Part shown: positions 1 to 64,000 of the stretch, piece by piece | Position numbering within the stretch: position 1 is the first letter of the stretch | Layout: every line of letters starts with the position of its first letter | Assembly (NCBI RefSeq): GCF_007753095.1 | Contig: NZ_CP036348.1 | Location: forward strand, 7,169,411 to 7,233,410 | Length of the DNA: 64,000 nucleotides | Direction of reading: 5' to 3' | Source: Rosistilla carotiformis | GTDB taxonomy: Bacteria; Planctomycetota; Planctomycetia; Pirellulales; Pirellulaceae | Notes under the pieces: generated by a model | Database searches by the model: none | What the model was told of the DNA's origin: nothing | What the model saw: the letters and a program-made list of their open reading frames with translations, nothing else | Position numbers and translations under genes: made by a program

Positions 1-12
1 ACTGTTTTTCAA

Positions 13-48
13 TTGGTTCACACTTGGTAGGCGGATTTGGTTCACGCT
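13..48. promoter_or_regulatory. Direct repeat upstream of the first porin gene
   Basis: Two near-identical 12-mers, TTGGTTCACACT at 13-24 and TTGGTTCACGCT at 37-48, lie in the same orientation 24 bp apart, 63 bp or more upstream of the first porin start. Their spacing of about two helical turns would suit a regulator binding one DNA face. They are followed by an imperfect palindrome at 51-75. The binding role is inference; only the repeats are seen. Confidence 0.3.
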
Positions 49-110
49 GAGAACCATTTCATGAAAAGTGGTTTCAAGCACAATCACTCACGGATTGGGG
101 AGAATATCGT

Positions 111-1490
111 ATGAAACTTAGCAAACTTGCACTCTTGGCTGCGTTTGCATGTGGAATCCACGCGGGTTCGGCAACTGCACAGCAGATGAAAACAAATTAC
201 TTTGGCGACGTTGCACAGGTTGGCTGTTTTGACAGCGAACCCGATTGCGGCCTCGACGCGTCCTGCTGCGAACCAGCATGTGGCTGTGAAGCGGGCTGCT
301 GCGAAGCGGGCTGCGACAGCATCGGATGCGACGGATGTGGCGTCAGCGGCGGCGGCATCTTCTTTCAGGACGGCAGCCTGCCAAGCTTGGCTTGTGCCGG
401 ATGCGGAACTTGCGACCTGGGCGACCCTTGGCAACTGTGTGGCAATCACTGGGGCTGGGACAAGGGCGGATGGTTGCAACTCGGCTACACCACCGCCGGT
501 CGCAATGGAACGAACTTCAACAACCATCCCGACCGTATCAACCTGCACCAAGCATGGTTCTACATGGAGAAGGTTGCCGACGGATCGACCGGCTTCGACT
601 GGGGTGGACGCGTTGATTACGTCTACGGTGTCGACGCTCAAGATACACAAGCGTTCGGTAACGACGGCAGCCATTGGGACAACGGCTGGGACAACGGCAT
701 CTACGGTCACGCGTTGCCACAAGCCTACGGCGAAGTTGCCTACGGCGATCTGTCGGTCAAAGTTGGTCACTTCTATACCATCATCGGATATGAAGTCGTA
801 ACCGCTCCCGACAACTTCTTCTACAGCCACGCGTTCACGATGTTCAACAGTGAGCCATTCACGCACACCGGTGCATTGGCTACATACAATCTGAGCGACA
901 GCACCACGATCTACGGTGGCTACACATCGGGTTGGGACTCGGGCTTCGAAAACAACGGTGACAACTTCATCGGTGGTATCTCGCAACAGCTTGATGACAC
1001 CACGAACATCACCTTCGCCTATGTTGCTGGCCGCTTTGGCAATATCTCGCAACCCGGATACGGTGGCGAAAAGGGCAATATGTTCAGCATCGTCACGCAA
1101 AAAGAGCTGACCAACAAGCTGAGCTACGTCAACCAGATCGATTACCTGAAGACGTCGATCGAAGGTGCTGGCGGAGCGAAGCTGAACCAACGCGACACGT
1201 TTGATATCAATAACTACTTGATCTACCAAGTCAACGACTGCTGGGCTGTCGGTGGTCGCTTCGAGTGGTGGAACGTTGAAGGTAACGGCTACAACCTGGC
1301 CCCTGGCGACAACAACGATATCTACGACCTGACATTGGGCGTGAACTATCGTGGCAACGCCAACTGGGTCATCCGCCCCGAAGTTCGCTGGACTTGGGAT
1401 AAGGACGCCAACATCAACGGCTTGGCAGTCAACGAAAACGCTGCTGCGACCCAAACGACCTTCGGAATCGACGGTATCTACACTTTCTAA
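111..1490 (+). CDS. BBP2-type outer-membrane beta-barrel porin with Cys-rich N-terminal segment
   Basis: 459 aa. The N-terminus is a signal peptide ending near SATAQQ (about residue 24). Residues about 39-112 form a low-complexity segment with 15 cysteines and many Gly and acidic residues. The rest has the aromatic, alternating pattern of a beta-barrel (WLQLGYTT, GGRVDYVYGVDAQDT, GHFYTIIGYEV) and ends in Phe, as expected of an outer-membrane protein. It resembles the planctomycete BBP2 (putative porin, OmpL-like) family. GGGGAG at 97-102 sits 8 nt before the ATG and supports the start. The next gene is a paralog with closely similar barrel blocks; an intrinsic terminator separates them. Substrate is unknown. 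The Cys-rich insert is much longer than in the paralog and could form disulfides or bind metal, which is inference. Confidence 0.85.
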   Translation: MKLSKLALLAAFACGIHAGSATAQQMKTNYFGDVAQVGCFDSEPDCGLDASCCEPACGCEAGCCEAGCDSIGCDGCGVSGGGIFFQDGSLPSLACAGCGTCDLGDPWQLCGNHWGWDKGGWLQLGYTTAGRNGTNFNNHPDRINLHQAWFYMEKVADGSTGFDWGGRVDYVYGVDAQDTQAFGNDGSHWDNGWDNGIYGHALPQAYGEVAYGDLSVKVGHFYTIIGYEVVTAPDNFFYSHAFTMFNSEPFTHTGALATYNLSDSTTIYGGYTSGWDSGFENNGDNFIGGISQQLDDTTNITFAYVAGRFGNISQPGYGGEKGNMFSIVTQKELTNKLSYVNQIDYLKTSIEGAGGAKLNQRDTFDINNYLIYQVNDCWAVGGRFEWWNVEGNGYNLAPGDNNDIYDLTLGVNYRGNANWVIRPEVRWTWDKDANINGLAVNENAAATQTTFGIDGIYTF

Positions 1491-2111
1491 AGTGAACCGC
1501 GACTTCCCATCCTAGAGCTAGTCGAGCTAACGAAGAGCCAGTCAGTTTGTTATCAAACTGGCTGGCTTTCTTTTTGTCCTTACCCTCGCGGTGCCGGGCA
1601 ACCATGCGAGCCATCGAACTCGGGGCACCACGCTTCCTGCGTCACCGCGGTCCTGCCCCTGCGATATCCAGCAACGCCGTAAAGAACGGCCGCCTCCCCC
1701 TGCGAGTCTTCGCGGATATCTGAAACGGAAACATAAGCCGATCACGCCGCGCCGCCAAGTTGATCGACGCCATTCCTCTCCCCCTTCTCTACCGTCGCCT
1801 CTCAGCCACCCGCGCTGTGACGACCGTTGCCTCGCAAACGGAAAGCAATGCTAGCAGAATCGTAACCTTGCGGACCTCGATTTAGGAAACCGCAACTGGC
1901 CCGCACAGCCCCTAATCCGCAAAACTTACCAGCCCCGTGCAATCCGCCCCTTTGGTTTCCACCTTTTGCTCCGGAAGACATTAATAGTTGTGGCGATTGT
2001 TTCGATAGTAAGAGTGATACCGCAGCCGCCAAAATCCCTTCTGGCGGCACCCGTGGGACCCTGTATCACGCACTCCCCGGGGCGAACGCATTGGCACGTG
2101 GAGTTACAAAG
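1491..2111. other. Intergenic region between the porin paralogs
   Basis: This 621-bp gap holds the terminator of the first porin at 1537-1576. I see no convincing gene in the rest; short open frames on both strands lack a ribosome-binding site and plausible protein composition. The last 150 bp probably contain the promoter of the second porin, but no clear -35/-10 pair was found. Confidence 0.6.
1537..1576 (+). terminator. Intrinsic terminator of the first porin
   Basis: A 13-bp stem with one mismatch (GCCAGTCAGTTTG pairing with CAAACTGGCTGGC) closes a TTAT loop and is followed directly by TTTCTTTTTG. It lies 47 bp after the stop codon. Confidence 0.85.
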
Positions 2112-3353
2112 ATGAATCTCATTAGCAGGTTCTTTGCGATTGCTTGCATCTGCAACGCAGGTCTGGCCGTCGGTCAACAGTTTGGCTACGAAGAATATCC
2201 GAGCGAAGGCTACCCCGTTTCCGGGGAAGGCTACGAATACCATGATGCTGGTGGATATTGCGGTGACGCAAGCTGTGAATCATGCGGCCCCGCAGCAGCT
2301 CCGGGTTACTTCGCCAGCTGCTTCGACGGCTTTTCATACGGGGGATGGGCCCAACTCGGCTACCACACCTACAACTCGCCGATGCGATTTAACAACCACG
2401 CCGACCGAGTCAACCTATCGCAAATGTGGATGTATGCCGAAAAACAGACCGATGGCACACAGGGCCTCGATCTGGGCGGCCGCATCGATTACGTCTACGG
2501 CGTCGACGCCCAAGACACCCAAGCGTTCGGCACCGAAAGCGGCTGGGACAACGACTGGGACAACGGAGTCTACGGCAGCGCGATGCCACAACTGTATGGC
2601 GAAGTCGCCTACGGCAAGACGTCGATCAAAATGGGACATTTCTTCACTTTGATTGGCTATGAAGTTGTCAGCGCACCGGACAACTTTTTCTATAGCCATT
2701 CCTACACGATGGTGAACAGTGAACCATTCACCCACACCGGTGCATTGGTCACTCACAAGGCGAACGAATTTGTCACGGTCTGGGGTGGATACACGCTCGG
2801 ATGGGACTCAGGCTATGAGGACAACGGCGACAACTTCTTGGGCGGCTTGAGCGTGGTCTTGACCGACTACACAACGGTCACCTACACCAACACAGTCGGT
2901 CGTTTAAACGAGAACCTCGAACTGCGTGGACAAGACATGCGAGAGCGTGGCCAGATGCACAGCATTGTCGCCAGCACGACCGTCGAGAACTTCAACCACG
3001 TATTGCAAGTTGATCGTCTGGACACGAAGAACCAATTCGACACCTTCGCCCGCGACGCGTTTGCCATCAACAACTATTTCTTCTACGAATTGGCGGATGA
3101 AGTGGCTGCCGGCCTTCGCTTTGAATGGTGGAACAACCGTCGCGATACCAATGACCACACCGACGTCTACGCGTTGACATTGGGGCTGAATCTGAAACCG
3201 AAGGATTTTGTCATCATCCGTCCCGAAGTGCGATGGGACTGGGATGTCGACGCGATTCCGGCCGGGATCAACGAGAACAATCCAAACTCGCCAACAAATG
3301 CTCCGCGAAGCAACCAAACGACCTTTGGCATCGACGCCATCGTAACGTTCTAA
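2112..3353 (+). CDS. BBP2-type outer-membrane beta-barrel porin (paralog)
   Basis: 413 aa from the ATG at 2112. An in-frame TTG at 2091 would add seven residues ahead of an excellent signal peptide (MNLISRFFAIACICNAGLAVG), and a GGAG about 8 nt before the ATG supports the shorter form. The barrel follows the upstream porin block by block: GGWAQLGYHTY, FNNHADRVNL, RIDYVYGVDAQDTQAFG, PDNFFYSHSYTM, NSEPFTHTGAL, and a C-terminal TTFGIDAIVTF. Only four cysteines occur in the N-terminal linker, against 15 in the neighbour. It is presumably an outer-membrane channel of the same BBP2 family; the tandem pair probably arose by duplication. Substrate unknown. Confidence 0.85.
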   Translation: MNLISRFFAIACICNAGLAVGQQFGYEEYPSEGYPVSGEGYEYHDAGGYCGDASCESCGPAAAPGYFASCFDGFSYGGWAQLGYHTYNSPMRFNNHADRVNLSQMWMYAEKQTDGTQGLDLGGRIDYVYGVDAQDTQAFGTESGWDNDWDNGVYGSAMPQLYGEVAYGKTSIKMGHFFTLIGYEVVSAPDNFFYSHSYTMVNSEPFTHTGALVTHKANEFVTVWGGYTLGWDSGYEDNGDNFLGGLSVVLTDYTTVTYTNTVGRLNENLELRGQDMRERGQMHSIVASTTVENFNHVLQVDRLDTKNQFDTFARDAFAINNYFFYELADEVAAGLRFEWWNNRRDTNDHTDVYALTLGLNLKPKDFVIIRPEVRWDWDVDAIPAGINENNPNSPTNAPRSNQTTFGIDAIVTF

Positions 3354-3390
3354 ACGCGTCGCGGTACCGACGATCGAGACCTCCACATCA

Positions 3391-3427
3391 GCCAACCCAT
3401 TCAAATGAGTGGGTTGGCTTTTTTTGT
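3391..3427 (+). terminator. Intrinsic terminator of the second porin
   Basis: A hairpin of about 12 bp (GCCAACCCATTC against GAGTGGGTTGGC, one G-T pair, AAAT loop) is followed by TTTTTTTG. It lies 37 bp beyond the stop codon. The Mrp gene converges on it from the other strand. Confidence 0.85.
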
Positions 3428-3470
3428 GTTTCCCTCGTCCCTAAGGTCCGACCGGCGACACATCAACGAA

Positions 3471-4532
3471 CTACAGCGTTGGCAACTGAGGTGTCGCGGG
3501 AGCGGCAGCGTTTTTCGCCGCCAGAGTCCGAACGACAGCGCGTGCGACTTGATCCATCGGCGCCCGAATCGCATCGTCGTCCAAGCATTCGGCCAGCTTC
3601 CCTTGATCGCCAGCGATTCGCAGCGGGATATTGATCGGCACCGCGCCTAAGAATGGCGTTCCCAACTCTTCAGCCTTATCGCGGGCGCCACCTTTGCCAA
3701 AGATGTCGTAGTGCTTGTTGCAATCGGGGCATTGGAAACCACTCATGTTTTCAACCATTCCCAAGATCGGAATGTGTACCTTGCCAAACATCGAGATCGC
3801 CTTAACCGCATCCAACAACGCGACCTCTTGAGGCGTGCAAACGATTACCGCGCCCGACAGAGGCAAGATCTGCGATAACGTCAGCGCGACGTCTCCGGTT
3901 CCCGGTGGCATGTCGATGATCAGATAGTCCAACAGCCCCCAGTCGGTATCGCGGAGGAACTGCGTGACCGAACTGTGCAGCATCGGCCCACGCCAAATCA
4001 CCGCCTGATCGGGTTCGACCAAGAACCCCATCGACATCACCGGCATCGGCCCCTTTTTGATCGGGATGATCCGTTTGTTCTCATCCACTTCGGGGCGTCC
4101 CGAAAGTCCCAACAGATGCGGAACGCTCGGCCCATAGACATCGGCGTCCATCAGACCAACCTTCGAACCGAAGCGTTGCAGGCACTGAGCCAGGCTAGCC
4201 GCAACGGTGCTTTTACCGACACCACCTTTCCCCGAACCAACAGCAATCACGCTCTTGACTCGCAAGCCGATCTGTCCCAGTCGCGCTGGTGGTCGGTCGT
4301 GTTCGACGATTTCGATCGCCGGACTCTGCCCCGCAAATCGGCTGACAATCCGCGACGCCAACTGGTCGACAACCTCTTCCTTGAGCGCGGCCGAGTGACT
4401 GGTCAATCCAACCTGCACTTGGATCCCGGAATCACAGCGGATGCTCTTGATTTGATCGGTCGAACCGATCGGACGACCGGTTTCGGGATCGGGAAAATCG
4501 GCGATCGCCGAACGAATATCATCGGGTGTCAT
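3471..4532 (-). CDS. Mrp/ApbC-family P-loop ATPase, iron-sulfur cluster carrier
   Basis: 353 aa in the usual layout of the family: an N-terminal DUF59/MIP18-like domain (MTPDDIRSAI..., residues 1-80) then a ParA/MinD-type ATPase. The deviant Walker A GKGGVGKS lies at residues 101-108, the switch region at IIDMPPGTGD (about 205-214), and the cluster-binding CPDC at residues 268-271. Such proteins bind a [4Fe-4S] cluster at the dimer interface and pass it to apoproteins in the cytoplasm. The open frame extends 15 codons upstream, but the family normally starts at MTxDDI..., so the ATG at 4532 is preferred. It appears monocistronic, as the neighbouring minus-strand gene ends 120 bp upstream. Confidence 0.93.
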   Translation of the reverse strand: MTPDDIRSAIADFPDPETGRPIGSTDQIKSIRCDSGIQVQVGLTSHSAALKEEVVDQLASRIVSRFAGQSPAIEIVEHDRPPARLGQIGLRVKSVIAVGSGKGGVGKSTVAASLAQCLQRFGSKVGLMDADVYGPSVPHLLGLSGRPEVDENKRIIPIKKGPMPVMSMGFLVEPDQAVIWRGPMLHSSVTQFLRDTDWGLLDYLIIDMPPGTGDVALTLSQILPLSGAVIVCTPQEVALLDAVKAISMFGKVHIPILGMVENMSGFQCPDCNKHYDIFGKGGARDKAEELGTPFLGAVPINIPLRIAGDQGKLAECLDDDAIRAPMDQVARAVVRTLAAKNAAAPATPQLPTL

Positions 4533-4652
4533 GACGCGAACCCACGGTTGCAGATGTGAAGAAAACAGGGGAACCAACCCATGAGGTTAAATTCCTGAAC
4601 GCCTGTTGGTCTACCGGGGTTGCCGAAATCGCCGCACAATGCAGCGATTTGC

Positions 4653-5129
4653 TCACCGATCGCCGGCCCAGGGCAATCGATCCCAGATCTCACGCACCGC
4701 CGAAAGATTGTCGTCGCGCTGATTTTGCTGCCAATATCGCCGCACCATCGCAGCATGATTAGCCAAGGAAACCGGCCGATCGACGACGCCAGCGACGCCC
4801 AGTTCGCGCAAGTTCAGTTCGACTTCGCCCGCGATCCCGCGGGGCACGATCGCCCCCTGCGACAACGCCGCGAACTGCAGCGGGCGATTTGCCCCGCGAG
4901 CCCCAGCCCGCGAGATCGACTCCAGAACCGGGCCCGCCCCAGCCGCCGGAAGCTCCCATAACACAACCGCAGGCACCTGCTGCGCGAGCGCCGCCAGACA
5001 CGCCTCGGGACGTTCGATGCTGCGGATCTCCAAGACATCATCGGCCGCCGGCAACATCTGCACAGCAAAATGATCAACCGCAGGGCGCCAACGATTCCCC
5101 GACTCACAAAGCAGCCAAACGCATCGCAT
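4653..5129 (-). CDS. Hypothetical protein, possible degenerate receiver fold
   Basis: 158 aa, not recognised by family. It starts 4 nt after the stop of the sigma-54-activator-like gene, so the two are almost certainly co-transcribed. The pattern of hydrophobic strands (CVWLLCES, VLEIRSIE, AVVLWELP, PLQFAALS, GVAGVVDRP) alternating with helices, ending in a strand, a short GVAGVVDRPVS motif and a helix, resembles a response-regulator receiver fold. The usual acidic pocket near the N-terminus and a clear phospho-accepting Asp are not evident, so it would be a pseudo-receiver. That is inference from the pattern only; coding status rests on spacing, length and codon use. Confidence 0.6.
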   Translation of the reverse strand: MRCVWLLCESGNRWRPAVDHFAVQMLPAADDVLEIRSIERPEACLAALAQQVPAVVLWELPAAGAGPVLESISRAGARGANRPLQFAALSQGAIVPRGIAGEVELNLRELGVAGVVDRPVSLANHAAMVRRYWQQNQRDDNLSAVREIWDRLPWAGDR

Positions 5130-5133
5130 CGAA

Positions 5134-6504
5134 TCAGCCCTCCACTTCGGTTGAATCGTTGTTATCGTCGATCCGACGCAACAGCCGCGATCGGCTGATC
5201 CCCAGCCGCCGAGCTGCTTCGGCCCGATTTCCGTCGCTGCGTTCCAATGCTCGATCGATCAGCTCGCGTTCGATTCGCGCCAACAAGCGATCCAAATCGA
5301 TAGGCCGATCGTCGGCGGTCGCCGCCGGATCCGGTGGTGCATAAGACCGGATCGCCAACGGTAGATGTTGCGGTTGAATGACGGGCGAACCGCTCTCCCG
5401 CATGCTGTGCCGGATCGCAGCATCCAGTTCGTCGAAGTCGCCAGGCCAGGGATAGGTGCTCAACAAGTCGAGTGCCGGCCGCGAGATGCCGTCGATGATT
5501 TGATTCGGTTTGGCGCGACGTTCGATCAAAAACTGAACGATCAACGGCAGGTCGATGATCCGCTGCGTCAACGAGGGAACAGCGATCTCGAGCGTTGCCA
5601 AACGGTAGATCAGATCGCCATCCAGATGTTCGCTTCGCAGACATTCGGCGACCGACAACTCCGACAAACTGATGCATCGCAAACGCGACCCGAACTCGAC
5701 CAACCGATGACGCAGCGGCGACTGAGCTTCGACGGCCAAGCGATCGAGATTGCGGAGCAGAACCGTTGCCCGAGCGGTCGAACTGCCGCCCAGCCGAGCG
5801 ATCACCGGCGAGAGCGCCGCTTCCAACAACTCCGCATCCATCAACGCACAATCGATAGGCGTCAACGAACTCCACGCCGACGGAGATTCGGTCGGGCGGC
5901 GCTGAATCGCCAAGGCAAGCTGATCGCCGCCGCAACCCGATCGGCCGACAAGAAAGACGTTCGACGAACACTCTGCAGCCAGAGAGGCTTGACGACGCAA
6001 GTGCTCCGCCGCCCCCGAAGCTCCAACCAACGGACCAAGCTGATTCAGTCGGGGATACTGCTGGCGGATCGCGGCTAACTGACGGCTCAGCGAAACCAGA
6101 TCGATCGACTCCGCAGTCACCTCACCCGACCAGTGGCAATCCCCCACCGCCACGACAAACTCGACGGCGGTCTCTCCCAACGGAATGAACAGCATCTCTC
6201 GGGACGCTGGTCCCTGAAGCGTGTCGACGCGGGGAGCGATCGGTTGTGCGATCGGTCGACCGCAACGCAGAATCTTTGGCGGCTGCAGCGACTGCGCCAG
6301 CGCATCGATTGCCGACGCGGGATCGCGATCGGGGGTCGATTTCCAGTCGACCAACGGCTGCGATTCGCAGCCCAGCCATTCCAAAGCCGCTCGGTTAAAG
6401 TACTCGAAGCGGCCGTCGCGAGTGACGACATAAACCGGCTCGCCGATCGCTTCGAGAATCTTTCCCAGTGGTCGGATACTGGTGCCGCGCGAGCCTGCGG
6501 ACAT
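5134..6504 (-). CDS. PAS / degenerate sigma-54 activator AAA-like / Fis-type HTH regulator
   Basis: 456 aa. Residues about 13-80 resemble a PAS domain (ILEAIGEPVYVVTRDGRF). Residues about 155-375 align by motif with the AAA+ module of sigma-54 enhancer-binding proteins: DLIYRLATLEIAVPSL matches the conserved DLYYRL..IPLP region and YPWPGDFDELDAAI matches YPWPGNVRELENVI. The C-terminus (GNRAEAARRLGISRSRLLRRI, split over about 425-446) is a Fis-type helix-turn-helix. The Walker A equivalent is GRSGCGGD, without the Lys-Ser/Thr; the Walker B equivalent is VLLRNLD, without the DE pair; no GAFTGA loop is seen. It therefore probably neither hydrolyses ATP nor opens sigma-54 promoters, and may be a DNA-binding repressor or scaffold. 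It is co-transcribed with the small downstream gene. Confidence 0.8.
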   Translation of the reverse strand: MSAGSRGTSIRPLGKILEAIGEPVYVVTRDGRFEYFNRAALEWLGCESQPLVDWKSTPDRDPASAIDALAQSLQPPKILRCGRPIAQPIAPRVDTLQGPASREMLFIPLGETAVEFVVAVGDCHWSGEVTAESIDLVSLSRQLAAIRQQYPRLNQLGPLVGASGAAEHLRRQASLAAECSSNVFLVGRSGCGGDQLALAIQRRPTESPSAWSSLTPIDCALMDAELLEAALSPVIARLGGSSTARATVLLRNLDRLAVEAQSPLRHRLVEFGSRLRCISLSELSVAECLRSEHLDGDLIYRLATLEIAVPSLTQRIIDLPLIVQFLIERRAKPNQIIDGISRPALDLLSTYPWPGDFDELDAAIRHSMRESGSPVIQPQHLPLAIRSYAPPDPAATADDRPIDLDRLLARIERELIDRALERSDGNRAEAARRLGISRSRLLRRIDDNNDSTEVEG

Positions 6505-6565
6505 GAGCCGCCTCCGTTATGTGAGCGATGGAGTCCCACCGCCACGAGGCCACATGGCAGGCAGA

Positions 6566-6886
6566 CTAAAAGACATCCAGGATGAAGTGATGGCCGTAAT
6601 GATAACGGCGACCGGCTGGATAGTAGTTGTGCCACTTCTTATTGTAGACCGGAATCCGCATTTCTTGAGGATAGCGATGATACAAGTCGTCTGCACTTTG
6701 GAAGTACTGCGGCGCGTAAAAGTTCTGTGGGTAATAGACGTATGGGTAGTGGTAGAAGCGATTCCAGTCGCGCGAACCGGCTCCACCCCAGGTTTGCCCA
6801 TAGGCTTGTTGCTGTGCGTCCGCTTGTTCAGTAACACAGCAAAATGCGACGGCAACAAACGCCGCGATCAGGCATCGACGAATCAT
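6566..6886 (-). CDS. Small secreted Tyr/His-rich protein
   Basis: 106 aa with a clear signal peptide (MIRRCLIAAFVAVAFCCV, cleavage near ADAQ). The mature part is rich in Tyr, Pro, His and Arg (YHYPYVYYPQNFY, RIPVYNKKWHNYYPAGRR) and ends in GHHFILDVF. I recall similar short exported proteins in Rhodopirellula-like genomes, some labelled calmodulin-binding protein, a name I would not trust functionally. A G-rich GAGGGGGA lies upstream of the ATG at good spacing. It stands alone 61 bp from the start of the divergent-in-function regulator gene on the same strand. Function unknown. Confidence 0.75.
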   Translation of the reverse strand: MIRRCLIAAFVAVAFCCVTEQADAQQQAYGQTWGGAGSRDWNRFYHYPYVYYPQNFYAPQYFQSADDLYHRYPQEMRIPVYNKKWHNYYPAGRRYHYGHHFILDVF

Positions 6887-7120
6887 TCCAAATCCCCCTC
6901 GGGTAGTGTGCGCAGAGCGTCTATGGCTTCTACTGACAAGAAACCCGCTGCCCCTCGTATCGGCACAAGCCGCACAATCGGTTCAACAAATCGGCCCCGA
7001 ACCGCTCGAAGATCATGTGATATCAATCCCTAAGCGACAACGAATACGCAAACGCCAGGTCGCCGATCGCCTCAACCGCAACGCGATTCCTTCCCAACCG
7101 CAGCCCAATGGACCGCACCG

Positions 7121-7462
7121 ATGATCCCCAAGCCCTACCGACAGATGCACGACCAATTCCCCGAATACATGCAGGCCTACGAAGCATTCGCAGCCGCGGC
7201 GGCCAAGTCGGGGCCGCTGGATGCCAAATCGATCGCCCTGACAAAATTGGCGATCTCGATCGGTGCGGGGCTCGAAGGAGGAACCCATTCGCACGCCCGC
7301 AAAGCACTCGAAGCGGGCTGCTTGCCCGATGAACTGCGACACGTCGCGATGCTCTCCGCTCCGACGATCGGCTTCCCCACGATGATGCGTGCTCGGATGT
7401 GGGTGGAAGATGTACTGACCAAAGCGGCTGCGAACGAGAGCACCGAAACTCAGCAGCCATAA
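7121..7462 (+). CDS. Carboxymuconolactone decarboxylase-like (AhpD-fold) protein
   Basis: 113 aa, all helical, matching the CMD/AhpD-like family: SIALTKLAISIGAGLEGGTHSHARKALEAG, broken here as the core helix pair about residues 37-66, followed by DELRHVAMLSAPTIGFP. Members of this family are small oligomeric enzymes, many of them peroxidase partners that use a CxxC pair ahead of a conserved His. Here the motif site reads GGTHSHARKAL, so the two redox cysteines are missing while the histidine region is kept. A thiol peroxidase role is therefore unlikely. It is flanked by non-coding DNA and looks monocistronic. Confidence 0.8.
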   Translation: MIPKPYRQMHDQFPEYMQAYEAFAAAAAKSGPLDAKSIALTKLAISIGAGLEGGTHSHARKALEAGCLPDELRHVAMLSAPTIGFPTMMRARMWVEDVLTKAAANESTETQQP

Positions 7463-7535
7463 AAACAGATAGCACGGCGGGGAAGGTCAGCTTGCGTCAA
7501 AGAACAACCCTCGGGCGGGCCCGCGACAAAACGAG

Positions 7536-8543
7536 CTAGCGACCGGAGCCTCCGTTTCGTCGCGACAACTGCTCACGCAGCTCAGCTTCGACTCGGTTCA
7601 ATTCCTTCTCGCTCATCGAACCCCAGCTCGCGGGCTCGGGCATGTCGAGCATCGAAGCGAGCAATTGCAGCCGCCCCAAAATCTTCCCTCGGGCAAGTCC
7701 CAAATCGCGCCCCTGCTGGATTCCTTGCTCGCGACCTTGCTCGATTCCGAGTTCGCGACCTAGCTCGATCCCTAGCTCGATCCCTAGCTCACGCCCCTGC
7801 TCGATGCCTCGCTCAAGCCCTTCGATCTGCGCAGCTTCCATCCGGGCTTGCTCATCGCGCCACATTTTCAGCCGCGCTTCGTACAGATCGAGTTCTTCAG
7901 GCGACTTTGATATCATGTCCAAAACTCCCAAGGCTTCGTGATAGACCGGATCATCAAGCAACTCCGCCAACGTCTCCATGTCCATCGATCCGGCGTTCTG
8001 CAACAGATACAACCATTTCTGCTCCGCTGCAAACGCGTTTACATCATTATGACACGCCTGCTGAAACTTGGGCAGTTCGAGCGTGTGAAATTCCAGATCG
8101 TTAATAAAAACCAAATCGCTCACCTGGTCGCTCCGCAAACGGAAACTCAAGTGGTAGCGTGGGTCCTCGCGAAACAACACTTTATCGAGCACACAGATGC
8201 TGATCGCCGGAGCAAGCCCTCGATACCCCTCTCCCTCGGACAGCTGGCGAACATAATTAAGACAGTTGTAGTACAGCAAGCGTTTGGGGAGTGCAAACGG
8301 AAGCGTCGTTTGCATTTCCACATTAAAACGACGCCCCTGGTCGTCGCAGGCCAAAACATCCAAGACGGCCAACTTATCCTCAGCACGCTGCTTGCCTTGG
8401 ATAGGATTGAGTATCTCCACCTGCTGGATCGGCACCTGTGGCTGCAAGATCGCATTGAGAAAGTGAATCGTGACCGCTGGATGTCCGGGATGCCCCAACA
8501 TCTGCTTAAATGCAAAATCGACTTTTGGATCGATCCTCAGCAT
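7536..8543 (-). CDS. Rpn-family PD-(D/E)XK nuclease / transposase-like protein
   Basis: 335 aa. The N-terminus (MLRIDPKVDFAFKQMLG) and the core (KLAVLDVLACDDQGRRFNVEMQ, about residues 57-78) match the Rpn / PD-(D/E)XK nuclease family transposase group, with the LDV...D...NVEMQ catalytic pattern present. Proteins of this group promote RecA-independent recombination and are often multicopy. Residues about 245-280 are a short-period repeat of G-[IL]-E-[LQ]-G-R-[ED]-L type, probably a charged helix or coiled coil, encoded by tandem DNA repeats at about 7711-7821. No terminal inverted repeats or target-site duplications were seen around the gene, so it is not annotated as an insertion sequence. 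Confidence 0.88.
   Translation of the reverse strand: MLRIDPKVDFAFKQMLGHPGHPAVTIHFLNAILQPQVPIQQVEILNPIQGKQRAEDKLAVLDVLACDDQGRRFNVEMQTTLPFALPKRLLYYNCLNYVRQLSEGEGYRGLAPAISICVLDKVLFREDPRYHLSFRLRSDQVSDLVFINDLEFHTLELPKFQQACHNDVNAFAAEQKWLYLLQNAGSMDMETLAELLDDPVYHEALGVLDMISKSPEELDLYEARLKMWRDEQARMEAAQIEGLERGIEQGRELGIELGIELGRELGIEQGREQGIQQGRDLGLARGKILGRLQLLASMLDMPEPASWGSMSEKELNRVEAELREQLSRRNGGSGR
7711..7821. repeat. Short tandem repeats inside the Rpn-family gene
   Basis: Imperfect units of the type GCTCGATCCCTA and GCTCGCGACCTT recur here and encode the Gly-Ile-Glu-Leu-Gly-Arg repeats of the C-terminal region. Units keep the reading frame, so copy change would lengthen or shorten the protein without breaking it. 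Confidence 0.7.
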
Positions 8544-8665
8544 GTCCGACGCCCACTACGCAACAACACACACGAACACTCGCCGCCACCAACCCAACAA
8601 TACGCACACCGGACCTAAACAACAACCGGCTCCCTCAGCCGGGAGCACCCTCCCCCGCAGACGCG

Positions 8666-9304
8666 ATGACAACCTACGCCAGCCAAACGACACAACGCCC
8701 TTCGCTGCTGGGAGCGATCCTTGCCGGCGGCCGTTCGTCGCGGATGGGCTCTTCCAAAGCGATGCTGCCGATGCCCACGGGCACCACGCTGCTGGAACAT
8801 GTCGCCACCTGCCTGAATCCCTACTGCCGAACGATCGTCGTCTCGGTCGCCCCATTGCAACAGCTGACGACATCGCTCCCAACCGTTCCCGACACCGACG
8901 CCCACCAAGGTCCAGCCAGCGGAATCGTCAGCGTTCTACAACTGGCGAATCGCCAGGGATTTGCCGCCGCCATGATCGTGTCAGTCGACCTGCCCGCGCT
9001 CACCTCCACCGACCTTGCTCCTTTGATCACAGCCTGGAACGAGGTTCCCGACCGAATCACCGCAGCGACCGTCGACGGCAAGTTCCCCGAACCCCTCGTC
9101 GCGATCTATCCCGCGACTTACCTTGAACAGTTGACAGCTGTCGCTTGCGGAGCCGACCGCAGCATCATGCGTTGGCTGCGTCGCACACCACACCAAACGA
9201 TTACGATCCGCCGCGAAGCGATCCAAGACGTCGACACCCCTGAACAATGGAACGCCTACCATGATCGAGAAGTCAGAAAAAACGCCCGACCAAGCGATCG
9301 CTGA
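8666..9304 (+). CDS. mobA: Molybdenum cofactor guanylyltransferase (MobA-like)
   Basis: 212 aa from the ATG at 8666. The nucleotidyltransferase signature LLGAILAGGRSSRMGSSKAML lies near the N-terminus (split, residues about 13-33), with the DLPAL metal-binding strand near residue 113 and FPEPLVAIYP near residue 137. MobA attaches GMP to molybdopterin in the cytoplasm to make the guanine dinucleotide cofactor. The open frame runs 52 codons upstream, but that stretch is Thr/Pro/Asn-rich without family character, so the ATG just before the nucleotide-binding strand is chosen. The 3' end overlaps moeA by 44 nt, indicating translational coupling within one pathway. Confidence 0.88.
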   Translation: MTTYASQTTQRPSLLGAILAGGRSSRMGSSKAMLPMPTGTTLLEHVATCLNPYCRTIVVSVAPLQQLTTSLPTVPDTDAHQGPASGIVSVLQLANRQGFAAAMIVSVDLPALTSTDLAPLITAWNEVPDRITAATVDGKFPEPLVAIYPATYLEQLTAVACGADRSIMRWLRRTPHQTITIRREAIQDVDTPEQWNAYHDREVRKNARPSDR

Positions 9305-10466
9305 ACTCGCCGGGCGGATCGCCCCGGTCGCCAGTGAAACGATCTCGCTGGCAAACGCAGCGGGGCGAATCCTCAGCCAACCGATTCACGCCGATCGCGA
9401 TAGCCCAGCCGCCGATGTATCGGCGATGGACGGCTACGCAATCCGACTGAACGACCTCGGCCGCGACGAACCGCTCCCCGTCTCGGGAGAGAGTGCCCCC
9501 GGACACCCCACACCAGACGTTCAACCGGGACACGCGATGCGAATATTTACCGGTGGGATCGTGCCACAAGATTACGACTTGGTGGTCAAACGCGAGGAGA
9601 CGCAAGAGTCACCCGATTCGATCCGCTTGCTTCCCGCGACCGCCAACTGTCGCAAGGGTGAAAACATTCGACGGCAAGGTGAAAACGCCAGCCAGGGTTC
9701 GGCAATCTTACAGGCCGGAACGACGCTGCACGCCGGCGCGATCGCAGCGGCGGCGAACTTTGGCGCCAGCGAAGTCCATGTCTCCCGCGTCTTAAAGATC
9801 ACGATCCTTGTCACCGGCGATGAACTGCACGACGTCAGTGAATCGGTCCAACCGTGGCAGCTGCGCGATTCGAACGGCCCCACACTGAACGCTTTGCTCT
9901 CGGGAAAGAACTGGTTGCACGTACGGTGCGTCGACCGTGTCGTCGACAATCAACAAGGTCTTGCCGAACGATTGGCCGCGGCCATCGAAGACTCCGACGC
10001 CGTGATCTTGACCGGCGGCGTCTCGATGGGGGACTACGATTTTGTCCCCGACGCGATCAAACAAAACGGCGGGGAGATCAACTTCCATCGACTGCCAATT
10101 CGCCCGGGAAAGCCGATCTTGGGAGCGGTCACCGCAGCGGGAAAACCGATCATTGGACTGCCTGGCAATCCGGTCAGTGCAGCGGTTGGATGCCGCCGAT
10201 TTGTCCTTCCGCTACTCAGCCGCCAAGCTGGCAAACGCGACTGGCTCCCCAGCGCGCCACGGGTGATGTTGGACGATCCCGGCTCACGGACCCTGCCGCT
10301 GCATTGGTTCCGCCTGGTTCAGATCAACGACCAGGGACGCGCCCATCTCGTTCCCTCCAAAGGCTCCGGCGATCTGGTTTCGATGGCGGCCAGCGATGGC
10401 TTCACCGAACAGCCACCCAACTCAACCGGCTCCGGGCCCTGGCCATACTGGCGTTGGCACGAATAA
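9261..10466 (+). CDS. moeA: Molybdopterin molybdenumtransferase MoeA
   Basis: 401 aa. Hallmarks are SAMDGYAIR near residue 54 (written from VSAMDGYAIRLND), the LTGGVSMGDYDFVPDA MogA-like motif near residue 250 and GLPGNPVSAAV near residue 300. MoeA inserts molybdate into adenylylated molybdopterin. The start ATG at 9261 lies inside mobA, overlapping its last 44 nt. Domain order (linker, MPT-binding MogA-like domain, C-terminal beta-barrel) and length are typical. With mobA it forms a two-gene cofactor unit; the other moa genes are not in the window. Confidence 0.93.
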   Translation: MIEKSEKTPDQAIAELAGRIAPVASETISLANAAGRILSQPIHADRDSPAADVSAMDGYAIRLNDLGRDEPLPVSGESAPGHPTPDVQPGHAMRIFTGGIVPQDYDLVVKREETQESPDSIRLLPATANCRKGENIRRQGENASQGSAILQAGTTLHAGAIAAAANFGASEVHVSRVLKITILVTGDELHDVSESVQPWQLRDSNGPTLNALLSGKNWLHVRCVDRVVDNQQGLAERLAAAIEDSDAVILTGGVSMGDYDFVPDAIKQNGGEINFHRLPIRPGKPILGAVTAAGKPIIGLPGNPVSAAVGCRRFVLPLLSRQAGKRDWLPSAPRVMLDDPGSRTLPLHWFRLVQINDQGRAHLVPSKGSGDLVSMAASDGFTEQPPNSTGSGPWPYWRWHE

Positions 10467-10531
10467 GGCGGGCACCCACCGCATCTGTCGGGAGAACGCT
10501 GCGCCGCGGAAAGGCTGCGACCACGCAAGGA

Positions 10532-11443
10532 TCAGTCGTCCGGTTCGACATGCACCAGGACATCGCGAACACGGGGAAAGTTGCGTAGCAATTCATCTTT
10601 CACCAGATGTCCGATCCGATGCCCTTCGCCGACCGTCAGCTGCGCATCGACCTCGACGTGGATGTCGACAAAAAACTCCAAGCCACTTTTGCGGACCCGC
10701 AGCTTTTCAATTCGCGTGACTTCGCCGATCTGTTCGGCGCGCAGACGGATCGCATCGGTAAGTTCTGGATCAGCTTGCTGGTCCATCAACTCGAGCGCCG
10801 TCTGCCAGAACAACCGCACTCCGATCCCGATCAACAGCGCACAAACCAGGATCGCCGCGATGGGATCGGCAAACCGGCCCAGCGGTCCCAGGTAGGGAGC
10901 CGCAAAGAGGGCGACGGCGATCGCCCCGCTGCAAATCGCATCGCTGCGATGATCCCACGCCGCAGCTTGCAGCGATCGCGAATCGATCCGGCTGCTGACT
11001 CGCCGCGTCTGCCAATAGATCGCCTCTTTCAAAACCGCACACAACGCCGCGATGATCGCTGCGGTCTGCGGGGGCACCGACACGACCTGGCGCAGATGGC
11101 GAATGTTTTCGATCGCCAACATGCCTGCCGAAAACGCGATCAAGATCGCAATGCTCAGCGCCCCAATCGACTCCGCTTTGGTGTGCCCATAGGGATGATC
11201 ATCGTCTTCATCCTGCTGGGCCATCCAGAGCGCACCGTGAACGGCCAATGAGCTAGCGACATCGCCGACCGAATTGATCGCATCGGCAAACAGTGCCGCC
11301 GAACCGGTGATCGCCCCACCGACCAACTTCAAAACCACCAAAAAGATGTTGACGCCCAACCCCAACGAAGCGGTCCGCGAGGCTTCGCGATAGACACCCT
11401 CGCGTTGGATGATCGATGCTTTGGGACGAGCCTGACGATTCAA
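10532..11443 (-). CDS. Cation diffusion facilitator (CDF) family metal exporter
   Basis: 303 aa. The inner-membrane CDF layout is clear: hydrophobic helices from about residue 28, metal-site motifs FADAINSVGD in helix 2 and WDHRSDAICS in helix 5, and the HPYGHTKAE loop typical of the family. The C-terminal cytoplasmic domain (VTRIEKLRVRKSG..., HIEVDAQLTVGEGHRIG as separate parts of about residues 235-290) is the ferredoxin-like metal-sensing domain. Such proteins exchange Zn, Fe, Co or Mn for protons; the metal is not deducible here. The start is TTG at 11443, since no suitable ATG exists ahead of helix 1. It converges on moeA. Confidence 0.92.
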   Translation of the reverse strand: MNRQARPKASIIQREGVYREASRTASLGLGVNIFLVVLKLVGGAITGSAALFADAINSVGDVASSLAVHGALWMAQQDEDDDHPYGHTKAESIGALSIAILIAFSAGMLAIENIRHLRQVVSVPPQTAAIIAALCAVLKEAIYWQTRRVSSRIDSRSLQAAAWDHRSDAICSGAIAVALFAAPYLGPLGRFADPIAAILVCALLIGIGVRLFWQTALELMDQQADPELTDAIRLRAEQIGEVTRIEKLRVRKSGLEFFVDIHVEVDAQLTVGEGHRIGHLVKDELLRNFPRVRDVLVHVEPDD

Positions 11444-11685
11444 TGGAATGCTCTGCCTGAGTCCAACGCGGGCGACAACGGTTGATTAGGGCGCACGCCG
11501 CCATCGCGTTTGCACGATACCCTAGCAGCCCACAAGGGCAGCGTTACAATAAGCGATGCAATGTATCGACGCCAGTTCCTTGCAAGTTACCCGATGTACA
11601 AGCCGTCTCCATCCTCCGTCGGAGACGTCCCGCTGGTGTTGGCAACTCGAATGACGCCCACCCTACCTGGCCTCGTTACCAAACC

Positions 11686-12804
11686 ATGACTGACAACATC
11701 GCATCCACTCCGTTGACCTCATGGCACCGCGCCGCCGGCGCGACGATGAGCCCCTTTGCCGGGTTCGACATGCCAATCCATTACGGGTCGATCGTCGCCG
11801 AACACCACGCCTGCCGCAACGCGGCGACGCTGTTCGACGTCTCGCACATGGGACGCATCCGCTTCGACGGCGACCGCTCCGCCGAACTGCTCGATCGCCT
11901 GCTGACCCGCCGCGTCAGCGACCTCGCCCCCGGCGGCATCCGGTACAGTCTGATGTGCAACGAAGAGGGTGGAATCCTCGACGATGTGTTGGTCTACCAC
12001 ATCGAAAAACCTTCCGGCGGCCGCTTCCACATGCTCGTCGTCAACGCGTCGAACCGCCAGAAAATCATCGAGTGGCTGACGCCGCGGATGGCCGATTACC
12101 CCGACGTGATTTGCACCGACCGCACCGAACTGACATCGATGATCGCGCTGCAGGGCCCGCTGGCCATGGCGACGGTCGAAGGTCTGTTCAAACACCCCGC
12201 CGACAAGCTGGGATATTACCACAGCTACGTAACCGAACAGTTCAACAAGCCGGTGATCGTCAGCCGCACCGGCTACACCGGCGAAGACGGTTTGGAATTG
12301 ATCACCCGCGCTGACGAAGCGGGTCGAATCTGGGAAAACCTGATGCTCGCCGGTCGCAAGCATGGCATCCAAGCCGCCGGGCTGGGATGCCGCGACACGC
12401 TGCGATTGGAAGCCGCGATGCCGCTGTACGGACACGAACTGAGCGAATCGATCGACCCGATTTCCGCCGGACTTGGATTCGCGTGCAATTTCAAGGACCG
12501 CACCTTTATCGGTTCCGAAGCGTTGGTCAAAATCAAAGCCGACCAACCGCAAAGCGTCCGCGTAGGGATTCGCGTCGAAGGAGTCCGGCCGGCCCGCGAA
12601 GGCTGCCAAATCCTCGACGCCAACGATCAAAACATCGGCGCGATCACCAGCGGCACCGTCTCGCCGACGCTGCAATATCCGATCGCGATGGGTTACGTCG
12701 CGGCAGAGCATTCGCAGATCGGATCGCCGCTAACGATCGACATCCGTGGCAAGCGAGCCGCGGCCAACGTCGTCCCCTTACCGTTCTACAAACGAAACCG
12801 TTGA
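11686..12804 (+). CDS. gcvT: Glycine cleavage system T protein (aminomethyltransferase)
   Basis: 372 aa from the ATG at 11686 (TPLTSWHRAAGATMSPFAGFDMP, in two blocks near the N-terminus). Family marks include FDVSHMGRI, LQGPLA and SRTGYTGEDGLEL near residue 190, and a C-terminal barrel ending VPLPFYKR. GcvT takes the aminomethyl group from the lipoyl arm of GcvH, releasing ammonia and forming methylene-tetrahydrofolate. The frame is open a further 68 codons upstream, but that part lacks family similarity. gcvH follows after 40 bp. No glycine-riboswitch consensus was recognised in the 240 bp upstream, although a short hairpin GTCTCC/GGAGAC is present near 11610-11630. Confidence 0.95.
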   Translation: MTDNIASTPLTSWHRAAGATMSPFAGFDMPIHYGSIVAEHHACRNAATLFDVSHMGRIRFDGDRSAELLDRLLTRRVSDLAPGGIRYSLMCNEEGGILDDVLVYHIEKPSGGRFHMLVVNASNRQKIIEWLTPRMADYPDVICTDRTELTSMIALQGPLAMATVEGLFKHPADKLGYYHSYVTEQFNKPVIVSRTGYTGEDGLELITRADEAGRIWENLMLAGRKHGIQAAGLGCRDTLRLEAAMPLYGHELSESIDPISAGLGFACNFKDRTFIGSEALVKIKADQPQSVRVGIRVEGVRPAREGCQILDANDQNIGAITSGTVSPTLQYPIAMGYVAAEHSQIGSPLTIDIRGKRAAANVVPLPFYKRNR

Positions 12805-12844
12805 TCAACGTCGCTGCTTTGGCCTGAAACTGGGATATCAAAAG

Positions 12845-13228
12845 ATGAATCAAGAAGAATTGCTGTACGCGGAAACTCACGAATGGGTGCACGTTGAATC
12901 GGGCGTCGCCACGATCGGGATCACCGCCTTTGCCGCCGAACAATTGACCGACCTGGTCTACATGGAACTGCCCGAAGTGGGCCGCCAGTTGAACGTGGGC
13001 GAAGAATTTGGCGAAGTCGAATCGGTCAAAGCGGTCAGCCCGCTGTACAGCCCTGTCGCCGGCGAAGTGATCGAGGCCAACACCGAACTGCCGGGCAAGC
13101 TGGATCTGCTGGGAAGCGATGCTTTTGGTTCCGGTTGGATGATCAAAGTCCGCATCAGCGGCGAACCCGACGCGTCGAAGCTGTTGAGCCACGAGGCCTA
13201 CCAGAAGCAGTGCGCCGAAGGCAACTGA
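12845..13228 (+). CDS. gcvH: Glycine cleavage system H protein
   Basis: 127 aa. It has the H-protein start (LLYAETHEWVHVESGVATIG), and the lipoylation site lies in EVESVKAVSPLYSP with Lys62. The fold is the usual lipoyl hybrid barrel. GcvH shuttles the methylamine group between the P, T and L proteins. It sits between gcvT and a lipoate-attachment enzyme gene, so the carrier and the enzyme likely to load it are co-transcribed. Confidence 0.96.
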   Translation: MNQEELLYAETHEWVHVESGVATIGITAFAAEQLTDLVYMELPEVGRQLNVGEEFGEVESVKAVSPLYSPVAGEVIEANTELPGKLDLLGSDAFGSGWMIKVRISGEPDASKLLSHEAYQKQCAEGN

Positions 13229-13253
13229 TCCACAGCCGAAGTAAAGGACGCTC

Positions 13254-14006
13254 ATGGACGCTCGCTTGATCCGACACATCGACGATCCGTTTGACGGCGC
13301 GATGAACATGGCGATCGATCAAGCGCTCGCCGAATCGGTCGACCAGGGAGCCGCAGCCTGCCTGCGGCTTTACCGCTGGAAATCGCCGACGCTCAGCCTG
13401 GGATATTTCCAGCAGTACGACGATCGCCAACAGCACACCTGGAGCGCCGACCTGCCCGTCGTCCGCCGCAGTTCCGGTGGCGGAGCGATCGTACACGACG
13501 CCGAACTCACCTACAGCCTTAGCATCGCAACGCCCAAATCGCGGCACGGTGCGGATCTGACGATCTACGCAACTGTCCACAACGCGATCATGGAGACGAT
13601 CTCGGCGGTCGCGATGCAAACCGCCCGCCGGTTTGCCGACAGCGGCTGGAAGCCTTTGGCCGACGACGACGCCTTTTTATGCTTCGAGCGTCGGACCGAC
13701 GAAGACCTCGTCGTCTCGGGCTACAAGATCGCCGGCAGCGCCCAACGACGCGTCGGCCGAGCGATCCTGCAACATGGCAGCATCCTGCTTCAGACCAGTC
13801 CCGCGGCTCCAATGCTACCCGGACTGCAATGCGTTTCGGGAAAGCCGTGCGATCCGGCACAGTTTGCCGCTCACTTGACAACAACGCTCACACACGCGTT
13901 GGACACGCAACTCTCCCCCACCCAACTATCCGACGCCGAAACCGCGCGTGCCCACGACATAGTCAATGCGCGATTCGGCTCCCCTGCGTGGACAAACCGC
14001 CGCTAA
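13254..14006 (+). CDS. LipM/LplA-type octanoyl- or lipoyl-protein transferase
   Basis: 250 aa of the biotin/lipoate protein ligase fold. Motifs are VVRRSSGGGAIVHDAELTYSL (residues about 69-89, here joined across the RRSSGGGA signature), GYKIAGSAQRR near residues 156-166 and QHGSILL. A cysteine at residue 143 (FLCFERRTDEDLV) lies where the LipM octanoyltransferases carry their catalytic Cys ahead of the conserved Lys158, favouring LipM (octanoyl transfer from ACP to GcvH) over an ATP-dependent LplA ligase. It follows gcvH by 25 bp with AAAGGA before the ATG. The distinction between LipM, LplA and LipL is by motif only. Confidence 0.82.
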   Translation: MDARLIRHIDDPFDGAMNMAIDQALAESVDQGAAACLRLYRWKSPTLSLGYFQQYDDRQQHTWSADLPVVRRSSGGGAIVHDAELTYSLSIATPKSRHGADLTIYATVHNAIMETISAVAMQTARRFADSGWKPLADDDAFLCFERRTDEDLVVSGYKIAGSAQRRVGRAILQHGSILLQTSPAAPMLPGLQCVSGKPCDPAQFAAHLTTTLTHALDTQLSPTQLSDAETARAHDIVNARFGSPAWTNRR

Positions 14007-14426
14007 CCCAGGCTGTGATGGAAGAAAAGCGATTCCCCCATCCACTCGATACGAAAATTCCCTTTCCGACGATGTGGCCCGATCATCACATTTTGGTACA
14101 ATTCCTGCGTACAGATATTTTAGCAAGCATCCACTTTAGGTACGTTATCCGCCATTACGGACTCCCAACGACGCGGTTCAAGCCTTTTCTTTTGCGCCGC
14201 ACCATTTTTTCGTGGTAGCACCGAGCGGAATTCATGCGTCCTGACTATGCTTCACCATGGGCCTTCCTTTTTATTTCGCCCGAACGGCCCAAATATTGAC
14301 TCCCTTTTATAATTTATTTTCGATCCGCCGATAATTCTTTTTATGCCCATCGATTCCCACCAGCTGCTGAGTAGTCCACGTAGAAAAATCAAAAGCCAAA
14401 CTGTCGTTTAAGAAACTAGGTGCAAG
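14007..14426. other. AT-richer intergenic region
   Basis: A 420-bp gap, clearly more AT-rich than the coding DNA around it. It contains a TATAAT hexamer at 14308-14313 and a TTGACT at 14297-14302, but these overlap too closely to be a -35/-10 pair. No gene, tRNA or repeat was recognised. It probably holds the promoter of the FHA gene. Confidence 0.5.
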
Positions 14427-15113
14427 ATGCAGGTAAAACTGAAAGTTCTCTCGGGAAGCCACGCTGGTCGTGAGATATCGGTGAGCCAAGAGAAGTTTTT
14501 GATCGGTCGAAACGACCAATGCCAGCTTCGCCCAAAGAGCGAATCGGTTAGCCGTAAACACTGCATTCTTGTGCAACGTGACGGAAAACTTCTGATTCAA
14601 GACTTGAAAAGCCGCAACGGAACGTTTGTTAACGGGAACCGCTTGCCACCGGATCGCGCCAAGGCGCTGAAGCCTGGCGACGCGCTGACCGTCGGCAAAC
14701 TGGAATTTGAAGTGCTTGTTGAGTATGGCTTGGGAGGCCCAAAGAAGCCCCAGGTTGTCGACGTCAAAGATGCGGCTCAGCGAACCGTGAACGCAACGGA
14801 CGACAGCAAGTTCGAAGAAGTTGATATCAATTCTTGGCTCGACGAGGCGGACAACATCGAACGGGTCCGTAAACTGGGCGAACCCGAAACCCGGCAGATG
14901 AGCATCGACGCTTCGAAAACCATCCAAAGCGATGAAGATCTCAGTGGCGAGCTATCCGTCGGCGACGGGGACTCCAAAGAGGATTCGGGCAAACGCAAGC
15001 CACCTGAGAAGAAGCCACCACAGAAGCTCCCCTCTAACTTGAAAAAGCAGATGTCCGAAAACTCCCGCGATGCGGCGGGAGAGGCGCTGAAAAAGTTCTT
15101 CAGCGGACGGTAG
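14427..15113 (+). CDS. FHA-domain protein
   Basis: 228 aa. Residues about 1-98 are a forkhead-associated domain with its signature residues: the strand IGRNDQCQL, SVSRKHC and LKSRNGTFVNG (GR, S..H, NG). FHA domains bind phosphothreonine peptides, so the protein is likely a target or adaptor of Ser/Thr kinases in the cytoplasm. The rest is low-complexity and charged, with Asp/Ser-rich and Lys/Pro-rich stretches (GKRKPPEKKPPQK), probably disordered, ending in a short helix EALKKFFSG. No kinase gene is adjacent. No strong ribosome-binding site precedes the ATG, but the domain begins immediately, so the start is secure. Confidence 0.88.
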   Translation: MQVKLKVLSGSHAGREISVSQEKFLIGRNDQCQLRPKSESVSRKHCILVQRDGKLLIQDLKSRNGTFVNGNRLPPDRAKALKPGDALTVGKLEFEVLVEYGLGGPKKPQVVDVKDAAQRTVNATDDSKFEEVDINSWLDEADNIERVRKLGEPETRQMSIDASKTIQSDEDLSGELSVGDGDSKEDSGKRKPPEKKPPQKLPSNLKKQMSENSRDAAGEALKKFFSGR

Positions 15114-15646
15114 ACGCAATTGATTCGGTTGAGACCTGGTGATCAACGGAAAAACGCTTCGTTGAGCCGCCAGGGAGCAGGACAAGCCAGCTTCGCTCGG
15201 GCAGGCCACTGAGTGGTTTCAGCTGCTGCGTTGCGTTAGTGCGATCACGAGAACAACCAACATCGCTATCCGAATCGCACCGAAACAAGAAGCAAAAGCC
15301 GAATCCCCCGACCACGCCGACAGCAGCTCAATCGCTGTTACCATAAACAACAGGGGGCCAGTCACAGCGATCGTGCCGGTCAGTCGTGACATCTGCATTG
15401 CAGTTGGTTCCTAGTTCGCGGATTGATTTGACTGGGTCCGAAGCCCCCCGAACAATACAGCGTATGCTGGTAGGGCTACCCTTCTTAAGATCGGTTGCAC
15501 CCAAGACAGAGATGCGACCGACAGTAAGCAGAGCCTCAACCATTGCTTTTCTCGTGACGCTCGGCAGCATGGGGCTTCAGTGTACTGAAAATCCGGCAAA
15601 TCTGCCCAACCGTATCGAACGATTTATTTGGAGAACCTCCCGCTCG
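15114..15646. other. Intergenic region upstream of the secreted esterase gene
   Basis: 533 bp if the downstream gene is started at 15647. The reverse strand holds one small open frame with hydrophobic segments (15219-15392, listed separately). The plus frame is open from 15386 into the esterase gene, but the extra 87 codons have no family character and precede a good signal peptide. No terminator or other RNA gene was recognised. Confidence 0.5.
15219..15392 (-). CDS. Possible small membrane protein
   Basis: 57 aa from the ATG at 15392 (59 aa from an in-frame ATG at 15398). It begins MSRLTGTIAVTGPLLFMV and has a second hydrophobic stretch IAMLVVLVIALTQRSS at its end, so it would be a one- or two-helix membrane peptide. 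An AGGA lies about 10 nt before the upstream ATG. There is no family match that I recognise, and codon use is only moderately like that of the neighbours. It may be a chance frame in an otherwise long intergenic region. Confidence 0.3.
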   Translation of the reverse strand: MSRLTGTIAVTGPLLFMVTAIELLSAWSGDSAFASCFGAIRIAMLVVLVIALTQRSS

Positions 15647-18016
15647 ATGTTGGCAACATGCACCCGTACGCTACTGTGGCTCGCCTTGCTTCCGCTGGGT
15701 GCGATCGATGCGGCAGAGCGGATCATTCAGCTCCGCAACGGCTTGCAACTGCAAGGCTCCGTCGTTGAACTCGCCTCCATTGACCAAAACGCATTCCAAG
15801 CTGCCGCCGAGGGAGCGGTCGAGGCAAAACCGATCTGGATGATCGACGACGGCCTACGTCGGATCTATCTTAACCAACGCGCGATGGTGGTCCCCCCCAC
15901 GATTATCGCCCCCGCCGACACCGGACAACCGATCCTACTGGACCAACGCACCCCGGTCGCGGGCGGCCGCGTCGTCAGCGCGGTCGGATCGATTTTTGGG
16001 ATCTCCCCTTTCGACCCTTACGGCCGCCGCACCTTCAGCATGCAAGGCCCCAAAGGACCGCTGACAATCCATCAAGGGATCACCGAACTCAACTCGCGTT
16101 ATGTCAAAGTCGAAGGGCTTTTATCGACGCGGTCTTACGTCTGGGACATGCGGATCGCCACCTCGGCCTTCCCCTCGAATCAACTCAATTCGATCCTCTC
16201 CAACTGGATCGACCAGTCCGAACTCGATGGCCGCCTGCAACTGTTCCGCTTTTACATCGAAGCGGGTCGCTACGCCGCAGCCCGAGAAACGTTGAAACGA
16301 GCGATCAAAGACTTTCCCGAAGCCGAGGGCTTAAAGCGTCAACTGCGGACGCTGATCCAACAAGAAGCCAGCCAGATTTTCGACGAAGCGATCCTCCGTC
16401 GCGACGCAGGGCAGCCCCAGTTTGCGATGCAAATGCTGCAAAGCTTTCCGATCGACGACGTAGCCATCGAAACTCGAATTAAAGTCCAGGATGCGCTCCG
16501 CAAGTTTCGCGAGGACGATCAATTAGCGATCGATCTATCCGACCGTCTAACGAAACAGGTCGAACAACTCGCTCCCGAAACGGCCCAACCGCTCTTGCCT
16601 TTACTCGAGGAAATCCGACGCGACCTGAAGCCTCATACGATGGCGCGGTTGAGCGATTACCAACGGCTCGGCGAAGTCGATAACATCACCCTCGAAAACC
16701 GAATCGCTTTGGCGATCGGGGGCTGGCTGCTAGGGTCGGGAACGGGCGAACAAAACCTCGCGGTTGCCCGATCGCTAATCCGAGTCCGGGAACTGGTCGA
16801 CGAGTACCTGGCCAGCAGCGATCCGGCGCGGCGCGAACAAATCCTCGCCGAACTGGCAAACCAGGAAGGGGCAACCCCCGAAAACGTCTCACGAATCATT
16901 CGCACCACGCGACCGCCGCTGTCGCTGCCCGAAGCGTCGGCCGATCCCGAAACACCCGGACTGTATCGCATCGCGATGCCCGCTCGTGGCGAGGTCGCTG
17001 CCCACGAATATCTGATTCAACTGCCTCCCGAATACGACCCGCTCCGCAGCTATCCCTGTATCGTCACCCTGCACCAACCCGGCCGCAGCCTCGATGAACA
17101 AATCGCTTGGTGGACAGGGTCCTACAACGCGGAACTACAGCAGCGACTGGGCCCCGCGTCGCGACATGGTTTTGTTGTGATCGCTCCCCAGTGGCAAAAC
17201 GAGGACCTCTCGGGCTATCGCTTCACGCCCCGTGAACACTACCGCGTGCTCAGCTCGCTGCGCGACGCGTTGCGACGGACTTCGATCGACCCTAACCGTG
17301 TCTTCCTTTCGGGACATAGCGCCGGCGGCGCAGCGGCCTGGGATATCGCTCTGTCGCATCCCGATTTATGGGCGGGACTATTAGCGATCTCCGCCGACGC
17401 TGACAAACATATCCGACACTACTCGGAAAACGGAAAATACTTTCCACAGTACTTCGTGCTCGGCGAACTGGCCGGATACCCTGCACCGTTGATCCGCAAT
17501 GGAGCGGTCCTGCAGCGTTACCTGAGGCCGCAATACGACACGATGCTGGTCAGCTACCGTGGCCGTGGCGAAGAAGATTTTCACGAAGAGATCGACGACA
17601 TGCTCAAGTGGATGCAGCTCCGCAGCCACCGCCGACAACCGATCCCCCAACGGATTGAAGCATCGACGATGCGGGCCGGCGATCAATTTTTCTGGTGGCT
17701 GGAACTGAATGACCTGAAACCATCGGTCAACATCAGCCCTTTCCTGTGGGACCACGCCGATCGTCTGCGCCCCGGCGACATCAATGCCCAGATCACAGCC
17801 AACGGCGATGTACAAATCACCAGCATTCCGGCTGATTCTTGCAGCATCTTGCTCTCCCCGGAAATGGGCGTCAAGCTGGACCAACCGGTCCGAGTCTCGT
17901 GGCGTGCGAAATCGACACGACTCGCCTACGATGGCGATTTGCGAGTGATGCTGGAAGATGTCCGCACCCGCGCCGATCGCCAGCGGTTCTTCTGGGCGCG
18001 GGTCCAACTCCCCTAA
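15647..18016 (+). CDS. Secreted protein with helical repeat region and alpha/beta-hydrolase (esterase-like) domain
   Basis: 789 aa from the ATG at 15647, which opens a signal peptide (MLATCTRTLLWLALLPLGAI, cleavage near DAAE). The middle third is helical and TPR-like (FYIEAGRYAAARETLKRAI). From about residue 430 an esterase or prolyl-oligopeptidase-like domain follows: LPPEYDPLRSYPCIVTLHQPG, then the nucleophile elbow FLSGHSAGGAAAWD with Ser558, typical of secreted phospholipase/carboxylesterase-like hydrolases. Exported to the cell envelope or outside; substrate unknown. The frame is open upstream to 15386 but without similarity. It seems monocistronic. Confidence 0.78.
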   Translation: MLATCTRTLLWLALLPLGAIDAAERIIQLRNGLQLQGSVVELASIDQNAFQAAAEGAVEAKPIWMIDDGLRRIYLNQRAMVVPPTIIAPADTGQPILLDQRTPVAGGRVVSAVGSIFGISPFDPYGRRTFSMQGPKGPLTIHQGITELNSRYVKVEGLLSTRSYVWDMRIATSAFPSNQLNSILSNWIDQSELDGRLQLFRFYIEAGRYAAARETLKRAIKDFPEAEGLKRQLRTLIQQEASQIFDEAILRRDAGQPQFAMQMLQSFPIDDVAIETRIKVQDALRKFREDDQLAIDLSDRLTKQVEQLAPETAQPLLPLLEEIRRDLKPHTMARLSDYQRLGEVDNITLENRIALAIGGWLLGSGTGEQNLAVARSLIRVRELVDEYLASSDPARREQILAELANQEGATPENVSRIIRTTRPPLSLPEASADPETPGLYRIAMPARGEVAAHEYLIQLPPEYDPLRSYPCIVTLHQPGRSLDEQIAWWTGSYNAELQQRLGPASRHGFVVIAPQWQNEDLSGYRFTPREHYRVLSSLRDALRRTSIDPNRVFLSGHSAGGAAAWDIALSHPDLWAGLLAISADADKHIRHYSENGKYFPQYFVLGELAGYPAPLIRNGAVLQRYLRPQYDTMLVSYRGRGEEDFHEEIDDMLKWMQLRSHRRQPIPQRIEASTMRAGDQFFWWLELNDLKPSVNISPFLWDHADRLRPGDINAQITANGDVQITSIPADSCSILLSPEMGVKLDQPVRVSWRAKSTRLAYDGDLRVMLEDVRTRADRQRFFWARVQLP

Positions 18017-18209
18017 TCGCCTCTCCGCCGCTCGTTTTGCGCCAGCCAAGGCACTCACAATCGATCGGCCATCGCGTGAAACCGCCCTTTATCCTCCCTT
18101 GCAGCTTGACACGACGCATTGCAAACCTAGGCTTCGGTATCAAGTGTTTCATCGGCAACAAACAGGTTCACCAACGTGAACTTGTCAAACCTACGCAGGG
18201 GCGAATCGT

Positions 18210-19547
18210 ATGTGGAAAAATCGAATCTTCGCGTCACACGACGCGAATGACGTTAGCGTCGCAGTGCTCGACCAGGCACCGGAGGCCTTCAACAGCGAAT
18301 CAGCAAACCACTCACAAATCTACAATGCGCTGAACTGCTCGCAAGCGATTATCGAGTTCGACCTGCAAGGGAAGATCCTTACGGCAAACCAAAATTTTTT
18401 GAGCTGTCTTGGCTATTCGCTCGACGAAATCCGTGGCCGACACCATCGCATTTTTGTCGACCCCCACTACGCTCAATCGCCCGAATACACAAGCTTCTGG
18501 AACTCGCTTGCCAATGGTGAATTCCAATCATCGGAATACCAACGCTTCGGAAAAAACCACAAAGAAGTTTGGATTCAAGCCACGTATAATCCGGTCCGCG
18601 ACGAAGAGGGCAAAATCTATAAAGTGGTCAAATTCGCGGTCGATATCAGTGCCAAGAAGTTGGCCGCGATCGATGCGGTGAACAAGACACAAGCCTGTAT
18701 CGAATTTCGTCCCGACGGATCGATCCTGACCGCGAACCAGAAATTCTGCGATGCGATGGGTTACTCGTTAGACGAGATTCGCGGGCACCACCACCGCATG
18801 TTCTGCGATCCCGAATGGACGAACAGCAGCGACTACATCGCCTTCTGGAATGCGCTAGCTCGTGGCCAGTTCCAACAAAACGAATACAAACGTATCGCCA
18901 AAGGGCACCGAGAAATCTGGTTGCAAGCCACCTACAATCCGGTCTTTGACGCAAAGGGCAATGTCGAAAAGGTTGTGAAATACGCGACCGACATCTCGCA
19001 CCAGATAGAAACGAAACGGCAAGCCAGCGAAGTCGGCTCGTCCATCGCAGCCAGCGTCACCGAGATGGCTCAAGCGATCGACGAGATCTCTCAAAACATC
19101 GCTCAAACCGCCAGCTTGGCCCAAACGGCAACGACCGATGCCAACGCAGCAACCCAGCGTGTCGAGGAACTGAACTCTAACAGCAAATCGATCGGCAAAG
19201 TCGTCGGCGTGATCCAAGACTTGGCGGAGCAAACCAATCTGTTGGCACTGAACGCCACGATCGAAGCGGCACGTGCCGGGGAAGCAGGCCGTGGATTTGC
19301 AGTCGTCGCGACCGAAGTCAAGCAACTGGCCACACAAACGGCCAAAGCGACCAACAGCATCGAATCGAATGTTGCCGATATTCAATCGAATATCGAACAG
19401 GTCGTTCGTTCGATCAAAGGGATTGCCGATGGCGTCTCCGAAGTCAGCACGAACACGACCACCGCCGCGGCGGCTGTCGAAGAACAATCGGTGTTGATGT
19501 CGGGACTCAGCTCCACGGCCCAAAAACTGCTGTCGATGAGCCAATGA
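18210..19547 (+). CDS. Soluble methyl-accepting chemotaxis protein with two PAS domains
   Basis: 445 aa with no membrane segment. Two tandem PAS domains with PAC-like tails occupy about residues 40-150 and 160-272; they are clearly duplicated ([36 protein letters not shown]). The remainder is a chemoreceptor signalling hairpin, with the conserved tip near residues 335-370 ([18 protein letters not shown], then GRGFAVVA). The protein resembles BdlA/Aer2-type cytoplasmic receptors, in which PAS domains bind haem, flavin or other ligands and the tip controls CheA. No other chemotaxis gene is in the window. A GGGGCGA lies about 8 nt before the ATG. Confidence 0.92.
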
Positions 19548-19558
19548 GCAGGCAAGCC

Positions 19559-19594
19559 GGAACCGCTGGCTCCTTCTTCGGAGCCGCAGGTTCC
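19559..19594. terminator. Hairpin between convergent genes
   Basis: GGAACC...GGCTCC pairs with GGAGCC...GGTTCC around a TTCTTC loop, about 12 of 15 pairs, just after the chemoreceptor stop. No T-tract follows, so it may be a factor-assisted or bidirectional terminator or a dispersed palindrome. Confidence 0.35.
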
Positions 19595-19703
19595 TGCCGC
19601 AACGCACTTCGCTCGGCCGGGACGTCTCTCCCCGACTGCGCGAAGTTTCGTCGTGGGCAATCCGATGCCAAGGCCCTTCCATCACGCGTCGACGAGCAAC
19701 GCC

Positions 19704-22058
19704 TTACCGCGACAGCACCGTCGGAGCTTGCAGTGTCGCCTGGTGCTGCCAGCGACGTTTGACACCCGGCTGAATGACGGACCGATCGATGTCCGTCCGC
19801 AACTCCCCCTTGCCTCGCAACTGGGTCTTCAGCGCTTGCGGGATCGTGGGGACCGGCACAAATGCGTCCCCAGGAACTTCGCTGCTGTGGATCAACATCC
19901 CCTTCGCCCGCTGCAGATCGGCGAGTGCCCGCTGCTGATTGCCGACCGCCTGTAAATAGCTCTGCTGCGACGTGACCAGCCGAGCCAGTGCCTGGAAAAA
20001 CTGCTCCAACAATAGACTCACCGACGCGTCCGCCTGTGGAATCACATCGCGACGCAACCTCAAATAATCCAATTCGGTTCGCCGAGCCTGAAGTGTTCGG
20101 CTGCGCAGATCCAACACGTCGGCCGAGGCGTTTAAGGTGCGGATCGATTCGGAAACATCCAGCCGAACTTGTTCGATCGTGTCTTCATATTCCAATTGCA
20201 ATCGTCGCAGCGCCAGCTGTGTCTGCCGATTGGTCGCCCGCGCGGCGCGATTGCTCAGGAAGAATTCGAGATTAAAATTCGCTTCGATCGTTGGCGACGT
20301 CTCAAGCCCGTTCGCCTTGGCACCAAACAAATTCCGCTGCCCTTCGATTCCGTTCAGCGACGATTCCAACGACACCGTCAACCGTGGCAGCAACTGGTTC
20401 AAAGAAACATGATGTTGCACCGCCGCCTCGCTAATCGCCGCGATCCGTTCGTAGACCTCGCCGCGGTTCTGCAGTGCCGCCGACAATTCGGTCCGCGGCT
20501 CAAACAAGACGCTACCGATCAGTGGTGGATGGGTCGTGATGATCTCGACATGCTCCGGATCCAGTGCCGGATCATTGACCAATCGGAATAATTGATCTTG
20601 AGCGATCCGCACCTGAACCTCCGCATCCACCAGATCCGCCTTCGCCTCCAATAGCAGCGCCCGCGCCTGTTCGATCGTGTTCTCCTGAGCGTCGATCCGA
20701 CGTCGCGACTCCAACTGCATCAGCGTTTCGTGAGCCCATCGGGTTAGGGCCAATTGGACATAATAGTTGCCGCGGTTTTCGAACAGCGTCCAGTACTGGT
20801 TCAGCACTTCCTGCAATCGGCTACTGATCAAAGCTACCGACTCGGCTTGCGATTGGTCGGCTTGATAACTGGCCACCAACGCCTGGCTCAACACCACATC
20901 GCGGCCACCGTCACGCAACAACTCTTGCGAATAGACAAGACTTAGCGCCGAAATCGCTTGGTCCGATGGTTGCAACCGCCCCGAATTGTCATCCAAAAAA
21001 CGGATTGATTCACGGACTTCAATCTCCCCACCGGTCGTCGTCTGCTTTCGCATCCCGGCCTGAAATTGAAGATCATCTCCCCGAATAAGCGTCTGGCCGA
21101 TGCCCGCTTGATTTAGTTGGTTCACCGGCGTGTTGTTGTGCAACAACCGGTTCTCGAAAAACGTGGCCCAATCGAACTGACCAAATTCCTGATCCACCAC
21201 CTGCCGGTCTTCCACCGGTTGAATCCGCAGAATCTTGACAGTCTTTGAATTGAACAACGTCCGAGCCAAGAGATCATTGACCGACAACATCACCGCCGGC
21301 CGGTCGGTCAAGATCGAAGTCGTCTTTGCACTTTCGATGATCTGAGTGATCGAGAACCGCTGAGCATCAAAATTGGGGTCGGCCAGCATCGGGTCCCTTG
21401 CCAACGGAATCGGTGCCGCAGGCTGAAGCGCCGGAGCACTTAACTGAAGGGTCGTATCCATCGACAGCGAAAGCGGTACCGAACCTGCCGCTGGCGATTC
21501 GCCAACCAAATCTCGACTCATAACGGGCAACGCCACCGGTGCGACCAATCGCTGTGTCACGGGGAAATGCAGGGTCGAGATTTGCGGCGTCGCGCCGGTC
21601 CGCCCAGCCGATGGAGTTGTCGCTTCAGACCGGGCGTGATTCGGCTTTCGGTCAACAGTCGCCGACGACGGGCGCCCACTCGCCAACGGGGATCCCTGCG
21701 GCTCACGGACCACCGGCGGAGCCGATTCAACGCGCGACGAAGTGGCAGGAAGATTCGGCTGCGACAACGAAACAGACGCTCCCGACGCCAAAGGCTCCGC
21801 AGCATCCGACTCGCTTACCGCCGCAGCCTCCCCCCGGGGCACCTTCACCAATCCCGACTCGACGGTAAATCGATGATCCCTCTGCCGTGGTGCCCCCTTG
21901 TCGACGGTACGGGCTGGATTGTTGCGATACAGGCTACGAGGAGTAATCAGCGACTCGTCGATGCCTAAATCATCGCCCCAGGCAGCGGCGCAGCAGGCAA
22001 CCAAGACGCAACACAGCGCAATGCTAGCGATTCGAACTGGTGGGCGGGGTGATTCCAT
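19704..22058 (-). CDS. TolC-like outer-membrane efflux/secretion channel
   Basis: 784 aa, longer than usual TolC (about 430-490 aa). A signal peptide (MESPRPPVRIASIALCCVLVACC) precedes a Ser/Pro/Ala-rich linker of roughly 250 residues. The C-terminal half is the helical outer-membrane efflux domain: RWAHETLMQLESRRRIDAQ, a long coiled region (LLLEAKADLVDAEVQVRIAQDQL) and its second repeat (RATNRQTQLALRRLQLEYEDTIEQVRLDV), listed here in pieces. It would form the outer-membrane exit duct of a tripartite pump. The gene is divergent from two HlyD-type adaptor genes, with 401 bp between, so the three probably work together. No inner-membrane pump is adjacent. Confidence 0.85.
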   Translation of the reverse strand: MESPRPPVRIASIALCCVLVACCAAAWGDDLGIDESLITPRSLYRNNPARTVDKGAPRQRDHRFTVESGLVKVPRGEAAAVSESDAAEPLASGASVSLSQPNLPATSSRVESAPPVVREPQGSPLASGRPSSATVDRKPNHARSEATTPSAGRTGATPQISTLHFPVTQRLVAPVALPVMSRDLVGESPAAGSVPLSLSMDTTLQLSAPALQPAAPIPLARDPMLADPNFDAQRFSITQIIESAKTTSILTDRPAVMLSVNDLLARTLFNSKTVKILRIQPVEDRQVVDQEFGQFDWATFFENRLLHNNTPVNQLNQAGIGQTLIRGDDLQFQAGMRKQTTTGGEIEVRESIRFLDDNSGRLQPSDQAISALSLVYSQELLRDGGRDVVLSQALVASYQADQSQAESVALISSRLQEVLNQYWTLFENRGNYYVQLALTRWAHETLMQLESRRRIDAQENTIEQARALLLEAKADLVDAEVQVRIAQDQLFRLVNDPALDPEHVEIITTHPPLIGSVLFEPRTELSAALQNRGEVYERIAAISEAAVQHHVSLNQLLPRLTVSLESSLNGIEGQRNLFGAKANGLETSPTIEANFNLEFFLSNRAARATNRQTQLALRRLQLEYEDTIEQVRLDVSESIRTLNASADVLDLRSRTLQARRTELDYLRLRRDVIPQADASVSLLLEQFFQALARLVTSQQSYLQAVGNQQRALADLQRAKGMLIHSSEVPGDAFVPVPTIPQALKTQLRGKGELRTDIDRSVIQPGVKRRWQHQATLQAPTVLSR

Positions 22059-22459
22059 CGCCTCGTCAAATGTGCGGAAAGCCTATCTATCGGGCAGCCT
22101 GCGCCGAATATAACGATTAGATCGGCCGTATCGATCTCTAGCAGCCAATCGAAATTGCTCGATTCTCAGCTCTGCCTCGCGGTGAGCAATCGAAAGGTAA
22201 ATGCTGGCAAACACATGTCAAACTACCTATCTTTAAACATACCGACACGCGAACCTGTACGAACGCCAGGGGTAAACTAGACTTTTCGTAGTGTTCCATG
22301 CCGCAAGGCTGGGGATCTACCGCGATTTCGAACCCGACGCGACAGATTCGCTAACGAATGCTTGCAGCCCAAGCCAAACGATGTTGATCGAGCGAGCTGC
22401 GCGACGCGGTCGCATCGCGAGCCCAAGACGCACGAATCCCATCCTGACCTGCGAAACCG
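22059..22459. other. Divergent promoter region between the TolC-like and HlyD-like genes
   Basis: 401 bp with no recognisable gene. It must contain both promoters of the divergent efflux genes. A loose inverted pair involving CAATCGAAATTGC and GAGCAATCGAAAG lies near 22145-22196. No confident promoter hexamers or operators could be assigned. Confidence 0.5.
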
Positions 22460-24901
22460 ATGTCCGCTGAAACCCCAACGCAATCCGATCTTCGAGCTGA
22501 CTTGCCGCGGCTGCTGAGGGCGATCGCCGCAGCACCGGCACAGCCCGCCGATCCGTTGGCATCGCTCGCCCAGAGGCTGCCCGAACTTTGCAACGCGAGC
22601 GGTGCATCGGCCGGAATCCTCTGGAGTCCCGATGGCGGCGGGTTCCGCTGGCAAGCCAGCCATGGCATCGAACTGGCCGATGCCGCCCCCGACTCCGATT
22701 TCACCGCTGACATCGTCGCCAACGCCGAACAAGTCTGCGAAACGGGCCGCGCCGATATCTTTGTCACTCCCGAATCGTCCCAAGCATTCGACCATCCCGA
22801 CGCTGTCGACGACGACGCAATCCGCGAACTCGTCCTGTTCCATCGCCAACTCGTCTTTCCAATCCGCCGCGACAAGCAAACGCTAGCAGTCGCCGAACTG
22901 TTTCAACCCAACGCGCTTCCCGAATCAAGCCACTGGACCTTGGCGGACCTGCAACAAGTGCAGGCCGAACTCGAACGCTCGATCGCGCCGACGCATCGGG
23001 ACACGGAACCCTCCCCAAGGATTCCTGACGCCACCGCACCGCTAGCTGTGATCGCGGCGAAGGCAATTCAAGGAAACCATTCGACCGACGAACCAAGCTC
23101 ACCCGACGACGAGACGGACCAAGAGATCGTTTCGGAGCACCGCGCTGCGACGGCGGATATCGCCGCGGTCTCCAAAAACGTCGCTGTCCCCGTCACGGAC
23201 ATCCAAGTTGATCCCATTGCAACTCCGCTTCCCCCGGTGCAGCCCGCAGGTCTCAAATCGCATGCGGCGTCTCCAGAACCTAATCAAACCGAACACGCTA
23301 TCGTAGAAGTCGCCACGCCAGCCCCCATCACCAGCGTTGTGCAGTCGCCTGAATTGCAGGCTCGAGCGATGCGAGTTGCGGAGGTTGTCGGCCGCAATCT
23401 ACACGAGACCGAAGTCGCCTTTGACGTCGTCAACGAATTGCACGCCTTCTTTGGCGAGGGTCGAATCAGCCTGGCGATCTTCCGCGGGCAGAGTTGTGTT
23501 GTGCGGGCGATCAGCAATCAACAGGTCTTCGACCGGCGCAGCGAATCGGTCATTGCGATCCAACGGCTCGCCACGCGATCGGCCACGGCACGCCTGGCGA
23601 TCTGGTCTCCCGAGCAAGCCTCCGACATGGCTCCCGAACTGACCCGATTGCTGGACATTTACTACGAAGCGACCGATGCGCAATCGGTCGCCTTCGTCCC
23701 GCTGATTCAAAAACGCGAACCCTCCAACGATCCCAACGACCTCGCCGCGATCGTTCGCGATCGCGATGCGAATCTCGGCGACGTCGTGGGTGTCCTTGCG
23801 ATCGAGGGGCTGCAGCGACCGCTGTGCCGCGACGAGATCCTGCCGATGTGGCAAGCGATCGAACTGCCCGTCGTCAACGCGGTCGCGAACGCCCGCCGCC
23901 ACAACAGCCTGTTCCTGATGCCGGTCTGGAAAGAACTGGGGCACTTCACCAACCTGTTCCGCGGACACCACCGCAACAAAGCGATCGGAATCACGCTGCT
24001 GCTGGCCGCGATCATCGCCGCCCTCAGCCTCGTCCCGGCCGACTTCAAATTGCGATGCGAAGGGATCGTGCAACCGACACAGCGAAGCAAGGTCTACGCA
24101 CAGACCGAAGGCGTGGTCGATCAACTACTGGTCAGCGACGGCCAATGGGTCCAACAGGGCCAAGTTCTTTTGACTCTCTCCAACCCCGCCTTATCGGCCG
24201 AGATCGCCGACGTCGAAGGCAAGCTCCGCGAGACACGGCAGAAGCTGAAAACATGCCGCTTGCAGCGACTGCTGGGCGACTTCAAAGACGACGAACAACG
24301 GCAGACCAACGTCCGCCAATGCGCCGGTTTTGAAGCGAGTCTCGGCAAGATCCAAGACCAATACGACCTTCTGCTCGAAAAGCAGGCTCAATTGCAAATC
24401 ACAAGCCCCGCCGACGGCCAGATCGTCACCTGGGACATGCCGCAACGCCTGACCGCGCGTCCGGTTCAACCGGGGCAAAAATTGTTAACGATCGCCGATC
24501 CGAAAGGCCCCTGGGAATTGGAACTGAAGCTGGCCGATAAGCGCAGCGGATACCTTCGCGATGTGATCGACAAACAACCGCCGCCCCACGGGGACACCAA
24601 CGACCAGGCCCCAGACGACGCTAGCGGATTAAAGACATCGTATGTGCTCGCCTCGCATCCAACCCTGGTCCGCGAAGGGACGATTCGTGAGATCGCCCGC
24701 AGCGCCGACGTTGACGAAGACCAAGGGAACATCATCCGAGTCTATGTCGACATTGGTAAACAGCCCACCGATTCCGAAATCCGCACCCGTCCAGGCACCG
24801 AAGTCATCGCTCACATTCACGCTGGCCGTGGCTCGATCGGCTACTGCAAACTTTACGAATTCTTCGACTGGGCCAAGAGAACCTGGTTCAAATATGTCTG
24901 A
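22460..24901 (+). CDS. Membrane-anchored HlyD-family adaptor with N-terminal GAF-like regions
   Basis: 813 aa. The cytoplasmic N-terminal 500 residues contain two GAF-like segments (about 40-170 and 320-480; e.g. LCNASGASAGILWSPDGG and VAFVPLIQKREPSN) joined by an Ala/Pro/Thr-rich linker. One transmembrane helix follows at about 506-527 (AIGITLLLAAIIAALSLV). Then comes a periplasmic HlyD/biotinyl-lipoyl part: VYAQTEGVVDQLLVSDGQW near residue 545, a coiled hairpin, and a second lipoyl half-motif near ITSPADGQIVTWDM. It would connect an inner-membrane transporter to the TolC-like channel encoded divergently, and the GAF part could gate it by a cytoplasmic ligand (inference). The next adaptor gene overlaps its last 8 nt. 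Confidence 0.85.
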   Translation: MSAETPTQSDLRADLPRLLRAIAAAPAQPADPLASLAQRLPELCNASGASAGILWSPDGGGFRWQASHGIELADAAPDSDFTADIVANAEQVCETGRADIFVTPESSQAFDHPDAVDDDAIRELVLFHRQLVFPIRRDKQTLAVAELFQPNALPESSHWTLADLQQVQAELERSIAPTHRDTEPSPRIPDATAPLAVIAAKAIQGNHSTDEPSSPDDETDQEIVSEHRAATADIAAVSKNVAVPVTDIQVDPIATPLPPVQPAGLKSHAASPEPNQTEHAIVEVATPAPITSVVQSPELQARAMRVAEVVGRNLHETEVAFDVVNELHAFFGEGRISLAIFRGQSCVVRAISNQQVFDRRSESVIAIQRLATRSATARLAIWSPEQASDMAPELTRLLDIYYEATDAQSVAFVPLIQKREPSNDPNDLAAIVRDRDANLGDVVGVLAIEGLQRPLCRDEILPMWQAIELPVVNAVANARRHNSLFLMPVWKELGHFTNLFRGHHRNKAIGITLLLAAIIAALSLVPADFKLRCEGIVQPTQRSKVYAQTEGVVDQLLVSDGQWVQQGQVLLTLSNPALSAEIADVEGKLRETRQKLKTCRLQRLLGDFKDDEQRQTNVRQCAGFEASLGKIQDQYDLLLEKQAQLQITSPADGQIVTWDMPQRLTARPVQPGQKLLTIADPKGPWELELKLADKRSGYLRDVIDKQPPPHGDTNDQAPDDASGLKTSYVLASHPTLVREGTIREIARSADVDEDQGNIIRVYVDIGKQPTDSEIRTRPGTEVIAHIHAGRGSIGYCKLYEFFDWAKRTWFKYV

Positions 24902-25838
24902 TCTCATAAAACCCATCTTCCCGCTTCACGTCCTGTTCACGATCGCACTTTTCGGCGGTTCGATCTGTCGCGGCCAGGATCGCTCGCAACCAACGAGCAT
25001 CGAAACCGATTGTCTCTTGATGATCCTCGACCAAGTCGATTTGGCGGCCGAACGCGACGGGCTGCTGACCACGCTGCATGCGCGGACCGGCGAAGACGTC
25101 GCCGCAGGACAGTTGCTATTTCAACTGCGGGATGTGGAATCGAAGGCGCGTTTGGAAGTTGCAAAAGCGGAGCTAGATCAAGCGACCGTCAAAGCGGAGA
25201 ACCACTGGAATATCCGGGCTGCCGAAATCGAACTGGCGAAGAACACAAAAGAGACCGAACTGCTCGATGAAGTCGGTCGCACGCCCTATCTGGAACGCTA
25301 CCGTGCGGCCAGCAACAAGGACCGTAGCGCGGCAGAGCTGAAAATCGCGGAGGCTGCACAGCGCGAGGAGTCCTACGCTCGACAGGTTGCCGAAGCTGAA
25401 CTGTCGGTGGCGGAGATCGATCTGAAAGAACGTGAAAGCGTCTCCCCGTTCGCGGGTACGATTGTCAAACAGTTCCGATTCCAATCGGAATGGTGTCGCC
25501 AAGGCGATCCCGTGGTGCGGATCCTGCGAATGGATCGCTTGACGGTCCAAGCGATTGTGAACCTGCGAGACATCGCACCTCATCAGATCATCGGCATGAA
25601 AGCGGCCGCGACATTTCAGATCGCCGGCGAAAAACCGATCGTGATGGACAATCTCACGATCACGCGATGCAGTCCGGAAGTCGATCTGGACGGCAACTAC
25701 CTTGTCTGGACCGTAACCGACAACCGCAAGCTCCCCGCCGCCAACGGCCAGCCCCAATGGCTCCTCCGTCCCGGCATCAGCGGCTCGCTAAAGATCGCCC
25801 GCGCCGCAAACATACTAGCACGAAACGCAAGCGAGTGA
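24894..25838 (+). CDS. Periplasmic HlyD/RND-type adaptor protein
   Basis: 314 aa, starting at the ATG that overlaps the previous stop by 8 nt. A signal peptide or anchor (FPLHVLFTIALFGGSICRG) is followed by the lipoyl half-motif LAAERDGLLTTLHARTGEDV, a long helical hairpin (residues about 85-180) and the second half-motif RESVSPFAGTIVKQFRF. The layout is that of a membrane-fusion adaptor. Two adaptors in tandem, one anchored and one periplasmic, with a divergent TolC, suggest one export machine. The last codons and the TGA stop lie in the left arm of an imperfect palindrome (25813-25895), so the C-terminus ILARNASE may be an insertion-derived tail. Confidence 0.85.
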   Translation: MSDLIKPIFPLHVLFTIALFGGSICRGQDRSQPTSIETDCLLMILDQVDLAAERDGLLTTLHARTGEDVAAGQLLFQLRDVESKARLEVAKAELDQATVKAENHWNIRAAEIELAKNTKETELLDEVGRTPYLERYRAASNKDRSAAELKIAEAAQREESYARQVAEAELSVAEIDLKERESVSPFAGTIVKQFRFQSEWCRQGDPVVRILRMDRLTVQAIVNLRDIAPHQIIGMKAAATFQIAGEKPIVMDNLTITRCSPEVDLDGNYLVWTVTDNRKLPAANGQPQWLLRPGISGSLKIARAANILARNASE

Positions 25839-25895
25839 CCTCGAACTCAGCGTGCTGGTGCGGTGAAATTCACTCGCTTGCACTTCGTGCTGGTA
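25813..25895. repeat. Imperfect 83-bp palindrome at the 3' end of the adaptor gene
   Basis: Arms of 26 bp at 25813-25838 and 25870-25895 match at 23 positions, with a 31-bp spacer. The left arm contains the last codons and stop of the adaptor gene; the arm core is GCACGAA..GCAAGCGAGTGA. The RNA would fold into a long hairpin between the convergent genes. It looks like a dispersed bacterial palindromic element; a hairpin of like size is present at 34122-34206, although with different arm sequence. Confidence 0.75.
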
Positions 25896-25900
25896 TGAAA

Positions 25901-27049
25901 TCAAGGGTCAGTCGCTGTAGCAGCAGGGGAAACGAGGTGCGTCTGCGTCGCTTCAGCAGGTTTCAGATGCGTGTCCATCCATCCGTAGATCAATTGCCGC
26001 GATTCGTGCGCCACCGAATGCTTGCGGCCGTGAACGTAGAAGCCGAGGTTCTCCGGCACCCCATTGAGTTCGTAGACATCCATGATTTTCATCAGCATCA
26101 ACAGCCGCTGTTTCTGCGTTGGAGTATGGCCGTCGTTTAAACCGGAGACGTCCAGAAACGCCCGCGGAGCGATCAAGGCGATGATCTCGTGGAAGTCGAT
26201 AGGCGGCAGCTCCCCTTTCAGCAGCCCCTCCCGAATCGGCTTGAAATAGATGTACCAACGGTTGCGTCCCCAGCCTTCCACGTTGGGATTGTGCCGAAAG
26301 AAAGACGCTCCACAATTGCACGCGGAGGCTTGAATGCGATCGTCGTAAGCAGCCAGGAAAAAGGTGCCGTGGCCTCCCAACGAATGCCCCAGCGCTCCGA
26401 TCCGCTGGGCATCGACCTGCGGTAGACTCTGCAAGACGTCGATGGCAATCGAATGCTCGTACGTGAATTTCCCGACCGCCGTCCACTGGGGATGCTTCTC
26501 GTAAAAAGCGGCGGTGTCATAAGGGCCCGCGGCCGGCGTCCGCTCTCCCGAGACGAAGTGCTCCGGCGCGATCACGACATAACCGCGACGGCACAGATGA
26601 TCGAGATAGGCCTTGTCGGGGTTGTCGATCAGTCCCGCCGCCCGCTTGCTGCCGTGCTGGTACGTCCCGTGCAGCGCCACGATCGCGGGAGCCTTGCCGT
26701 CGAGCTCCAGCGGCGTTCCCAGATAGGCGTGGGCCCGCTCGTCCGCTTCGACGGCATAACTGATCCACTGCCGGCGATACAAACCGTCGACGACCACATC
26801 TTCGTGAACGATCAAATCCAGCGGCGGCTTTTCCGGTTTGTGCTGGTCCCCCAACAAATCCAGATACCGCTGCTTCAGAACCGCGCGACGCGCGATCCAG
26901 TCTTCTTTCGTCGCGATCCCCTCGGTCAGATCGTCCCAAGACGAACGGATCTCGGGGACCTCCATCAACTCGGGCTGCACCCGATTCTGAGCGTCTGCAA
27001 ACGCTGGCACCAACAGGATCGCAAGGATCATCGGAACAGATTTCATCAT
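25901..27049 (-). CDS. Secreted alpha/beta hydrolase (dienelactone hydrolase / acetyl-esterase-like)
   Basis: 382 aa. Signal peptide MMKSVPMILAILLVPAFADA. The hydrolase fold shows the oxyanion-region strand IVALHGTYQHG, the nucleophile elbow GALGHSLGGHG (Ser223), a likely acid in SGLNDGHTP (Asp306) and a likely His in GRKHSVAHE (His344 or His348). It belongs to the broad dienelactone-hydrolase/acetyl-xylan-esterase superfamily common in planctomycete sugar-degradation loci. It starts 8 nt after the stop of the GH63-like glucosidase, so it is the last gene of a three-gene unit and may remove acyl groups from the same glycan (inference). The open frame extends further upstream inside the glucosidase gene; the ATG at the signal peptide is preferred. 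Confidence 0.85.
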   Translation of the reverse strand: MMKSVPMILAILLVPAFADAQNRVQPELMEVPEIRSSWDDLTEGIATKEDWIARRAVLKQRYLDLLGDQHKPEKPPLDLIVHEDVVVDGLYRRQWISYAVEADERAHAYLGTPLELDGKAPAIVALHGTYQHGSKRAAGLIDNPDKAYLDHLCRRGYVVIAPEHFVSGERTPAAGPYDTAAFYEKHPQWTAVGKFTYEHSIAIDVLQSLPQVDAQRIGALGHSLGGHGTFFLAAYDDRIQASACNCGASFFRHNPNVEGWGRNRWYIYFKPIREGLLKGELPPIDFHEIIALIAPRAFLDVSGLNDGHTPTQKQRLLMLMKIMDVYELNGVPENLGFYVHGRKHSVAHESRQLIYGWMDTHLKPAEATQTHLVSPAATATDP

Positions 27050-27057
27050 CCAATTGC

Positions 27058-29760
27058 CTATTTCTTTTGCGTGCGCTGCGACGACGATCGGGCCTGATGA
27101 TCCAACAGGGTCGCGACCAACGAAGTCCATCCGGTTTGATGACTCGCCCCCAGGCCGCGGCCGTTGTCGCCATGAAAGTACTCGTAGAACAGGACCAGAT
27201 CGTTCCATGCGGGATCCTCGGCATAACGCGTTTCGCCGCCGTGGATCGGGCGATGCCCCTCGTCGTCGGCTTTGAACAACGTCGTCAACCGCCGCTCCAG
27301 TTCTTCGGCGATCTCAAGCAACGTCATCAGTTGCCCCGATCCGGTCGGACATTCCATCTGAACCGTATCACCGCAGAATTGGTAATAGGTTCGCAGCGAT
27401 TCGATAATCAAGAAGTTCAACGGCATCCAAACCGGACCGCGCCAGTTGCTGTTGCCACCAAACATCCATGAATCGCTTTCGCCTGGCACGTACGCAACTT
27501 CGTTGCGGACACCGTGTAACTCAAACACAAACGGATCTTCGCGGTGGGCCGCCGAGAGCGAACGGATTCCGTACGGCGACAGGAACTCCGATTCATCCAA
27601 CATCACCGACAGCAACCGTCGCAAACGATCCTCCGACGGAATCGCCAGCAATCGATGGCAAGGCTGTTGGCTGTTGGGATCCTTCCGTTCCGCATACGTC
27701 ATCCGATCGCGGAGATCCGGCTTGGAATCCAAGAACCACTTCATCCGCTTGTTAAATCCGGGAAGGCGGTTGATCACAGCTTCATCCAAAATCACCGGGG
27801 TCAACAGCGGAATCAGCCCCACGATCGAACGGATCCGCATCGGCGTGCCGTGATCTTTGATGTAAAGATGGTCGTAATAGAAGCCGTCCTGATCGTCCCA
27901 CAGACCGTCGCCATCCATCGAGTTCATCGCCTCGGCGATCGCGACGTAGTGCTCCAGGAACTTGCTGGCCATGTCGCCGTAAGCGGGATTGTTGTCGGCC
28001 AGTTCCAACGCCATACGCAGCATCGTGCCGCAATAAAACGCCATCCATCCGGTCCCGTCCGCCTGCTCCATGTAGCCGCCATCGGGCAATGGTTTGCTGC
28101 GGTCGAAGACTCCGATGTTATCCAAACCCAAGAAGCCGCCGGAGAAGACGTTCCGCCCGCGAGGGTCTTTGCGATTGACCCACCAAGTGAAATTCAACAG
28201 CAGCTTTTGAAAGGTCCGCGCCAAAAACAGCCGATCGCGATTGCCGGGTTCTCCCGTCGCTTCATAGACACTCCAACATGCCCAAGCGTGGACCGGCGGG
28301 TTGACGTCGGAGAAGGTCCATTCGTACGCGGGGATCTGGCCGTTGGGGTGCATGTACCATTCCCGCAAGAACAGGATCAGCTGCTCTTTGGCGAAATGCG
28401 GATCCAACCGCGCCATCGGGATCATGTGGAATGCGCTGTCCCAAGCCGCAAACCACGGATACTCCCATTTGTCGGGCATGCTCAAAACGTCGCGGTTAAA
28501 CAGATGCCGCCAGTCTTTGTTGCGAATGTTCAGTCGCGACGCGGGCGCAGGCGGTCCGTTGGGATCGCCGTTGAGCCAAGTGTCGACGACGAAGTGATAG
28601 AACTGCTTCGTCCACAGCAGCCCGGCGTAGGCCTGCCGCGAGATGTTCCGCTCTTCGGGGCTCAGCGATTTTGCGATCACGTTGTCGTAATAGCTGTCCG
28701 CCTCCGACGCCCGTTCTTCAAAGCTGGCGTCGAATGTTTCGCCAAACCAATCGCCGCTTGGAATGTCCTGGTTGCCCGCCAGTCGAAACTGCAACTGAAC
28801 CTGTTCGCCCGGCTTCATCCGCAGCAGATAATAGGGAGCCGCTTTGGTGCCATGCCGCTTGGGGTTCACCGCTTTGGTATCCCCTTCGATCACGTACTGA
28901 TGAAACGCATCCTTATAGTATTCGCTCTCGCAGGGCAGGTCGGGATGCCGGTCGGCGTTGGTTTCGTTGTCGGTAAACAGCCACGTGGGGTCTTCGCCTT
29001 GAGGCCCTGTGTCGGCGGCAAACTGAAACGCACCAAGCGTCTCGTGTCGCGAGACGATTCGCCCGTCATCGTTCAACGATAGATGAGGCCGCGCGGTGCA
29101 GCCTTCGTGGGTGCAGTGCCAGGTCCAAGTGTTGCGGAACCACAACTGAGGCACGACGTGCAAGACGGCGGCGTCCGGCCCTCGATTGGTGATTAGCACG
29201 CGGATCAGGATGTCGTCCGGAGCCTGCTTGGCGTAGCGGACATCGACATCGAAGTAGCGATCTTCGTCGAAGACTCCCGTATCCGACAGTTCGTATTCCA
29301 GTTCGTTGCGACTGCGTCCCTGATTGACCGCGGCAAGATCTTCGTACGGGTACCGCGCCTGCGGATATTTGTACAAGCCACGCATGTACGAATGGGTCGG
29401 CGTGCTGTCCAGGTAATAATAACATTCCTTGACATCTTCGCCGTGATTCCCCTCGGGACCGGTCAGCCCAAACAGCCGCTCTTTGAGAATCGGATCGCGG
29501 CCGTTCCACAAGCCCAGGGCAAAGCAGAGTCGCCCCTGGCGATCGGTGATCCCCATCAAGCCGTCTTCGCCCCAGCGATAGGCGCGGCTGCGGGCGTGGT
29601 CGTGCGGAAAGTATTGCCAGCTATCGCCGCTTTCGGAATAGTCCTCGCGAACCGTCCCCCACTGACGCTCCGAAAGATAAGGCCCCCAACGCTGCCAGTT
29701 TCCCGTCCGCTCGTTGCTGGCTAACAAACGCTGTTGTTCGGCCGTGATCGACTTGTTCAT
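27058..29760 (-). CDS. GH63-like (MGH1-type) glucosidase
   Basis: 900 aa from the ATG at 29760. No signal peptide, so cytoplasmic. The sequence matches the bacterial glucosidase group of clan (alpha/alpha)6 GH63-like enzymes: WGPYLSERQWGTVREDYS near the N-terminus, FPHDHARSRAYRWGEDGL, TFSDVNPPVHAWACWSVYE (catalytic-acid region, about residue 485), SNWRGPVWMPLNFLI and GASHQTGWTSLVA near the end. These enzymes cleave alpha-glucosidic or related linkages; the natural substrate in planctomycetes is not established. The ATG overlaps the stop of the upstream gene in an ATGA, and the downstream esterase begins 8 nt after the stop. An upstream extension of 127 codons is a read-through of another frame and is rejected. 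Confidence 0.88.
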   Translation of the reverse strand: MNKSITAEQQRLLASNERTGNWQRWGPYLSERQWGTVREDYSESGDSWQYFPHDHARSRAYRWGEDGLMGITDRQGRLCFALGLWNGRDPILKERLFGLTGPEGNHGEDVKECYYYLDSTPTHSYMRGLYKYPQARYPYEDLAAVNQGRSRNELEYELSDTGVFDEDRYFDVDVRYAKQAPDDILIRVLITNRGPDAAVLHVVPQLWFRNTWTWHCTHEGCTARPHLSLNDDGRIVSRHETLGAFQFAADTGPQGEDPTWLFTDNETNADRHPDLPCESEYYKDAFHQYVIEGDTKAVNPKRHGTKAAPYYLLRMKPGEQVQLQFRLAGNQDIPSGDWFGETFDASFEERASEADSYYDNVIAKSLSPEERNISRQAYAGLLWTKQFYHFVVDTWLNGDPNGPPAPASRLNIRNKDWRHLFNRDVLSMPDKWEYPWFAAWDSAFHMIPMARLDPHFAKEQLILFLREWYMHPNGQIPAYEWTFSDVNPPVHAWACWSVYEATGEPGNRDRLFLARTFQKLLLNFTWWVNRKDPRGRNVFSGGFLGLDNIGVFDRSKPLPDGGYMEQADGTGWMAFYCGTMLRMALELADNNPAYGDMASKFLEHYVAIAEAMNSMDGDGLWDDQDGFYYDHLYIKDHGTPMRIRSIVGLIPLLTPVILDEAVINRLPGFNKRMKWFLDSKPDLRDRMTYAERKDPNSQQPCHRLLAIPSEDRLRRLLSVMLDESEFLSPYGIRSLSAAHREDPFVFELHGVRNEVAYVPGESDSWMFGGNSNWRGPVWMPLNFLIIESLRTYYQFCGDTVQMECPTGSGQLMTLLEIAEELERRLTTLFKADDEGHRPIHGGETRYAEDPAWNDLVLFYEYFHGDNGRGLGASHQTGWTSLVATLLDHQARSSSQRTQKK

Positions 29761-31556
29761 GCATTCCCATCCTGTGAATCCGACGCATTTTCGACGGTGA
29801 TTAAATCTTCCAACGATCCATCGCTTGGATCGAACCGGCCGCAATAGAAATCGGCAGCCAAATGTTTTCCGCAGAAGGTATAAGCCTTGTGCTCGCTGAG
29901 CGACCGGAACACGATCCATTGCTCCGATCCAAATTGAACGCGCGACGCGACCGCTTCGTTCGCCTTGGCGATCACCAACCGCGACGCCACCGTCAGATTC
30001 CGCCACGTCCGCGGGCGATCGAAACGACGGCGTTCTAGATCGATCCAGACCGGAACGTACAGCCGCTTTTCGCCGCGGCCGCTGACCGTCAAACGCCCCT
30101 CGGCGACCTCCATCTTCCCCGGGCTGCGACCGACTCGCCATTCCGACAATCCGATCGGTAGGACCATCGCCCGCGGCTTGTTATCGTGCAGCACCACCTC
30201 GCGCGTCTCCGCGTCGGCAGCCGCCTGCATCGTCGCCGCCAGCGGGACGCTGGAACGGTAGAAGATCTCGCTGTCATCGGGAGACAACACGGTATCGGCC
30301 AACAGCACCGCCCCATCCTCGCGGACGACCATCAATTGTCGCTGCAGCGTCACGCCATGCGTCCAACACTGTTCCATCTCGATGTAGTGGACGTCGTCAT
30401 CGCTATGCCAACAGACCTCTTCCCAGTCGCCGCGCGGTTGGCAATCCTGGCCATCGATTTGAATCGTCGCTTCCCAAGCCCCTTCCAAAATCATCCGCTT
30501 GCCGGCGGACAGTTCGATCCGCGGCGCGGGCTGCGAATAAAAATCGGCGACGATCCATCCGTGATGTCGGAACCACGAAGGACGCATCGAAACCAAGCCG
30601 GCCGAATCGCAATACATTCCACTCTCGGGCAGTTCGATTTCGGTCGTCAGTTTATTCTTCAACGCCTTGTCGGCTGTGCGGCAAGCGAAATCGTAAGCCA
30701 TCCGCAGCCCCGGATCCTTTAACAATCGCGTCGCCGTATCCAACAGATCGCTCGACAGCTTGGTCTCCATCGGCTGCAAACACAACGAACCGTCCCAGCG
30801 GACCAAATGCGACTGCCAAGCCGCCATCTCGTTCAATTCGCCCAGCTGCTCGTTGGCCGGTTTGTGCTTAAATCCGACGCGGGCGATCTGCATCGATCGC
30901 AGCGCCGACGCCAACGCTTTCGGCAACCGCTGAGCTCCGCCCGACAACAGCTCCTGCAAGCGATCGTCTTCGCATTCCAAGTACTCGCAATAAACGCTCC
31001 AGCTCGACTCGGCTAAACGAACCGAGGTCTGAAAGTTCTTCAGCCCCCAAGCCAACACCAACCCCAGCTCAGCCGCCAAGATCACTCGACGCGAACTTTC
31101 GACTGGCAGGTCGGTGAGTGCCGCTTGCCGAGCCGACTTCAAAACGCCCAAAACCTCCCACCACTGCGCCTCGCCCAACGTGTCGGCTAACAATGGCAGA
31201 ACGTAGGCCCAGGTCAACAGATCCGATTCGGTTGGCGCGCTGCCGGAGAGCGCCGCCGCTGCGGCGGACCAATCAAAATCGGCAGGCTTCGCGGCGTCCT
31301 CGTTCCCTTTGGCCGCAGCGACCAGGACAGCCGCGGCATCAGCCAATGCAGTGTCGCCGTCGGCGTTGCCAGCGGAGGGCGGCAGCTCGAAAAACATCTC
31401 CCAAACCGGATCGGCCTTCAATTTGCGACGGCTGGTCTGCCGCCGGGTCAACTGGACGATCAATTCACCCCAAGCGTTTTCGCTGTCCATCAGATAGTCC
31501 TCGCTCGCATCGATTGGGGATGATTCGGTTCGTTGTGTCAATGTTGTAGTCGTCAT
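29757..31556 (-). CDS. Hypothetical protein, helical N-half and beta-sandwich-like C-half
   Basis: 599 aa from the ATG at 31556 (15 codons shorter than the open frame; an ATG at MDSENAWGEL is a further alternative). Not recognised by family. The first half is helical and Ala/Leu-rich (LLTWAYVLPLLADTLGEAQWW). The second half is rich in strands and aromatic residues (SWFRHHGWIVADFYSQPAPRI, DDVHYIEMEQCWTHG), somewhat like the C-terminal beta domain of heparinase II/III-type polysaccharide lyases, a comparison by eye only. It has no signal peptide. Its stop overlaps the start of the GH63-like gene by 4 nt, so the two are translationally coupled and likely share a glycan pathway. Confidence 0.75.
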   Translation of the reverse strand: MTTTTLTQRTESSPIDASEDYLMDSENAWGELIVQLTRRQTSRRKLKADPVWEMFFELPPSAGNADGDTALADAAAVLVAAAKGNEDAAKPADFDWSAAAAALSGSAPTESDLLTWAYVLPLLADTLGEAQWWEVLGVLKSARQAALTDLPVESSRRVILAAELGLVLAWGLKNFQTSVRLAESSWSVYCEYLECEDDRLQELLSGGAQRLPKALASALRSMQIARVGFKHKPANEQLGELNEMAAWQSHLVRWDGSLCLQPMETKLSSDLLDTATRLLKDPGLRMAYDFACRTADKALKNKLTTEIELPESGMYCDSAGLVSMRPSWFRHHGWIVADFYSQPAPRIELSAGKRMILEGAWEATIQIDGQDCQPRGDWEEVCWHSDDDVHYIEMEQCWTHGVTLQRQLMVVREDGAVLLADTVLSPDDSEIFYRSSVPLAATMQAAADAETREVVLHDNKPRAMVLPIGLSEWRVGRSPGKMEVAEGRLTVSGRGEKRLYVPVWIDLERRRFDRPRTWRNLTVASRLVIAKANEAVASRVQFGSEQWIVFRSLSEHKAYTFCGKHLAADFYCGRFDPSDGSLEDLITVENASDSQDGNA

Positions 31557-31750
31557 GGTGGATACGATGCTAAGATACTTGCTGCCGACCTGTGGAGCCA
31601 ATTTGCCCTACGGCCGGGGACTGTCGATGCCTATTCTTTCTGATCCAACCAGCGATGCAATGCCTGTTGGGCCGAAGATCGCTGTTCGCTGCGATTCTTC
31701 ATCGCCATCGACATTTGCATTTTTGCTCACCCACGCGAGAAGGATATCCG

Positions 31751-32752
31751 ATGCTTGCCAACCTAATTCAACTGCGACACGGCAACCGAAAGAGCGCTGC
31801 GCAGGTGCCTCGCTCGTTGGTCTGTTTGTTGTTGACGCTCGCGAGCCTCGGATCGGCGATCGCTCAGCCCGCCGACACCAGCAAACCGATTGCCGACCTG
31901 CCAGCCAGCGAAGATCCCGACCGACCGCAACGGCCGTCGACACCCGAGGAGAGCGAGAGTCCAACGATCAAAGGAGTGATCGCCGCTTTTGACGCCCCTA
32001 AAGGTGCAACGCGGTTGGCGCCCGACGCCCGACTGTGGATCGACAAACCAAACCGCCGGGTGATCGTCGACGGATACGTCGCCGTTCGAGAGGGGTTGTT
32101 GGAGATGTTCGCCTGCCCGGCGGGGACTAAAGAACACGAATCGGCGATCGCTGTGCTGGCTCGCAGCCAATATGTCCACGCGGCCTTGCTGGCCGTGGGA
32201 GCGACCCCCGGCCGGCCGGTTCAGTTCCAACCCAAGTTCTCGCCCCCCACCGGTGATCGGATCGCGATCTGGGTGCTGTGGCGCGACAAGGAGGGCAAAC
32301 GCCATCGAGCCAAGGCGCAAGAATGGATCTGCAAAACCGGAACGAAAGAGAAACTGAACACCGATTTCGTCTTCGCTGGCAGCCAGTGGTGGACCGACCC
32401 ACGCAGCGGACGCGACTTTTATTCAGCCGACGACGGCGATCTCGTTTGCGTTTCGAACTTCGCTTCGGCAACGCTGGACGTTCCGATCGAGAGCAGCAAA
32501 GACGCGGAGTACCTGGAATTCAGCGCGTGCACCGAAAACATGCCACCGCGTGGGACGCCGATCCGGATGGTGATGATCCCCGTCTCTCCGGCACTAAACG
32601 CGAAACCAGCGGACAAAGATAACGCGGCCGAAGCGAAGCCGGCAGACAAACCGGCGGCCGATGCGAAACTCGATGCCGACTTGGACAGCCTGGGCCCCAA
32701 AGATTCGCCCGCCACCCAACCCACAACTCCCGACGCCGGGAGCGATTCTTAA
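31751..32752 (+). CDS. Secreted YdjY-domain protein
   Basis: 333 aa from the ATG at 31751, with a long signal peptide (SLVCLLLTLASLGSAIAQ, cleavage about residue 40). The central region is a YdjY-type domain: WIDKPNRRVIVDGYVAVREG, LEMFACPAGTKEHESAI, then VHAALLAVGATPGRPVQF (given in parts). This domain is common in exported planctomycete proteins and has no established activity. The last 60 residues are a Lys/Ala/Asp/Pro-rich tail (AKPADKDNAAEAKPADKPA) that is probably disordered. The stop TAA shares one base with the next ATG, coupling the two genes. Confidence 0.82.
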   Translation: MLANLIQLRHGNRKSAAQVPRSLVCLLLTLASLGSAIAQPADTSKPIADLPASEDPDRPQRPSTPEESESPTIKGVIAAFDAPKGATRLAPDARLWIDKPNRRVIVDGYVAVREGLLEMFACPAGTKEHESAIAVLARSQYVHAALLAVGATPGRPVQFQPKFSPPTGDRIAIWVLWRDKEGKRHRAKAQEWICKTGTKEKLNTDFVFAGSQWWTDPRSGRDFYSADDGDLVCVSNFASATLDVPIESSKDAEYLEFSACTENMPPRGTPIRMVMIPVSPALNAKPADKDNAAEAKPADKPAADAKLDADLDSLGPKDSPATQPTTPDAGSDS

Positions 32753-33096
32753 TGGATGACCTCTCCTCCGAATCGGTGAATCTGCAACCCTGGCTGTTGC
32801 TCTCCGACGCCGGTCCGGCCTGCTGGCAGATGCAGGACGATCGGATCGCACTGGCGATGTTCACCGACCAAGCCAAAGCTGAACAGTACGCAAACGATGC
32901 TCAACTGCAGAACTCACAATGCCTGCAACCGAGCCCAATCGACCTGGTTCGCACGATGGCGATGTGTGTCGAAGGAGCGATCGAAGTCGCGGTCTTGGAT
33001 CCCGATCAGAAGTCCGCTCGCCGCGTCTTCGATCTCCCCGTGATCCTCAAGAAGGTCCGCGACGATCTCCGCGCCGGCAAACCGCTGACGTGGTAA
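32752..33096 (+). CDS. Small conserved-looking hypothetical protein
   Basis: 114 aa, no signal peptide or membrane helix. It starts on the last base of the YdjY gene stop codon (TAATG). The layout LLLSDAGPACWQMQDDRIALAMF, FTDQAKAEQYAND and DLVRTMAMCVEGAIEVAVLDPD (in pieces) suggests a small alpha/beta fold. I recognise no family. The coupling implies co-expression with the exported YdjY protein. Confidence 0.7.
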   Translation: MDDLSSESVNLQPWLLLSDAGPACWQMQDDRIALAMFTDQAKAEQYANDAQLQNSQCLQPSPIDLVRTMAMCVEGAIEVAVLDPDQKSARRVFDLPVILKKVRDDLRAGKPLTW

Positions 33097-33119
33097 ACAA
33101 ACGATTTGACGTCCATGAA

Positions 33120-33137
33120 CTGCCGCTGAAGCGGCAG
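33120..33137. terminator. Short hairpin after the YdjY unit
   Basis: A perfect 7-bp stem CTGCCGC/GCGGCAG with a TGAA loop lies 23 bp after the stop, with no T-tract. It may be a weak terminator or an mRNA 3'-end structure ahead of the membrane-protein gene. Confidence 0.3.
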
Positions 33138-33175
33138 ACGACGAACACAACAAAACAAACAACCGAGGCAGGACG

Positions 33176-34033
33176 ATGTTCGAGCGATTAAGTAACGGGT
33201 ATGCACTGGCCAAACAAAGCCTGGGCGTACTGCAACGCGACAAGCAACTGATCATCTTCCCGCTGCTCAGCGGAATCAGCTGCATGCTGGTGATGATCTC
33301 TTTCGCCATCCCCTTGGTGATGACCGGCGCGGTGGAAAACGCCATCGAACAGGGGCAGGAAGCGGGCGACCCGATGCAGAACCCGCTCTACCTGGCGGTT
33401 CTGTTTGCCTTCTACTTCGTCAACTACTTCGTGATCGTCTTCTTCAACTCCGCCTTGATCGCATGCGCGGTGAAAAGCTTCTACGGCGAGCGACCGACGC
33501 TATCGGACGGCATCTCCGCCGCGATGTCTCGACTGCCCCAGATCGCCGGTTGGGCATTGCTTAGCGCCACCGTCGGCGTGATCCTGCGAGTGATCGAGAG
33601 TCGCAGCGAGAAGGTCGGGGCGATCGTTTCGGGATTGTTAGGGATGGCCTGGGCGGCGGCCAGCTTCTTTGTCGTCCCGGTACTGGTGATCGAGAAAGCC
33701 GGCCCGTTCGAAGCCCTCAAGCGATCGGCAACGATCCTGAAAAGCACCTGGGGCGAATCGCTGGGAGCCAAGGGAGGAATCGGATTCTTCGGATTCCTCG
33801 CCTCGCTCCCTTGCATCGCCTTGATCGTTGGCGGCGGCTTCCTGACCGCTTCGATCGGAGCAGCGGGAATCGCCGTGATCGTCTTGGGAGTGATCGGATT
33901 GCTGCTGGTTTCGCTGATCTCCAGCGCGATGTCGGCGATCGTGCAAGCCGCTATCTATATGTATGGCTCCAGCGGCGACGCCCCCGGCGGCTTCGAAGCC
34001 AACAACCTCCGCGGCGTCTTCGCAAAAGCCTAA
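33176..34033 (+). CDS. Multi-spanning membrane protein, DUF6159-like
   Basis: 285 aa with about six hydrophobic helices (IIFPLLSGISCMLVMISFAIPLV, YLAVLFAFYFVNYFVIVFFNSALI and others further on). The start MFERLSNGYALAKQSLGVLQRDK and the internal AGPFEALKRSATILKSTWGES match what I know of DUF6159-type proteins. Function is unknown; it is an inner-membrane protein. A GCAGGA just before the ATG is close to the start. It may be in the same transcript as the two preceding genes, although a small hairpin intervenes. Confidence 0.82.
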   Translation: MFERLSNGYALAKQSLGVLQRDKQLIIFPLLSGISCMLVMISFAIPLVMTGAVENAIEQGQEAGDPMQNPLYLAVLFAFYFVNYFVIVFFNSALIACAVKSFYGERPTLSDGISAAMSRLPQIAGWALLSATVGVILRVIESRSEKVGAIVSGLLGMAWAAASFFVVPVLVIEKAGPFEALKRSATILKSTWGESLGAKGGIGFFGFLASLPCIALIVGGGFLTASIGAAGIAVIVLGVIGLLLVSLISSAMSAIVQAAIYMYGSSGDAPGGFEANNLRGVFAKA

Positions 34034-34407
34034 GTCCTTCGCACCCAACGCGTTACGCCCCAATCGTTTAACCGCGTGCCCAACGGGCCGCGCGTCCAAT
34101 CTCAGCAAACGCACTCGGCCTCGTAGTGGACGAGGCTACGAGTCCTTCGCCGAATTTACTAGCGTTCGACGAGAGAGAGAAGGGACTCGTGACCTCGTCC
34201 ACTACGGCAGACGTGCTGCACGAAATTGCTAGCGTCAAAGCGGCTGGCGGAAAACCACCGAAATCGCTCGAAAGACTTGATATCTGCCGCTGGTTGGCGG
34301 ATAATCATCCCTCCGACTGCCAGTAAATGCCCTCCTTCAGCGGTTTCCTGCCCCTCGCCCCACCTTGAATGCAGTAGACCGCGTCACCTCGATTTGGATT
34401 TCGAGTC
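34034..34407. other. Intergenic region with a palindromic element
   Basis: 374 bp without a convincing gene. It contains the imperfect palindrome at 34122-34206. The sequence inside and just after the palindrome holds a loose direct repeat (TTTACTAGCGTTCGACG near 34155, AATTGCTAGCGTC near 34224). The 3' half should carry the promoter of the DUF1549 gene. Confidence 0.55.
34122..34206. repeat. Imperfect 85-bp palindrome
   Basis: Arms at 34122-34148 and 34179-34206 are complementary except for one insertion and a two-base swap, around a 30-bp spacer. The arm core is CGTAGTGGACGAGG. Size and architecture match the palindrome at 25813-25895. It is placed after a gene end and is non-coding, as expected of a dispersed intergenic repeat. 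Confidence 0.7.
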
Positions 34408-36930
34408 ATGCGTGCGACGTGCTGCCTGCTTGCGTTGTTGTCACTTCCCCTAGTTGGGTCTCTTTACGCGGCGAGTCCAGCCACGTCGGAGTCGACCTCC
34501 GCTGCGGTGGAACCGCCGGGCATGGGAGCTCCAGGAAAATTGCAATCGATCGAGATCGTCACCGGACGCGAGGTCGATGGCATCATCACCCTCCGCGGCC
34601 GCGACATCGCACAACAATGCGTGGTGCTGGGGCATTACGAATCGGGGCAGATCCGCGACGTGACGCGCGATGTTCAGTGGCAGCCGCAGCCGGCGGGAAT
34701 CGTCGACGTTTCGGAGACCGGATACATCAGCACGCTGGCCGAAGGAGACTGCACCGTCACCGCGGCCATTTTGGGAGCCGACGACGCGACGCAGCAAACC
34801 GCCAAGATCGCCATCCGCGTAGAAAACTTGATCAACGACGTCCCGATCAACTTCCCCGATCAAATCACGCCGATCTTCACCAAGTTCGGCTGCAACGGCG
34901 GCGGATGCCACGGCAAAAGCGGCGGTCAAAACGGCTTCCGCATGTCGCTGTTGGGATTTGAACCGCAGGAAGATTACGAATGGCTAGTCGCCGAAGGACG
35001 CAACCGCCGCGTCTTCCCGACCTCTCCCGATCACAGCCTATTGCTGCAGAAAGCATCGGGCGGCGTCCCTCACGGTGGCGGATCGCTGGTCGCAACCGAC
35101 AGTCCTTCCTACCGCGTGATGCGTCGCTGGATCGCTCAAGGCATGCCCTACGGAAGCCCCGACGATCCCGTGGTTGTCGGAATCGATGTGCTGCCGTTGG
35201 AGATGACGATGCAGCGTGGCAGCGCTCAACAATTGACAGTCGTCGCCCGCTACAGCGATGGCTCGACGCAGGATGTCACGCGAACCACCGCGTTCGAATC
35301 GAACGACACGTCGATGGCAGAAGTCGACGACGCGGGACTCGTATCGGTCGACAAACTGAGTGGTTCGGTTGCGGTGATGGCGCGCTACCAAGGTCACGTT
35401 GGCGTGTTCCGCGCGTCGATCCCCCTGGGGTTGGAAGTGCCAGCGCCCGAATCGCTCAGCAATCCGATCGATGGCTGGGTTTTCGAAAACTTGCAGGAAC
35501 TGGGGCTTCCCCCATCGCCAACCTGTGACGACGTAACGTTCCTCCGACGCGCGACGATCGATATCGTCGGTCGCCTGCCGTCGATCGAAGAGACCCGCGA
35601 GTTCATCGACGACACCGATCCAGAGCGTCGCGAAAAACTGATCGATCGCCTGCTGGCATCCCCCGATTACGCATCGCACTTCGCGACCAAGTGGTCGGCG
35701 ATTCTGCGGAACAAGCGAAACGCAGCAACCGATCGCGAGTCGACGTTTGCCTTCTACCGCTGGTTGCACGAAGCCTTCGACAACAACGTCCCCTACGACC
35801 AATGGGTCCGCGGCCTGCTGACCGCATCGGGTTCTCCCGATCGCAACGCGGCGGTCGGCTGGTACCGCGAAGTCAAAGACCCCGAATCGTTGACCGAAGA
35901 TACAGCTCAACTATTCATGGGGCTGCGACTGCAGTGCGCCCGCTGCCACCACCATCCGTTTGAAGTCTGGAGTCAGCAAGATTATTACGGGCTGACCGCC
36001 TTCTTCTCGCGCGTCGGTCGCAAGACGGGCGACACGCCGGGTGAGCTGTTGGTCGTGCATCGTCCCGGCAACGCGACGGCGACCAACCCGAAAAACAAGC
36101 AAGCCGTTCCGCCGACCAGCCTTGGCAACGAACCGCTAACCGTCGACGCCTGGGACGATCCTCGGACCGAACTGGCCGATTGGTTGACCAATCCCGACAA
36201 CCCCTTCTTCGCCCGCGCGATCGTCAATCGCTACTGGAAGCATTACTTCGGCCGCGGCTTGGTCGATCCCGAAGACGACATGCGAGTCACCAACCCGGCC
36301 AGCAATCCAAAACTGCTGGACGGCCTGGCCCAGTGGTTCGTCGATTCGGGATACGATCTGAAGGCCCTCACGCATCTGATCTGCACCTCCCAAACCTATC
36401 AACGCTCCAGCGAACCAAACGACTGGAACGCCGACGACAAGTTGAACTTCTCGCGTTTCTATCCACGCCGCTTGGCCGCCGAAACTTTGCTTTCGGCGAT
36501 CGACACGGTGACCGAGGTCCCGACGCAGTTCGCCGGTATGCCCGCCGGAACCAGCCCTTACGAGCTGCCCGACAACGGATTTAACTCCTACTTCCTGTCG
36601 GTCTTTGGCCGCCCCGCTGGAAGCAGTGCCTGCGAATGCGAACGGAGCGGCGAGTCGAACCTGGCCCAGTGCTTGCACTTGATCAACAGTAAAGAAGTGC
36701 AGTCCAAGCTGACGGGGGCCGGTGGTCGCATCGCGCGTCTGGCGGCTGAGAAATCGGCCGACGACGCCCTTGTCGAAGAACTCTACCTGGCGGCGTTGTC
36801 GCGTAAGCCAATTGAAACCGAAGCGAAAGCGGCGACCGATTACCTGGCCAGCAAACCCGACCGCCGACTTGCGATCGAAGATCTGGTCTGGGCGATCATC
36901 AACACCAAAGAGTTTTTGTTCAACCACTGA
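34408..36930 (+). CDS. Exported DUF1549/DUF1553 protein with Big2-like domains and cytochrome-type motifs
   Basis: 840 aa. Signal peptide MRATCCLLALLSLPLVGSLYA. Two Ig-like/Big2-like stretches (VTRDVQWQP...VSETGYISTLAEGDCTV and DVTRTTAFESNDTSMAEVDDAG, cited in parts) flank a segment with CNGGGCHGKSGGQNGF, in which Cys162 and Cys167-His168 form a CX4CH motif. DUF1549 follows (WVFENLQELGLPPSP, FLRRATIDIVGRLPS), with a canonical CARCH at 510-514 in LQCARCHHHPFE, then DUF1553 (FARAIVNRYWKHYFGRGLV). This planctomycete-specific family is presumed periplasmic and perhaps haem-binding; its role is unproven. The DUF1501 partner often found beside it is absent here. Confidence 0.92.
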   Translation: MRATCCLLALLSLPLVGSLYAASPATSESTSAAVEPPGMGAPGKLQSIEIVTGREVDGIITLRGRDIAQQCVVLGHYESGQIRDVTRDVQWQPQPAGIVDVSETGYISTLAEGDCTVTAAILGADDATQQTAKIAIRVENLINDVPINFPDQITPIFTKFGCNGGGCHGKSGGQNGFRMSLLGFEPQEDYEWLVAEGRNRRVFPTSPDHSLLLQKASGGVPHGGGSLVATDSPSYRVMRRWIAQGMPYGSPDDPVVVGIDVLPLEMTMQRGSAQQLTVVARYSDGSTQDVTRTTAFESNDTSMAEVDDAGLVSVDKLSGSVAVMARYQGHVGVFRASIPLGLEVPAPESLSNPIDGWVFENLQELGLPPSPTCDDVTFLRRATIDIVGRLPSIEETREFIDDTDPERREKLIDRLLASPDYASHFATKWSAILRNKRNAATDRESTFAFYRWLHEAFDNNVPYDQWVRGLLTASGSPDRNAAVGWYREVKDPESLTEDTAQLFMGLRLQCARCHHHPFEVWSQQDYYGLTAFFSRVGRKTGDTPGELLVVHRPGNATATNPKNKQAVPPTSLGNEPLTVDAWDDPRTELADWLTNPDNPFFARAIVNRYWKHYFGRGLVDPEDDMRVTNPASNPKLLDGLAQWFVDSGYDLKALTHLICTSQTYQRSSEPNDWNADDKLNFSRFYPRRLAAETLLSAIDTVTEVPTQFAGMPAGTSPYELPDNGFNSYFLSVFGRPAGSSACECERSGESNLAQCLHLINSKEVQSKLTGAGGRIARLAAEKSADDALVEELYLAALSRKPIETEAKAATDYLASKPDRRLAIEDLVWAIINTKEFLFNH

Positions 36931-36944
36931 TCGCTCTCCGCGAC

Positions 36945-36976
36945 GCGGGCGACTGCAAAACGTTGCGGTCGCCCGC
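36945..36976. terminator. Strong hairpin between the DUF1549 and PPC genes
   Basis: A 14-bp stem with one mismatch (GCGGGCGACTGCAA against TTGCGGTCGCCCGC) around a short AACG loop begins 14 bp after the DUF1549 stop. No T-tract follows, so it may attenuate rather than fully end transcription into the PPC gene. Confidence 0.45.
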
Positions 36977-37076
36977 CCGAAGGGTTCCCGCCCAACCATT
37001 GATCGCGACGGTGCTATCGACACCTGAAGTTCCCTCTCTCCCAAGATCGCAAACGCTTCGGCAAGGCCATCCCACC

Positions 37077-39428
37077 ATGCGAACTCTCCTAACCCTTGCG
37101 CTGTTGCTGACCACGGCGAGCTTGTCGACGCAGGTCTCCGCCCAATACCCGATCGGGCATCTGCGAGCGATTCAGCCGCCAGTCATTCAAGTCGACCAAC
37201 CGACCAAAGTCCGCTTGGTCGGCAGCGATCTTATCGATATCGATCGTCTGTGGTTCTCCGATCCGGCGATCACCGCGGCACTGCAAACCCGCCCGGGCAA
37301 GGCCTTTGCGGCGGAAGCGACCGAGCCCGATTACGGTCACTTTGAAGTCACCGCCAAAGCGAAGCCGGGCGTTTACGAAGTCCGCGCCGACGGTTTTCAC
37401 GGCAGCAGCAATCCGCTTCGGTTGATCGTCACCGACCTACCCGTCGTGACGATGCCAGCCGACACCAGCACTCTGGAAAAAGCGGCCGTCGCGACGCTGC
37501 CATGCTGGGTTACCGGAACGGTTCGCGCCAGCGGATTCGCTTACATCGCGATCCAACTCGATTCCAAAGACCCGATCGTGATCGAAGCCGCTGCTGGCAG
37601 CATCGACTCCGCGTCGGAACTGGAGATCGAAGTCCTCGACGAATCGGGACGGCGACTGGTGCGAGCGGCAACCGACCCGACTCGCGAAGATCCAGTGGTG
37701 CTGTTCACCCCGCCGGCTCCGGGCAAATACTACCTGGCCATCGCCGACCATCTGTTTGCCGGCGGCGACAACGCCTTCTTTGCGATCAAACTGCATCGCG
37801 GCCCGGTTGTCCGTTGGGTGCAACCGATCGCGGCCAAAGCGAACACCGAAACAACGATCACGCTGACAGGACTGGGGCTCGAAGAACCCACGGGCAAAGT
37901 TGGCCCATGGCAGACGTCGCAGCGGACGATCACCGCTCCTGAATCGGCAGCCGCCACTCCGCCCGTCGCTCGACCAACCACCGCAACCATGGATCGATTC
38001 CTCGACGACACGCTGCGAGTCGACGGGCACAGCATCGCGCTGACCGACGTCGATGTGAACGTCGAACAGGAACCGAACGATTCGCATCCACAAGCGATGC
38101 CGATCGCGATCGACAGCGAAGTCTCAGGGATCTTTGGGGCGGGACGCGATGCCGATTGGTATCGCTTCGACGCGAAGAAGGACCAAACGGTGAAGGTCGA
38201 TCTGTTCGCCAGTCGGCTTGGGCAGACCTGCGATCCGGTGCTGGGCATCTTCCGCGTCGACACCGCTGCAGACGGAAAGCAGAACGCGGTGCAGGTCCAG
38301 TTTTTCGATGACCATCCGGCCCGCGACAAAGAGCGAACCAATCCATATCATCGCTCCAGCGTCGATCCTTCGGGAGCGTTTAAAGCCGATCGCGATGGTC
38401 CGTTTTACATTCGCGTGGGCGATCAATTCAGTGCCGCCAACGACGGCCCACCGATCCAATATCGCTTGACGCTGCGGACGCCGCGGCCCCAGTTCCGCGC
38501 CTACGCGCTGGTCAAACAACTGCGGATCGACAACGCCAACCATTACCCTTCGAATGCTTTGGCGGTTCGCAAGGGAGAAACGATTCCGTTGGTTGTGGAA
38601 GTCGATCGCGAAGATTTCGCGGGCGAGATCCAGGTCGCAGCCGCTGGACTTCCCGACGGCATCATCGCCCGGCCATCGATCATCTCCGCTGGCGAAAACG
38701 CGACGACGCTGCTGTTGTCGGCTGCCGAGCACGCTGCGTTTGAAGCGACGCCGATCACCGTCACGGCGACCGCCACGATGGGAGATACGGAATTTCAAAC
38801 GACAGCGATCCCGGTCGTCTGCGTTGGTCCAAGCGCCAACGTCACGACAACCGCAGCCGCGGCGCGGACGACATCGACGCTGATGCTTTCCCTGGCCGGC
38901 GATTCGTCGCACGCATCGATCGACCTGACGCATCCCGAAGCGACGCCGCAGGTGAAGCCGGAAGAGACGCACACGGTGAAGTGCAACGTCACGCGGCGGA
39001 TGGACTTTAAGACGCCGCTGAAGTTCAAAGCGATCGGGCTGGCCGCCAACTGGAAGGTTCCCGAGATCACGATCGATGAAAAAACAGCGACTGCCGATTA
39101 TGCGATCCCCGTTCCCAAAGATGCCAAGCCGGGCGTTTACGATTTCTATTTGCAATCCGACGCGGCGGTCAGCGTGATCCCCAACCAACCGGCTCATGCC
39201 CGAGCTGTCGCGTACCGCAAGCACCTCGACTCTGTCGAACAGGCGACCAAAACGGAGCGCACTGCGGAGCAGGATCCCGAAAAACAGAAGGCTCTCGATG
39301 CGACGCTGACGCAGATCACCGCTGCCAAAGCGGCTGCGGACAAAGAGATCGCCGCCTTGGCAAAACCTGCGGCGCGCAAGACACTGGTACAATCGCAACC
39401 GTATCGAATCGAAGTCGTTGCGAAGTAG
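37077..39428 (+). CDS. Secreted PPC-domain protein
   Basis: 783 aa from the ATG at 37077 (signal peptide MRTLLTLALLLTTASLSTQVSA). The N-terminus has IPT-like strands (LRAIQPPVIQVDQPTKVRLVG). A bacterial pre-peptidase C-terminal domain starts at VNVEQEPNDSHPQAMPIA with DADWYRFDAKKDQTVKVDLF (about residues 325-380), another such unit lies near residues 150-235, and Ig-like strand-rich regions follow. The last 60 residues are a charged helix. Proteins of this layout usually accompany DUF1549 proteins in planctomycetes and are thought to act outside the cytoplasm; no catalytic site is visible. The frame extends 38 codons upstream without signal character. Confidence 0.85.
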   Translation: MRTLLTLALLLTTASLSTQVSAQYPIGHLRAIQPPVIQVDQPTKVRLVGSDLIDIDRLWFSDPAITAALQTRPGKAFAAEATEPDYGHFEVTAKAKPGVYEVRADGFHGSSNPLRLIVTDLPVVTMPADTSTLEKAAVATLPCWVTGTVRASGFAYIAIQLDSKDPIVIEAAAGSIDSASELEIEVLDESGRRLVRAATDPTREDPVVLFTPPAPGKYYLAIADHLFAGGDNAFFAIKLHRGPVVRWVQPIAAKANTETTITLTGLGLEEPTGKVGPWQTSQRTITAPESAAATPPVARPTTATMDRFLDDTLRVDGHSIALTDVDVNVEQEPNDSHPQAMPIAIDSEVSGIFGAGRDADWYRFDAKKDQTVKVDLFASRLGQTCDPVLGIFRVDTAADGKQNAVQVQFFDDHPARDKERTNPYHRSSVDPSGAFKADRDGPFYIRVGDQFSAANDGPPIQYRLTLRTPRPQFRAYALVKQLRIDNANHYPSNALAVRKGETIPLVVEVDREDFAGEIQVAAAGLPDGIIARPSIISAGENATTLLLSAAEHAAFEATPITVTATATMGDTEFQTTAIPVVCVGPSANVTTTAAAARTTSTLMLSLAGDSSHASIDLTHPEATPQVKPEETHTVKCNVTRRMDFKTPLKFKAIGLAANWKVPEITIDEKTATADYAIPVPKDAKPGVYDFYLQSDAAVSVIPNQPAHARAVAYRKHLDSVEQATKTERTAEQDPEKQKALDATLTQITAAKAAADKEIAALAKPAARKTLVQSQPYRIEVVAK

Positions 39429-39483
39429 GAGGGCAACCAGGGGCGACTGCGGCACATCGCGCTGCCACCACCGGAGATTCCAC

Positions 39484-40902
39484 GTGACCAGAACTCGCCC
39501 GTTTGCAAGCCTCCCATTTTCGATCGCCTTGCTTTTACTGGCCGCTTTCGCATCGCCAGCCATTGCCCAGCCGAACGCGGCGTGGCGATTCACGCCCGCC
39601 GATTTCAGCTACTCCCCGGGCCCTGCCGACAATCCGCTCAAAGGCTTGGTTCCCTACCAGGATCCGCCGGCGGATCGGTTTCCGTACAGCATGGAGTTCA
39701 ATTATCTGCCGCTTGCCAAGCTGGTGACCGGGCCGGGGCAATACGATTGGCAACCGATGGATGCGATGCTCGAAGACATCGCGTCGCGCGGCCGGCAGAC
39801 CGTGGTCCGTGTCTTCTTGGAATACCCGGGCAGGAAAAACCTGATCCCACAATTTCTGATCGACGGCGGATTGAAGGTTCATTATTACATGAACACCAAC
39901 ACCGCGCCGCATCCACCGGCCGCGATCGAGACTCCCGACTACGAAGATCCCAACCTGCGGAAAACGATGACCGATTTCATCGCCGCCTGGGGCGCACGCT
40001 ACGACGGCGATCCTCGCCTGGCCTACATCACCGCAGGGCTGTTGGGGACGTGGGGCGAATGGCACACCTATCCGAAGACCGAACTGTGGGCCAGCAAGCA
40101 GGTGCAGCGTGAGATCTTGGATGCCTATGTCGCCGCGTTCCCAAAGACGCCGGTTCTGCTGCGTTATCCCGCCGGCCCCGATGACGAACTCTACTACGAC
40201 AGCACCACCTATCCCTTCGGATACCACGACGATTCGTTCGCTCATTCGACACTCCCCACCGGGCGGAAGCAAGACGATTGGTACTTCTGGCCCAAGATGT
40301 TGCACGCTGGTTTGTCGCAGCGTTGGCAGACCGCGCCGATCGGAGGCGAGATTCGGCCGGAGGTCTGGGGCTGCTGTTTCGACAAAGAACCTTGCACCGC
40401 CGCGTCGCAGAGTTTCGATGAGTGCCGCGACGTAACGCACGCGACTTGGATGATGGACACGGGGTTGAGTCGCAAGAAAGCCGATGCGGATCGTTATCGG
40501 CGGGCGATCGAGGCGGTTCAGAAAATGGGCTACGACCTGCAAGTTGTCGATGCGGCGGCGAAGCGTCAGCCCGACGGATCGGTCAAGGTTCAAGTGACGG
40601 TCGAAAACCGCGGGATCGCTCCGTTTTATCACCATGGCTGGACCGCCCGTTTGCAGATCGCCAGCGATCAAAAGTTGATTGGGGAACTGGCGACCGATTG
40701 GTCGCCACGCATGATCCAACCGGGAGCGCGGAAGACGTTCGAACAAACGCTCGATCCGACAAAGCTGCCCGCCGGCCAGCACCAACTGCGATTGCAGATC
40801 CCCAACCCGATGCCCTCAGGCAAACCACTCCGCTTCGCCAACCAAGCTGTCGATTCCCACAGCGGCGCGCTGACGCTCGGCACCTTCGCGGTTGCGGGCT
40901 GA
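39484..40902 (+). CDS. Secreted DUF4832-type glycoside-hydrolase-like protein
   Basis: 472 aa from a GTG at 39484, preceded by GGAG at 39473-39476 (7-nt spacing). The start yields a signal peptide (TRTRPFASLPFSIALLLLA, cleavage near AIAQ) and is better than any upstream ATG. The sequence has the DUF4874/DUF4832 pattern: NPLKGLVPYQDPP, FPYSMEFNYLPLAKL, VVRVFLEYPG, AYITAGLLGTWGEWHTY, and a C-terminal beta-domain with VTVENRGIAPFYHHGW. The TIM-barrel part looks like a glycoside hydrolase, with Glu in GTWGEWH a plausible catalytic residue, but no activity is assigned to the family. Confidence 0.82.
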   Translation: MTRTRPFASLPFSIALLLLAAFASPAIAQPNAAWRFTPADFSYSPGPADNPLKGLVPYQDPPADRFPYSMEFNYLPLAKLVTGPGQYDWQPMDAMLEDIASRGRQTVVRVFLEYPGRKNLIPQFLIDGGLKVHYYMNTNTAPHPPAAIETPDYEDPNLRKTMTDFIAAWGARYDGDPRLAYITAGLLGTWGEWHTYPKTELWASKQVQREILDAYVAAFPKTPVLLRYPAGPDDELYYDSTTYPFGYHDDSFAHSTLPTGRKQDDWYFWPKMLHAGLSQRWQTAPIGGEIRPEVWGCCFDKEPCTAASQSFDECRDVTHATWMMDTGLSRKKADADRYRRAIEAVQKMGYDLQVVDAAAKRQPDGSVKVQVTVENRGIAPFYHHGWTARLQIASDQKLIGELATDWSPRMIQPGARKTFEQTLDPTKLPAGQHQLRLQIPNPMPSGKPLRFANQAVDSHSGALTLGTFAVAG

Positions 40903-41358
40903 GTCGCAGGACGCTCGACCTTATTTTGTTAACTTAGAGGGGAAGGTTGGCAGATTGATGGGGGCAGAATGATATGCATTCGACACCGCACATTCTGCCT
41001 CAATCATTCTGCCTCAATCATTCTGCCTCCATCATTCTGCCTCCATCATTCTGCCTCCATCATTCTGCCTCCATCATTCTGCCTCCATCATTCTGCCTCC
41101 ATCATTCTGCCTCCATCATTCTGCCTCAATCATTCTGCCTCAATCATTCTGCCTCAATCATTCTGCCTCAATCATTCTGCCTCAATCATTCTGCCTCAAT
41201 CATTCTGCCTCAATCATTCTGCCTCAATCATTCTGCCTCAATCATTCTGCCTCAATCATTCTGCCTCAATCATTCTGCCTCAATCATTCTGCCTCAATCA
41301 TTCTGCCCCCGTTACTTCTACCAACATCATTCCGCCAACCTTTGGCAATGAGGTCACT
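40903..41358. other. Intergenic region dominated by a 14-bp tandem array
   Basis: 456 bp between the DUF4832 gene and the TTG start of the LysR-type gene. The central 350 bp are the repeat array and its flanking inverted repeat (listed separately). Unique sequence remains only at 40903-40959 and in the last 48 bp before the regulator. In this arrangement either the promoter lies upstream of the array, giving a leader of over 350 nt, or within or after it. Confidence 0.7.
40960..41310. repeat. 14-bp tandem array bounded by a perfect 14-bp inverted repeat
   Basis: From 40991 the unit CATTCTGCCTCAAT is repeated 22 times without spacers, with a partial 23rd at 41299. Units 3-9 carry CCAT instead of CAAT at their end; units 1-2 and 10-22 carry CAAT, so the variants form one contiguous block. 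The sequence GGGGGCAGAATGAT at 40960-40973 is the exact reverse complement of 41297-41310, so the array is enclosed by inverted repeats, and the left arm is complementary to 11 bp of most units. Every plus frame through the array is open (a 14-residue repeat [14 protein letters not shown]), whereas every minus frame is closed by TGA. Confidence 0.97.
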
Positions 41359-42267
41359 TTGGAACTCGATCAGCTACGCAATTTCTTGAGAGTCGCCGAG
41401 TTTGGCAACTTCACCCGCGCTGCCGATGCGATTGGACTCTCTCAACCGGCGCTCAGTCGTTCGATCGCGCGGCTCGAAGAGGAACTGGGGCAGCCGGTTT
41501 TTGAACGCCAACCGCGGCTGATCGCGCTGACCGACGCGGGGCACATCCTGCACGATAGGGCTCGCCAGATCTTAGCGTTGGTCGACGACGTCCATCGCGA
41601 GATCACCGACGATGGCGAGACCGGGACGATCCGGCTGGCAGGCATCCCGACGATCGTCCCCTATTTCCTGCCGCCGCTGCTGCGTGAATTCGGCCAAGCC
41701 TGTCCCGAGGCGACGGTTCGCGTGCAGGAGGATACGACCGAGGTCCTACTGAAACAACTGGCCGATGGCGAGACCGACCTCGCGATCCTCGCTCGCCCGC
41801 TGGAAGCGAAGCATCTGGAATTCGAAGACCTGTTCGAAGAGGAACTGCTGTTGGTGATGTCGCCACAACATCCGCTGCGCGATCAGTCCGAGATCCACTT
41901 GGATGACCTCGACGCGATGCCCTTTGTACTGTTGGGCGAAGCGCACTGCTTGACGCGAAACATCGTGCAATTCTGCCAACAGAAGTCGATGCAACCGGTC
42001 TCGGTCGAACGGACCAGCCAACTGGCATCGGTCCAGGAACTGGTCACCCTAGGACACGGGATCAGCTTGATCCCCGCGATGGCTCGGGCATTGGACGCTT
42101 CGGATCGGCGGATCTACCGATCGCTCGCCGGCAACCAACCGACGCGTCAGATCGTGATGGCCTGGAATCCCTACCGGTTCCAGAGCAAGCTAGTGCTCCG
42201 ATTCCAAGAGTGCCTGCGGTCGTTCGTGCAGAACCATCCGCCGGCGGCTGAGCAACGCGAGGACTAG
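41359..42267 (+). CDS. LysR-type transcriptional regulator (OxyR/CynR-like)
   Basis: 302 aa from a TTG at 41359, preceded by GAGG at 41351-41354. This gives the standard LysR start [17 protein letters not shown]; the upstream frame is only the repeat array. The N-terminal winged helix-turn-helix ([19 protein letters not shown], residues about 18-36) is followed by the substrate-binding-like effector domain ([32 protein letters not shown]). Two cysteines occur in the effector domain, at AHCLTRN and VQFCQQ, close enough in sequence to be of interest for redox sensing as in OxyR, but this is inference. Target genes are unknown; the neighbours are secreted-protein and ABC-transporter genes. Confidence 0.9.
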
Positions 42268-42735
42268 ATTGAGTGGGCCCCTCGGCCAACAAAAAAAGTG
42301 CATTCGCCAATCGACGAATGCACTCAGTATGAGGTTTAGAGATGTAATAAGTGGACCTGCTGCCAAAGCCATCTCCGAGCTTTCGATTTCCCAAGGTTTG
42401 AGAAAACCACTCAGCTGCTGTCCGGAAGGAATATTAACGCCCATCCGAACCTTTGTCTACTTCAACACGTACACATCGAGCAATTTTCCAGAAACGCAGA
42501 TTTTGTGCGGGTTTCAAACGTTATTTGCCCGCCGGATTGATCGCCATAGAAGCGTAATATCCCAGTCCAACGGGATCGCAGACCACTTAAGGTTTTCCTC
42601 AAGCGTGTTTCGTTCAACGAAAAATAGTTGCAACTTTTTCCGCCCGACACTTCCAATAGTCCTGCCAAACGCCGCGCCGAGCCGGTTTTCAGCCGCGACT
42701 CGGCCCGCTAGCAAAACCGGTCTGATTCCTCGCGT
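42268..42735. other. Intergenic region with an orphan minus-strand terminator
   Basis: 468 bp between convergent genes. A strong intrinsic terminator for minus-strand transcription lies at 42285-42323, over 400 bp past the ABC permease stop. Minus-strand open frames of 66-68 codons in 42462-42714 have no ribosome-binding site or recognisable character. The interval could be a long 3' UTR of the permease mRNA or hold an undetected small RNA. Confidence 0.5.
42285..42323 (-). terminator. Intrinsic terminator, minus strand
   Basis: A perfect 9-bp stem GTGCATTCG/CGAATGCAC with an 8-nt loop is followed, read on the minus strand, by TTTTTTTGTTG (A-tract at 42291-42297 on plus). It lies 18 bp beyond the stop of the LysR gene on the other strand but lacks a T-tract in that direction. 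Confidence 0.75.
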
Positions 42736-44130
42736 TTAAGACGCCAGAGCGCGGCTGACGTCGGTTCGATAGGCGACCAGTGCGGGGACAAAGCCGGCGA
42801 TTGCGGCGAGTCCCAGGACCAGCGGCAGGACGTACAGTTCAGCTGATGTGGTGCTGAAGAAGTTGACGGGGACGCCGGTTCGATCTTCGATCGTGCCGCT
42901 AGCCAGAGCGATCGCGCCGTGCGCGGCGATCCAGCCCAACAGCCCGCCCAAGACGGCGATCATGCCACTCTCCAACAGGATGATCCACATCACGGTTCCT
43001 CGCCGAGCTCCCAACGCCCGCATCACCGCGATGTCGCGGCGGCGGTCGTTCATCGAGTTGTAGATGCTGACAAGGATTCCGACGCCGGCGACGATGCAGG
43101 TGATCGCGGTGATCAGCAGCAGGACGTAACGGATCGGATCGACGAACTGTTCCATCAGTTTGGAAATCTCGCCGATCGGCGTCGCAGCTTGAGCTTGCAG
43201 GCCTTCGTTGATCACGTTTTGCAACATCATCGCAAACATCGTCTGCGACGGACGCAGCAGGATCGCGGTGACTTCACGTTGGTCCAACGGCAGCGGAGTG
43301 TTGGGAACCGCAGCCTCTTCGCCGGCGACGACAACTTCCTCTTCGACTTCCGCTTCTTCCTCTTCGTCGCCATGTTCGCTCGGCTTGGCGTGGCCTTCCA
43401 TCAAATAGAAGCCTTCCATGTTCACAAACGTCGCCCGGTCGTTGGGCGTGCCGGTCGGTTTCAGGACGCCCACGATCTTGAATCCGAGGTCGTGCCCCTT
43501 GCCATCGGGATCGCCGTGGGTTGGGTTGAACGTGTCGCCGACTTTGATGTTCATCGTCGAAGCGACGCGCGATCCAACAACCGCTTCGAAGAAGCCGTTC
43601 TCTTCGCTGTGCGTTTGGAAGTTTCGCCCCTCGCGAAATTCATAAGGCTGGTCGACGTCGGGGCCGTGCTTCAGATTATCGAGGAACGCAGGCGTTGTTC
43701 CGACGACGCGGTATTCGCCAAAGTAGTCACCAAGGCAGACGGGGATCACGAGTCCGCCGGAGTCGCTGCCGGTGTAGAGCGAGAACTTGCCGGGGCGATC
43801 GGGTTCGTCCAAGTGACCGCCATAAGCCGCCAGTTGCCGCTCCCGCTCCTCCTGCCCAAAGAACTCCAAATAATAGTCGTAAGGCAGGTTTTCGACGGGT
43901 TGGCTGAGGTAGTAGACCGTGTTCAGAGTCAGCTGCAGCGGGCTCCCTTTCGCCCCGACCACCAGGTTGTAGCCAACGGTTGCGTTGCGTTGAAAGGCGT
44001 CCGAAACGATGCCGTGAATCGACAGCACCAGCACGACCAAGCCGACTCCAAGAGCCAACGAGATCGTGGTCAGCAGAGTCGACAGTCCGCGTTGTTGGGC
44101 GTTTCGCCAGGCGATCTTAAAGAGGTTCAT
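42736..44130 (-). CDS. ABC transporter permease, MacB/FtsX-like
   Basis: 464 aa. An N-terminal helix (STLLTTISLALGVGLVVLVLS) is followed by a large extracytoplasmic domain of about 280 residues and three C-terminal helices with the FtsX signature (YVLLLITAITCIVAGVGILVS, NDRRRDIAVMRALGARRGTV). It is thus a type VII (mechanotransmission) exporter subunit. An acidic stretch (EHGDEEEEAEVEEEVVVAG) interrupts the periplasmic domain, unusual and possibly metal- or partner-binding. It follows its ATPase gene by 48 bp. Such pairs handle lipoproteins, peptides or small molecules; the cargo is unknown. Confidence 0.9.
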   Translation of the reverse strand: MNLFKIAWRNAQQRGLSTLLTTISLALGVGLVVLVLSIHGIVSDAFQRNATVGYNLVVGAKGSPLQLTLNTVYYLSQPVENLPYDYYLEFFGQEERERQLAAYGGHLDEPDRPGKFSLYTGSDSGGLVIPVCLGDYFGEYRVVGTTPAFLDNLKHGPDVDQPYEFREGRNFQTHSEENGFFEAVVGSRVASTMNIKVGDTFNPTHGDPDGKGHDLGFKIVGVLKPTGTPNDRATFVNMEGFYLMEGHAKPSEHGDEEEEAEVEEEVVVAGEEAAVPNTPLPLDQREVTAILLRPSQTMFAMMLQNVINEGLQAQAATPIGEISKLMEQFVDPIRYVLLLITAITCIVAGVGILVSIYNSMNDRRRDIAVMRALGARRGTVMWIILLESGMIAVLGGLLGWIAAHGAIALASGTIEDRTGVPVNFFSTTSAELYVLPLVLGLAAIAGFVPALVAYRTDVSRALAS

Positions 44131-44178
44131 AGTGTTTGCAATTCCGTCGGTTCGATTGCGGGGTGACGCGGGATCGTC

Positions 44179-44856
44179 TTAGATGCTGGCGGTCGCCATG
44201 GCGCGATTGAGGTCTTCGAACTTTTCGATCCGATCGAACTGTTCCGCTACCTGCATGCTGTGCGTAACCAACAGCAACGCCACCTGTTCCTCGCGGCAGG
44301 TGTCGCGGATTAGATCGATGATCGTTTGTTGATTCGCGGGATCGATGTTCGCTGTCGGTTCGTCGGCCAGCAACAACTTGGGACGTCCGGCTAGCGATCG
44401 CGCGATCGCAACGCGTTGCTGTTGACCCACCGACAACTGGCTGGGCTTGTAGTGCATTCGATCGGCCAGCCCGACGCGTTCCAACAGATGTCGAGCCCGC
44501 GCGATGTCGTGGCGTCCGCTGCCAAAAGTCATCCCCAGACGCACGTTCTCTAGCGCCGTAAACCCGCCCAGCAGGTTGAAGGTCTGGAAGACGTAACCGA
44601 TCGCCCCGGCGCGGAACCTATCGCGACCGGCTTCGCTGAGCCGCGCGATGTCGTAGCCATTGACGATCACCTGGCCGCCGTCCGCTTTGGTGATCCCCGC
44701 GATCGTGTGCAGCAGCGTCGACTTGCCGCCGCCGCTGCGGCCGATCAACACGACCTGTTCCCCCGCATCGATCGAAAGCTTGGGGATGTCCAGAACCGTC
44801 AGCGTTCCCCCGCCAGGCTGAGGGAACTGTTTCTTCACGTCAACAAGTTCAAGCAT
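44179..44856 (-). CDS. ABC transporter ATP-binding protein, LolD/MacB-like
   Basis: 225 aa from the ATG at 44856. Walker A GRSGGGKST at residues 39-47, Q-loop in GYVFQTFNLLGGF, signature LSVGQQQRVAIARSL (Val in place of the usual Gly), Walker B LLLADEPTANID and the H-loop in LLVTHS. The open frame continues far upstream but only as an anti-frame of the TatD gene. It energises the permease encoded 48 bp downstream. Confidence 0.95.
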   Translation of the reverse strand: MLELVDVKKQFPQPGGGTLTVLDIPKLSIDAGEQVVLIGRSGGGKSTLLHTIAGITKADGGQVIVNGYDIARLSEAGRDRFRAGAIGYVFQTFNLLGGFTALENVRLGMTFGSGRHDIARARHLLERVGLADRMHYKPSQLSVGQQQRVAIARSLAGRPKLLLADEPTANIDPANQQTIIDLIRDTCREEQVALLLVTHSMQVAEQFDRIEKFEDLNRAMATASI

Positions 44857-44975
44857 CGTCGGCTTTTCTTTGGGGAAAGGGGGAGAGATGTGGCGGCGTT
44901 TGCAGCGTGGGCTCGAACCTGACAGTACGCATCGAAACGCGAAGTTGTTTGGTGGAGCTACGGATTCGCTGGTTT

Positions 44976-45764
44976 TTAGGCGTCCAACGCGATAGCAAAC
45001 CGGCGGCAAGCGTTCTGCGTCGTCTGATCGGCAAATTGCTGCACCGAAACGCCGCGGGCCTCGGCCAAACACTCCGCCGTGTGCTGAACATACCACGGTT
45101 CGTTGGGACGTTTGCTGCGGAAGGGGTGCGGCGTGAGGTAGGGAGAATCGGTTTCGATAAGGATCCGGTCGGCGGGAATCTTGGCGGCGACTTCGCGCAG
45201 ATCCTGCGACTTTTTGAAAGTAACCATCCCGGCGAAACTTATATCCATTCCCAGGTCCAAGCACTTCTGCGCCAGTTCCCAGTCGCCGGTGAACGAGTGC
45301 ATGATGCCGTTGACCGGCCCCTGCTTGCCCGCGTCTTGCAGCACCTGCAAAACCTCGGCTTCGCTGTTTCGCATGTGGACGATAAACGGCAGTCCGGTCT
45401 GCCGGGAGAGTTCGATGTGCTGCTGGAACAGCGTCTGCTGCAGCGGCAGCGGCGCGTTGTCGTCCCAGTAGCAATCGAGTCCCGTCTCGCCGATCGCTTT
45501 GACGCGCGGATGCTTGGCCAGTTCGACGATCTCGTCCCAATCGCCCGCATCGGGTTTGCCGACGTAGGTCGGTTGGATTCCGACGGCGGCGTAGACGTCG
45601 GGGTAGCGATCGGCGATCTCGATGCATTTGCGACTCGACGCCGCAGTGGTTCCCATCGCCAAGGTGCAGACGACACCGGCGTCGCGAGATCGCTGCATCA
45701 ACGCGTCGCGATCGTCGTCGTAGCGTGGGTTATCGAGATGGGCGTGGGTGTCGAACAGTTTCAC
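44976..45764 (-). CDS. TatD-family metal-dependent hydrolase
   Basis: 262 aa from a GTG at 45764. TIM-barrel metallohydrolase with the ligands in place: DTHAHLD (His7, His9), GETGLDCYW (Glu), PFIVHMRNSEAE, GIMHSFTGD and IETDSPYLTP. TatD-like proteins are Mg- or Mn-dependent 3'-5' exonucleases/deoxyribonucleases linked to DNA repair and quality control in the cytoplasm. It begins 7 nt after the cdsA stop, the last gene of purM-cdsA-tatD. Confidence 0.93.
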   Translation of the reverse strand: MKLFDTHAHLDNPRYDDDRDALMQRSRDAGVVCTLAMGTTAASSRKCIEIADRYPDVYAAVGIQPTYVGKPDAGDWDEIVELAKHPRVKAIGETGLDCYWDDNAPLPLQQTLFQQHIELSRQTGLPFIVHMRNSEAEVLQVLQDAGKQGPVNGIMHSFTGDWELAQKCLDLGMDISFAGMVTFKKSQDLREVAAKIPADRILIETDSPYLTPHPFRSKRPNEPWYVQHTAECLAEARGVSVQQFADQTTQNACRRFAIALDA

Positions 45765-45771
45765 GATTGGA

Positions 45772-46803
45772 TCAGACGGAAAAGAAGTAGCGGGTCAGGT
45801 GATAAAAGACGGGAGCGGCGAAGCAGACGTTGTCGATGCGGTCCAACAGCCCGGCGTGCCCTTGAACCAAGGTGCCGGTATCGGTCACGCCGCGATCGCG
45901 TTTGATCGCACTTAAGGTCATCGTGCCGGCGGATGACATCATCGCCACGATCATCGACATCACCGCCGCTTCGTACCATTCGAACGGCGTCGCCCACCAG
46001 AGTGCCGCGCCGATCGCTCCGGTCAAAACGATGCTCCCCAGCAGTCCCTCCCAGGTGCGACTGGCGTTGATCTCTTTGGCGATCACGTGGACGCCGGCGA
46101 ATCGATTCCAAGCCTGCTGCAGCACGTCGGCGATCTGGGCGATCAGGATGAAGAAGAACAGCAAGCTAACGGGGCTGCCATCCCACTGGACCTTGCGGCT
46201 GCTGCTGAGGTTCAGGTCCAACATCGCCGGGGCGTAGCTGAGCGAATAGACGCAGATCAGCAGACCGACTTGGATCTTGGCGGTCCGTTCCAGGAACCGC
46301 TTCGAATCGCCAGCCAATGCGTTTCGCGCCGGGATGAACAGCGATCCGTAGACCGGGATCATGATGCTGTAGAGTCCGTAATAGGCCGGGCCCAAGGCGA
46401 TCAGCACATATTGCAGTGGCGTGAAGATAAAGAAGACCCAGAAGAGCGTTCGGTGATCGCCGCGCCGCGTCGGGGTCATCGTGACAAATTCGCGGAGCGC
46501 CCAGAACGAAACAAATCCGAACAGCAACACCGTCACGCCACGGATGAATTGGTCCATCAAGAAGGCGAAGACCAGGATCGCCGACATCATCAACCAGACG
46601 CGAACGCGATGGTTGAACCGCTGCAGCAGCGCCGGGTTCATCATCGAACTCTGCCGTCGTTCCAACAAGCGGCCGGTCAACAGCAGGATCGCCAAGACGG
46701 CGACAACCACGCCCAGCAACCAGAAGGTCGATGTCGTCATCTGCGCCACGGCCAGCGGCAGCGACGAATTCAGCAGCGGCAACAATGCAGCATCACAGAT
46801 CAT
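45772..46803 (-). CDS. Phosphatidate cytidylyltransferase (CdsA family)
   Basis: 343 aa with about eight membrane helices and the CDP-diglyceride synthetase signature near the C-terminus: [27 protein letters not shown], given as the block about residues 300-326, with KRD...GH.G..DR. It makes CDP-diacylglycerol from phosphatidate and CTP at the inner membrane. The N-terminal 100 residues ([20 protein letters not shown]) are longer than in the short E. coli form, as in other planctomycetes. Its ATG overlaps the purM stop (ATGA). Confidence 0.92.
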
Positions 46804-47858
46804 GCAAATCGACTCTCACCACTGCCGGCTTCGACATGGCCGATCTCGGTGCACTCGCATCCGCCAGCCCGCACCAGTTCCATGATCTTGGCAGCGTAGA
46901 AATCGCTGACGACCAAGACCAGCCCCAATCCCATATTAAAGACTCGCTGCATCTCTTCATCGGCGACGTCTCCCAATCCCTGCAACCAAGGGAAGACGGG
47001 CGGCATCGGCCAGCTGTCGGGTTGGATCACCGTATCGACGGTCTTCGGCAAGATCCGCGAGAGGTTCTCGTGCAGCCCGCCGCCGGTGATGTGAGCGATT
47101 CCGTGGACGACATGTTTGACGCGGTAGTGCCCCAGCACGCGACGTAGCATCGACGAATAGATCCGCGTCGGTCGCAGCAATTCATCGGCGACCGATGCGC
47201 CGCCCAGTTCGGCTGGACAGGCATCCAGGGCGATCCCGGCGTGCGAGATGATCTTGCGGACCAAGCTGTAGCCGTTGGAATGGATGCCGTCGCTGGAGAT
47301 GCCGATGATCTTGTCTCCCGGGACGATCGATTTGCCATCGACCAAATGTTTACGATCGACGACGCCGACGGCAAACCCGGCCAGGTCGTAATCTTCGGCG
47401 GCGTACATGTCGGGCATGATCGCGGTCTCGCCACCCAACAGCGCACTGTCGGCTTGCAGGCAACCGTCGCTGATCCCTTTGACGACCTGTTCCAACCGAT
47501 CGGCATCGTCGCGTCCCATCGCGATGTAATCGAGAAAGAAGAGCGGTTCGGCGCCGGTGCAGATCAGATCGTTGACGCACATCGCCACCAGATCGATTCC
47601 CACCGTATCGTGGCGGCCTGTTATCTGAGCGACTTTTAGTTTCGTGCCAACGCCATCGGTTCCGGCAACCAGAATCGGATCTTCGTAGTTGCGGGAGAAG
47701 AGCGGGCTGGAGAAGTCGAGCTTGAACAGCCCTGCGAATCCACCGTCGTTGGAAACCACGCGGGGGCTGAACGTTCGCCGGGCAAGGGAGGGCAACCGCT
47801 GCATCGCTTGAGCGTACAGATCGAGATCGACTCCGGAATCTTTGTAGGTTACTGGCAT
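46800..47858 (-). CDS. purM: Phosphoribosylformylglycinamidine cyclo-ligase
   Basis: 352 aa from the ATG at 47858 ([17 protein letters not shown]). AIR synthetase hallmarks are [47 protein letters not shown] and [11 protein letters not shown]. It catalyses the ATP-dependent ring closure that yields aminoimidazole ribotide in purine biosynthesis. The open frame extends 13 codons upstream into the intergenic DNA; the family start is at MPVTYKDSG. It heads the purM-cdsA-tatD unit, whose genes overlap or nearly touch although their pathways are unrelated. Confidence 0.96.
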
Positions 47859-48204
47859 ATCATTCGTCGATTGGTAGCATCGGGCACGTCTGCCCAAACG
47901 CGGCGTTTTGCAGCGGAAAGGCGAAACCGCCCATCCTACTTGGAATTTGTGAGTGCCCCCAGAGAAAGCGGGATGCTGGGGGTCGCACCATTATGCCAAG
48001 ATTTGCCCGCCGATAGCAGGCCCGGTCCCAATGCCGCACCGCAAATAGCTGGAGTCGACGTTTTCGCTGGAGTCGAGGCTTTAGCCGACGAAATGTTGGA
48101 GTGGAGGCTTTAGCCGACGAATTACTGAAGCCGAGGCTTCAGCCGAACGGGGGTTGGAGTTGCGCGTATTTCGGCTGAAGCCTCCACTCCAGCGAATACG
48201 CGAC
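47859..48204. other. Intergenic region with palindromic repeats
   Basis: 346 bp upstream of purM and downstream of the transhydrogenase gene. About 150 bp at 48047-48196 are repeat units (listed separately). The rest shows no gene; the purM promoter must lie in the first 150 bp. Confidence 0.55.
48047..48196. repeat. Cluster of direct and inverted GGAGTnGAGGCTTtAGCC repeats
   Basis: Units of the type GGAGTCGAGGCTTTAGCCG occur at 48069, 48098 and, with divergence, 48050 and 48125, followed by an inverted copy at about 48171-48194 (CGGCTGAAGCCTCCACTCCAGC). Direct units are spaced by about 29 bp. The end copies can pair to form a long hairpin. The pattern fits a dispersed palindromic repeat of this lineage. 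Confidence 0.7.
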
Positions 48205-49608
48205 CTAAAACAGGCGGTTGTAGCCGTTGAGGGCGGCGACGCGGTAGGCTTCGGCCATCGTGGGGTAATTGAAGGTCGTGTCGACAAAATAGTCGATCGT
48301 GTTGTGTCCTTCGGGCTGATTCATGATCGCCTGGCCGATATGGATGATCTCGCTCGCCTCGGCTCCAAAACAGTGCACGCCCAGCACCTCGCGGGTCTCG
48401 CGATGGAACAGGATCTTCAGCATTCCCGCGGTCCGGCCGGTGATCTGTGCCCGGGCGAGACTCTTGAACTGCGACGAACCGACTTCGTATGGCACACACT
48501 CCTCGGTCAATTCGCGTTCGGTCTTGCCGACCGAACTGATCTCGGGACTGGTGTAGATCCCGGTCGGGATGTCGCGAATTCGCAGATTCGATTCGACTTC
48601 GACGCTGTCGGAAAAGTGTCGCGCCGCGGCGCGGCCCTGCGTATACGCCGCACTGGCCAGCGAGGGGAATCCGATCACGTCGCCGACGGCATAGATATGA
48701 TCGCGCGCGGTTTGGAATTGCTCATCGACCTCCAACTGGCCCCGTTTGTCGGGCGTTAAGCCGACGTTTTCCAAGCCCAATCCGTCGGTGTTGCCTTGCC
48801 GGCCGTTGGCCCACAGCAGCGCATCGCTCTTCAATTGCTTGCCGCTTTTGAGATGCAAGATGACTCCGTCGTCGACCCCTTCGATTTTGTCGAGCGTTTC
48901 GTTGTGGCGAATCACAACGCCTTGATCGCGCATGTGGTACGCGAGAGCGTCGATGATCTCATCGTCCAAGAACTCCAGCAGCTTGGCCCGCGTATTGATC
49001 AAATTGACTTTGATACCCAGATTGCGAAACATCGATGCGTATTCGCAACCGATCACTCCGGCGCCGTAGATCGTGATCGAAAACGGCTTTTCGTCGATCC
49101 CCAGAATCGTGTCGCTGTCGAAGATTCGGGGGTGCTCAAAATCGACGTCCGGCGGATGGTAGGGACGCGAACCGACGGCGATCACGATCTTGTTGGCCGT
49201 CACCTTCTGATCGCTCTGGCCATCGATGCGGATCGTGTGATCGTCGACAAAGCTCGCTTGGCCGACCAGAACCGGCACGTTGTTGCGATCGTAAAACGTC
49301 TGCCGCATCGAGACCTGTTTGCCGATGATCTGTTGAGCGCTGCTGCGCAGTTGCTTCATCGTCGGGTTGGCGTGCACGCCGCAGGCTCGCAGCACCGGGC
49401 TGCCCAGCGCGTTCATGACGCTCGAGATCGAATAACGCAGGGCCTTGGAGGGGATTGTCCCCCAGTGGGTGCAGCCGCCGCCAATCGACGTGTGCCGCTC
49501 GACCACCGCGACTCGCAGCCCCGCTTTGGCGGCTTGCATCGCCGCACCTTCGCCTCCAGGCCCCGTTCCAATCACCAAAACATCGTAATCGTAGGTTGAA
49601 TTGCTCAT
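48205..49608 (-). CDS. sthA: Soluble NAD(P) transhydrogenase (SthA-like flavoprotein)
   Basis: 467 aa. FAD-binding [13 protein letters not shown] at the N-terminus, the [19 protein letters not shown] active-site region in which the usual redox-active CxxxxC pair is reduced to one Cys, the NAD-binding [13 protein letters not shown], and the C-terminal dimerisation domain ([35 protein letters not shown]). These features separate SthA from dihydrolipoamide dehydrogenases and glutathione reductases. It transfers hydride between NADPH and NAD in the cytoplasm. It appears monocistronic. Confidence 0.92.
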
Positions 49609-49778
49609 CCGAGCGATTATCGCACTAGACCGCCGAATCGCACAAGTCGCGGTGTCGCGCGTCGAATTGGCTGACTCAGGGGATCGCGACAGCGGGGCCG
49701 CTAACTTGGTACATTACACGCCCTCGTGCCGAAGATTTCCCACCAAATTAATCGATCGCCCGCTGCAAAGGTCCTGCG

Positions 49779-49993
49779 TTGAAGTATTTGATCTGGTTTC
49801 TGATTGTCGTGCTGGTGGTCTTGCACCAAGACTACTGGCAATGGAACAACGCGACGCTCGATTTTGGGTTTCTACCCCGAGCGATCTCCTATCACGTCGG
49901 GATCTCGATCGCCGCGGCGACGCTGTGGTTGCTGGCGACCAAATTTTGTTGGCCCGATGCGGCGATCGAAGGTGAGTTGAAGGAGGGGGACCG

Positions 49994-49997
<4 letters not shown>
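49779..49997 (+). CDS. Small DUF3311-type membrane protein
   Basis: 72 aa with two membrane helices (LIWFLIVVLVVLHQD and ISIAAATLWLLATKFCW) and the LDFGFLPRAISYHVG linker typical of DUF3311. The start is TTG at 49779 with AAGG about 7 nt upstream. Its stop overlaps the following symporter ATG by 4 nt. DUF3311 proteins are usual small partners of sodium:solute symporters, like YhdT with PanF. Confidence 0.82.
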
Positions 49998-51574
<1,577 letters not shown>

Positions 51575-51717
51575 TCGCAGCGGTGCAGCCACCGATCCGA
51601 CGCGTCCTGGCCGCCATCGATCGTTCGAATGGTCCCTGATTACAAAACCCCGCGGGCAATCACCGCTGGGGGTGTTTCGCAACCCTGTTGGCAATCGATA
51701 CAAGGAGCTTCCAGCAC

Positions 51718-53553
51718 TTGGTTTGGGAAAGTTGGTTTACGATCGCCATCGTATGCGTCTTGCTGTACGCGTTGGCTCGCCGCTGGGCATCGACCGATCT
51801 ATTGGTCCTGGCCAGCCTGGCCGCCTTGGTCACGGTCGGCGAACTGTCGACAGCGTTTGCCTTGGACAGCCGGTCGTTGAACCCGGAGGCAACCTTTTAT
51901 CTGCCGACCGTCGCTCAAGCGATCGACGGATTTGGCAGCCGCAGCGTCGTTACGATCGCGCTGTTGTTCGCTGCGGTCGTTGGGCTGGAATTGACCGGCG
52001 GCACCGAACTGGCAACCAGTTGGCTGTTGCGGCGACCGAAGTCTACCGTCGATGCACAGCTGCGATTAGTTGCTCCCGTGGCGGCGTTAAGCGCGTTCCT
52101 GAACAACACTCCGATCGTCGCTGCGATGTTGCCGGTCGTGACCGATCTGGCGAAGAAGATGCAGGTCAGCCCTAGCAAGTTCTTTCTGCCGCTCAGCTAC
52201 GCCGCGATCCTTGGCGGAATGTGCACCCTGATGGGAACCAGCACCAACATCATGGTCTACGACATGATCCAACAGAGTCCCGGTGGGCGGCCGCTGCACT
52301 TTTTTGAACCCGCTTGGGTTGGATTGCCTGCGACCTTGATCGGGATCCTATACATGACCGTTGGCAGCCGCTGGTTGATGCGCGATCGCAAGCCCGCGGT
52401 CAGCACCAGCGACGATCCGCGGCAGTACACCGTGGAGATGGAGGTGGTTCCGGGCGGTCCCTTGGCCGGTCAATCGATCGAAGATGCGGGGCTGCGACAT
52501 CTGCCAGGCCTCTACCTCGCCGAGATCGAACGGGGGGGCGAAGTCTTTCAAGCGGTTCGGCCGACACAGAAGCTGCAGTCGGGCGATATCTTGATCTTCG
52601 TCGGGATGCTCGAATCGGTCGTCGATCTGCAAAAGATTCGTGGGCTCGAGATCGCGTCGGAACAGGCGAGGAAAGTCGCCGCGCCGGCCTGGAACCGATC
52701 GCTGGTCGAAGCGGTTGTTTCGCCGCGGTGCCCGTTGGTCAGCAAATCGATTCGCGAGGGAGGCTTCCGTACGCATTACGGAGCCGCCGTGATCGCCGTC
52801 GCTCGAGGCGACCGCCGCGTGCCGGGCAAGCTGGGCGATGTCGTGCTGCAACCGGGCGACGTGCTGCTGTTGGATGCGCCCGCTTCGTTCACTCAATCTC
52901 GCCGCGATACTCGCGACTTCTTCTTAGTCAGTGCCGTTGAAAACGCTTCGGTTCGGCGTCCCGAACGGGCCTGGATCGCCTTGGGTGTGATCACGCTGAT
53001 GGTCCTGGCTGCGGCAAGCGGTTTCCTGGATCTGACCACTGCAGCGCTCTGTGCGGTGATCGCCATGATCTGCTCGCGTTGCTGCACGTCGACCGAAGCG
53101 CGGCGTGGGATCGACTGGTCGGTGCTTGTCGTGATCGGCGCCGCCTTGGGAATTGGCAAAGCGATGGAGACGACCGGCGCAGCAGCGGGAATCGCCGACA
53201 CGATCTTATTGCTCGCCGGCAACAACCCGATGTTTGTCCTGGCAGCGGTCTATCTATCGACGATGCTCTGCACTGAATTGATCACCAACAACGCGGCGGC
53301 GGCGCTGATGTTCCCGATGGCTTGGAGCGCGGCGTCGAGCATGCCTGGCGTCGATCCGCTGCCCTTTGCGATCGCGGTGATGATCGCCGCATCGGCCGGC
53401 TTTGCCACGCCTTTTGGATATCAAACCAATCTGATGGTCTACGGCCCCGGCGGCTATCGCTTCACCGATTACCTGCGGTTTGGCGGGCCGTTGGATTTGA
53501 TCGTGTTCGCCGTGGCGATGGTCATGATCCCCTGGGTCTGGCCGCTGCAGTGA
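51718..53553 (+). CDS. SLC13/DASS-type permease with two RCK_C (TrkA-C) domains
   Basis: 611 aa from a TTG at 51718, preceded by AAGGAG at 51702-51707; a TTG at 51688 would add ten residues but lacks a ribosome-binding site. Inner-membrane protein. Paired SLC13-like halves (VAALSAFLNNTPIVAAML, GGMCTLMGTSTNIMVYDM; then TELITNNAAAALMFPMAW, ATPFGYQTNLMVYGPGGY) carry the SNT-type substrate/Na motifs. Between them, about residues 240-310 and 335-405, sit two RCK_C domains (LAGQSIEDAGLRHLPGLYLAEIER; DVVLQPGDVLLLDAPASF, in parts) that may bind a ligand. Substrates of such carriers include sulfate and dicarboxylates; not resolvable here. Confidence 0.88.
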   Translation: MVWESWFTIAIVCVLLYALARRWASTDLLVLASLAALVTVGELSTAFALDSRSLNPEATFYLPTVAQAIDGFGSRSVVTIALLFAAVVGLELTGGTELATSWLLRRPKSTVDAQLRLVAPVAALSAFLNNTPIVAAMLPVVTDLAKKMQVSPSKFFLPLSYAAILGGMCTLMGTSTNIMVYDMIQQSPGGRPLHFFEPAWVGLPATLIGILYMTVGSRWLMRDRKPAVSTSDDPRQYTVEMEVVPGGPLAGQSIEDAGLRHLPGLYLAEIERGGEVFQAVRPTQKLQSGDILIFVGMLESVVDLQKIRGLEIASEQARKVAAPAWNRSLVEAVVSPRCPLVSKSIREGGFRTHYGAAVIAVARGDRRVPGKLGDVVLQPGDVLLLDAPASFTQSRRDTRDFFLVSAVENASVRRPERAWIALGVITLMVLAAASGFLDLTTAALCAVIAMICSRCCTSTEARRGIDWSVLVVIGAALGIGKAMETTGAAAGIADTILLLAGNNPMFVLAAVYLSTMLCTELITNNAAAALMFPMAWSAASSMPGVDPLPFAIAVMIAASAGFATPFGYQTNLMVYGPGGYRFTDYLRFGGPLDLIVFAVAMVMIPWVWPLQ

Positions 53554-53616
53554 GGTCATTCATTTTGCGGCGAAGGTCACCAGGGCACGACGCGCGAACT
53601 GCGGTTAAACTTCAGT

Positions 53617-53705
53617 TGAGTTCGCCACGTTTCATTGCGTCAACTGTCAGCGACGTGCCGGCAGCTGGCGAAGATTTAATTGTTCGCTGAGTTCGCCACG
53701 TTTCA
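53617..53705. repeat. 18-bp direct repeat upstream of the T2SS F-like gene
   Basis: TGAGTTCGCCACGTTTCA is present identically at 53617-53634 and 53688-53705, 71 bp apart, just before the start at 53731. Each copy is preceded by a similar A/T-rich stretch. It could be a duplicated operator or a remnant of a duplication. Confidence 0.6.
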
Positions 53706-53730
53706 ACCAATCCAACGGAGTCGATAGCGG

Positions 53731-54741
53731 GTGTTTTCGAAAGGGATGAGCCAAGCGTTAGCGGCGAGGTTCTGTCGCCGAATGGCGACGGGGTTTCACG
53801 CCGGCGTCGACCTGCTGAAGCTGTGTCAGCGGGAAGCGCAGCACGGATCGCCAAAGCACAAAGCGGCGATGGAAGCGGTCGCCGCCCAGCTCCGCGACGG
53901 CACGCCGATGGCTCGCGCGATGATCGACGTTGCCGAGGGGAAATATTTCCCGCCGCTGATGATCCAAATGGTTCACATCGGCGAGACGACGGGGCGGCTG
54001 GAACGAACGCTCAAGGAATTGGCCGATCACTACGACCATCGGATCGCGATGCAGCGGATGTTTCTGATGGGGATCGCTTGGCCGATGTTGCAATTGATCG
54101 CCGGGATCGGGGTGATCGGGTTGGCGATTCTGATCACGCAGATGCTTGGATCGGAATTCAACGCCGTCGGTTTGAACATGACACAGTATCTCACGCTGGT
54201 CACGTTGTTCTTCGGCTCGATCGCTGCGGTGGTGCTGGCGATCAAGTTCAACGCGTTTGGATGCCACCGATTGTTCGCCCTCGTCTATCGGATTCCCAAG
54301 GCGGGGGAAGCGCTGCAGACGATCGCGCTGTCGCGGATCTGCTGGACGCTTTCGCTAGCATTGGACTCGGGGATGGATGCGATGCGGAGCGTGAAGATGG
54401 CGTTGCAGAGCACGCAGAACGATCACTTCGCCTCGCGGGCCGACACTGCGATCGCAACGATCAAATCGGGCGGAACTCTCACCGAATCATTTGCCTCCAC
54501 CGGCATCTTCCCCGAAGAATTCCTGCACTTTGTCGAGGTCGCCGAACTCTCGGGAACCGACGCCGAATCGCTTGGAAACCTCGCTGACATCTACGATCAA
54601 CGCGCCAAAACGGCCACGCGAGTCCTGGTCGGTGTGATGACCGGCGTGATCTGGGCTGCCGTAACCATCCTGTTGGTCGCTATTATTTTGAAGATGGCCA
54701 TGAGTGTGTTTGGGGTCTACGACGAAGCGTTAAAGATGTAG
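53731..54741 (+). CDS. Type II secretion system F-like inner-membrane protein
   Basis: 336 aa, with two T2SSF domains (about residues 10-130 and 205-330) and three membrane helices (MLQLIAGIGVIGLAILITQM, LTLVTLFFGSIAAVVLAI, GVMTGVIWAAVTILLVAII). Conserved phrases are MVHIGETTGRLERTLKELADHYD and FVEVAELSGTDAESLGNLADIYDQRA, given in pieces. The start is GTG at 53731 with GGAG 10 nt upstream; an in-frame ATG at 53746 is a close alternative. Normally part of a pilus or secretion assembly platform, but no ATPase, secretin or pilin gene adjoins it. Confidence 0.88.
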   Translation: MFSKGMSQALAARFCRRMATGFHAGVDLLKLCQREAQHGSPKHKAAMEAVAAQLRDGTPMARAMIDVAEGKYFPPLMIQMVHIGETTGRLERTLKELADHYDHRIAMQRMFLMGIAWPMLQLIAGIGVIGLAILITQMLGSEFNAVGLNMTQYLTLVTLFFGSIAAVVLAIKFNAFGCHRLFALVYRIPKAGEALQTIALSRICWTLSLALDSGMDAMRSVKMALQSTQNDHFASRADTAIATIKSGGTLTESFASTGIFPEEFLHFVEVAELSGTDAESLGNLADIYDQRAKTATRVLVGVMTGVIWAAVTILLVAIILKMAMSVFGVYDEALKM

Positions 54742-54758
54742 CCAAGGAGTTGGGAAAG

Positions 54759-55295
54759 ATGTCGCACAACAAAATTATCGGTTCGGCGCAGTGGATGCTC
54801 GTGACGTTGGTCGCCATCGGTATGTTCTCGTCGCTTGTCATTTTGAGAGCTTATGGACAGGAATCGCCAGCCCCCGACGCGGATCAAAAGATCCAGGATT
54901 CGATCCGCAGCGCGCTGCAAGGCGAATCGTCGACCGCGCCGGCGGAAGAGCCGCTGTTGGGCGACGTGCTGGATTTAATTCGTCGCCAGGGAAGCATCCT
55001 CGACGGATCGACTCTGGACACCGAAGACGATTCCAAACCGGAGCAGGCGGAATCGACCGCGGTCTCCGACGCGCATTATCGCGTCGCCGAGATGCTGTTA
55101 AAGACGTCGCGGATGCTCGCCGCACTGCCGGGCCAAGGCGACCTTGAGCGTCAGCAGCTGGTTCGCCAGATGCGACGGCAAGCAGCCAAGTGCCTGCAGG
55201 GCGGAGAACCAACACCGCCGGACAACGTTTTCTTCCAGCCGGCGGGCGATCCTGTCGCACCGATGCAATTTGGCGACGATACAAACGAAGAGTGA
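54759..55295 (+). CDS. Small exported or membrane-anchored hypothetical protein
   Basis: 178 aa from the ATG at 54759, with AAGGAG at 54744-54749 at good spacing (the in-frame TTG at 54750 is less likely). An N-terminal hydrophobic helix (WMLVTLVAIGMFSSLVIL) is a signal or anchor. The rest is hydrophilic, acidic and partly helical (DLIRRQGSILDGSTLDTEDD; AEMLLKTSRMLAALPGQG). No family recognised. It lies 17 bp after the T2SS F-like gene, so it is probably a partner of that protein. Confidence 0.72.
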   Translation: MSHNKIIGSAQWMLVTLVAIGMFSSLVILRAYGQESPAPDADQKIQDSIRSALQGESSTAPAEEPLLGDVLDLIRRQGSILDGSTLDTEDDSKPEQAESTAVSDAHYRVAEMLLKTSRMLAALPGQGDLERQQLVRQMRRQAAKCLQGGEPTPPDNVFFQPAGDPVAPMQFGDDTNEE

Positions 55296-55332
55296 ATGGA
55301 ATCGCGAAACGGCGAGCGGCGATTGCTTTCGA

Positions 55333-56568
55333 TCAGTCTTCGCCAGTCTCTTTCCTCAGTAGCACGCGCAATCCGTCCAAGACGCGGGAGAAGCGATTGC
55401 GAGCCCGTTCGATCAATTGATTTTGCGCTGCGTCGCGAGCCCGTTTCGCCGCCAGGTCCTTAGGGGACATTTTCACGCGTCCCGATTGGATCGCGGCATC
55501 CTCTTGCCGCAGCTGTGCCGTTCGCGAAGCGGCTGCGGCCGTGAACTTGCCGTAGATCCCTTCCATCGTCTGCAGTGCGTCTTGAAAATTTCCGAGCCGG
55601 AAATCGCGATCGCGGACATGGGCGATCAAGTCGGCTCCCGGACAGATCCCCGACCGATTTGCGGCGTCGGCAAGCTGCGAGAACGCTCCCTTGTCCAGGA
55701 TCTTCGCCGTCTCTGCCGATTCCTGCAGCGCATTGCCACCGATCACGACGTCGTCATCATCTTCGATGGGCGGTGCCGCGGGCGTTGATTCTTGAACGGG
55801 AGCTGGTGTCGAAATTTGAGAAGCCTCGTTGTCGCCGGCGCGCTGCGGAAGCGCCTTCAGCCGGACGACCCGGTCGCGCTGCCCTAACTTTAAAAAAGTT
55901 GGAAGATCGATCGTTCGCAACCGCTCTCCGGTGATCGCCGACTTCAGACGCACACGCTGCGGGTTGTCCGACTTGCGAACGATCGCCAGGTAGGTCTGTC
56001 CGCCACCATCGATGAAATAGAGTTCACCGGTTCGCACGTCTTTGACATTGCCGACGGGGCGAACCTTGAAGCAGCGGTCGATCAATTCACGTTGACTGAT
56101 TGCTGCCGGCGCAGCGACAAATTCGCGAATGAACTCCTCCAGCGAAGGCATCTCCTCTTCGCCGCTGTGCGTCAATTCCTCGCTCGCCTGGACATCGAGC
56201 GTATCCTCGTGCGATTGATCGACCGCGTCGGCTTGTTGCGCCTGCAGTTCGCGCGCCTTCCGCGTTTCGGCGCGTTGGATCAACGCCGGCAGCGCCGCCT
56301 GCATCTCATCCAACTTTTCCATCACCTCGCGGTAACGGGTTTGCTTTTTCTGCAGCCGCCGCTCCTTCGCTTCCTGCTCGCTCGACTTCCGCCCCGAAGT
56401 CTCTTCGATCTTCGTCCGCATCACGCGAATTTTGCTGGACTCGTAGCGTTGTTGGATCCCTTGCAGCTTTTCGAGCGTTTGTCGGTAATCCTTTAGCGCG
56501 AACAGGCCCTGAGCATCCATCACGGAGGTCGCGTCGGAATTACCTCGCATTAAACCGTACAAGTCCAT
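55333..56568 (-). CDS. Hypothetical coiled-coil protein
   Basis: 411 aa from the ATG at 56568 (MDLYGLMRGNSDATS), 22 codons inside the open frame. A charged coiled-coil segment covers about residues 25-115 (LKDYRQTLEKLQGIQQR, SEQEAKERRLQKKQTRYREVME). A short strand-rich stretch follows (TGELYFIDGGGQTYLAIVRKS), then an acidic Pro-rich linker (PPIEDDDDVVIGG) and a C-terminal helical region. No signal peptide or membrane helix; likely cytoplasmic. It is divergent from the large TPR protein gene. I recognise no family. Confidence 0.65.
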   Translation of the reverse strand: MDLYGLMRGNSDATSVMDAQGLFALKDYRQTLEKLQGIQQRYESSKIRVMRTKIEETSGRKSSEQEAKERRLQKKQTRYREVMEKLDEMQAALPALIQRAETRKARELQAQQADAVDQSHEDTLDVQASEELTHSGEEEMPSLEEFIREFVAAPAAISQRELIDRCFKVRPVGNVKDVRTGELYFIDGGGQTYLAIVRKSDNPQRVRLKSAITGERLRTIDLPTFLKLGQRDRVVRLKALPQRAGDNEASQISTPAPVQESTPAAPPIEDDDDVVIGGNALQESAETAKILDKGAFSQLADAANRSGICPGADLIAHVRDRDFRLGNFQDALQTMEGIYGKFTAAAASRTAQLRQEDAAIQSGRVKMSPKDLAAKRARDAAQNQLIERARNRFSRVLDGLRVLLRKETGED

Positions 56569-56711
56569 GAAGTCTTGCTCGTCCACCAATTCAATCCTAT
56601 TAAAATGTGGGAAGGGAGCGGCCCTGGGACGCAAGTATAGTGCGTCGACGGCGCGATGTTTCCGCGTCGTCGATCATGTTCCGCTTAATTATTACGGAAG
56701 TTCAAGGGGAA

Positions 56712-56748
56712 GTCGAAGCTTGGAGCATCGTAATATGCTTGCTTCGAC
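56712..56748. promoter_or_regulatory. Hairpin in the leader of the TPR operon
   Basis: GTCGAAGC at 56712-56719 pairs with GCTTCGAC at 56741-56748, and the inner AGCAT/ATGCT extends the stem. It lies in the 254-bp divergent region, 75 bp before the TPR protein start. It may be a leader structure or an operator; no T-tract follows. Confidence 0.35.
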
Positions 56749-56822
56749 ATCCGGTTTCAGCTTAACTTGCACGGGCTCCCGGCTTTACGCAATCCAACTA
56801 GCAGCACGACTAATCTAAGAAA

Positions 56823-59800
56823 ATGCAACGATTTTGTTTACAGATCATCGCCTGCTGGCTGATTGGCATGGTGATCCCCGCCTCGGCGGCTGAGCCTGCC
56901 CGCGCCTTCCTCGATGGGCTTCGGGCACGCGGCTATCACGATATCGCGCTGGACTATTTGCAGTCGCTGCAAACCAATCCGGCGGCCCCAGAGGACCTGA
57001 AAGAGGCAATCGAATACGAACGCGGCGTGACGCTGATCGACGCCTCGCGGTCGCAGAACGATCCCAAACTGAGAACTAAATATCTCAGCGATGCCGAAAC
57101 GGCGCTGAAGGCGTTTGCGAAAGCGAAACCAGACAGCCCGCAAGTTAATGCCGCCCGCAGCCAACTGGCAGGCTTGATCGCCGAACGGGCGCGGATGAGT
57201 GTCCAGCAAGCCAATGACGGCGGCGGGCCCAAGCTGCTTCAGCAGGCAACCAAACAATATAACGAAGCCGCCGCGGTGCTGGCGGAACTGAACAAGTCGG
57301 TCAATGCGGAGCTGGACAAAATCCCCAAGGTCCTCGATTCCAAGGATCGCAAGCAGGCGGCATTGATCCAGCAGCGAACCCAGTTGCGAGCCGATAACTT
57401 GCAAACCCAACTGCTGGCCGCGGCGATTCGCGAGGAATCTGCCGAAACCGTGCCGGCGGGTTCGCCCGAGCAGAAGAAGTATCTGATCGAAGCGGCCACG
57501 CTGTACGACGAGATCTATAAAGAATATCGCACGCGTTTGGCCGGCTTGTATGCGCGGATGTATCAAGGCCGCTGCAACCAGCGATTGGGACGACTTCGCG
57601 ATGCACTGGGCTACTACGGCGAACTGCTAGACCAGCCCGACGAACCCGATGCATTTCGCGTTCTCAAGACCAAGACGCTCCGATTGGCAATGGAGTGCTG
57701 GCTCGATAACTCGCAACAAAAATACCTTGAAGCGATCAAGCAGGGAGATCGCTGGATCGGATTGGCACGACCCCACGAAGACCGCGAACCCGATTGGCTC
57801 GCGATCCGGTTGAGTCTCGCCAAGGCTTACAAAATGCAAGCCGACGACGCGGGGGAAAGCGACAAACGATTGGTCAGCCGGTCGATCGCCGAGGCCCGTA
57901 CGCATGCGGAGGCGGTCGCCAAAGTACGCTCCGAATTCCAAGACGAAGCCCGCCGACTGGCCGCTCGCTTGGGCGGCCCCGAGGACGCGCAAGTCGAATT
58001 TGTCCCTGAGAACTTTGAAGACGCCAAGGTTGCTGGCCAGGAGGCGTTGCAAGCGATCGCCAGCAGCGATGCGGCGGTCCAACAAGTCGCCGGCGAATTA
58101 GCGGCAGCAAAAGACGAAGCTGCCAAGAAGTCGTTGCAAGAGAAGTTGAAGGCGAGCCAAGCGGCGGCGCAAGGGGCTCGCGACAAAGCGATGCGATTCT
58201 TCCGAACGGCCCTTTCGCTGGCCGATCGCGAGACGCCGCAATCGGAAGTCAATTTTGTCCGCTACTTCATGTGCTATTTGTATTACCTGGAACAAAAGCC
58301 ATTCGAAGCGGCGTTGATGGGTGAATTTGTCGCCCGCCGGCACCCCACTTCCGCCGGCGCCGTCCCTTCGGCCAAGATCGCGCTGGCCAGTTATGTCACC
58401 CTGTACGATCAAGCCGATGCGGCCGATGCCGACTTCGAAGCCGAACGGATCACGACGCTGGCGATGTACATCGCCGACACCTGGCCCAAGCGTCCCGAAG
58501 CTGCCGAAGCGTTGACGACGGTGATCCCGTTTGTGATCAACGATGGCGATCTGCCCCTCGCGAAACAACTGACGCAGCGGATACCTGCCGGATCGGCGGG
58601 GCGTTTACTGGCTGAATTGCAAACCGGCCAGGCGATGTGGGGGCGATACATCACACATTCCCAACAAGTACGCACATGGGAACAAGAGGGAGCTCCCGAG
58701 GGAACCGATCTGGCCAAGGAGCGAGCGGAGTTGGAGACGCTGCAGAAGGGGACGATCGAACTGTTGTCCGCTGCGTTTGCCAGTCTGGCGGCCAAAGGCC
58801 CCGCCGACACGACAACGGTCACTGCAATGCTGTCGCTGGCGCAGGCCTACGTCGAAACGCTGCAAGGCCCCAAAGCTGTCGAAGTCCTTGAGAACGGGCA
58901 AGTCGGCCCGCTGACGCTGGTCGATAAAAAGGATCCATCGGTCAGCAATCCGGTGATGATCGAAGAGACCTACCGGACCGCGCTTCGTGCCTATATCGGT
59001 TCGTTGGGCGAAAACGGCGATGCAATGATGGAGAAAGCCAAAGGCGTGATGACGTCGATGCAGCAGGCGGTCGCCGACGACGAAGCGGGCACGCAGCGGA
59101 TGTTGAGCGTCTACATCAGCTTGGCCCAAGACATCGAACGCCAGATGAAAGCCGCTCAGTCGGATGAAGACAAGCGAGCGTTGTCGGTCGTTTTCGAAGC
59201 GTTCTTGGAACAGCTGAGCAGCGGGTCGAGCGACCTGAACGTCTTGAACTGGGTTGCCGAAACCTTCTCCAGTTTGGGGGCGGGATTCACGACCGACGGC
59301 GCGATCGGTCCCGATGCGAAGAAGTATTACGATCAATCGATCGCCGCCTTCGACAACATGTTGCAGCGTCCCGACCTGCCCGAGGGGACTGCAACGCAGA
59401 TCAAATTGCGGATGGCGCAGGTGCAAGCCACGACGGGCGCCTTCGATGCAGCGCTGGCGATCTTCGAAGAGGTATTGGCAAAAAATGCGATGATGTTGAA
59501 CGTGCAGGTCGAAGCGGCCAAGCTGTTGCAAGACTGGGGCCAGCAGGATGCTGACAAATATCTGGAAGCGATGAATGGTCCCGGCAGCGCCGCACCTTCG
59601 GTCTGGGGTTGGGCGAAGATCGGTAAAACGACGATCACCTATCCACAATTCCGGAACACGTTTTACGAAGCGCGTTACGAATACGCCCGCAGCGCGCTGG
59701 CATTGGCTGCGTCGCGTCAGGGTGCCGACAAAGACAAACTGCTGAGCAATGCCGAACGCAGTCTTTCCCAAACGCAAAGGCTGTATCCCACGCTCGGTGG

Positions 59801-59927
59801 CGATCAGTGGCCCACCAAATACGACGAAACACTAAAGGAAATCCAAACGGCGCAGGGCAAACCCGCTGTTGGACTTCCGAACATCCCACAACCCACCAAT
59901 GATGCGGACAGCGGAGAAGGTCAATGA
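56823..59927 (+). CDS. Large exported TPR-like helical repeat protein
   Basis: 1034 aa. Signal peptide MQRFCLQIIACWLIGMVIPASA. The mature part is almost wholly helical with TPR-like units (ARAFLDGLRARGYHDIALDYL near the N-terminus, AATLYDEIYKEYRTRLAGLYA, RLGRLRDALGYYGELLDQ, FDAALAIFEEVLAKNAM). Such scaffolds hold envelope protein complexes together. The stop overlaps the ATG of the next exported repeat protein by 4 nt, so the two are made in equal amounts. In planctomycetes I would expect ExbB/ExbD-type genes near such a pair; none is present downstream. Confidence 0.85.
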   Translation: MQRFCLQIIACWLIGMVIPASAAEPARAFLDGLRARGYHDIALDYLQSLQTNPAAPEDLKEAIEYERGVTLIDASRSQNDPKLRTKYLSDAETALKAFAKAKPDSPQVNAARSQLAGLIAERARMSVQQANDGGGPKLLQQATKQYNEAAAVLAELNKSVNAELDKIPKVLDSKDRKQAALIQQRTQLRADNLQTQLLAAAIREESAETVPAGSPEQKKYLIEAATLYDEIYKEYRTRLAGLYARMYQGRCNQRLGRLRDALGYYGELLDQPDEPDAFRVLKTKTLRLAMECWLDNSQQKYLEAIKQGDRWIGLARPHEDREPDWLAIRLSLAKAYKMQADDAGESDKRLVSRSIAEARTHAEAVAKVRSEFQDEARRLAARLGGPEDAQVEFVPENFEDAKVAGQEALQAIASSDAAVQQVAGELAAAKDEAAKKSLQEKLKASQAAAQGARDKAMRFFRTALSLADRETPQSEVNFVRYFMCYLYYLEQKPFEAALMGEFVARRHPTSAGAVPSAKIALASYVTLYDQADAADADFEAERITTLAMYIADTWPKRPEAAEALTTVIPFVINDGDLPLAKQLTQRIPAGSAGRLLAELQTGQAMWGRYITHSQQVRTWEQEGAPEGTDLAKERAELETLQKGTIELLSAAFASLAAKGPADTTTVTAMLSLAQAYVETLQGPKAVEVLENGQVGPLTLVDKKDPSVSNPVMIEETYRTALRAYIGSLGENGDAMMEKAKGVMTSMQQAVADDEAGTQRMLSVYISLAQDIERQMKAAQSDEDKRALSVVFEAFLEQLSSGSSDLNVLNWVAETFSSLGAGFTTDGAIGPDAKKYYDQSIAAFDNMLQRPDLPEGTATQIKLRMAQVQATTGAFDAALAIFEEVLAKNAMMLNVQVEAAKLLQDWGQQDADKYLEAMNGPGSAAPSVWGWAKIGKTTITYPQFRNTFYEARYEYARSALALAASRQGADKDKLLSNAERSLSQTQRLYPTLGGDQWPTKYDETLKEIQTAQGKPAVGLPNIPQPTNDADSGEGQ

Positions 59928-61024
59928 GTTTTGAGAACGTTGGTTTCCACGGAACCGTTCGGAGCGCTCGCTGCGACAAGCCGATGGCTGGCCGGATACG
60001 AAGGGCTGCCTGCCTTGTCTTGTTGTTGCTCGGAGCTTCGACTGAGGTGAACGCCCAGTTCGACCAAGTTTATCCGCTGCGTGGCGCCCCGATGAATGGC
60101 GAATTCGTCGATTCCACACCGACAACCGTTACGATCAAGGTCCAAGGAAGCGACCGAGAGATCGCGGTCAACGAAATTCGCCGGCTTGGTTTTAAGGAAG
60201 ATCCGCCGGAGCTGAAACAAGCGCGCTCCCGCGTGTCGGCGGGCGACTACCAAGCGGCGATGGACGAGCTGAAGAAAATCAATCCGGCCAGCGTCACACG
60301 GACGATCATTTTGCAAGACCTGCAATTTTATTTGGCGCTCTGCGAAGGCAAGCTAGCCCTTTCCAGCGGTGGCGACAAGGCAAAGGCTGCGGCGGCGATG
60401 TTGGCCTTCGTTCGGAAAGCTTCCAAAAGCCATCACTTCTTTGCGGCGGCGGAAACGCTGGGCGATCTGGCCGTGGCCTTGAACAAGGCTCCCGAAGCGA
60501 TCAAATATTACGGCGCGATCTCGGCGCAGGCTCCTTGGCCCGAATACAAGATGCACGCGGTGATGCTGGAAGCCCGCGCCTTATTGGCACAGCAGGACTA
60601 CGCCAATGCACAAAAGAAATTTGCCTCACTAGCGGGCGTTTCCGCTGCCACGCCGGAGATCAAACGGCAGCAGTTACTAGCGGAAGTAGGCGTGGCGCGA
60701 TGCCAAGCGGAAACGGGAGCAGCCGATGCCGCGATCGCTGCGATCCAGAAGTTGATTGCCGACAACGACGAATCGGACGCGGAATTGTTTGGCCGCGCCT
60801 ATAACGCATTGGGTGCCTGTTATCTAAAGGCCAACAAGCCCAAAGAAGCCCTGATGGCCTACCTGCATGTCGACGTACTGTTTTACAGCGAACCCGACAT
60901 CCACGCCGAAGCCTTGTATCAGCTGAGCAAGCTTTGGGAACAGGTAAAGAATCCCGACCGCTCCGTCGCCGCGCGGAACCTGCTGAACGACCGCTACGCC
61001 GGCAGTCGCTGGGCCAGCATGTAA
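59924..61024 (+). CDS. Exported TPR-like repeat protein
   Basis: 366 aa. The N-terminus carries 20-odd residues before a hydrophobic signal segment (RRAACLVLLLLGASTEVNA), so a later start such as the ATG of MAGRIRRAAC is possible. A short strand-rich domain (PMNGEFVDSTPTTVTIKVQG, VNEIRRLGFKEDPPEL) precedes TPR-like helices (AAAETLGDLAVALNKAPEAIKYYGAIS, in part; YNALGACYLKANKPKEALM). It is translationally coupled to the 1034-aa protein and likely binds it in the periplasm. Confidence 0.82.
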   Translation: MSFENVGFHGTVRSARCDKPMAGRIRRAACLVLLLLGASTEVNAQFDQVYPLRGAPMNGEFVDSTPTTVTIKVQGSDREIAVNEIRRLGFKEDPPELKQARSRVSAGDYQAAMDELKKINPASVTRTIILQDLQFYLALCEGKLALSSGGDKAKAAAAMLAFVRKASKSHHFFAAAETLGDLAVALNKAPEAIKYYGAISAQAPWPEYKMHAVMLEARALLAQQDYANAQKKFASLAGVSAATPEIKRQQLLAEVGVARCQAETGAADAAIAAIQKLIADNDESDAELFGRAYNALGACYLKANKPKEALMAYLHVDVLFYSEPDIHAEALYQLSKLWEQVKNPDRSVAARNLLNDRYAGSRWASM

Positions 61025-61215
61025 ATCGGGACGCAGTTTCGCCGGCTACAAGGGATTGTAGGGTTCAAGCCGTTGCGTTCTTCGCACGCGGTGACGAATC
61101 GGCGACGCCCGGGTAGAATAAACACGCGGACCGTTCAACGGCGGTCAAGCCAGTCCCCTGCAGAGGCTTGGCAGCCTCTGATCCGCCGTGTTTTATTTGC
61201 CTCACGAGCCGACCG

Positions 61216-61557
61216 ATGACTGAAACCATTTTCTCCAAGATCATCCGCAAGGAAATTCCCGCCAAGATCGTCTTTGAGGATGATCTCTGTCTGGCGTTTC
61301 ACGATATCGCTCCCAAAGCTCCGGTTCACGTGTTGGTGATCCCGAAGAAGGCGATCCGCAGCGTTGCCGATCTGGAGCCGGAAGATCACGCGTTGATCGG
61401 TCACTTGTTTGGTGTGATCCGCCAAGTTGCTGAGCAATTGGGGCTGGAAAAAGGTTATCGCGTGATCACCAACAGCGGCCCCGAGGGAGGCCAGGAGGTG
61501 CTGCATCTACACTTCCACGTGCTCGGCGGCCGGCAACTCACCTGGTCCCCGGCGTAA
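61216..61557 (+). CDS. HIT-family (HinT-like) nucleoside phosphoramidase
   Basis: 113 aa from the ATG at 61216 ([19 protein letters not shown]). The histidine triad [14 protein letters not shown] near the C-terminus and [19 protein letters not shown] are typical of HinT. These proteins hydrolyse purine nucleoside phosphoramidates in the cytoplasm. The open frame begins 16 codons earlier without similarity. The methyltransferase gene follows after 20 bp, so the two may form one transcript. Confidence 0.95.
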
Positions 61558-61577
61558 CCCAACCCTCACGGAACCCA

Positions 61578-62660
61578 ATGCCTGACAGCCCGCTTCCCGA
61601 ACCATCGCCTCACGCTTTGCCCGCTCGGCCAGCGGAACAGTTTCTGATCCAACAGTTCAGCGAGGGCAAACTGCTGCCTGCCGCAGGAGACGTGCTCACC
61701 ACGTCGTTGGGGCGCGCTCAATTGGCGGCTGCCTTGGCCGCGTCGAACCAGTACAACCGCGTCGATTGTTGGTACATCGACCTATACCAAGCGAATCACG
61801 CGAGGGGGGATCACCCCAATCCTCCGGCGTCGCTGAACATCCTCTGCGACCCCGATCCTCCCGAACACCAGTACGATCTGGCGGTCCTGCCACTGGGCCG
61901 CCGCGGCGAGACCGAATTGGTACGCGATCAATTGCAAGCCTTCTTCAATGCCATGAAGATCGGTGGCCAGTTGTGGGTCGCTGTCGACAACCCGACCGAC
62001 AAATGGGTGCACGAGCAGATACTTAAGCTGGGCGTGAAGCCGACGATCATCTCCGGCAGCGATTCGATCGCTTACGGTTGCGTGAAGACGGCGGAGCTTA
62101 AGAAACAGAAGAATTACGGCTGTGAGTTTGCGATCCGCGATCGCGGTCGGCTGTTGAAGGTCTACTCGCGTCCCAGCGTCTTTTCGCATCGACGGATCGA
62201 TCCGGGAGCGCGGCATCTGATCGACGCGATGCCGATCGAAGCGGGAATGCGTGTCTTGGACCTTGGCTGTGGTGCCGGAACCGTTTCGCTGGCCGCCGCC
62301 ACGGCGGCCGATCAGGTGACGGTCCATTGCATCGATAGCAATTCCCGCGCGGTGCAGTGCGTACTGGCCGGAGCCGAATTGAACCAGTTGACCAACGTAA
62401 CGGCAAGCGTTTCGGACACCGGACAGATCGATGCGCCGGGGAGCTTCGATTTGGTTCTCGGCAATCCACCCTACTACGCCGATTTTCGGATCGCCGAATT
62501 GTTCATGGCGACCGCGCACAAAGCGCTTCGCTCGGGCGGACGCGTCGTCTTGGTCGGCAAGGATGAAGAATGGTATACCGACCAGATGCCGGTGTTGTTT
62601 CACAGCATCGAGATCCAGCCGGTCAAAGGATACCTCGTGGCCAGCGGAACCCGGTTGTAG
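61578..62660 (+). CDS. RsmC/RlmG-like class I methyltransferase
   Basis: 360 aa in the two-domain form of RsmC: an N-terminal, catalytically inert methyltransferase-like half and a C-terminal active half. The SAM-binding motif VLDLGCGAGTVSLAAA lies near residue 227 and the catalytic NPPYYADF near residue 296 (as LGNPPYYADFRIAELFM). These enzymes methylate a guanine of 16S or 23S rRNA; which base is not decided by sequence here. The gene lies 20 bp after the HIT gene. Confidence 0.85.
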   Translation: MPDSPLPEPSPHALPARPAEQFLIQQFSEGKLLPAAGDVLTTSLGRAQLAAALAASNQYNRVDCWYIDLYQANHARGDHPNPPASLNILCDPDPPEHQYDLAVLPLGRRGETELVRDQLQAFFNAMKIGGQLWVAVDNPTDKWVHEQILKLGVKPTIISGSDSIAYGCVKTAELKKQKNYGCEFAIRDRGRLLKVYSRPSVFSHRRIDPGARHLIDAMPIEAGMRVLDLGCGAGTVSLAAATAADQVTVHCIDSNSRAVQCVLAGAELNQLTNVTASVSDTGQIDAPGSFDLVLGNPPYYADFRIAELFMATAHKALRSGGRVVLVGKDEEWYTDQMPVLFHSIEIQPVKGYLVASGTRL

Positions 62661-63248
62661 AAGGTCGCCTTTCGCTCCGCGAAAACGTGTCCAACGAGCC
62701 ATGGGTTGTCGAGGCAAGGCAGGCTGGGGTGCGTTGCGTGTCCGCCTTCCTTAAGCCCTGCTTGGGCAATGTCTTACGGTCACTGAGAGCGGCTGGTTCG
62801 CAGGAGGCGTGGTGTCGATGGTCTGACGTGGGCCAATCCCATTTGTGAAGCTCCGCTCGTGTCGACTGCCCTGAGAGTTGCGACATGTTCGTGTGATTCA
62901 AACAGGTGATTCGCCCAGTCGACTGCTGGCCTGCGTTGTTCTTCTAGCTATTTCTTGTTGCACCAAACCCCGTGACTGTCCTTATATGGGTTCGTAATCG
63001 GAATCGGACCTCGGTTCGAGGCCAACGCCCGTGCCTAGTCGTCTCTTTGCGATCTTCTTGCTCTCGATCGAACCCCATCTTTTGCCAGCATTTTTGAGCA
63101 CCTTTCCCTTATTTTGGTTGATGTCACATGTCTGACGTGTTACCATCGTTCCTGACTAGGCGGAAGTTGATGGGTTTTATAACTAGACAACACGAGTGAT
63201 TGGCTGAGGGTGTCTCATGCCAATATCACGTCCTCCTAGGGTATCTGC
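62661..63248. other. Intergenic region upstream of the DUF1559 gene
   Basis: 588 bp with no convincing gene on either strand. The first 160 bp contain palindrome-like GC-rich sequence (TTTCGCTCCGCGAAA near 62669-62683). The T-rich second half probably contains the promoter of the DUF1559 gene; a TTGCAC near 62954 and a TATATG near 62979 are spaced 19 bp apart, too loose to call. Confidence 0.5.
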
Positions 63249-64000
63249 ATGAAGTGTTTCAAGAAGGTTTCTAGCTCTTCCCGCACGGGTTTTACGCTCG
63301 TCGAACTGCTCGTCGTTATTGCAATCATTGGTATTTTGGTCGGATTGTTGCTTCCGGCGGTTCAAGCGGCACGTGAAGCGGCGCGGCGGATGCAATGCAG
63401 CAACAATTTCAAGCAGATTGGTCTGGCGCTGCACAACTATCACGATACCTATCGGTCGTTTCCGCCGGGTGAGCTCACCGTGAGCCGACTCGGCGTGCTG
63501 GCTCTCATCCTGCCACAGATCGAGCAAGGCCCACTGCACGATCAACTCTCCGCTGCAGGCGCCTACATTGGTCGAAACACCGCGACAGCACCGGCTTGGC
63601 ATAGCAACCCGGCCATTGTGTCGACCGGCACTACCCCCCTGGCAAAAACGATAATCCCCGCCTACATCTGCCCATCGGACCCCAGTTCCGATCTGAACGA
63701 GCGGATGAAGTCAAACGACAGCGGCGCATTCGCCAAGGCGAACTATGTCGGCATTTATACGGCCGTCAGCTACGACGCCGCTGGTGCAAAGACTGCTGAT
63801 CGCAAAGCGACCTTCTACGAAGACTCGAAAGTCCGGTTCCGCGACATCACCGATGGAACCAGCAACACGATTGTCATGGTCGAACGTGCCGGCCTGGCTC
63901 CTTACAACAGCTCGATGTGGATGGGCTGGCATAACCTGCCCGGGCCAATCGACAATAGCTACCAGTTTTCAATTCGAACGCGGATCAATCGATTCTCCAA
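63249..64000 (+). CDS. DUF1559-family protein with prepilin-type N-terminus (3' end beyond the window)
   Basis: At least 250 aa; the gene runs off the right edge without a stop. It starts [21 protein letters not shown], with the type III signal cleavage site (G|FTLVE) and the following hydrophobic helix of pseudopilins. The DUF1559 body follows: [53 protein letters not shown] and [13 protein letters not shown], given in pieces. This is the large paralogous planctomycete family of pseudopilin-like exported proteins, of unknown role, presumably processed by a prepilin peptidase. TAGGG lies upstream at 63238-63242. Confidence 0.93.

What the first reader, a model, noticed from the sequence alone, without database searches (positions are those of the whole stretch)
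40960..41310. Tandem 14-bp array enclosed by a perfect 14-bp inverted repeat
Twenty-two full copies of a 14-bp unit, plus a partial copy, stand directly before a LysR-type regulator. They are enclosed by inverted repeats (40960-40973 and 41297-41310) that pair perfectly. The left arm is also complementary to 11 bp of most units, so the region could fold in many alternative hairpins. A contiguous block of seven variant units (CCAT type) shows that copies spread locally by duplication. This is not a CRISPR, and I know of no named element with this design. Such an array could set promoter spacing, bind a repeated DNA-binding protein or template variable copy number.
Basis: seen in the sequence. 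Interest (0 to 1): 0.72.

Follow-up and report, generated by a model that had tools for sequence, protein, structure and literature searches.

The report
Palindrome arm stretched into tandem array
The array is real, but it is one arm of a small hairpin-forming DNA element, scattered through this marine bacterium and its relatives, that has been copied over and over in place; the same spot in two sister species holds only the short hairpin.

Summary
Observation confirmed: 22 perfect-register 14-bp units at 40991-41298 plus a partial unit, with the stated inverted repeat. It is not unique. The genome (length identical to Rosistilla carotiformis Poly24) holds a dispersed palindrome family whose arms typically carry two direct copies of GGCAGAATGAT. 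At this locus both congeners held have the short hairpin (about 77 bp) in the same place, before the same regulator gene; the array is that hairpin's right arm, amplified. Seven orthologous loci show such contrasts. Arrays use their own local unit, and the longest show contiguous blocks of variants, so copies arise in place, most likely by replication slippage at a hairpin already carrying two direct repeats. A covariance model matches 51 of 241 family genomes, with lineage-specific units and expanded arms in two other genera. Tests for REP/RAYT or MITE membership failed: no doubled motif beside 47 Y1 transposase loci, no consistent tag, no target duplication. By crude gene calls the elements lie between genes, with a modest excess in convergent gaps. 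No role in LysR regulation was shown. New variant of a known kind (REPIN-like palindromes plus STAR-like arrays); what spreads the family is unknown.

The parts
40943..40973 (+). Left arm of the palindrome (AAGGTTGGCAGATTGATGGGGGCAGAATGAT): two direct units; one base differs from the sister species (GATTGAT for GAATGAT)
   Evidence: conserved in G001 and G002
40974..40990 (+). Loop / spacer between the arms
   Evidence: comparison with the sister hairpins; folds
40991..41298 (+). Amplified right arm: 22 full 14-bp units, CATTCTGCCTC(A/C)AT
41019..41116 (+). Contiguous block of seven CCAT-type units (units 3-9)
41299..41310 (+).
41311..41342 (+). Outer end of the right arm, with a degenerate unit and the conserved CATTCCGCCAACCTT that can pair with the start of the left arm
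   Evidence: (I8)
41359..42267 (+). LysR-type regulator, TTG start, GAGG at 41350-41353
39529..40902 (+). Upstream gene with DUF4832 (start from a crude gene call); the palindrome starts about 40 bp after its stop codon

Best explanation
The locus is a member of a Pirellulaceae family of short dispersed intergenic palindromes. The usual element has two direct copies of an 11-nt motif (GGCAGAATGAT here), about 14-16 nt apart, in each arm, a loop of about 10-110 nt, and can fold into an imperfect hairpin of about 25-30 bp. The right arm has about two units in the sister species and 22 here. Shown: the family, the orthologous short hairpins, array-versus-no-array contrasts at seven orthologous loci, and local homogeneous units, in contiguous variant blocks in the longest arrays. 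Inferred: the mechanism. The fork stalls at the hairpin and the nascent strand re-pairs with the neighbouring 14-bp direct copy, adding units; once an array exists, ordinary slippage expands and shrinks it. The left arm can pair with any neighbouring pair of units, which keeps offering slipped registers. The array itself is probably near-neutral. The basic hairpin may act at gene 3' ends (terminator or mRNA end), as known REPs are thought to; that is not shown. How the family spreads is unknown.
For: Same site in both congeners held is a short hairpin with no array; LysR protein 95% identical, adjoining DNA 94-96% identical. Contrasts at seven orthologous loci, units in the expanded arm (G000 / others): J (this one) 22 / about 2 / about 2; I 9 / 1-2 / 1-2; C 2 / 8; B 17+7 / 2; E1 2 / 2 / 5; H1 8 / 1-2; H2 9 / 2 / 9. 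Arrays have their own spacer and period (13, 14 or 15 bp in the genus). In the four arrays with the most units and variants, variants lie in blocks: observed/expected runs 4/11.9 (window), 5/11.3, 3/10.4, 5/20.3, none of 2000 shuffles as low. No unit-private change in the 308 bp of full units (in a register two bases earlier, counts one singleton, the boundary unit), where 2.5% change per lineage would give about 7.7 (chance of none about 5e-4; the rate is my assumption): turnover since the species split. Sister hairpins fold as ssDNA better than all 200 shuffles (z -2.96, -4.91). Polymerase slippage on hairpin templates with direct repeats is established (PMC4134008, abstract and introduction read; deletions are what was measured).
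Against: Slippage is inferred; unequal recombination would leave similar traces. Direction at J is not fixed by parsimony: if G002 is R. ulvae, carotiformis may be the outgroup (PMC8303584 passages), so loss of an array in the other two is possible, and H2 (9 / 2 / 9) looks like a loss or a parallel gain. Three array loci in the genus have no partner arm in the listing (D in L120, L137, L138), so a palindrome is not always present. The whole 404-nt region folds no better than shuffles (z 0.18, 54 of 100 as good). Within the genus the two arms of an element are not more alike than arms of different elements (0.816 against 0.829, 22 elements), so pairing itself is not shown to be selected. Shorter or mixed arrays do not show significant blocks (L104, L105, L112, L113, L137, L163, L165 and one of L124). 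The exact copy number rests on one assembly.
Confidence: 0.82

Rival explanations
1. The array is a regulatory device for the downstream LysR gene: repeated binding sites, promoter spacing, or a copy-number switch (the units hold no stop in any + frame, and ATG 40969 is in frame with LysR at 22 units, so adding or losing units would switch a long N-terminal extension on and off).
For: Array lies directly before LysR; stop-free in all three + frames; ATG 40969 is the only in-frame start in the open frame upstream of TTG 41359. One sister (L116) also has an in-frame ATG upstream, inside its hairpin. Roles in physiology or translation have been proposed for other intergenic repeats (PMC3532100, PMC4679880 abstracts).
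Against: Both sisters keep the same LysR without any array, and one (L111) has no in-frame upstream start. Six homologues start at the codon equal to TTG 41359. Other array loci lie beside other genes. One in three copy numbers is in frame by chance. Only one weak promoter-like match (0.4 expected).
Confidence: 0.07
2. The palindromes are non-autonomous mobile elements (REPIN- or MITE-like) spread by a transposase acting in trans, and the array is a by-product of that activity.
For: Many dispersed copies in different intergenic sites; tandem clusters that include flanking DNA at E, B, G and K, as described for REPINs (PMC3116915 passages); lineage-specific motif variants in other genera with both arms changed together (0.878 own against 0.735 cross, 0 of 5000 permutations, 24 elements).
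Against: No doubled unit beside 47 Y1 transposase loci (17 of 17 in the genus, 30 of 59 rows in seven other genomes). No excess of flanking direct repeats in 57 elements (158 of 500 permutations reach it) and no tag except 3 copies at one locus. No clean empty site in the orthologous pairs looked at (A, D and F undecided), while the same kind of comparison did show one for a different 405-bp repeat.
Confidence: 0.35
3. The hairpins are transcription terminators or mRNA 3'-end structures kept by selection, and arrays are tolerated damage to them.
For: Of 42 element clusters with both neighbours called (of 56), 18 lie between convergent genes, 23 between tandem genes, 1 between divergent genes, against 7, 31 and 7 of 45 gaps in the window (Fisher p 0.008 for convergent; deduplicated by hand 10 of 27, p 0.048). 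Hairpins retained at the orthologous sites that could be read clearly.
Against: No terminator-like site with a T tract at this locus. Gene calls are crude and disagreed between orthologues at G, H1, H2 and H3. The arms show no pairing-specific similarity within the genus.
Confidence: 0.3
4. Assembly artefact.
For: Read data were not available; one genome per species.
Against: Arrays of the same kind in three separately assembled genomes of the genus and in two other genera.
Confidence: 0.02

Closest known systems
REPINs / REP-BIME elements with RAYT transposases (PMC3116915 and PMC3733652, passages read; PMC2817692, start of abstract in a search listing)
   Same: Short dispersed extragenic palindromes, two inverted conserved ends separated by a spacer, hairpin-forming, about 70-110 bp between ends, sometimes in tandem clusters with flanking DNA.
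   Different: Each arm here is two direct copies of a non-palindromic motif and does not fold on itself; no consistent GTAG/CGTC tag; no Y1 transposase beside the elements examined; about a dozen places in this genome at the search depth, where REPs usually exceed 100 copies; one arm can become a long array.
STAR elements of Staphylococcus (PMC3532100, abstract and passages read)
   Same: 14-bp direct repeats in intergenic DNA, locus-specific sequence, copy number differs between strains, slippage proposed.
   Different: STAR motifs are interspersed with at least 40 bp of other sequence, and the passages I read do not describe them as palindrome arms; the sequence is unrelated.
MITEs
   Same: Short dispersed units with inverted ends and no gene.
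   Different: No target-site duplication and no transposase-bearing relative found here.
Intergenic TAACTGA heptamer repeats (PMC4679880, abstract read)
   Same: Direct-repeat arrays between genes, some long, with no known origin.
   Different: 7-bp unit, mostly just before start codons in the genome described, not palindromic.
TIR-associated tyrosine transposase repeats (TIRYT, PMC3733652, passages read; figures not held)
   Same: Dispersed repeats with inverted ends, found in genomes that may lack classic REPs; R. baltica is named there as rich in tyrosine transposase genes with flanking repeats.
   Different: Defined by flanking a tyrosine transposase gene, which was not found for this motif; whether an R. 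baltica family in that paper is the same could not be checked.

Membership tests
REP/REPIN | Dispersed, intergenic, inverted pair able to form a hairpin | tested here: met
   none of 56 clusters was enclosed by a called gene, though crude gene calls ran into an element at two loci (L116, L124)
REP/REPIN | GTAG or CGTC tag at one end of each unit | tested here: not met
   3 of 57 elements, all at one locus
REP/REPIN | Each REP is itself a small palindrome | tested here: not met
   isolated arm folds at -0.1 to -1.1 kcal/mol on one strand and 0 on the other, single unit 0 (RNA parameters)
REP/REPIN | A RAYT (Y1_Tnp) gene flanked by the same repeat | tested here: not met
   47 Y1_Tnp loci, none with the doubled motif within up to 1.5 kb; 29 of the 59 rows were not fetched, and divergent motif forms could be missed
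MITE | Terminal inverted repeats | tested here: met
MITE | Target-site duplication | tested here: not met
   mean longest flanking repeat 0.86 nt against 0.77 permuted, 57 elements
MITE | Related autonomous element with a transposase | tested here: inconclusive
   In the fetched stretches most wide-spaced pairs fall inside tandem clusters; L115 (3.8 kb, between two separate elements), L166 (1.0 kb), L167 (1.3 kb), L176 (0.6 kb) and L182 (0.6 kb) also have wide pairs, whose content was not examined; whole genomes were not scanned for this
CRISPR | Unique spacers between repeats | tested here: not met
   units abut head to tail
STAR-type intergenic direct repeats | Motifs separated by at least 40 bp | tested here: not met
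   units abut
Intrinsic terminator | Stem-loop followed by a T tract | tested here: not met
   none found in 40850-41450; other copies not scanned
Known Rfam RNA family | Match at the gathering score | tested here: not met
   0 in L111, L116 and L119; in window 40850-41450, ten microRNA-type hairpin matches, all far below their gathering scores
Minisatellite made by local duplication | Homogeneous local unit, blocks of variants, copy number differing between relatives | tested here: met

The most novel reading that the evidence does not exclude
Pirellulaceae carry a so far unnamed family of four-unit palindromes (two direct motifs in each arm) that is recognised by a lineage-specific protein unrelated to RAYTs, a new transposase or a chromosome-organising protein, which drives both the matched change of all four units between genera and the growth of single arms into arrays.
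Probability: 0.15. Interest if true: 0.72.

Novelty: new variant of a known kind. Interest (0 to 1): 0.45.

Why it matters
It gives a natural series of minisatellites at different stages: the same hairpins with 2, 5, 8, 9 or 22 units in an arm at orthologous sites of closely related, cultured species. That makes hairpin-seeded repeat expansion testable in bacteria. It also points to a palindrome family across Pirellulaceae, for which I found no name, whose mode of spread is unknown and is not explained by neighbouring RAYTs.

Tried and rejected
Rejected: (1) a unique designed element: searches show a dispersed family. (2) RAYT in cis. (3) GTAG/CGTC REPs and MITE target duplications. (4) Known RNA family. 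(5) A viral carrier: exact doubled 26-mer absent from viral contigs (exact form only). (6) Arm-to-arm covariation within the genus: tested, not found (at least three of the 22 rows, those with loop -2, are misparsed). (7) Empty sites: loci A and D have rearranged flanks and no clear junction; at F the G001 match of the left flank ends about 100 bp before the arm; all three undecided. K was compared with L102 at only 67-78% identity and left out of the ortholog count.

Led nowhere: looking for the hairpin upstream of six non-genus LysR homologues (none seen by eye in 330 bp); literature on such repeats in planctomycetes. Not done: reads, strain variation, expression. Model R1 had no shuffled-genome control. 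Its hits outside the family (8 of 392 genomes, own genome being the ninth) are mixed: of the eight loci printed, L216, L217, L218 and L223 show GCARAAT-type units, L220 and L221 look different, and L219 and L222 showed no such unit in the stretch printed. L173, L166 and L178 were also not centred in the print (L173 and L166 were printed again).

Rows dropped before counts: for the hand-deduplicated gene context I kept one row per orthologous locus, dropped L102 and L112 as possible orthologues of K and L104, dropped L160 and L161 as orthologues of L159, and chose one call where orthologues disagreed (G, H1, H2, H3). In one search L160 and L161 were left out.

Full report
WHAT IS THERE. The array is real and exactly where stated. 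TRF gives 40991-41307, period 14, 22.6 copies, 99% match, no indels; in register there are 22 full units with one variable site, and the seven CCAT units are consecutive. The perfect 14-nt inverted repeat exists, but the left arm pairs almost as well with 22 other two-unit stretches, and the outer boundary of the structure is the longer imperfect repeat 40943-40969 / 41316-41342. The array lies in the 456-bp gap between a DUF4832 gene (stop 40902) and a LysR gene whose start is most likely TTG 41359.

WHICH ORGANISM. The window lies in a single contig of 7,437,004 bp, the size printed for Rosistilla carotiformis Poly24 in PMC7716947; the congener G001 (7,250,512 bp) has the size printed for R. 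oblonga CA51 (passages and part of Table 1 read; the column order is taken from the strain order in the text). G002 (7,475,804 bp) is probably R. ulvae by exclusion; that is inference.

NOT UNIQUE. A relaxed search of the same genome with the 27-nt arm gives 37 forward and 43 reverse matches and none for the reversed control pattern. They group into about a dozen places. The common layout is two units facing right, a loop, two units facing left: 49 elements were listed in the fetched stretches of the three congeners and the window, 24 with 2+2 units, 12 with 2+1 or 1+2, the rest with an expanded arm. Several places carry long arrays of 13, 14 or 15 bp units.

THE SISTER SPECIES. LysR is 95% identical in both congeners and the element sits at the same place, but as a short hairpin with no array; the gap from the previous stop codon to TTG is 133 and 148 bp there. 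Six further loci with an array in one species have an orthologue with alignable flanks in another, and in each at least one species is unexpanded: I, B, C, E1, H1 and H2. So arrays are not conserved, hairpins are: the element was present at the orthologous sites that could be read clearly, in three species at J, I, E, H2 and H3 and in two at B, C, G and H1. Loci A, D and F have rearranged flanks and are undecided. As a positive control, the same kind of comparison did reveal a clean insertion of an unrelated 405-bp repeat.

HOW IT GROWS. Arrays repeat their own local spacer, so most were not copied from one another (L103 and L137 of G001 share a unit type; the H2 arrays in L124 and L115 are orthologues). 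Variants sit in blocks: none of 2000 shuffles had so few runs in the window array, L118, L120 and L103; other arrays with more than one unit type are too short or too mixed to show this. The window array has no unit-private change, against about 7.7 expected at 2.5% per lineage (the rate is my assumption from 94-96% flank identity). Hence expansion, or at least turnover, after the species split. Hairpins of the sister species fold better than all shuffles as single-stranded DNA, while the whole window region does not. A hairpin next to direct copies is the arrangement on which polymerase slippage has been demonstrated, though there with deletions (PMC4134008, abstract and introduction). I therefore hold slippage at the palindrome as the likeliest mechanism; it is inferred. 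Direction at this locus is open on parsimony alone, because passages of PMC8303584 suggest that carotiformis is the more distant species.

HOW WIDE. A near-exact pattern of the doubled unit is found in 9 of 98 relatives, own genome included: 79 and 53 matches in two of the three congeners, 10 in the third, 12 in G025 of another genus, one or two in the other five. A covariance model of 12 unexpanded copies matches 51 of 241 family genomes at E up to 0.01, 35 of 159 good-quality ones, 21 of 68 genera, own genome included. The loci read show the same plan with other letters, such as GGCAGGAAGAT, GGCAGAAAGAT, GGCAAAACGAT or GACAGAAAAAT. In those genera the two arms of an element agree better than arms of different elements (0.878 against 0.735, 0 of 5000 permutations); this can be simple family ancestry. 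Within Rosistilla there is no such effect. Expanded arms also occur in G254 (L163) and G101 (L165). In a phylum-wide draw 9 of 392 genomes match at E up to 0.001, own included.

WHAT IT IS NOT. None of 47 Y1 transposase loci examined has the doubled motif nearby; one search did show single loose matches in 3 of 17. There is no consistent tag and no target duplication, no Rfam family, no terminator with a T tract here, and the exact doubled 26-mer is not in viral contigs. So it works like a REPIN-type intergenic palindrome in layout, but it is not shown to be a member of the REP/RAYT group. PMC3733652 names several repeat families in R. baltica; its figures were not available, so overlap with one of them is not excluded.

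PLACE AND ROLE. With a crude codon-score gene finder, 42 of 56 clusters had both neighbours called: 18 convergent, 23 tandem, 1 divergent; the window's 45 gaps are 7, 31 and 7 (Fisher p 0.008 for convergent and 0.059 for divergent). After removing orthologues by hand, 10 of 27 were convergent (p 0.048); gene calls differed between orthologues at G, H1, H2 and H3, where I chose. This leans towards gene 3' ends. Nothing ties the array to LysR control. The reading frame from ATG 40969 through the stop-free array into LysR is open; one sister also has an in-frame upstream ATG and the other has none, and six homologues start at the codon equal to TTG 41359.

VERDICT. Real, explained at the level of origin; function of the basic hairpin and mode of spread open; a new variant of a known kind.

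Noticed in passing
G000:C1:547401-547810 (L117 4401-4810); empty site in G002 near L150 1600: A dispersed repeat of about 405 bp with inverted ends CTGTCAGTTATACG / CGTATAACTGACAG, 23 full or partial matches in G001, and a clean filled/empty pair with a likely short target duplication: a probable MITE. A relative appears to have inserted at locus I of G002 (L136).
   Followed up: partly
L106, L107, L108, L113, L121, L126, L165: A second level of tandem duplication: the whole palindrome plus flanking DNA repeated about 3-5 times per locus, as reported for REPIN clusters.
   Followed up: partly
L102, L107, L108, L113, L121 (inner units); also L172, L173, L174: In 8 of 22 genus elements the inner units next to the loop end GAT (left) against AAT (right, read as its complement), giving a G-T wobble on one strand only; this would give an otherwise symmetric element a polarity.
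   Followed up: no
G000 L125 about 4729-4788 and many places in G001: Another short dispersed repeat (around AAGCCTGGGACGCGAGCCCCAGG) beside locus I, matching about 20 places in G001.
   Followed up: no
window 48067-48146: A 29-bp tandem repeat (CTGGAGTCGAGGCTTTAGCCGACGAAATA, 2.8 copies) that resembles a sequence seen several times near locus F (L109, L122), so possibly another dispersed family.
   Followed up: no
window 40969-42267: The array has no stop codon in any + frame and ATG 40969 is in frame with LysR, so copy-number change would alter a potential N-terminal extension.
   Followed up: partly
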